This document shows, piece after piece, positions 1 to 26,236 of a stretch of 26,236 bases of DNA (its first letter is position 1; each line of letters opens with the position of its first letter). Source of the stretch: a virus. The stretch lies in the IMG/VR virus record IMGVR_UViG_3300001450_005500, positions 66,224 to 92,459 of that record. One strand, written 5' to 3'. The position numbers were made by a program, and so were the translations under genes. The notes below the pieces were generated by a model. It was not told where the DNA came from. It did no database searches and saw only the letters and a list, made by a program, of their open reading frames with translations.

Positions 1-3000
1 CCAGAGAAACTGAAGATTTCTATTCTACTGTAAGTTCTGTGCTAGCTTCTAGAAATGATTTAGAGTTTTTCTCTCCTGTGTACCAAATGAGAACCAAAGA
101 AACATTCTTAGGAGGTAAGTTTGGTGTAGGTCAAGAAGCTAGGCATCTAGTAGATCATGCTATTTCACAGTGGGCACTAGAAAATGTAGAATCTTCTTTA
201 TTTTTAAAAGGTAAAGATATAGGTCTAGGTAGACTAACTCCACAAACTATGGTTACAGATCTTTCTAGTATAACTGATACAGCAGGAGGCCTTATATCTA
301 ACACTATGTCTGCACGACTAGATGCATATGTAGATATAGCTAAAGATCCTTATATATTTTATTTAAATAATAATAAAACAACTGCTAATACCGTTGCTTT
401 ACTAGATAGAGCAGGTGTAGATCCTAGATGGACTAACAGATTTATGGGTCTTAGAGTTTTATCAGATTATGTAAAAACTCAGGATTTCATTAATTCTCCA
501 GGTAGCCCTGGGGTAAATATTAATGGCAAGCGTGTATTTAAAGCAGAACAAGTTTTAAGAAATCGTTTACTAACTAAGTACTCCGCATTAACAGGCACTC
601 CTATAGCAGATATTAAAATAGTTAATTTACTTAAAGAAGATAGCCGTATAAGAATGTATTCTAGACGTAATAATATACCTTTAGAAGATGCTGTAGCACT
701 TAATGCTAAAAGTCCTATAAGAATTAGTGACATTATAACTACAGAAAGATTAGAATCTCTACTGGACTCTTCACAGACTCCAACGGCAAATAGAACTTAT
801 GATGAGTTATTATTATTAAACCTGTTCCTAAATCTTAAAGGTACCGCTAGTGAATTGAATAAAGCAGTTACAGCTTCTAAAGCAGATACTCAAGGTGCTG
901 CAGGAGGTGTTGTAGGGGCTATTATAGGCCAAAATAATATAGAAGCTGTATTGGAAACAGATGTAATAGGAGGGTTTTCTGAAAGGTTTGATGGAACTAT
1001 GCTAGGTAAGTATCAAGAAAATGGTCCTAATATGATGCTGTCTTTATTTGGCAATACATTCCTAGCTGGAAACGCTAATTTTAAAGGTATTATGAAAGAC
1101 CTTTCTGAGTTAGTAGGTAATGAAAAAGTATTACAAAATGAAGACTTATATAGAAAAGTTTATGCAGGCTTTATTTCATACTTATTTTCTAAAACGCCTT
1201 TTTACAAAGGTATAGACGTAACTGATATTTTATACTCTAAAAACAATGTTGTAAATAGATTATGGAGATATAAGAATGAAGATAATAGCCCTATAAAAGA
1301 TAATCCTTTTGTACAATATTTATCACCAGAGTTCTCTAATACTAAAAGGGGACATGATTATATAATAACATCTGCGAGTGAGAAAAAAGAAGGTGTAGAT
1401 AAAGACTCATTAACTGAAGGGTGGAATGCTTTGCTCTCTAGTGAGGATGCTGCTGTAAGAAAATTTGCTGAGGACTTATATAAATTCTCTATATTATCAT
1501 CAGGATTTAGTAATACTTTGTTTTCTTTCCACGAATTAGCGCCTTTACAGTATGAACTAGACAATGGTGTATATGACCAATTTGGTCAACAAGTACTAGA
1601 CATTAAAACTCATGGTAATATAATATTTGATGAGACAGAACTAAAAAAATTCCTTAAAACTCAAACTAGTAATACGGAATTAGTTCCAGAATATTTTGCT
1701 AAGTCTCCAAAAGTCATTAAGATTCCAGGGTCTAAAATAAGTTATGTTTATAATATAGTATTACCTTCTAACAGTGCACGTAAATTTATAACCAGAGAAC
1801 CAAAAGAAGGATTTAAACATTTTGTACCATTCATAGAAGTAAATGTTAAAGGTAAACAAGTTGTTTTAATGGAGCACATAGGTTATAATGAAAAAGGAGA
1901 TGCTATTTATCAATTAACTGAAAGAACAGGTACTTATAAGAAAGGTAGAAAAATCTTTGAAAATGCAGAAAACAGAACTGAGCTTAAAGAAAACCAGATA
2001 GTAAATGTATTTAATGATAAAGTTATAAATAATTGGTTAGGTGTTCTAAGGCAAAATAATAAACTAGTAGCTTTAGCATCAATAGCAGCAAAACTTAACA
2101 AAGGTGGAAAATTCATTCCTCTAGATGCTGCACAATTAGACTATGATTCTCAATCAGAATTTAGTAATACTCTAAATAACGAAGAAGATTTTACTAGTAC
2201 TATATCTGAAGAACAAGATTTACATACTATACTTACTCCTAATTATAAATTAGAAGAATCTTTCCCTGTTGTAATTCAAACAAGTAAAGGTCCTAGAATT
2301 GTAGGAATATTTAAAACTATAGCTGAGGCTATAAATGAAGGTATAGAACCAGAAGTAGCAATTAAAGCTGCTCTTAAGTATAACTTGGAGCTGCAGGAGT
2401 ATATAGCAGGAATTTCAGAAGAGTCTGTTTCTTATGATAAAGAAGTAGGTAATTATATTGGATATGCAGCAGCATGGAATAAATTCATAGGTTTAGCAGC
2501 GAGAGGTGAGGGTCAACAGATATTTTTTGAACAGCAAAAAATAAACCAGATGGATTACTTCCTTGATTCTAGACCTTTAACAGTACTTTTACAACAGTTT
2601 GAACGTCAATTACCAGTTAAGTCGGCTTATAGTCCTATAATTAATATGATGCAGGAATTAACTAGAGATACACACACTGAAATTGTTTATACAAGTGCGG
2701 ATGTTATAAAGAAATCTAGAGCTGAGAGTTCAGTAGCATTTTATGATCTAAATGCAAATAGAGTGTTTATGCCTCTTAAAATAAACACAATAAAAGGATA
2801 TTCAAAAACAGAGACAGAAGCAATGGTTTTATTACATGAAACTATTCATAATATGACTGCGCAATCTTTACACAAACCTTGGAATAGTAAAACAACGACA
2901 GAAAAAATGTTCCAAGTTAGGGTACAAAAGTTATTAGATTTATATATTGAAAAAACTAAGCTTAAAGATATGCCTGAACAATTGCAAACTGCTGTAGAAA

Positions 3001-3437
3001 AATATATAAAGATTAATGAAAACCTTCTTTCAGGAGAGAAAAAGTACTTTAATTACGGAGCATATGCAGAAGAAATGAATAACGTATTTGATGAGTTCTT
3101 AGCTTATGGATTAACTTTTAAAAAGGTTATGAAACAATTAGAGAATATACAAATACAAGAAGAAGGCCCTTTATTTGAAGGAACAATGTTATCTAATCTT
3201 ATAAAATCTATCATAGATTTATTTACAAGTTTAATGGATAAAGTGATAGGGACTAACGCTAAAGAATTATTAGAGATTACTTTCACGGATTTCATTAAAA
3301 ATGGCGTATCTTTGGATAAGAGTATAGAAGATATTTATAAAGATATTGGAAACTTTGTTTTACCTTCTAGTGAAAATCTCAAATTTTATAATCGACTTAG
3401 TAAAGAAGTAAAAACCAGAGCAAAGAAAAAATGTTAA
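1..3437 (+). CDS. Giant phage protein with HExxH zincin-like domain, 5' truncated
   Basis: The frame is open from the left edge (first full codon at position 3) and no start is visible, so this is the C-terminal part (at least 1145 aa) of a larger protein. The GTG at 39 is internal, not a likely start. The one recognisable motif is HETIHNM, coded at about 2835-2855. It is an HExxH zinc-binding helix preceded by a hydrophobic AMVLL strand. About 70 residues on, DEFLAYGLT supplies a plausible third acidic ligand, as in phage zincin-like domains. The rest is not recognisable. Giant proteins with zincin-like domains next to, and opposed to, the replication block occur in crAss-like phages, where some are packaged in the virion. 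A virion or ejected protein that processes itself or host targets is therefore plausible, but inferred. It is followed by the next giant gene after 3 nt, so the two are probably co-transcribed. Confidence 0.8.
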   Translation, partial: RETEDFYSTVSSVLASRNDLEFFSPVYQMRTKETFLGGKFGVGQEARHLVDHAISQWALENVESSLFLKGKDIGLGRLTPQTMVTDLSSITDTAGGLISNTMSARLDAYVDIAKDPYIFYLNNNKTTANTVALLDRAGVDPRWTNRFMGLRVLSDYVKTQDFINSPGSPGVNINGKRVFKAEQVLRNRLLTKYSALTGTPIADIKIVNLLKEDSRIRMYSRRNNIPLEDAVALNAKSPIRISDIITTERLESLLDSSQTPTANRTYDELLLLNLFLNLKGTASELNKAVTASKADTQGAAGGVVGAIIGQNNIEAVLETDVIGGFSERFDGTMLGKYQENGPNMMLSLFGNTFLAGNANFKGIMKDLSELVGNEKVLQNEDLYRKVYAGFISYLFSKTPFYKGIDVTDILYSKNNVVNRLWRYKNEDNSPIKDNPFVQYLSPEFSNTKRGHDYIITSASEKKEGVDKDSLTEGWNALLSSEDAAVRKFAEDLYKFSILSSGFSNTLFSFHELAPLQYELDNGVYDQFGQQVLDIKTHGNIIFDETELKKFLKTQTSNTELVPEYFAKSPKVIKIPGSKISYVYNIVLPSNSARKFITREPKEGFKHFVPFIEVNVKGKQVVLMEHIGYNEKGDAIYQLTERTGTYKKGRKIFENAENRTELKENQIVNVFNDKVINNWLGVLRQNNKLVALASIAAKLNKGGKFIPLDAAQLDYDSQSEFSNTLNNEEDFTSTISEEQDLHTILTPNYKLEESFPVVIQTSKGPRIVGIFKTIAEAINEGIEPEVAIKAALKYNLELQEYIAGISEESVSYDKEVGNYIGYAAAWNKFIGLAARGEGQQIFFEQQKINQMDYFLDSRPLTVLLQQFERQLPVKSAYSPIINMMQELTRDTHTEIVYTSADVIKKSRAESSVAFYDLNANRVFMPLKINTIKGYSKTETEAMVLLHETIHNMTAQSLHKPWNSKTTTEKMFQVRVQKLLDLYIEKTKLKDMPEQLQTAVEKYIKINENLLSGEKKYFNYGAYAEEMNNVFDEFLAYGLTFKKVMKQLENIQIQEEGPLFEGTMLSNLIKSIIDLFTSLMDKVIGTNAKELLEITFTDFIKNGVSLDKSIEDIYKDIGNFVLPSSENLKFYNRLSKEVKTRAKKKC

Positions 3438-3440
3438 ATT

Positions 3441-6400
3441 ATGGCATGTACATTTATAGTTAAGGATCCTAAAACAGGACAAGATGTTGATAGTCTTTTA
3501 TATAAAGACTTAGTAGATCATTACAATTCAGAATCTGAAGCGGAAGAAGCGTATAGATCTGTCATTGACGGTCCTAAATTTAAATCTCAATTTGGAAATT
3601 TTCATAAAAATCCTAATTTATATACTTTAAAGACTGATAAAGGAATACCTAGATTAGATAAATATGGAGAACCTTTGGCTACAGATGTTGTTAAATATTT
3701 TGCTAATTGGAGAATAGCTAAAAAAGGACATAATTACAATGAGTTTAATAATGTTGCAACTCCAGGGTTGTCAAGATTACAAAAAATTGTAGACACTTTA
3801 AGTACTCGTTTAGAAAACTTAAGAAGGATGGAGGGAACTTTTCATCAACAACAAAAATTAAGGGTACAAATAGGAGATTTGTTAAGGCAAATTGGTGAAG
3901 CAAATGAGATGAGAGGATTTGTTAATTATACAAAAAATGCTATTAGAGATGTAGAAACAATAGTAGAACAAATTGAAGAGAGTGAAAAAACTGGTAAGAA
4001 ATTAAGTGGCCAGCAAATGAAAAACATGTACAGTATTATACAGGCGTATAAAGATGTATCTAAAGTAATTAAAGACGCACAAGAGTTAGAAAACAGCTCT
4101 AGTCTAAATTTAGGTAAATCTTACTTTTTACCTGAAGCTGTGATAAGGAATCTTAAAAATTTACAAGAAACTTTAGATCTTATAGAAAACGAATATAAAA
4201 ATAGATCTTTAGAGCAAGTAGCCGACAATATTGTAACAGGAGAATATGAAGCAAATGCTAAAGAATTTTATAGAAGATCTTTTGCAGAAACAGAAGAAGG
4301 AAAAAGGAAGAAAGGTGAAACAAACACAGATTATCAACAAAGAGTTCAAGATCATGTGGTTTTAAAAATGCAGGCAAGTTCTTCTATTATAGAAGCAGAC
4401 GCTAAGCAGCATGTAGTAAGATTATTATCGGCAGGTATAGACATTTCCTGGTTAGAAAGATGGGCTTTAAATGCCAGTAATACAACCTCTCCTATACTTA
4501 GAGCTTTAAACTATTATATACTTAAAGCTGAAGACACAGGAAGATTAAGATGGACTAAATTTGCACATGAAGGTAATATACTTTTCCAAGAGTATAAGAA
4601 GTATATGAATTCTTTAGGTAAGAATGAGAATAATTTATCGGATTTCTTTTCTCTTATTGGTGAAAGATCCTATGATGACAAAGGGAATCTTAGTAAAAAT
4701 GGTAGCGGCTGGATAACACATAGATGGCATAGTAATTGGCATAAAGATCTCGAAACTATAAAGAAAGCAATGTATGCTTTAAAAAAGAAAGCAACAGTAA
4801 ATGCTTTAGGCCAAATAGATAAAGCTGCAAGTGCAAATAATAGAAAAATAAACAGAGTTTATACAGCTCTAAGGAAATTATATCACTCCAATAAATCTTA
4901 TGATCAGGACGCAGGAATTAAAGGTCAAAAAGATAGGATATCTGTAGCATATGAAAGGGTTAGAGATTTAGAAAAAGCTATTTTAAAGAAATCTGCTGTA
5001 ATAAAAAGTCTTCAGGATCTTAAATCTGCTACACCTAAACAAATAAATACAATAAATAAATTAGAACAGCAGGTATATGAATTAATGGAAACAAGAGCAT
5101 CTATGATATCTGATGCAGTGTCTTTAGAGAACACTCTAAGAGACGAACTATTTAATTTTGAAGATCTATACCATGTTCCAAATATGAATAGAATAAAGTC
5201 GGATAGGGCTAATTTAAAAAGACTTCTAAACAGTGTAAACATAGAGTTTAATTTACATCCTGTAGAAAGTTATAAGTCTCAACAATATGAAGAGCTTAAT
5301 AAATTAAAAGCAACAGATCCTAATAATCCTATCTATCAGTATTACAAAAAGTTTGTACTGAAAGGAATGAAAATGAGAGATTCTGCACGTCCTGAAGAGT
5401 TTAAAACTAGATATAAGTATGATGCTATTAGAAAATTAATGTGGGAAAGATTTGATGATGTAATGACAGGCCCTAATAGTATCGGAGAAATGTGGAATAA
5501 CTGGACAAAGAATTACATAAAAGAAATTTTTACGTACCAGAGAGGTAAAGATATTGAAAGTGGGCAACAATTGAAGGCTACAGGGGACGTTGTAGATTCT
5601 AAATTAACACATATTCCTATATTTTTTACAAAGACTATAGAACTTGCAGATCAGCAAATGCATATACATCAAAACATATTAGTTGGTAACTATGTTTCTA
5701 TAAATTATAATGAGAAGAATAAGATACTTCCATATATAGAGATGTTATTAAATTTGGTACATAGTAGAAAATTAATTAAGACTAAAGGTTGGCAAAGAGT
5801 ATTTAAACAAATGTCTAGTGCTGCAAGTGAGAGCATAGGAAAAGTTCTTCAAAAAGAAGAGTCTCAAGAAGCTAACAATACTTATAATAATGCTATGGAT
5901 TTAGTTGCTCAAAGGATGTTTAATGAAACTGTAGAAGAAGCTGGAATAACAGTGGGCCCTATTTCTATTAGACAGCTATGGAATTTATGGTTAAGTGCTA
6001 CAAGTACTGTTTTACTATCAGCAAACTGGATGTCAACAATAAGTAATAGATTACTAGGTGGAACTTTACATCTTTCTGAATCTATAGGTAATGAATTCTT
6101 TAGTCCTAAATCAATGGCTAAAGGAGCTGTATATTATCATATGGATGAAGCTAACATAATTGCAGATATAGGAAGAGCTTTTCCAAGATCTAAAACAAAT
6201 TTATTAGGACTACTATTTGATCCTATGAATGATTTTAGTATGCATAACCATGTATACGCCTATAATAATAAAATGAAAGCTCTTTTAAATAGTAATACTT
6301 TACATGGGCTTAATAATCTGGCAGAGCATAATATGCACCATGAAGTTATGTTAACGGTTTTAGCCGAAACAAAAGTTCTAAACAAGGAGGGGGATTATAT

Positions 6401-7508
6401 ACATAAAAGTGGTAAAGGTATTACAAAAAAACGAGAAGAGGCCATGGATCTTGCAAAAGCTTATTCTAGAAAAAAAATTAAAGATGGTATCAGAGCTTTT
6501 GATGTAAATTTAGATAAAAAAGTTGCGCAGGTAGAATATAGAGTTGGCGAAAGTTATTATAAAGCTCCGTTACATGGTAATATGAATCTTGATATGAGTT
6601 TACGTACACAGCAAGAGGAAGAGAATATGCAAACAATAAGTAGATTAACTCATATAATACAAAAGATAAATGAAATGGAACATGGGGCATACTCATTAAG
6701 AAATGCTCCTCCTATGAGAAGACAAGCTGTAGGGCAGGGACTAGAAACAATGAGAAAGTTTTATCCTGTAGGTATCAAGCAGAGACTTCAGGGTATAGGA
6801 AGCGCCTTATTTCAATTGTTTACTAATTTTGGAGAGTTTGCTAGAACTAGGGGTAATGCATCTTTCTTTAAAGATTCTAAGGACTTTTCAAAAAATGCAA
6901 CTCGTATATATGATCCTATTTTAAATACACTTAAAGAAGGTAAATATGTAACAGCTTTAAAATATTTTGCTTTTTCTGCATACCACGGGTTTAAAAAGCT
7001 AGGACAAAAGTTTGCTAGATTACATGATGATACTTATAAAGTAAAGAAAGGTATTTTATCTATGTCAAAAGAAGAATGGGGAAACATGTCTGCACATGAA
7101 AAGGCTGGTATTAGAAAAACAGTTTTTGAATTAGGGCTTGCTGTAACTTTAATGTATGCTGCACAAGGAATGAAAAAACGAGGAGACGATGAAGATGATA
7201 TGTATTATATGTATGCATTCTTTATGGCTAGGCTTCAAACAGAGCTAATGGCCTATATAAATCCATGGGAAGCTGCAAGATTGTTACAGTCTCCAGCAAC
7301 TACTACAACTTTTATAGAACGTATATGGACTCTTATGGAACAATTTGGTAGTGATACTTGGGGAGGAGAATGGGAAAGGTATAAAGCAGGGTCTAGAAAA
7401 GGAGAAACAAAAATACAAAAAGCATTGTTTGATGTAGTGCCGTGGTCCAAAGCAATCAATCGTCATAAATATGTAAAAGATATTTTAACTTACCACTATA
7501 GGGATTAA
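3441..7508 (+). CDS. Giant phage protein (1355 aa), probable virion or ejected protein
   Basis: A complete gene starting ATG 3 nt after the preceding stop and ending just before a strong terminator. I recognise no catalytic motif. Residues about 110-260 and 490-590 are rich in charged heptad-like helix (many E, K, Q, L, R) and probably form coiled coils. Two hydrophobic stretches stand out: around residue 846 (WLSATSTVLLSANWM) and around 1228-1242 (ELGLAVTLMYAAQ). The second is followed by a basic then very acidic patch (KKRGDDEDD). Size, helical content, late hydrophobic segments and pairing with another giant gene fit an internal virion or DNA-ejection protein, or a piece of a virion-associated polyprotein. 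None of this is proven from sequence. It contains no DxDGD-type RNA polymerase motif and no HExxH. Confidence 0.8.
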   Translation: MACTFIVKDPKTGQDVDSLLYKDLVDHYNSESEAEEAYRSVIDGPKFKSQFGNFHKNPNLYTLKTDKGIPRLDKYGEPLATDVVKYFANWRIAKKGHNYNEFNNVATPGLSRLQKIVDTLSTRLENLRRMEGTFHQQQKLRVQIGDLLRQIGEANEMRGFVNYTKNAIRDVETIVEQIEESEKTGKKLSGQQMKNMYSIIQAYKDVSKVIKDAQELENSSSLNLGKSYFLPEAVIRNLKNLQETLDLIENEYKNRSLEQVADNIVTGEYEANAKEFYRRSFAETEEGKRKKGETNTDYQQRVQDHVVLKMQASSSIIEADAKQHVVRLLSAGIDISWLERWALNASNTTSPILRALNYYILKAEDTGRLRWTKFAHEGNILFQEYKKYMNSLGKNENNLSDFFSLIGERSYDDKGNLSKNGSGWITHRWHSNWHKDLETIKKAMYALKKKATVNALGQIDKAASANNRKINRVYTALRKLYHSNKSYDQDAGIKGQKDRISVAYERVRDLEKAILKKSAVIKSLQDLKSATPKQINTINKLEQQVYELMETRASMISDAVSLENTLRDELFNFEDLYHVPNMNRIKSDRANLKRLLNSVNIEFNLHPVESYKSQQYEELNKLKATDPNNPIYQYYKKFVLKGMKMRDSARPEEFKTRYKYDAIRKLMWERFDDVMTGPNSIGEMWNNWTKNYIKEIFTYQRGKDIESGQQLKATGDVVDSKLTHIPIFFTKTIELADQQMHIHQNILVGNYVSINYNEKNKILPYIEMLLNLVHSRKLIKTKGWQRVFKQMSSAASESIGKVLQKEESQEANNTYNNAMDLVAQRMFNETVEEAGITVGPISIRQLWNLWLSATSTVLLSANWMSTISNRLLGGTLHLSESIGNEFFSPKSMAKGAVYYHMDEANIIADIGRAFPRSKTNLLGLLFDPMNDFSMHNHVYAYNNKMKALLNSNTLHGLNNLAEHNMHHEVMLTVLAETKVLNKEGDYIHKSGKGITKKREEAMDLAKAYSRKKIKDGIRAFDVNLDKKVAQVEYRVGESYYKAPLHGNMNLDMSLRTQQEEENMQTISRLTHIIQKINEMEHGAYSLRNAPPMRRQAVGQGLETMRKFYPVGIKQRLQGIGSALFQLFTNFGEFARTRGNASFFKDSKDFSKNATRIYDPILNTLKEGKYVTALKYFAFSAYHGFKKLGQKFARLHDDTYKVKKGILSMSKEEWGNMSAHEKAGIRKTVFELGLAVTLMYAAQGMKKRGDDEDDMYYMYAFFMARLQTELMAYINPWEAARLLQSPATTTTFIERIWTLMEQFGSDTWGGEWERYKAGSRKGETKIQKALFDVVPWSKAINRHKYVKDILTYHYRD

Positions 7509-7540
7509 CGAAGAAGAAGATTACGTCTATAAGGTAAAAA

Positions 7541-7570
7541 AAAGGCTAGTAATATTAATTACTAGCCTTT
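7541..7570. terminator. Bidirectional intrinsic terminator between convergent genes
   Basis: A perfect 13-bp inverted repeat: arms 7541-7553 and 7558-7570, loop ATTA. It lies in the gap between the + strand giant gene (stop 7508) and the - strand ParB-like gene (stop 7627). Read on the minus strand it is followed by a run of eight T. Read on the plus strand it is followed by a weaker T-rich tract (CCTTTCTTAT). It should therefore end transcripts from both sides, more strongly from the minus side. Confidence 0.85.
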
Positions 7571-7626
7571 CTTATGCTGGGTATAGGTAAAACCAATCAC
7601 AAAACTACCCCAAGCTAGGGCCGAAG

Positions 7627-8118
7627 CTATCGCAACTCCCTAATATTTTTAAGTCCCATATCATTAACTTGTTTTTCTGCCCAAACACATTCTATCATAT
7701 GGTCCCCTCCGTAAATTTTCTCTAAGATATAACATCTATGATTACCATCTTTAACTATGTAATTGTAATCAGTAAAATATTTAGTATATCTCATATATTT
7801 TCCTAAACATCTATTTTTATCTTCTCCTTCCTCAGGAATCTCAGAAGCACTTAGTGCTTCTAAAACTTCAATAGGTTGATCTGTAACAGTATCGTCTAAT
7901 AAATCTTTTTCTAAAGCTTCAAAATCATACGAATATACTAAACCTTTTCGCTGCTTTTTAGTTTTATCATTACAAAATGATACTGTTTGTTTCATCTGTC
8001 TTTCAAACCACCTCAACTCTCTAAAGTTTCCCCATATACTTTTGATAGGAACTTTAAAGGTCTCCATCTCTTGATCTAATATAGGTACCTGCTCCACCCA
8101 TCCATGCAAGATATCCAT
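7627..8118 (-). CDS. ParB/sulfiredoxin-fold domain protein (probably 3' part of a frameshifted gene)
   Basis: The frame encodes a ParB/Srx-like domain: a beta strand KVPIKSIWG at residues 22-30 and the signature DGNHRCYILEKIYGG at 124-138, matching the DGxHR motif of ParB N-terminal nucleotide-binding domains. As a free-standing 163-aa protein it would start at ATG 8118, but this overlaps the preceding minus-strand frame (8054-8242) by 65 nt, far more than other overlaps here. Its first 21 residues do not resemble the start of the domain. The upstream frame ends DGDL immediately before KVPIKSIWG at a CTT-TAA-A sequence. I therefore favour one product of about 204 aa (8242 to 7627) made by +1 frameshifting, or a sequence indel. 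Its role is unknown; phage ParB-like proteins may bind or cut nucleic acid or bind CTP/ATP. Confidence 0.75.
   Translation of the reverse strand: MDILHGWVEQVPILDQEMETFKVPIKSIWGNFRELRWFERQMKQTVSFCNDKTKKQRKGLVYSYDFEALEKDLLDDTVTDQPIEVLEALSASEIPEEGEDKNRCLGKYMRYTKYFTDYNYIVKDGNHRCYILEKIYGGDHMIECVWAEKQVNDMGLKNIRELR
8051..8067 (-). promoter_or_regulatory. Candidate +1 programmed frameshift site (CTT TAA A)
   Basis: On the minus strand the sequence reads GGA GAC CTT TAA AGT in the upstream frame. Slipping one base forward on CTT gives TTT, then AAA GTT CCT in the ParB-like frame. This is the same arrangement as the prfB autoregulatory site (CTT TGA C): a leucine codon able to re-pair with TTT, a stop codon in the A site, and a purine-rich GGAG a few bases upstream. 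Shift product: 62 + 142 = 204 aa. A simple one-base deletion or sequencing error at TTTAAA would look the same. Confidence 0.45.
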
Positions 8119-8242
8119 GCTTAATATACGATCTAATTAGTGTATTGTTGTTGTATCGTCTAAGCTTGTAATCTTCATAGGATTCGTTCTCTCCTCTTTT
8201 AGGAGAAAGGTCCATATCTTTAAATATAAGTGGTTTGTCCAT
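8054..8242 (-). CDS. Small protein, likely N-terminal part of the ParB-like gene
   Basis: A 62-aa frame starting ATG after an A/T-rich leader and ending at TAA 8056-8054. Its middle (ESYEDYKLRRYNNNTLIRSY, residues about 20-39) is a charged helix like the N-terminal regions I associate with several Bacteroidota-phage proteins. It reads smoothly into the ParB-like domain if the ribosome shifts +1 at its last sense codon: RSRDGDL then KVPIKSIWG. A Bacteroidota-type promoter lies just upstream. If no shift occurs, the product is a 62-aa protein of unknown role. It has no membrane segment. Confidence 0.65.
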   Translation of the reverse strand: MDKPLIFKDMDLSPKRGENESYEDYKLRRYNNNTLIRSYIKHGYLAWMGGAGTYIRSRDGDL

Positions 8243-8258
8243 TTGTTTATTTATTTAG

Positions 8259-8289
8259 CAAATATATAAAAAATTATGTAATCTCACAA
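8259..8289 (-). promoter_or_regulatory. Bacteroidota-type promoter upstream of the ParB-like gene
   Basis: On the minus strand, TTG (8289-8287), a 20-nt spacer, then TATATTTG (8266-8259), matching the Bacteroidota -33 TTG / -7 TAnnTTTG consensus. The expected start of transcription is about 10 nt before the ATG at 8242. The upstream half overlaps the 3' end of the ribonucleotide reductase gene. Confidence 0.45.
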
Positions 8290-10127
8290 CTTCCTCCTGC
8301 ACATGCTAGTTCTCCCTGTAAATCTGTATTATCTTCTATTTCTTTTACTTTAGTTAAATCAATTTCTGTCAATTTTCTGTACATAGTATTAAACTTTTTC
8401 TCATCTATCTCTTCAAAAGGGGCCTGTATATAAGTGCCGCCATTGTAAGGTAAAACAGATAATCCATTAAATGTTTCTCTGTTTTCCCACATCCAGTTTC
8501 CTACCATATCCCATTCTTCTTTCTTTATAGATACAGTTGCTGATACATTATGTGTATTGTTACCTTTAATGTGACCAGGTCTTACCCATTCTGTATTAAA
8601 CTTCTGTACTCTATCTAGCATTTGTTTTGCAGTTTCAAAATTCCTAGCAATTCCCGTTTTAGGAGCGCGTTGAGGTAATTCTATTACTGCAGAATTAGGA
8701 AGTAAAGTCATGTCTTCTACTAATTCAGAGTGATTTTTAGCTAAATACTTATATAACTGTTCATCTTTAGTACATTGCATACGTCTTATGTAATAAGGTG
8801 AATGCCATGCATGTATACCTGAAGAAGTTCCTACTACACAACTAGTTGTACCTGAAGGTTTAACTGTTGTTACTCGTGCAGCTCTTCTAATACCTATCTT
8901 TTCTGCTGTATCAGCATTAGACATAATAGCAGCCTCTGCTCCCTGTCTTAAGTTAAGTGCAAGAACTGTACCATTACATATTCCTGTCATTCCTATACCA
9001 ACTAACGCATCTTTCTCGGTAGTTTCCTGCCAAATACGTCTTAAGTAATGGAAATTAGTGAATCCTGCTTGTAATGTGCCAAAATAAGCAGCTACTACAG
9101 CACGTTTATTAAGGTCTTCTTGTCCTTTTATATCACCTGCATTTATTTCTGTTAAATTACAAAACTGAAAAGGGCGCAGCGCGATCTCACAACACGGGTT
9201 AGTTCCCCAATCTTTGTCATTAGAAAAATATACGCCTGGCTCACCTGATCCACTAGCTTGAATTCTTTTCCATAATCCAAGAAAGAATTTTTTAGTAATT
9301 TTATGTCTTAATAAAACTGCTGAATTGTTAGCACGACCTCTTTGTGGATTTGTTTCCCACCAATTACCTGATTTACTCGAAATCATTTCCTCATCTCCAG
9401 CAGAGAATAATGATATAAGAGCTGCTCTTCGTATACCACCTGCTAGTACAGCATCAGCTATATAACAAACTATATCATGAACTTCAAGAGCGCTTAACTT
9501 AGTTCCTTCTTTCTTTTTTTCTAGTAATAATTCTATATTAAATAGGCATATTTTTAATGGGTCAGGACCTGGAGCTTTTCCCCCAGCAGTAACTAACCGT
9601 GATCCTTTAGGTCTAATATCTGTATAATCAAATACAGGTTTAGTCTTTCGGAATCCAAAATATGCTGACATTAAATGTCTAACTGCGTCTGCCCATCCTT
9701 CAATAGAATCACCAACTAAATACTTTTGTGATTTTAAAGGTTTAACAATTTCAGGAAGCTTTGCTACATGATGATTCTGGACAGAATAACCTACTCCAGT
9801 TCCACCAAGTAACAAAAACATTGCCTCTGAAAATCCTCTATAATCATCAATAGGTAAATAAGCACAGTTATAAACACGAGATTCCGACTTTACAATCGCA
9901 GGTCCCGCAAACTGTGCAGCTCTCATTGACATAAGAACTTTTTTATCTACTAAATATGGTTTGTAATCTAGTATCTGTTCTCTTTGCTCAGGGTATTTCG
10001 TTATCATCATATCTGTATAACGGGTTACAATTTCTTCCCAAGTCTCTCTTCTTTTCTTTTTTGGTAAATACTTTGCGTATTTGTTGAATACAACAATGTC
10101 ACTAAGTATTTGATTACTCTTATCCAT
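8274..10127 (-). CDS. nrdJ: Class II (adenosylcobalamin-dependent) ribonucleotide reductase
   Basis: Reduces ribonucleotides to deoxyribonucleotides for phage DNA synthesis, using a B12-generated thiyl radical and needing neither oxygen nor a second subunit. Key cysteines match the monomeric RTPR family of Lactobacillus leichmannii. C88 in VYNCAY corresponds to C119. C312 and E314 in the finger loop NPCCEIAL correspond to the radical C408 and E410. C323 in FCNLTE corresponds to C419, with the same 11-residue spacing. The C-terminal CAGGSC pair (C609, C614) is the re-reducing dithiol. At 617 aa it is about 120 residues shorter than that enzyme, and the C88-C312 interval is 65 residues shorter, so the allosteric insertion may be reduced. 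An extra cysteine (C313) sits beside the radical cysteine. It has its own candidate promoter, and the ParB-like gene follows. Confidence 0.95.
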   Translation of the reverse strand: MDKSNQILSDIVVFNKYAKYLPKKKRRETWEEIVTRYTDMMITKYPEQREQILDYKPYLVDKKVLMSMRAAQFAGPAIVKSESRVYNCAYLPIDDYRGFSEAMFLLLGGTGVGYSVQNHHVAKLPEIVKPLKSQKYLVGDSIEGWADAVRHLMSAYFGFRKTKPVFDYTDIRPKGSRLVTAGGKAPGPDPLKICLFNIELLLEKKKEGTKLSALEVHDIVCYIADAVLAGGIRRAALISLFSAGDEEMISSKSGNWWETNPQRGRANNSAVLLRHKITKKFFLGLWKRIQASGSGEPGVYFSNDKDWGTNPCCEIALRPFQFCNLTEINAGDIKGQEDLNKRAVVAAYFGTLQAGFTNFHYLRRIWQETTEKDALVGIGMTGICNGTVLALNLRQGAEAAIMSNADTAEKIGIRRAARVTTVKPSGTTSCVVGTSSGIHAWHSPYYIRRMQCTKDEQLYKYLAKNHSELVEDMTLLPNSAVIELPQRAPKTGIARNFETAKQMLDRVQKFNTEWVRPGHIKGNNTHNVSATVSIKKEEWDMVGNWMWENRETFNGLSVLPYNGGTYIQAPFEEIDEKKFNTMYRKLTEIDLTKVKEIEDNTDLQGELACAGGSCEIT

Positions 10128-10164
10128 ATGTTTAATAAATTAATTAGTTAATTAAAAGGGGTAA

Positions 10165-10195
10165 CAAATGTAATCATTTTATGTTATTAGGCCAA
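10165..10195 (-). promoter_or_regulatory. Bacteroidota-type promoter upstream of the ribonucleotide reductase gene
   Basis: On the minus strand, TTG (10195-10193), a 20-nt spacer, then TACATTTG (10172-10165), fitting the -33 TTG / -7 TAnnTTTG consensus with the same spacing as the site at 8259-8289. The predicted leader before ATG 10127 is about 30 nt and A/T rich. The -33 element lies inside the end of the preceding 109-aa gene. Confidence 0.45.
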
Positions 10196-10503
10196 GCCTT
10201 AATCTGCTTTTTTACAGTTTGAGCTTTGCTTTTTCTCATAACATAAGATAATCCTCTTAGTTCAGGATGTACCTCCATGATTTTACGTCTTACCCGTGTA
10301 GCGCTTTCCCAATTGGTTAAAGCGTTTGCTTCTAAAGTTTGTAAAAAACCTTTAGCAGAAGAAGGTTGTACTACTCCTGTAGTAATATCTTCTTCCCATA
10401 GTTTTGCCATTAAGGCTGTGTCATTTTCCCTAGTTTTAGGGTATTGCTGTAGTATATCTTTTACTTTTATATACAACTTTGTTTTTAATGCTTGAAATGC
10501 CAT
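10174..10503 (-). CDS. Conserved-looking phage protein of unknown function (109 aa)
   Basis: A complete small, basic, helical protein. The segment NWESATRVRRKIMEVHPELRG (split here as NWESATRVRR then KIMEVHPELRG, residues about 68-88) resembles a motif recurring in Bacteroidota-phage hypothetical proteins, in which a short helix with paired arginines precedes PELRG. This suggests a small helix-turn-helix or nucleic-acid-binding protein, but I cannot name a family. It starts 2 nt after the stop of the preceding gene, so it is in the same operon, and its end carries the promoter of the reductase gene. Confidence 0.75.
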   Translation of the reverse strand: MAFQALKTKLYIKVKDILQQYPKTRENDTALMAKLWEEDITTGVVQPSSAKGFLQTLEANALTNWESATRVRRKIMEVHPELRGLSYVMRKSKAQTVKKQIKAWPNNIK

Positions 10504-10504
10504 G

Positions 10505-10693
10505 TTATTTATTTTTTTTTAATAATTCAGTTCGTTGAGCACCGTATTTTTTGGTTCTCTTGTCCACATAAGAATATCTTTTCTTTTTTGCATATTGTTT
10601 TCGCGCAGAAAGTCTGTTTATAGGAGACATGCCCCAACCAAACTGCATTGCAAATGAATGATAGTCTTTTGTTTCTTCGTTATATCCTTCCAT
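10505..10693 (-). CDS. Small basic protein of unknown function (62 aa)
   Basis: I place the start at ATG 10693, 2 nt after the stop of the radical SAM gene. An upstream in-frame ATG at 10723 would overlap that gene by 28 nt and is less likely. The product has an N-terminal acidic/aromatic part (MEGYNEETKDYHSF) and a very basic C-terminal half rich in K, R and Y. This suggests binding to nucleic acid. No family recognised. The gene is tightly packed between its neighbours. Confidence 0.6.
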   Translation of the reverse strand: MEGYNEETKDYHSFAMQFGWGMSPINRLSARKQYAKKKRYSYVDKRTKKYGAQRTELLKKNK

Positions 10694-10695
10694 AA

Positions 10696-11556
10696 TTAAA
10701 ATATGTATCTGATTGTATTCCATGGTATTATACTATCATGGAGTTCAATAAATTGATTAATAAATTTTTGTTTTAATTTAGCTTTGTATCTTACATTTTT
10801 ACCACCATACTGAGAAGTTTTAGTTTCTTGTATTTCAGGTACCCAGAGATGTTTTTCTGTTTTCGGATGCTTCTCTAAATTTCTAAAGTGTTTATCTTGA
10901 TTATGTGTTAAAAATATAACCTCAGCTAAAACTTTATGTTTGTACTCCTCTTCTACAATTGTATTAAGGCTTTTAAATAATTGTTCATAATCTTTTTGCC
11001 AGTTTTTATATAATATAACTGGACTAAAGTTTACATGTACATCGTATCCCGCTTTTATAAATGTGTTAATAGCTTTTATCCTATCTATAATTTTAGATGT
11101 ATGAGGTTCATGTATATCTGCCATTTTTTGTGGCATCAGACTAAACCTAATACGGATCTTTCCTTCAGAATTAAAAGTAAGTAAGTCAGCATTTACATAT
11201 TTAGTAGCAAAACTACCCATAGCAACAGAGTGGTCTTTAAAAAATTGAAATATCTTTTTCCACTTATGATGTTTCGCATGTAATGCAAAATCTTCGTTAC
11301 ATGAAATATCATAAGTAGTAAAAGTGGGATGAGTCTGATTAGGTTTATCTACAGGAGTAAAGAAAGCGTGATTATTAACTGCTGTTAATATATCGTTTTC
11401 ATTTACAGCAATAGATAAACCCTCAGGTTGGTGACGTTTCATGTAACAATAAGAACAATTGTATAAACAACCGTATCCAAAACTAGGAGATATAAAATCT
11501 GTAGATCTTCCCGAAGGTCTGATCATCATAGACTTTCTAGTTATTTTTGTTATCAT
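10696..11556 (-). CDS. Radical SAM protein of the spore photoproduct lyase (SPL) family
   Basis: The N-terminal GYGCLYNCSYCYMKRH holds the CxxxCxxC iron-sulfur ligands C30, C34 and C37 of radical SAM enzymes, with the CxYCY form usual in the SPL family. Further SPL-like blocks follow: a DISCNEDFAL segment, FATKYVNADLL, KIRIRFSLMP, and AGYDVHVNFSPVILY. The founding member repairs UV-induced thymine photodimers using S-adenosylmethionine. Many Bacteroidota relatives are uncharacterised, so the substrate here could be phage DNA damage or something else. I could not assign the catalytic cysteine of true SPL with confidence. Length 286 aa. Its start overlaps the end of a 43-aa membrane protein gene by 20 nt, implying translational coupling. 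Confidence 0.85.
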   Translation of the reverse strand: MITKITRKSMMIRPSGRSTDFISPSFGYGCLYNCSYCYMKRHQPEGLSIAVNENDILTAVNNHAFFTPVDKPNQTHPTFTTYDISCNEDFALHAKHHKWKKIFQFFKDHSVAMGSFATKYVNADLLTFNSEGKIRIRFSLMPQKMADIHEPHTSKIIDRIKAINTFIKAGYDVHVNFSPVILYKNWQKDYEQLFKSLNTIVEEEYKHKVLAEVIFLTHNQDKHFRNLEKHPKTEKHLWVPEIQETKTSQYGGKNVRYKAKLKQKFINQFIELHDSIIPWNTIRYIF

Positions 11557-11668
11557 TATTCGTTCTGTTTTTAATGTCTTTTTCTATTTGAGAGGACCAG
11601 TAAATTCCTGTTACTACTCCTAACATAAATATTACAAGACTAGTTATTGTAAAAATTAGATCTTCCAT
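11537..11668 (-). CDS. Single-pass membrane microprotein (43 aa)
   Basis: A short gene running from ATG 11668 to TAG 11539-11537, preceded by the A/T-rich leader typical here (CTAAATAAAT). It encodes a single hydrophobic helix (LIFTITSLVIFMLGVVTGIY, residues 4-23) followed by W, S and a charged tail rich in K, D and N. It starts 2 nt after the stop of the DUF1599 gene and overlaps the radical SAM start by 20 nt, so it fills the only gap in this operon. The topology is probably N-out or N-short with a cytoplasmic charged tail. Its role is unknown; lysis, superinfection exclusion or a membrane anchor are guesses. Confidence 0.7.
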   Translation of the reverse strand: MEDLIFTITSLVIFMLGVVTGIYWSSQIEKDIKNRTNNDNKNN

Positions 11669-11670
11669 AT

Positions 11671-12000
11671 TTATTTAGTTTTAGATTCTTTTAAGATACG
11701 ACCATTTAACTCTTTTAACTCTAGTTCTGCACCACTTAATGCGTCCTCTGCAATAGCAATTTTTAATAAGCATAAATATCCCATTAAATCATCTATTGTG
11801 TCATATGTAGACTCATCTAAACCCTTATTTTTAATACGTGCAAGTTTATCATCTATTCGTGCACATATATTTTCTATAGCAGAACCTTTTGCAAATATAT
11901 TGCAGGGCTTTGTAGCTGAGTCTCCATAGCTAGCATTTTTAACTAATAAAAGATTAGTTACTTTTGTCATTATTTCTTTGATTTGATAATCTGTTTTCAT
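11671..12000 (-). CDS. DUF1599 / nucleotide-modification-associated domain 1 (Nmad1) protein
   Basis: The 109-aa protein carries the DUF1599 hallmarks: KNASYGDSATKPCNIFAKG (residues about 21-39), then RIDDKLARIKNKG, then DTIDDLMGYLCLLKIA. These conserved acidic and lysine residues resemble the all-alpha phage proteins named Nmad1. That family is associated by gene neighbourhood with phage systems making modified nucleotides, though its activity is not established. Here it stands upstream of a radical SAM gene and a ribonucleotide reductase, a context in keeping with nucleotide metabolism. No thymidylate synthase or base-modifying kinase is visible in the window. Confidence 0.85.
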   Translation of the reverse strand: MKTDYQIKEIMTKVTNLLLVKNASYGDSATKPCNIFAKGSAIENICARIDDKLARIKNKGLDESTYDTIDDLMGYLCLLKIAIAEDALSGAELELKELNGRILKESKTK

Positions 12001-12016
12001 TTTTAAAATTTAAAAT

Positions 12017-12043
12017 GAGGTGGTCAGATAAGTTGACCACCTC
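12017..12043 (-). terminator. Hairpin terminator after the VWA gene
   Basis: A perfect 10-bp inverted repeat: arms 12017-12026 and 12034-12043, 7-nt loop. It lies 9 nt after the VWA stop on the minus strand and is followed by ATTTTAAATTTT. The T tract is interrupted, so termination may be partial, letting some transcripts continue into the DUF1599 gene. Confidence 0.65.
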
Positions 12044-12052
12044 TAATTAATA

Positions 12053-13393
12053 CTAATTTACCTGCATTCTGTTATACGCCTCAACAGACATTATACATTC
12101 ACCTCTATATTCATCTTGTCCTATCATAGCTTCTGAAAAGGTTCCATTATAAAATATAATTTGTTTATTCTCAGCAAACTTTTTAAATGATATATCTGTT
12201 TGCGCGCAATCTAAGATTAATATAAAACAGTCTTTATAATAACAATCATCAGGAATTCTATCCCAACCGTCTGTAACTATAATAGCAGGTCTGCCTGCTT
12301 TTTGTGCATTATAAATACATTGCGCAATATCAGTTCCTCCACCAATATGAGCAGAAAATAAATGCTCATTTTTTATTTTAGTCAGAGTGTCTTCATGAGA
12401 AAATAAGTACGTATCTCTCAATATCTGCATATCTAATAATTTAAAAGCTAACATTCTCGCCATATTTCTGTATGTAACAGTAGGTCCGTCCCAGCCTCCT
12501 AAGTTAAAATGAGAATCCATAGAACCTGAATCATCTATATAAACATCGAAACTTACATTATACTTTTTAGATCTAGTTGTTAAATCATCAAACAAAGCAA
12601 CATGTGCAAAATTCTCTATATTTATAAGATCATCTATACATTCAGAATCAAATATAGATTCTTCTATAATAGTAGCTTTACCACTAGTCATTTGTGTAGC
12701 TCTATCTATAGTTGTTTTTAGAAAATTTCTTATATGAGATTCTTTAATACTTACCATTTTAGCTAGTCTAGGATCTGTTATCATATCTATCATTTCGATA
12801 TCTTCAACACCATTACCTTTTCCTGCTGTTTTAGAAGTTTTATCCAGATTATCTAAATCTTTTTTAATCTTATTCTTTGCCGAGTTAGCAGCAGAGTCTA
12901 GATCTTTTTCAAAGTCTCCGTCTGGAGCAGGCTCTCCGTTTTGTAAAGATTTGTTATACTCTCCTATTTTATTTGTTAAATCATCTCCATGTTTTTTATA
13001 TAACTTGTTAATAATTTCTATAACTTGAGAAGCAGCTGCATAACTAAAGCCTGCCTTACCATTCGTAGCAAATTGTAATAGATGGTTATCAACTTTCTGT
13101 AATAAAGAGTGCCACCAATATTTATCTGGTTGAATATCATAATTTTTACTAGGCTGATACCAATGATTAAATGCATCCATCATTAAACTAGAAGCTCCTT
13201 CTCCATTTATAAAAGATTTTGCTGTACTTTTATTATATAATCTTTGATATACTGTACTAGCTATATCACTATCAGGCTCATTTTTTATAATAGACCTTGC
13301 CTGAGAAGGTCTCATAGCAGTATTGCTACTTTCGTAGAAAGATTGGGTATTCCAATAACTTCTACCTTGTCTTAAACTATAATTTGTTTCCAT
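12053..13393 (-). CDS. VWA-domain protein, partner of the MoxR ATPase
   Basis: A 446-aa protein. The C-terminal half (from about residue 280) is a von Willebrand factor A domain with a complete metal-ion-dependent adhesion site: DDSGS (D287, S289, S291), T354 in GGGTD, and D375 in IVTDG. The N-terminal 280 residues are mostly helical, with an acidic/lysine-rich linker around 155-195, and are unlike any domain I know. Proteins of this architecture next to a MoxR AAA+ ATPase act as adaptors that let the ATPase remodel or insert metal into a target (RavA-ViaA, CbbQ-CbbO and NorQ-NorD are known pairs). The target in this phage is unknown. Unusually, hairpins bracket the gene on both sides, suggesting that its level is set separately from the ATPase. 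Confidence 0.9.
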   Translation of the reverse strand: METNYSLRQGRSYWNTQSFYESSNTAMRPSQARSIIKNEPDSDIASTVYQRLYNKSTAKSFINGEGASSLMMDAFNHWYQPSKNYDIQPDKYWWHSLLQKVDNHLLQFATNGKAGFSYAAASQVIEIINKLYKKHGDDLTNKIGEYNKSLQNGEPAPDGDFEKDLDSAANSAKNKIKKDLDNLDKTSKTAGKGNGVEDIEMIDMITDPRLAKMVSIKESHIRNFLKTTIDRATQMTSGKATIIEESIFDSECIDDLINIENFAHVALFDDLTTRSKKYNVSFDVYIDDSGSMDSHFNLGGWDGPTVTYRNMARMLAFKLLDMQILRDTYLFSHEDTLTKIKNEHLFSAHIGGGTDIAQCIYNAQKAGRPAIIVTDGWDRIPDDCYYKDCFILILDCAQTDISFKKFAENKQIIFYNGTFSEAMIGQDEYRGECIMSVEAYNRMQVN

Positions 13394-13411
13394 TTTTTAT
13401 TTTTTAAATTA

Positions 13412-13434
13412 AAAGGGGGCATTACACCCCCTTT
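13412..13434 (-). terminator. Hairpin between MoxR and VWA genes
   Basis: An 8-bp perfect inverted repeat (arms 13412-13419 and 13427-13434, five G-C pairs, 7-nt loop) just after the MoxR stop on the minus strand. It is followed by TTAATTTAAAAAATAAAAA and the VWA start. It probably acts as a partial terminator or an RNA-stabilising 3' end that makes MoxR more abundant than its VWA partner. Confidence 0.6.
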
Positions 13435-13438
13435 ATTA

Positions 13439-14593
13439 TTACTGTATACTTTCCACATTTACAGCATCAAACGTTAACCCGTCTATCTCGTTAAGTTCTT
13501 CAAATACATTGTCATAGTTTTCAGTAGCCTTATGAAGTCTACTTGTCAATTCTATAGCTAAAGCATTAGTTTGCTCTAAATCTCTACTACTGTCATAGCA
13601 TTTACGTAATATAGTTGCAACTTCTGCACCTAATTCCTTAGCTTTATTATGATAGCTTCCTACAGATCCCATTTCAACAATAGCATCGGCAACCTGCCCC
13701 ATGTATAATTGAGCATAAGCTTCATTATTACCTTTAAGTATATCTTCTAAAGAGCTAACTAAAGAACGAACATTGTTCTCTCTTTTAGTCTCTAACTTAG
13801 ACGATAATTCACCTAGTTTACCAGGAGCTATTAGCTCACAAGTTTTAAGTATAGCTTCAATATCACTTAAATTATAAACTAACTTAACTGCTTTAGTTAT
13901 AAAAGGAACATGAAATACAGTTCGATCAGAAGCGGATGTGTAAATTGCTGTAAGAAATTTCTTCATATGCTTCTTTTCAATAGAAGTATTATTAATCTCT
14001 TTCGTAGTAGGAACGTTAAGTTCTACTTCTTGCACACCATGCTTGTCTTCCCATATTTCCTGCATTTTATCTGACCCAATTCTAACAACTTTTTGTGTTA
14101 AAACAAAACGATCCCAGAAAGGGTTTTCTAACTCATCATTAGGAATTACGTTACAAGAACCTGCGAAGATTTGCCACGCACATTTTTTAACCTCATTTCC
14201 ATAAAATATTGCTTTCTCTCTCATAACAGAAAGTAAAGTGTTACGAACACCAGAAGTACCTTTATCTACTTCGTTAATTAAAACAAACTCTGCATCAGCA
14301 ATAGGAGCATCAATTTTATATTCTTTGTCTTCTAACAAAGATTTCATATTAACACGTCCCTTAATTTCTGATGTTTTTGTTCCTTCATCTAACTCGATAA
14401 CAAAAGTCTTTTCACGTACTTCATCTCTATTATAATTATATTTTGAAGCTGCATAATCTAATAAAGCTTGAGTTTTACCTACTCCAGGTTCTCCTAAAAG
14501 AAGTACAGGTAATTTTGTAGCTTCTCCTAAAGCCAACATTTGAAAAACTTCTGTTTTTCCTACTAATCTAGTTTTGATTTTTCTTGATTCCAT
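13439..14593 (-). CDS. MoxR-type AAA+ ATPase
   Basis: A 384-aa AAA+ ATPase. Walker A GEPGVGKT is at residues 34-41, the Walker B region FVLINEVDKG at 103-112, sensor 1 AGSCN at 144-148, and an arginine-finger-like NPFWDRF at 157-163, as in the MoxR clade. The first acidic Walker B position appears to be Asn (N107) where DE is usual, with E108 kept; this may slow hydrolysis or be a clade trait. The gene just downstream encodes a VWA protein, the classic partner of MoxR hexamers, so the two probably form one chaperone-like machine working on a phage or host protein complex. It starts 17 nt after the PD-(D/E)XK nuclease stop, at the downstream end of the recombination genes. Confidence 0.9.
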   Translation of the reverse strand: MESRKIKTRLVGKTEVFQMLALGEATKLPVLLLGEPGVGKTQALLDYAASKYNYNRDEVREKTFVIELDEGTKTSEIKGRVNMKSLLEDKEYKIDAPIADAEFVLINEVDKGTSGVRNTLLSVMREKAIFYGNEVKKCAWQIFAGSCNVIPNDELENPFWDRFVLTQKVVRIGSDKMQEIWEDKHGVQEVELNVPTTKEINNTSIEKKHMKKFLTAIYTSASDRTVFHVPFITKAVKLVYNLSDIEAILKTCELIAPGKLGELSSKLETKRENNVRSLVSSLEDILKGNNEAYAQLYMGQVADAIVEMGSVGSYHNKAKELGAEVATILRKCYDSSRDLEQTNALAIELTSRLHKATENYDNVFEELNEIDGLTFDAVNVESIQ

Positions 14594-14610
14594 TTTTTTT
14601 AATTGGTTTT

Positions 14611-15630
14611 TTATTTAAACATATTTAATTCTACTGCTCCTGTATTCTTCATACTAGTGCAGTCTTCGGCTCTCATATCCCAAACATCTGTTTGTCGGTG
14701 CCATTTTACTTCTTCTATTAGTTGTTGGAAACCTTTAACAGGCGAGCCTATTTGCGTGAATCCTCCAAACTCAGATACTTTTAAATCATTATCAGTCATT
14801 CTATATACTATAGGTAAATGCATACATTCCATTTCTGCAACTATAAACATAAAGTTCTTTAGTTCATAACCTGCAAGTTCTGGTTGTTGATGTTGCCAAG
14901 CTTTTATACCTGTTTGGTAAAAAGCGCCTTGTCTAAAATATCCGAATTTCATAAAGCTGTTTTTAAATTCTAAAACAGATTTACCTGTTGTTTTTAAATC
15001 TATAGGTTGTATAGTCTTTGCATAGTGGTCAACTACGACACGGTCTAGAAATCCTTTACATTTTATATCATTATAAACAAAATCTACTCTTAATTGGTCA
15101 TATACATCTACCATAGTGTTAGCACTACAATCTTTCATATAGTATTTAGTATGCACGCTATTTTGGAGCATATTAACTACATCTGAAGCTTGTTCGTACT
15201 CAAACTCAGTAATAACTGATTTACCTACAGAGTTTTGTAAAAATCTCATATAGTTCTGTATCTCAGCTGCATTGTACTTTTTCCATACTGTCTCTTCTTT
15301 TAGTTTAAATCCTACTTTTTTAAAAGCAACATTAAACAGGGTCTCGACAGGGAGCCCATCATTGTTTACTTGCATATAGTCGTGCATTAGTTTACATAGA
15401 TCCCCCATCATACCTGAAGGTCTACCTGTTCTAATAACTGCAAACTTATTATTAAATTCTCCTGGCTCTGTTATTAAACAATCTACAGCACTTCCTTTAA
15501 TAAAGTATGTAGTTTCTTTTCTAACTGGCCTAAGGATATGTTCTCTATAAGCTGCGGGACTTTGTGCAAATAAATTTAAAGATGACACGCTCATTACGTG
15601 TTCCAGTAAAGGGTTGTTTACTTCTATCAT
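14611..15630 (-). CDS. PD-(D/E)XK nuclease, exonuclease VIII-like
   Basis: A 339-aa protein with the ordered motifs of the PDDEXK/RecB-like nuclease superfamily: the N-terminal VSSLNLFAQSPAAYRE (residues about 14-29), KGSAVDCLI at 45-53, GFLDRVVVD with catalytic D196, PIDLKT with D211 and K213, and the motif-IV-like RQGAFYQTGI (Q234, Y238). It most resembles the phage exonuclease group that resects double-stranded ends for single-strand annealing. This fits the neighbouring RusA resolvase and the Sak4-like ATPase. It is separated from the RusA stop-start by one base, so the recombination genes are translationally coupled. Confidence 0.85.
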   Translation of the reverse strand: MIEVNNPLLEHVMSVSSLNLFAQSPAAYREHILRPVRKETTYFIKGSAVDCLITEPGEFNNKFAVIRTGRPSGMMGDLCKLMHDYMQVNNDGLPVETLFNVAFKKVGFKLKEETVWKKYNAAEIQNYMRFLQNSVGKSVITEFEYEQASDVVNMLQNSVHTKYYMKDCSANTMVDVYDQLRVDFVYNDIKCKGFLDRVVVDHYAKTIQPIDLKTTGKSVLEFKNSFMKFGYFRQGAFYQTGIKAWQHQQPELAGYELKNFMFIVAEMECMHLPIVYRMTDNDLKVSEFGGFTQIGSPVKGFQQLIEEVKWHRQTDVWDMRAEDCTSMKNTGAVELNMFK

Positions 15631-15631
15631 T

Positions 15632-16213
15632 TTAAATTATTTGAATATTAAACACTAATTTTCTTTCATCAGATTCGATATAGTTTATTTGTCCAGAGCT
15701 TCTTACATACTGTACGTTGTCATCAGGTATTTTTTCAAACTCAACGAGTGTATCTAAGAACCACTTTGTCCAAATCCATTGATTATCACAATCCCAATTT
15801 AATCTGTCTCCAGGTTTATATATATCCATCCACACTCTTAAGTGCCTACCAGGCGGTATTTTAATTTGTGGTAGTTGAGTGATATATTCTCCTAAATATT
15901 TGTGAGCCCAACGCGTTACTTTAGACCTTGCAGTGTAATGCAAAGATCCATCATAAATACGCTGACCATTAATTGTCCAATATTTAGGTTTACCTGCTGA
16001 CAAAGGATTAGATATAACTCGATTTTTAGAGACGTCTATTAAAAAGCCTTTAGAATCGAATGTCATTAATCCTTTTTGTATTTGAGTTTGATATTTCTTT
16101 GGTAGTTTTCCTTTATCGTGATCTTCTTTTTTGTAATACTTTGCCCTGCGTCTTTGGCTGACAGGGACTTTATCCTCATAATTTGGGATAATTATTTTCC
16201 ATACTTTATTCAT
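15632..16213 (-). CDS. rusA: RusA-type Holliday junction resolvase
   Basis: The C-terminal half carries the RusA signature: a hydrophobic strand RVWMDIYKP, then DCDN (D141, D143), K150 in the following helix, LDTL, and IPDDNV (D164, D165). These match the catalytic aspartates and lysine of RusA (D70, D72, K76, D91). The protein is 193 aa, longer than the 120-aa E. coli enzyme because of a basic N-terminal extension (residues 1-70, QRRRAKYYKK) that may bind DNA. It should cut branched recombination or replication intermediates before packaging. Its start overlaps the primase gene end by 8 nt. Confidence 0.85.
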   Translation of the reverse strand: MNKVWKIIIPNYEDKVPVSQRRRAKYYKKEDHDKGKLPKKYQTQIQKGLMTFDSKGFLIDVSKNRVISNPLSAGKPKYWTINGQRIYDGSLHYTARSKVTRWAHKYLGEYITQLPQIKIPPGRHLRVWMDIYKPGDRLNWDCDNQWIWTKWFLDTLVEFEKIPDDNVQYVRSSGQINYIESDERKLVFNIQII

Positions 16214-17204
16214 CTATAAGCATTTTGATTAATAATTGTCCGCAGTTTATTCCATATGTTTGTATATAATCACTTATATCTTTAGTTTTAGGATCTTTAA
16301 TAATAACATTTTTAACTTTATCGTTATCAAGAAACTTTTCTAAAGTTTTTGCTCCATGCATTCCTGCTTCATCATTGTCGTATAATATAATTATCTTTTC
16401 GTATTTAGGTATAAGTTCTTTTAGTAAGTCAAATTGTGTTCTTGTATTTTCAGATTGCGGAGCAACCGCTTCGTAACCTAATTCAGATAGACACATTACA
16501 TCTTTTAAAGATTTTGTAATAATTACAGTATCAGATTTATATTCAAGCTGTTCTAAACCTTGTAAATCTTCATGCTGTACATTACTCATCCATTTAAATT
16601 GTGTTTTATCTGCTAGAGGTCTATAAATTTTAGTTCTACCGTTAAATTTATATGCGTATATAGGATTATATTCCATATACTGCAGAATTAATTGTTTGTC
16701 TAAAAAGACAAACTTTGCAGAGTATACATTAAACTTTTTTAAAGTTTTAGATGTTACTCCAAACTGAGTCCAATATTTAGCATCGACTTTTGTCCAATGC
16801 TGAGGTTTTATTTGGATTAATTTTTTCCTTTCTATTACTTCGGGTTTGTAAGACGAAATTATCTTTCGTGTTACATTAGTTGCCTTTATTTTTCCAATAC
16901 GTAAATCTAAATCATTATTTATAATGTTAAGGGTCTCTAAAAAAGTTGACCCATATAAATTCATTACTAAATCAAAACATGTTCCTTGTAATCCATTGAA
17001 ATCTTTAAATCTTAATCCTCGGTCTTTTGTATAATACAATGCAAAAGAGGGATTTTTGTCCTCTCTAAAAGGGCTACTATAAGGTCTTCCTACTTGGAAA
17101 TCAAATCCCAAGTAATGTCTCATAATATCTTCTTCAGTTATTCTATCTAATATTGCTTGCTTCGATAACTTTTCTGGTTCCTGGATGTTTGTTAAATCAT
17201 ACAT
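16206..17204 (-). CDS. Phage TOPRIM DNA primase
   Basis: Synthesises RNA primers for the phage fork. The N-terminal part (YSSPFREDKNPSFALYY at residues 42-58, then RFKDFNG) follows the fold of the CHC2-type primase zinc domain but lacks the usual cysteine/histidine set. Residues 226-310 form a TOPRIM domain with YDNDEAG (D276, D278) and a closing KDISDYIQTYG. The acidic residue that normally opens TOPRIM is replaced: the strand reads VIITKSLKDVM where EG is expected. This variant is, as far as I recall, common in one phage primase group. There is no helicase domain; the DnaB-type gene is separate. 332 aa. Confidence 0.88.
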   Translation of the reverse strand: MYDLTNIQEPEKLSKQAILDRITEEDIMRHYLGFDFQVGRPYSSPFREDKNPSFALYYTKDRGLRFKDFNGLQGTCFDLVMNLYGSTFLETLNIINNDLDLRIGKIKATNVTRKIISSYKPEVIERKKLIQIKPQHWTKVDAKYWTQFGVTSKTLKKFNVYSAKFVFLDKQLILQYMEYNPIYAYKFNGRTKIYRPLADKTQFKWMSNVQHEDLQGLEQLEYKSDTVIITKSLKDVMCLSELGYEAVAPQSENTRTQFDLLKELIPKYEKIIILYDNDEAGMHGAKTLEKFLDNDKVKNVIIKDPKTKDISDYIQTYGINCGQLLIKMLIDE

Positions 17205-17302
17205 AATAAAAATAAGAGAGATAGTAATAAATAGAATCTACAACTGTCTAGCACAGGTAGAGTTCGCATACTATCTCTCTTATATTAAGTTATCTTAATT
17301 GA
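17205..17302 (-). other. Intergenic region between ssb and primase, no gene
   Basis: No open frame of usable length is present. The region is almost filled by the long imperfect hairpin at 17213-17282, with a short A/T-rich leader to the primase start. Confidence 0.7.
17213..17282 (-). ncRNA. Long rod-like hairpin (structured element A)
   Basis: A 14-bp perfect outer stem (17213-17226 with 17269-17282). Inside it on the minus strand, GAAcTCTAC pairs with GTAGATTC and CTGT with ACAG around a GCTAG loop, giving about 26 paired positions in 70 nt. On the minus strand it is followed by TTATTTTTATT. It could be a terminator with an unusually elaborate stem, a processing site, or a small RNA. The elaborate inner pairing is more than a terminator needs. 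Strand is assumed from the surrounding operon. Confidence 0.5.
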
Positions 17303-17875
17303 TTAAAATGGAAGATCTTCTTCAGTACCAACTACTTGAGTAGTTGCTGCTTGAGAAGTCTTTTCAGTTTTATCATAAGCTGTAATCTTTAACCCACTAG
17401 GAGTTTTAGTCATCGCTTCAATAAATGGTGCATAATTAGGAATAGATGAGTAATCTTTGTAATCGTATACAACTTTTAATCTCACTGGTGTGTGAGTATT
17501 AGCAGCTGACATAGTCGCACATAGATTAGTACATAATTCATCAAAATTATTACCACTAACGCTAAATTGGTCTTTTGGAATAAATTGTGTGCAAATATGT
17601 TTGATTCTAATAAGCATATTATTTATTCTTCTAGCAACAGCGTCTTCTTTAGACTCTCCTTCTTTAGGAGTTACATAATCTGGATTAATGTCAAACTCAT
17701 TGTGAGTTAATTCATTAGCGTCAGAGTCTGTAAATTTGAAACTTAAGTAAGACTTTCCATTCTTGTCTGTCTTCTTTTCTACACCGCTAAATAGGCAATT
17801 GTCATTTACACCTACAGGAATTGGTGATGATCCTGATACTTCGTTTACATTTAATGCTTGATTAATTTGATACAT
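17303..17875 (-). CDS. ssb: Single-stranded DNA-binding protein
   Basis: The 190-aa protein has no strict OB-fold motif I can cite but ends in the diagnostic acidic tip EEDLPF, preceded by a flexible T/Q-rich linker (TSQAATTQVVGT). This is how SSB proteins recruit polymerase, primase and nucleases. The beta-rich body contains SYLSFKFTDSDANELTHNEF (residues about 42-61), resembling phage SSB-like OB strands. Its position between the primase and a Sak4-like ATPase supports the call. It is preceded by a strong poly-A leader (AAAAAAAAAGAACT before ATG), a translation-favouring feature in Bacteroidota, consistent with high expression. Confidence 0.8.
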   Translation of the reverse strand: MYQINQALNVNEVSGSSPIPVGVNDNCLFSGVEKKTDKNGKSYLSFKFTDSDANELTHNEFDINPDYVTPKEGESKEDAVARRINNMLIRIKHICTQFIPKDQFSVSGNNFDELCTNLCATMSAANTHTPVRLKVVYDYKDYSSIPNYAPFIEAMTKTPSGLKITAYDKTEKTSQAATTQVVGTEEDLPF

Positions 17876-17910
17876 AGTTCTTTTTTTTTGTTATTATTAA
17901 TTTAATTGAT

Positions 17911-18573
17911 TTAAAATATGTCCAAAGAATCTAATGATTCTTCTTCTTGTTGGTTTTGCATGTCTTGAATAGCATCTTCTTGAAAGTTCTTTTCTATGTT
18001 ACTTTTTGTTGAAGTTACGTAATCAGTCCCAAAGACCTCTTCTTCAACTGCAGGGTTTGAACTTTCTGTTTCTGTAGCATGTTCAATTATATCTTCATCT
18101 GTTTGCGAAGATACAAAAGTTTCCATATTTACAGGGGCTTCTTCTAATGTATTTACAGCTTTAGAGTAATCATCTGTTGCTGTATTTAACATACTTTGTG
18201 ACTTAATTTTGAAAAATCTATATCCAGGAAATCCGTCCATTTCTGTAGACTGTTCTGCTACAAATAATTTGACATTCTCTAAACTTGACTCTTCATAATG
18301 TGATCTTAGATCACGGTTGTGTGGTGTATTACTTAATACTCCTTGGTTATTTACTGCAACCCCATTTCCATCGGGTGCTACATAAATATTAACGACCTGT
18401 TCCGTATCACCTTCTTCTGGATATGCAAAGCCTACTTTGTTGTTGTCAGGACGAAGATTCATCCTAGACTGCAAAGCAGGGCTTATACGCATTCTACCAG
18501 ATTCTTGTAATTCGATACATAGGTCATCGCCATAACGATTTAGTCTTTCGACTCTTTTTCCTACTAATCTCAT
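17911..18573 (-). CDS. Unknown replication-region protein with acidic SSB-like tail (220 aa)
   Basis: Residues 1-110 are beta-rich and basic (MRLVGKRVERLNRYGDDLCI at the N terminus). From about residue 130 the chain is acidic, low-complexity and probably disordered, rich in E, D, S, T and N, ending EEESLDSLDIF. The last residues (acidic, then hydrophobic, ending in Phe) resemble the C-terminal interaction tip of SSB proteins, which its downstream neighbour ssb also carries. It may therefore bind the same partner proteins, or be a scaffold for the fork. No family recognised. It lies between the Sak4-like ATPase gene and ssb. Confidence 0.75.
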   Translation of the reverse strand: MRLVGKRVERLNRYGDDLCIELQESGRMRISPALQSRMNLRPDNNKVGFAYPEEGDTEQVVNIYVAPDGNGVAVNNQGVLSNTPHNRDLRSHYEESSLENVKLFVAEQSTEMDGFPGYRFFKIKSQSMLNTATDDYSKAVNTLEEAPVNMETFVSSQTDEDIIEHATETESSNPAVEEEVFGTDYVTSTKSNIEKNFQEDAIQDMQNQQEEESLDSLDIF

Positions 18574-18584
18574 AAAATTGGTTT

Positions 18585-19268
18585 TTAATTATAATACTTG
18601 TTAACTTCTTGAATAACTGTGTTAATATCATTAGGTATTTTACTTTCATTAAACATTCCTCTAGGGCTCTTACCAGTAGTTGTACCATCAGATTGAGTTA
18701 AGAATGAATGTTTTATGTTACCTTCAGCATCAGGACTTACATCTGTGAATAACACAATTGTAAACATCCCTTCCATAGTAATGATATTATCTACTAATTT
18801 ACCTACTGTTTTAAATTTAAGCTTTCTATTACCTTGTAGGTCAGTTGCAGTTTCTGCATGTCCTACCATAATAAATGTAATATCTTCTCTTAAATCTTTA
18901 CCAGCTGTTGCTATCTCCCAAGCGTGTAATCCTATATCGGTGAACTTATCAAAGCCTCGTTCGTTTGCTCTACGCATATACTCATTTGCCATAACATATT
19001 GAAAGTCATCTATAATAACTGTTTTTATGTGTGACATATGTTCATCTATATGCTTTAATGTAGATACAATTACAGAATGATTATCTGATTCTAAGTAATT
19101 ACCTCTAGGATTCTCTTTTGAAAGAGTTGTATAGTTTTTTTTCCACCCTCTGAAGGGCATTGGTTTTTTACCAACATTAACTATAAAAGTTGATTTAGGG
19201 TCTAAGTGCTCAAAACTAGTTGATTTACCAGAACCCGATTCTCCAATGATTAAAATTTCTTGTGCCAT
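18585..19268 (-). CDS. Sak4-like RecA-fold ATPase, probable recombinase
   Basis: A 227-aa P-loop ATPase: Walker A GESGSGKST at residues 9-17, Walker B TVIIDDFQYVM at 83-93 (D87, D88), then a conserved IMVGH strand with sensor-like polar end. This is the compact RecA-core architecture of phage Sak4-type proteins, which promote single-strand annealing together with SSB. The adjacent ssb, RusA and PD-(D/E)XK genes give a complete recombination set. The alternative is a general phage AAA ATP-binding protein of the same fold. The DUF3846 gene upstream ends immediately before its start. Confidence 0.8.
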   Translation of the reverse strand: MAQEILIIGESGSGKSTSFEHLDPKSTFIVNVGKKPMPFRGWKKNYTTLSKENPRGNYLESDNHSVIVSTLKHIDEHMSHIKTVIIDDFQYVMANEYMRRANERGFDKFTDIGLHAWEIATAGKDLREDITFIMVGHAETATDLQGNRKLKFKTVGKLVDNIITMEGMFTIVLFTDVSPDAEGNIKHSFLTQSDGTTTGKSPRGMFNESKIPNDINTVIQEVNKYYN

Positions 19269-19532
19269 TTAAATTAATTTATCGGTTTGTATAATTATTA
19301 CGTCCCCGCATAAGGGATCTGCTGAAAATCTATGTAAAACAGTGGCTTTATAATTAATAGGTAAGCCCTGTATTTTACCTTCTTCGTTACAGACAACACT
19401 AAGTCCCTCTTGTGTTGACGGTACTACTTCAATCAACCCTCCTACTGCTTTTTGCATAATCTTGAGTTGATTTTTTGAGGGCAGAACAAACAATTCTTCT
19501 GCACCATCTGTTTTTATTATCTTTGCTGTCAT
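19269..19532 (-). CDS. DUF3846-family small protein
   Basis: An 87-aa protein matching the DUF3846 pattern: IKTDG near the N terminus, LPSKNQLKIMQKAVGGLIEV (residues 17-36), CNEEGKIQGLPINYKAT (about 48-64), and a closing GDVIII strand. The family is widespread in phages and plasmids, and its activity is unknown. The stop of this gene touches the start of the Sak4-like gene, so translation is coupled. Confidence 0.8.
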   Translation of the reverse strand: MTAKIIKTDGAEELFVLPSKNQLKIMQKAVGGLIEVVPSTQEGLSVVCNEEGKIQGLPINYKATVLHRFSADPLCGDVIIIQTDKLI

Positions 19533-19534
19533 AT

Positions 19535-20533
19535 CTATAAATTAAAGTTTATTTCACTTGGTTTTTCATATTCGTCTACTTTACTGTGTTTAAGATTATC
19601 AAGCATACTTAATACTACTCCTGATTCTCCCTCACGGTTTTTTATTATATGCCAATATATCATTGCCTGGTCACTATCCAAAGGATTTGTAACAGGTAAA
19701 TTATTAGGCCCATAAGTTTGTAGATGAAGCATAAAAGGTTTATGGCTAATCATAACTATATCTGACCCATGAAAAACTGCATCTGATCCAAATATGTCTT
19801 TTTTCATAGGATAATGTGTCATAGGGTTTGATAGTCTTTCAGGTCTTTCTAAATCTCGATTCAATTGACTTAAAACTACTACAACAATCTTAAATTCTTT
19901 TTTTATAAGCATAAACATCTTATATAAATTAACTAAAATCTCCCTCTCTGATGCTCCTTTACCTCCTCTCGTTAATAATGTATGATCAAGAAACACTACT
20001 GTTCCGTAATCATCTCCTTTCTTTCTCTTTTCATTTGTGTGAAATCTTTTTATAGTGCTATAAATTTGCTGTACTGATCCTGGAATATCTACATAATATA
20101 CGTCATAATCTTTTATCGTATCTTCTACTACAAATCTAGATCTTTCGAAATCTAAATCTTTTAATGAGTCGCTACCTGAATATAGTTCAGACGAAGTCAA
20201 GTTTAATTTAGAAGAAATTTTTCTTCCTACCTGCTTCATTGCTAGCATTTCGAAATTAAATGATAATATTGAAAAGTTTTCATTAGGGTTAAAATCAAAC
20301 AAACTCGTTTCCATTTCATTTGCAATTGAGGATTTACCTGAGCCAGACATACCTGCCACAGTAACTATTGTTCCCCATTCCAAACCTCCTGTAATTGAAT
20401 TGTTTAATTTAGCCCATCTTGTTCTAAGCGAACGTATGAGTCCTTTCCTTCTATCATCGATATACTGTATAATTTCATCACTGGCCGTCTTTATATGTTT
20501 ATACTTTAAGCTTCTAGCTGATTTTACCGCCAT
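19535..20533 (-). CDS. dnaB: DnaB-type replicative helicase
   Basis: A RecA-fold helicase: Walker A GMSGSGKSS about 61 residues from the chosen start, Walker B TVVFLDHT, and the DnaB H3-like VVVLSQLNRDLERP (SQLNR). It is about 332 aa and lacks the DnaB N-terminal helical domain, as in several phage helicases that assemble with a separate primase and loader. I chose ATG 20533, preceded by an A-rich leader, with a 20-nt overlap with the upstream gene. An in-frame ATG at 20557 adds eight residues and widens the overlap to 44 nt. It would unwind the phage fork with the primase encoded about 2.3 kb downstream. Confidence 0.9.
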   Translation of the reverse strand: MAVKSARSLKYKHIKTASDEIIQYIDDRRKGLIRSLRTRWAKLNNSITGGLEWGTIVTVAGMSGSGKSSIANEMETSLFDFNPNENFSILSFNFEMLAMKQVGRKISSKLNLTSSELYSGSDSLKDLDFERSRFVVEDTIKDYDVYYVDIPGSVQQIYSTIKRFHTNEKRKKGDDYGTVVFLDHTLLTRGGKGASEREILVNLYKMFMLIKKEFKIVVVVLSQLNRDLERPERLSNPMTHYPMKKDIFGSDAVFHGSDIVMISHKPFMLHLQTYGPNNLPVTNPLDSDQAMIYWHIIKNREGESGVVLSMLDNLKHSKVDEYEKPSEINFNL

Positions 20534-21155
20534 AATTGATATTTTTATTTGGTTCATTACTTTCAGTATCTAATATATTAAGAGTGTCTTTCCAAATTTC
20601 TTGTTTAAGCCAATTCTTTAGTGTCTTAATATAGTTCATACCATTTCGTTTTTGCCTGTTGACATAGAATTCAACAGCTTTTTGTAGTCGTTGAGGTGAA
20701 CATCTATTTCCCTGAATAATACTGAGATACATTTTCTTTATCTCTTTGGTACCTTCTTTTAAATAATCTGTCCTCCCACTAGGCCTAATAGCCTTGGTCG
20801 GATATGAAGATAAAAAGTCATCAAACTCTTTACCATATATACTATCCGCCAAGTCTACTAAATCTTCATCTCCTAAGAAAGGGTTATCTGATTTCTGATT
20901 TGAATAACTATCTACTAGATCTCGTATAAACACATCACTTTTATCTGTAGCTGCCCATTTTCCTTCCGTCATAGTTATGAATCCTCTGTCTTGAAGATTC
21001 TTAACCGCTTCAGAATTAATTGTGTTAACGTTACGACTATAAGATTTAATTAAATCTTTTTTATCATAAACAACACAATAGATAACTGTATACTCTTCCA
21101 GTGTTAGCTGGTTTTCTATCAGTATATCTATAAATGGTTTGCCAATTGCAATCAT
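20514..21155 (-). CDS. Putative replication initiator or helicase loader (213 aa)
   Basis: The N-terminal 75 residues look like a winged-helix domain: helices LTLEEYTVIYCVVYD and NSEAVKNLQDRGFITMTEGK, with a turn typical of a wHTH wing. The C-terminal region (KAVEFYVNRQKRNGMNYIKT then LKNWLKQEIWKD) resembles the DnaD/phage replisome-organiser helical tail. Its stop overlaps the DnaB gene start, a common arrangement for helicase loaders. Family not certain; the assignment rests on fold-like impressions and position. Confidence 0.6.
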   Translation of the reverse strand: MIAIGKPFIDILIENQLTLEEYTVIYCVVYDKKDLIKSYSRNVNTINSEAVKNLQDRGFITMTEGKWAATDKSDVFIRDLVDSYSNQKSDNPFLGDEDLVDLADSIYGKEFDDFLSSYPTKAIRPSGRTDYLKEGTKEIKKMYLSIIQGNRCSPQRLQKAVEFYVNRQKRNGMNYIKTLKNWLKQEIWKDTLNILDTESNEPNKNINYGGKIS

Positions 21156-21168
21156 AAAAATAATATAT

Positions 21169-22377
21169 TTATAAATTAATAATTTCGCTTATATCATCTA
21201 TCCATTTCACTGTGTAATCACTTTTTACTCTCTTTCTAACCCATTTTAGTTCTTGTGTTCCTTTGATGTATAAGTTCACATAAATTGCTTTCTTGCCATT
21301 TTTTAATCTTAATGTACGACCTGTTCTTTGAATACTGTCTAGGGCTTTTGAACTGCCAGCAACACATATTCCTAAAGAACAATCTGGCACATTAAGACCT
21401 GCATTTAACGCTTTAACGGAACTTAATATTCTAACACCTTTCTCTTCTCCAAACTTTTCAAGAGTATCTTTACGATCGTTCTTATGCATTTTACTATGAA
21501 ATACGGAACAATCAGATCCAATTACTGTTTGAATTTGCTCAGCAAACTCTATGCTTTCGCTAAAGATTAATGTTTTCCTATTAGGAAACTTATCAGTTAA
21601 TTTCTTAACTAATACTAATTTACTAAATGCATTAAAACACATTTGTTTCCTTTTATTCATCATCTTATAATATATAATAGATATCTTCTTCTTAGGATGA
21701 TTACTCGATTTCATAAATTTACTTGCATTTTTAAATGCATTAAAAGGTCCACCGAGTTCATCTGTACAATCTTGAAGAAGCTTATCTACTCTATTATATT
21801 CTAGTGCTTCTTCAGGTGTAAAACTAACACCTAAATTATACACTGTATAAGGGGACACAATCCCCAGTTTTCTCGCCTCATTTAAATTGGTTGTTTTAAT
21901 AATAGGGGCGTGTTCATGTAAATAATTAAAATACTCTTCGTTTTCAGGAGGCGTTGCTGTGAAGCAATACATCCTTTCCCAAAGATTATTTTCATAGAAA
22001 TTTCTATATGATGTAGATAAGGTAGTGTGTACCTCGTCTACAACAACGATATCCCAATGATGTCCTGCAAGTTTATATGCAGATTGTATACACATGAATT
22101 CTACTTGTGGTAATAAATGTTCTAAATTCCAAGTATGGAATTCTTTAACCCATTCATTGTCTCTAAGATTCTCAGTAGGCACAATTACACATGCCGACTT
22201 GTTAGAATCTTTTCCTAAAGTATTTTTAATTGCTAAAATACCAATCCTAGTTTTACCAAGACCAGTAGCAGCAATAGAAGTACCTTTGTAACCATTCGAG
22301 ACCCAAGCATCTAGATGTTCTAATTGAAGTTCATCTTTTTGTTCGTTAAATAAATCTGTTTGAATCATTTTTCCCAT
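21169..22377 (-). CDS. SF2 (DEAD/DEAH-type) DNA helicase
   Basis: A 402-aa superfamily 2 helicase with Walker A ATGLGKT (residues 37-43), motif II DEVH (114-117), motif III TATPP (140-144), and C-terminal motifs around NAGLNVPDCS and QRTGRTLR (motifs V and VI). It resembles the phage UvsW-like/RecG-like helicases that remodel forks and recombination intermediates. The reading frame overlaps the polA stop by 13 nt if ATG 22377 is used, or by the classic 4-nt ATGA if ATG 22368 (M4) is used. The latter is equally plausible. Confidence 0.9.
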   Translation of the reverse strand: MGKMIQTDLFNEQKDELQLEHLDAWVSNGYKGTSIAATGLGKTRIGILAIKNTLGKDSNKSACVIVPTENLRDNEWVKEFHTWNLEHLLPQVEFMCIQSAYKLAGHHWDIVVVDEVHTTLSTSYRNFYENNLWERMYCFTATPPENEEYFNYLHEHAPIIKTTNLNEARKLGIVSPYTVYNLGVSFTPEEALEYNRVDKLLQDCTDELGGPFNAFKNASKFMKSSNHPKKKISIIYYKMMNKRKQMCFNAFSKLVLVKKLTDKFPNRKTLIFSESIEFAEQIQTVIGSDCSVFHSKMHKNDRKDTLEKFGEEKGVRILSSVKALNAGLNVPDCSLGICVAGSSKALDSIQRTGRTLRLKNGKKAIYVNLYIKGTQELKWVRKRVKSDYTVKWIDDISEIINL

Positions 22378-24215
22378 TTTGAATTAATACTAGGTTCAGC
22401 TTTCAATAACTTATTATTTAAAATAAGCTCTGCAGCTCTTTCCATTTCGTAACTTAAAATTTCTGACCATTCTGTGGAGTAATCTGTTGGACACATTGTA
22501 TCAATTTGATCATGTACTGTCATAACTAACTTAACTGGTAAGTTGTCATCTTGTATTCTCTTTCGTAAGAAAGCCAATGCAAGTTTAGTCATGTCAGCAC
22601 CTGTACCTTGAATAGGAGTATTTTTAGATGCACGTTCAATTGAACCTAACACCTTCATGTCTCCTGAACTGAATCCCATACCAGGGAACCAATCTTCAAA
22701 CCATCTGATCCTTCTGAAAGGCGCAAAGGTTTTAATGTGACCGTATCGTTTTCCGTAATTTCCTAGACTATTTAGAAACTTTTTAATTGAGGGGAATACA
22801 CTAAAATATTTATCTATTAGTATCTGTGCTTCTTCTGTACTTATCTGTAAAGTGTTTGCTAATTTAAATGGACCCATGCCATAAGCGAGGCCAAAGTTAA
22901 TGGTTTTTACGTTAGTACGCAACTTTTTCTTACCTTTTTCATCAGCTTCTCTCCATTTGTCTTGAAATACTAGATCTGCGCACTCACTGTGTAAGTCACC
23001 GCCTTCTTCTAGAATTTTTAACCAAACAGGGTCCTTAGATCCTGTCGCTATAATACATAATTCCTGAGAACTATAATCGGCAGATACTAGTACTTGATTT
23101 TCATCAGGTATAAAACAATGTCTAAACTTATTGTCTGCAGGTATCTGCTGCATATTTGGAGAGTTACTAGCAATTCTACCAGTATTTAATACTTGATTAA
23201 ATCTAGTATGAATCTTACCATCTGCTCCAATATTCTTTAAGAATTCTATACCATATGAAGTAGCAAGCTTTGCTTTCTCTTTATACTTTACATAGTTATT
23301 TATTAATCCGTGAGTTCTATAATTTATCAGTTCTTTTCCATTTACATTTTCTAAATCAGGTACTAAAATTTTGAATACTCTTAATACTTGTGTAGGACTA
23401 GACCATTTAACCATAATTTTTCTAATATCTTCTGTTGCTGTAAATAATTGTGTCTGTACATTTGGATTAACAAAACTAGATAACCTTGGATCTGCCATAA
23501 CTAATTGATCTAATGTGTCTTCATACTTAATCATTTCGTCTTTGGAATCCTTCGCTATATTACTCCATTGTTCTGTATCCAATTTAAAGCCATTAAATTC
23601 TATGTCTGCTAAAGCTAAACTTGCAGTGTTTTCTAACTCTGCAACGTCTTCTAATTTATGTTTTATGAGTGTTTGCTCTTGAGCATTCCTTATAAAACAT
23701 AGATACTCTACATCTTTAGCACCATATACTATTTGATCGTCTTTAAAGGGTTCGCCTTCTAAACCAACGAATTGGTTTCTAACGTCTTTGTTTAAGTCTA
23801 CCTGTAGGTAGCGCTTACAAAGCTCCTTTAAAGAATATCGTAAAGTAAATTTACCACAATGAATAATTTGGTCCACTAACATAGTATCCCAACATCCATT
23901 CATAGTAATATTACCCCACCTTTTAATAACTTTATAATCAAATTTGACATTATGTAGAATCTTTATTATAGAGTTTGATTCTAAAATGTCACGTAAAGGT
24001 TCAATACTTACGTGTCTTGTGTCAATAACAAATTGTTCGTTATCGTCTCCTATTTGAAGCATTAGCATTCTCTTTGTTTGGAAGTCTAATCCTTCTGTTT
24101 CAGTATCTACACCTAGATACTTTTTGTCTTTACAGTAGCTAACCGCATCTTCAATAGTTGCTACTTTATAATGTTCCGAAGGAATATTTCTTTCGGGTCC
24201 TATATAATTTATCAT
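22365..24215 (-). CDS. polA: Family A DNA polymerase with 3'-5' exonuclease
   Basis: The replicative polymerase. The exonuclease domain has Exo I DTE (D37, E39), Exo II NVKFD (N89, D93) and Exo III YGAKD (Y164, D168), all intact, so it should proofread. The polymerase domain has motif A SADYSSQE (D380, E385), motif B RTNVKTINFGLAYG (R433, K437, F441, Y445) and motif C VHDQID (D569). Phe at 441, the counterpart of E. coli F762, is the high-fidelity type. Motif C has HDQ where HDE is nearly universal. No 5'-3' exonuclease domain is present (616 aa). The start overlaps the previous gene's stop as ATGA (24212-24215). Confidence 0.95.
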   Translation of the reverse strand: MINYIGPERNIPSEHYKVATIEDAVSYCKDKKYLGVDTETEGLDFQTKRMLMLQIGDDNEQFVIDTRHVSIEPLRDILESNSIIKILHNVKFDYKVIKRWGNITMNGCWDTMLVDQIIHCGKFTLRYSLKELCKRYLQVDLNKDVRNQFVGLEGEPFKDDQIVYGAKDVEYLCFIRNAQEQTLIKHKLEDVAELENTASLALADIEFNGFKLDTEQWSNIAKDSKDEMIKYEDTLDQLVMADPRLSSFVNPNVQTQLFTATEDIRKIMVKWSSPTQVLRVFKILVPDLENVNGKELINYRTHGLINNYVKYKEKAKLATSYGIEFLKNIGADGKIHTRFNQVLNTGRIASNSPNMQQIPADNKFRHCFIPDENQVLVSADYSSQELCIIATGSKDPVWLKILEEGGDLHSECADLVFQDKWREADEKGKKKLRTNVKTINFGLAYGMGPFKLANTLQISTEEAQILIDKYFSVFPSIKKFLNSLGNYGKRYGHIKTFAPFRRIRWFEDWFPGMGFSSGDMKVLGSIERASKNTPIQGTGADMTKLALAFLRKRIQDDNLPVKLVMTVHDQIDTMCPTDYSTEWSEILSYEMERAAELILNNKLLKAEPSINSKWEK

Positions 24216-24733
24216 TGTTCAAATAGATTTTGAAAATTACCTTGTGCGTTTCCTACTACACCAGAATTCTCCATTTCTGACATCAAATGATGAGGTTGTA
24301 ATGATTTGTTTTCAACTTTGAAAGTCATAAGCTCATTTTCTCTCGGTAATCCCTTAGTTTCAAAGCTCAAAAATATACATTCTGTACGATTCTTAGTTGC
24401 CTTTTTGTAATCTTCTCTACTTGGGCGCCCTGCTTCTGCCCTTCTTAGTTCTTCTGGGCTCATCTCATCTCTACGAATAGATGAAACATACGCTTCTGAT
24501 ACAAAACACACAAGATCAGCCTTCGCTAAAGTTAGCATGTGTTGCATAATTTCTCTACATTTATCTCGTAGTTCTTTTTCTGCCATTAATTGTGGAGCTA
24601 CAGGCATAATTTTAAATTTGCCTTTACTTGTTCTAACATACATAACAGGAGGTAATTCTACTCCACCCTTTACTACGTTAGATACATGTTTTAATACTCT
24701 AAGTTTAAACTTAGCCACCTCGTTAGTTACCAT
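24212..24733 (-). CDS. Phage replication-region protein of unknown function (173 aa)
   Basis: A complete gene coupled to polA by a 4-nt ATGA overlap, so its product is probably made in step with the polymerase. The protein is alpha/beta without membrane segments. Residues 50-80 hold a charged helix (MAEKELRDKCREIMQHMLTL) and 92-108 a polar stretch (RRDEMSPEELRRAEAGR). The middle reads TECIFLSFETKG. The C terminus is N/Q rich and ends FQNLFEQ. I do not recognise a family. A small accessory protein of the polymerase is one possibility, based only on position. Confidence 0.75.
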   Translation of the reverse strand: MVTNEVAKFKLRVLKHVSNVVKGGVELPPVMYVRTSKGKFKIMPVAPQLMAEKELRDKCREIMQHMLTLAKADLVCFVSEAYVSSIRRDEMSPEELRRAEAGRPSREDYKKATKNRTECIFLSFETKGLPRENELMTFKVENKSLQPHHLMSEMENSGVVGNAQGNFQNLFEQ

Positions 24734-24775
24734 GTTATATAGTTTAGTTAATAAATAATTTAATAAGAAAAAGTT

Positions 24776-24881
24776 GAGAGATGAGTCGAACCAGACCGAT
24801 AACGAGGAAAACCCTCTTTAGCATGTTATCTATGTGTAGTAACCCTTGGCATAGGATTTAACTACTGTGTGCTCATCTCTC
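24776..24881 (-). ncRNA. Branched structured element B
   Basis: A perfect 10-bp closing stem (24776-24785 with 24872-24881). On the minus strand it encloses two hairpins: GTAGTtAA pairing with TTACTAC, and GATAAC pairing with GTTATC with an inner GAGG-GTTTT-CCTC. It is followed by AACTTTTTCTT, a fair T tract. The result is a three-way-junction shape about 106 nt long. It is not a tRNA: the T-loop-like GGTTCGA lacks a pairing T stem. It may be a small RNA ending in a terminator, or a folded DNA site. Confidence 0.5.
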
Positions 24882-24893
24882 TTCTTTTAGTTT

Positions 24894-24968
24894 AAGGACC
24901 CGCTTAGCGTTGTTAGCCATTGAGACTGGATCATTCAGTCAATGAACAGGTATTGCTTTGGGGTCCTT
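24894..24968 (-). ncRNA. Rod-like structured element C
   Basis: An 8-bp outer stem (24894-24901 with 24961-24968) and, on the minus strand, an inner rod TGTT-CATTG-ACTG pairing with CAGT-CAATG-AACA with bulges CT and GCT, around an AATGATC loop. It is 75 nt long, starting 9 nt after the DnaA-like stop. It lacks a T tract on the minus strand (GGGTCCTTAAAC), so a simple terminator is less likely. Strand unproven. Confidence 0.45.
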
Positions 24969-24977
24969 TCAGTTACA

Positions 24978-25421
24978 TTAATACGTAAGTACTGCCTCTT
25001 TTATAAGAGTCATTGCATCACGTAATTGTTCATTTTCTACTTGTAAAGTATCAATTTTAATATGCGCTATACTTAATTTGTCATCTACAGTTAATAATTT
25101 ATCAGCCATAAATGGTTTATCAGTAAAGGTATTACTTATAAGATCAAACATTCTTCTATAAGTCTTGTCTACTTTATATAGATCTTTGTGTGTCCTGCTA
25201 TAATGTATAATAGAACTATGATCTCTATTTAAAAGATCACCTACTTCTACTGTACTTAATAATAATTTTTCTCTAGCAATAACAGCAAACATAGTTTTAG
25301 ATTCTACATACGCTCTCTTTCTAGTTCTAGATATCATCTCTTGCTTTGAAATGCCGAATACATTAGTAACTATTCTAAATAATTTATTAATGCTTTGCGT
25401 CTCGTCATAAATTTTGTTCAT
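24978..25421 (-). CDS. DnaA domain IV-like DNA-binding protein
   Basis: A 147-aa protein made only of a DnaA-C-terminal-type helix-turn-helix plus a C-terminal coiled coil. The DnaA signature is clear: FRIVTNVFGISKQEMISRTR (residues about 15-34), then KRAYVESKTMFAVIAREKL, then DLLNRDHSSIIHY, matching the RDHSTV box that reads DnaA boxes. There is no AAA+ ATPase domain, so it cannot melt DNA alone. It may mark the phage origin or compete for host DnaA sites. I use ATG 25421; an in-frame TTG at 25430 is possible but less likely. The folded region 24776-24968 lies directly downstream. Confidence 0.85.
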   Translation of the reverse strand: MNKIYDETQSINKLFRIVTNVFGISKQEMISRTRKRAYVESKTMFAVIAREKLLLSTVEVGDLLNRDHSSIIHYSRTHKDLYKVDKTYRRMFDLISNTFTDKPFMADKLLTVDDKLSIAHIKIDTLQVENEQLRDAMTLIKEAVLTY

Positions 25422-25436
25422 AATAATCAATTTTAA

Positions 25437-26000
25437 TTAAGATATTTGAAATCCACCCGATTCTTTTGCAAACTTTGCAAACTGTAACGCATTTTCCACA
25501 CTAAAAGGATATGATGCAGCCCATGCCTCACGTTTACCTGTTCCTTCGCAACCATTACATTTTCCTTTTACATGTTCATCATCACGTTTACCTGTGCCGT
25601 TACAATGCATACAATCTTCTTTATCTAGTTTAGCAATAGCTTCTTCATACCCTTGAGCATACTTATCAAGAGCACCACTCTTATTCTCTTTCATTATACG
25701 TGCAGCTATCTTAATACCTTTAGTTTTAGATATAGTATCAAAGTTATTCCAAGTACCTTTAACCATATCTTTTTGAGTTAATATATCATGACATATATTA
25801 CATACATATGTCCATAGTGGTCTCCACCACCATGCATTGTTTCTAAAATATATACCAGGATTAACTTTTTCATGTTCATCCCAAGCAATCGTATAAGCTT
25901 CTCTAAGATCTGGAGTAACAGTAGACCAATGATTGTCTTTTAAAATCTTAGGCTCTGGCTGGTTAATTTTAGGTGCCACCCCGTGTAGATCAAATCCCAT
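25437..26000 (-). CDS. Phage protein with DnaJ-type zinc-finger repeats (187 aa)
   Basis: Two CxxCxGTGK repeats, CMHCNGTGKR and CNGCEGTGKR (residues about 131-158), form a DnaJ-like zinc-binding module. The N-terminal part contains the phage-typical GIYFRNNAWWWRPLWTYV (residues 48-65) and CNIC. No J domain is present, so it is not a full co-chaperone. Such proteins recur in phage early regions, but their role is unknown; protein binding through the zinc module is likely. It starts 29 nt after the tmRNA 3' end and is probably in the same minus-strand transcription unit as the DnaA-like gene that follows. Confidence 0.8.
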   Translation of the reverse strand: MGFDLHGVAPKINQPEPKILKDNHWSTVTPDLREAYTIAWDEHEKVNPGIYFRNNAWWWRPLWTYVCNICHDILTQKDMVKGTWNNFDTISKTKGIKIAARIMKENKSGALDKYAQGYEEAIAKLDKEDCMHCNGTGKRDDEHVKGKCNGCEGTGKREAWAASYPFSVENALQFAKFAKESGGFQIS

Positions 26001-26029
26001 AATAATAGTTTTAAATAGTTAATAAAAAG

Positions 26030-26236
26030 TGGAGGTGGTGGGTTTCGAACCCACGTCCATACTGTATCCACATAAATAGATGTACAAGCTTTTAAGTAAT
26101 TGACTATATTTTTCTAGAGTTACACATTACTTACGTGCTCTCTTTACTACGGTATTTCGCTTAGTCAAGCGAAACAGACCTGAAGCTCCTAGAGCTAATT
26201 AGGCCATCTTTGTATTAAGTGACAAATTACCAAAAA
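26030..26236 (-). ncRNA. ssrA: Transfer-messenger RNA (tmRNA), 3' part; runs off the right edge
   Basis: On the minus strand the end reads GGAC, then a perfect T arm (GTGGG TTCGAAA CCCAC), then the acceptor 3' strand CACCTCC and discriminator A at 26030. This is the diagnostic GGAC-T-arm-CUCCA end of tmRNA rather than of a tRNA. CCA is not encoded (CAC then TTTTT), so the host must add it. Upstream is the strong hairpin TTTCGCTT-GACT-AAGCGAAA (26156-26175 region) expected of a pseudoknot after the tag. In the open frame the tag ends ...SLNTKMA with TAA at 26201-26199. About 170 nt follow the tag stop, fewer than E. coli's, suggesting fewer pseudoknots. The 5' half, resume codon and alanine acceptor 5' strand lie beyond the window. 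It would rescue stalled ribosomes during infection. Confidence 0.85.

Follow-up and report, generated by a model that had tools for sequence, protein, structure and literature searches.

The stretch of viral DNA analysed here (26,236 nucleotides, referred to as the window) comprises bases 66224-92459 of a 92,459-base record, and the end of the window is the end of the record. At this end the minus strand carries the 3' half of an ssrA (tmRNA) gene, which heads a series of replication genes on the same strand, encoding a 187-aa protein, a DnaA-domain protein, DNA polymerase A, helicases and others (Table 1). The RF00023 match was cut off on its 5' side and remained below the gathering score of 47, as is to be expected of a gene whose 5' half is absent from the window. 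The initial annotation had read a truncated ssrA gene at this position, with a perfect T arm, a CACCTCC acceptor strand followed by A and no encoded CCA, adjoining a replication operon. All of these elements were recovered: the acceptor strand and T arm were read at 26030-26054 on the minus strand, positions 26027-26029 read CTT and the operon lies directly downstream.

Table 1. Positions of the ssrA gene, its structural elements, the neighbouring genes and the tRNA-like-domain-only RNAs of relatives (window coordinates unless a record or contig is named)
Feature	Position	Strand	Evidence or remark
ssrA (tmRNA), 3' half	window 26027..26236	-	RF00023, E=4.2e-15, 40.7 bits
ssrA, 5' half	G000:C1:192-1	-	acceptor strand, D-loop, P2 5' strand, resume codon, tag
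Acceptor 3' strand CACCTCC and discriminator A	26030..26037 (acceptor 26031-26037, A 26030)	-	sequence
T arm, 5-bp stem GTGGG/CCCAC, 7-nt loop TTCGAAA	26038..26054	-	sequence, RF00023 alignment
Helix P2, 3' strand AAAAGCTTGTACATCTATTTAT	26072..26093	-	consensus fold of four relatives
Hairpin or pseudoknot domain closed by TAAGTAAT/ATTACTTA	26093..26133	-	read from alignments
Conserved hairpin TTGTCACTTAATACAA just 3' of the tag	26210..26225	-	stem invariant in five tmRNAs
First gene downstream of ssrA, 187 aa	25437..26000	-	weak DnaJ-type zinc-finger match
150-aa protein, DnaA C-terminal helix-turn-helix domain	24978..25430	-	PF08299, E=1e-11
Family A DNA polymerase, replication operon	22365..24215	-	PF00476, E=9e-70
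tRNA-like-domain-only RNA, 83 nt	L088:34-116; L094:576-658		
tRNA-like-domain-only RNA, 82 nt	L299:1501-1582		
tRNA-like-domain-only RNA, 77 nt	L071:2359-2435; likewise L075, L300		
tRNA-like-domain-only RNA, 114 nt	L017:7437-7550		L017 and L018 also carry a full tmRNA

The missing half was located at the other end of the record, where the minus strand of the first 192 bases opens with the tmRNA 5' end GGGGGTGACATGGCTTTGAC. It aligned from position 1 of RF00023, weakly when taken alone (9.2 bits), and gave E=2.4e-65 with nhmmer and a profile that contains this same sequence. The record starts with AAAAACAC and ends with ACCAAAAA, which places the break within an A-run of ssrA. The joined gene is 397 nt long assuming a 5-base overlap (AAAAA), the number of bases at the join being uncertain. 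L017 and L018 are relatives in which the two halves, with 2-4 kb of flank on either side, run collinearly in a single contig, indicating that the genome is circular or circularly permuted and that ssrA spans the linearisation point. A linear classification of the record and an overlap of only AAAAA might be expected if two separate sequences had been brought together by an assembly coincidence, but the collinearity of halves and flanks in L017 and L018 and the perfect pairing of the acceptor strands make such a coincidence exceedingly improbable. The identity of the gene as a complete one-piece tmRNA, in a circular crAss-like genome cut inside ssrA, is close to certain. The complementary 5' acceptor strand with its G3-U70 pair and the resume codon (GGC), which the initial annotation had sought past 26236, where the record stops, were thus both present once the circle was closed.

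Relatives were gathered by a DNA polymerase search; a search with the 187-aa neighbour protein found none, and phages searched with the window end and with the ssrA of L017 gave no full-length match. The full-length tmRNAs of the relatives, which occupy the corresponding site upstream of the polymerase, scored 64-75 bits against the RF00023 cut-off of 47. ARAGORN, a program that needs the whole gene, reported no tmRNA in the window and made no call on the joined ssrA, though the genes of L023 and L262 were called. Since ARAGORN also misses the tmRNA of Flavobacterium phage Fpv20, which passes RF00023, the failure seems to reflect a limitation of the software. Two other assignments were rejected. 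For a permuted gene, with the 3' part first, the match to RF04321 (28.8 bits) covered the shared T-arm part only, and a protein gene starts at 26000. A T-loop-like match at 24796 belongs to another structured RNA, described below.

The joined RNA has the following elements of a tmRNA. The 7-bp acceptor stem, formed by GGGGGTG (G000:C1:186-192) and CACCTCC, is perfect and includes G3-U70, the pair of alanine acceptors; with this pair and the discriminator A it was present in four of four relatives, one pair switching between G-C and A-U. The tRNA-like domain consists of the T arm, with one compensatory pair among relatives, and a D-loop without a D stem, as in tmRNA. A long helix, P2, joins the tRNA-like and mRNA-like parts, and its region showed changes on both sides across four relatives. 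The domain that follows at 26093..26133 recurs among the relatives, a single G-U exchange apart. The 5' strand of P2 lies only about 17 nt from the resume codon in the closest group, a distance that would leave no room for a normal PK1. Hairpins are conserved 3' of the tag. Upstream, a terminator-like hairpin with a U-run (GCTTATGACGGGGCTTCGGCCTTGTTATAAGCTTTTTTTT, G000:C1 ~198-237, minus strand) ends about 4 nt before the 5' end of ssrA; none was seen at the corresponding position in L017.

The tag lies beyond the end of the window and hence was unseen in the window letters. It is 34 residues long, GENSYSKVAKFFPRGNGFIASALPLQSVELAVAA, opening at GGC, ending in AVAA and closed by the stop codon TAG. 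Host-like ends (GEN.Y...LA[VL]AA) flank an inserted block of roughly 24 residues. The corresponding tags were GENSYAKVAKFFPIGNSFVASALPLQSVELAVAA in L017 and L018 and GENSYSVVKLTPIG[AV]ESHSSALPLQSVELA[VL]AA in L023, L090 and L272, and the frame lengths in the closest group were 34, 34, 33, 33 and 33 codons, with one in-frame 3-nt difference. In a class-wide sample of 30 Bacteroidia tmRNAs, ARAGORN gave a tag for 29, in each case of 8-10 residues and typically GENNYALAA, the 9-residue form of the probable bacterial hosts. The resume context TTTTTAACTGGCGAAAATAG around GGC was invariant in the closest group and resembles that of other phage groups. A resume codon GCT, which would give a 26-aa tag (AKFFPRG...), was rejected because the invariant TTTAACTGGCGAAAA context, common to host tmRNAs, surrounds GGC. 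The tag had no match in a Pfam search, and no second copy of it was found in the phage genome. Not all Crassvirales tags are long: that of L221 has 11 aa and the permuted gut forms have 13-14 aa.

In the closest group, part of the constraint on the tag acts on the RNA rather than on the peptide, since silent sites do not vary in the block CTCTACCACTACAAAGTGTAGAACTTGC and the last third of the tag (SALPLQSVELA) is invariant or nearly so even at such sites. Between this phage and L023, the fraction of identical synonymous codons was 0.78 in the tag vs 0.51 in the polymerase, which is 59% identical over the aligned residues. In addition, a TTCCC-TAGA-GGGAA hairpin within the insertion shows paired changes among relatives. 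These are the observations to be expected if hairpins had been inserted for folding or stability and the long frame were a by-product of RNA structure, the peptide being irrelevant. However, both the frame and its length are conserved, the ends of the tag are host-like and another family of long tags is conserved at the amino-acid level with silent changes. We therefore regard a by-product as quite improbable.

This second and larger family, found in about 70 viral contigs, has tags mostly of 30-38 residues with the consensus ...VVSLGDNAQIEANMNKVFSLL..EEVAVAA; its sequence differs from that of the insertion in the tag of this phage, and the two have in common the long tag and an AVAA-like end. 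The tmRNA of Fpv20 (NC_031912 84536-84950, a record without tmRNA annotation) has a 35-residue tag, GNTNNSVVSLEDNAQVEANMNMAFSLIREDVAVAA, and the same gene is present in 29 Flavobacterium phage records. The tmRNA of Cellulophaga phage phi14:2 (NC_021806 4031-4502, also unannotated) scored 46.0 bits, just below the cut-off of 47, and has a 38-residue tag, GNDTDNTQLKANMTVVHNILNGSDALIGSSVQKLAMVA (in short form GNDTDNTQLKANM...AMVA). Both tag frames were assigned manually, starting from the resume context; ARAGORN gave no tag for Fpv20 and only the last part of that of phi14:2. Calle_1, of a different family, has a tag of 30 residues, GNNTNAVNAQIEANMEAVNAILNLEVAVGV. Hand-read tags of 22 residues were obtained for other phage tmRNAs in L002, L007, L011 (GKTIAKLALLGLVREESTVAVA) and L009 (GNVYSQMELMGLVSVDSKVAVA). 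The 99.6-kb contig that holds L007 gave no match to the crAss muzzle protein.

In viral contigs, 75 stretches matched a DNA pattern encoding NAQ[IV]EANM. An in-frame GG[C/A] start and a tag of 30-45 residues, mostly 35 or 37, were found at 72 loci (reference copies included), and all except three of these tags end in [V/L/A/I]AA. A T loop and acceptor end followed within 700 nt in 55 of the 75 pattern regions, and 15 of the 21 larger records in the set passed the crAss muzzle cut-off. Computed outside the pattern-fixed codons and from pairs that are not independent, dN/dS at codons 21-27 was 0.18 vs 0.71 in the shifted frame (0.12 when the pattern-fixed codons were included). Codons 7-8 had no amino-acid changes at a pS of 0.26, whereas codons 9-12 and 28-35 were not so constrained (dN/dS 0.86 or more). 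The difference at codons 21-27 supports, rather than proves, that the long tags of the second family are read as peptides under purifying selection.

In several relatives, tRNA-like domains without the mRNA-like part were found by RF00023 and by a model, R1, built here (Table 1). L297 (a copy of L094) and L299, both included in the R1 build, keep the P2 stem and are largely different in sequence. According to PMC11915505 (citing Mao 2009) and PMC4131195, a comparable tRNA-like-domain RNA of phage DS6A inhibits endogenous tmRNA in E. coli. By analogy, the tagless RNAs of the crAss-like relatives could possibly be natural inhibitors of trans-translation, and within this clade a phage may either bring a tmRNA of its own or inhibit that of the host. 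The full ssrA RNA might itself be such a competitor, occupying SmpB, AlaRS, EF-Tu or stalled ribosomes and weakening host quality control, a reading to which the 77-114 nt tagless forms and the effect of the DS6A RNA lend some weight. However, the gene keeps a resume codon, an open frame, a stop codon and mRNA-like helices, all needless for a decoy, and the tag frame is conserved among relatives, and we consider a competitor role for this RNA unlikely.

The phage belongs to the Crassvirales, as indicated by a crAss muzzle protein (PF25731, E=1.8e-44), a TerL up to 37% identical to those of crAss-like phages and a match to a phrog portal (E=1e-187). The 187-aa protein next to ssrA is 41-74% identical in the ssrA-bearing relatives. 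No tRNA, SmpB, ClpP or integrase genes were found in the phage genome. It follows that any function of the RNA should depend on host SmpB, and that ssrA is neither part of a tRNA cluster nor an obvious attachment-site relic. Phages often integrate in ssrA, as is generally known (PMC9004378), and a copy of the gene could have been carried along from such a site. Nevertheless, the gene is complete, its operon position is conserved in several lineages, no integrase was detected in the phage and its tag is far from host tags, all of which leaves a relic with next to no probability.

The reading that we prefer, and hold to be probable, is that of a one-piece tmRNA that uses host SmpB and AlaRS and tags rescued proteins with its own long tag. 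Trans-translation by the phage ssrA is likely. The RNA would be made early, along with the replication operon, and charged by host AlaRS, and would work with host SmpB. Ribosomes stalled on broken or cleaved messages would be freed during infection, with GENSYSKVAKFFPRGNGFIASALPLQSVELAVAA added in place of the host GENNYALAA-type tag. The hydrophobic -AVAA end probably still directs the products to a ClpXP-type protease, and the insertion of about 24 residues would most likely alter the manner or speed with which the tagged proteins are handled, or the protease or adaptor involved. The role suggested in the initial annotation, a takeover of ribosome rescue or the tagging of specific proteins, is plausible, and the insertion in the tag might, as a working hypothesis, retarget the tagged proteins.

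A broader reading is that Crassvirales and other Bacteroidota phages rewrote the tag into a phage-specific peptide of at least 30 residues by an insertion between host-like ends, with selection at the peptide level in one large family, and that sister phages counter trans-translation with a tagless tRNA-like decoy. The rewritten tag would then give its products a fate chosen by the phage, such as another protease, adaptor or location, or a protective role. We put this forward tentatively, at somewhat below even chances.

Several other structured RNAs were noted. One, at 24768-24887 on the minus strand of the window, has a 10-bp closing stem (GAGAGATGAG/CTCATCTCTC) and inner hairpins, with compensatory changes readable in three helices and a shuffle z-score of -3.4. 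It is 88% identical to L090:7790-7910, where it lies directly behind ssrA, and a comparison with Rfam gave no match. A GOLLD RNA (RF02032, 222 bits) is located at L029:7910-8299 in a crAss-like relative, about 1.7 kb upstream of the DNA polymerase and in roughly the slot of ssrA in this phage. Permuted phage tmRNAs with the tag GEQVELAMAA or GEQVKLAMAA were found in L001, L004, L005, L012 and L013, and the VELA.AA of such tags resembles the end of the tag of this phage. A 101-kb crAss-like record (L006 / G033) has a permuted tmRNA and a muzzle gene that reads through 27 TAG codons, a recoded stop. The gut crAss-like genomes cr60_1 (L357) and cr114_1 (L358) have permuted tmRNAs with a Bacteroidota-type resume context; the intervening segment of the cr114_1 gene contains a tRNA-His, with RAGATH RNAs nearby.

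To our knowledge, the purpose of phage tmRNAs is unestablished despite years of notice. The present tags are three to four times the host length, are peptide-conserved in one large family and occur in cultured phages (Cellulophaga phages phi14:2 and Calle; Flavobacterium phages Fpv/FPSV), which makes it testable whether they serve only ribosome rescue or whether the products are re-addressed. They also provide a naturally occurring collection of long tags that are candidates for directing degradation, and the tagless RNAs of the same clade are natural candidate competitors of trans-translation. Several such genes escape standard tools: neither this ssrA nor that of Fpv20 was called by ARAGORN.

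Phage tmRNAs are already known, including in crAss-like phages, and permuted forms are annotated in gut crAss-like phages in GenBank. As the initial annotation had stated, they are uncommon, with tmRNA found in 402 of 18,146 phage genomes (PMC9004378). A non-exhaustive search of the literature gave no report of Bacteroidota phages with tags of at least 30 residues, nor of Crassvirales with tagless forms. The tmRNA annotated in Maribacter phage Panino overlaps with tRNA genes and is apparently a false positive.

The closest known system is the one-piece tmRNA of Bacteroidota (RF00023), of which the TTTAACTGGCGAAAA context with GENNYALAA is the signature and with which the phage RNA shares this resume context, the GEN.Y start, the hydrophobic-Ala-Ala end, G3-U70, the T arm and P2. 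However, the Bacteroidota tag has 8-10 residues vs 34 here, and the resume codon is at about 96 vs 65, the preceding stretch being about 30 nt shorter in the phage. The permuted tmRNAs of gut Suoliviridae (cr114_1, cr60_1, cr10_1) come from the same virus order and have a Bacteroidota-type resume context, but the gene is permuted and the tags have 13-14 residues. The RNA of DS6A resembles those carried by relatives of this phage, while the window gene has a full mRNA-like part. Mycobacteriophage ET08, standing in here for Bxz1, also has a one-piece tmRNA with a longer than usual tag (25 aa, ATDTDATVTDAEIEAFFAEEAAALV), although that gene sits in a tRNA cluster and the tag is unrelated and shorter. 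Finally, the tmRNA of methylophage Melnitz (PMC9004378) likewise belongs to a marine phage, lies in an early operon and has a proposed role in rescue or recycling, but it is a permuted, two-piece RNA of alphaproteobacterial type that is linked to a riboswitch.
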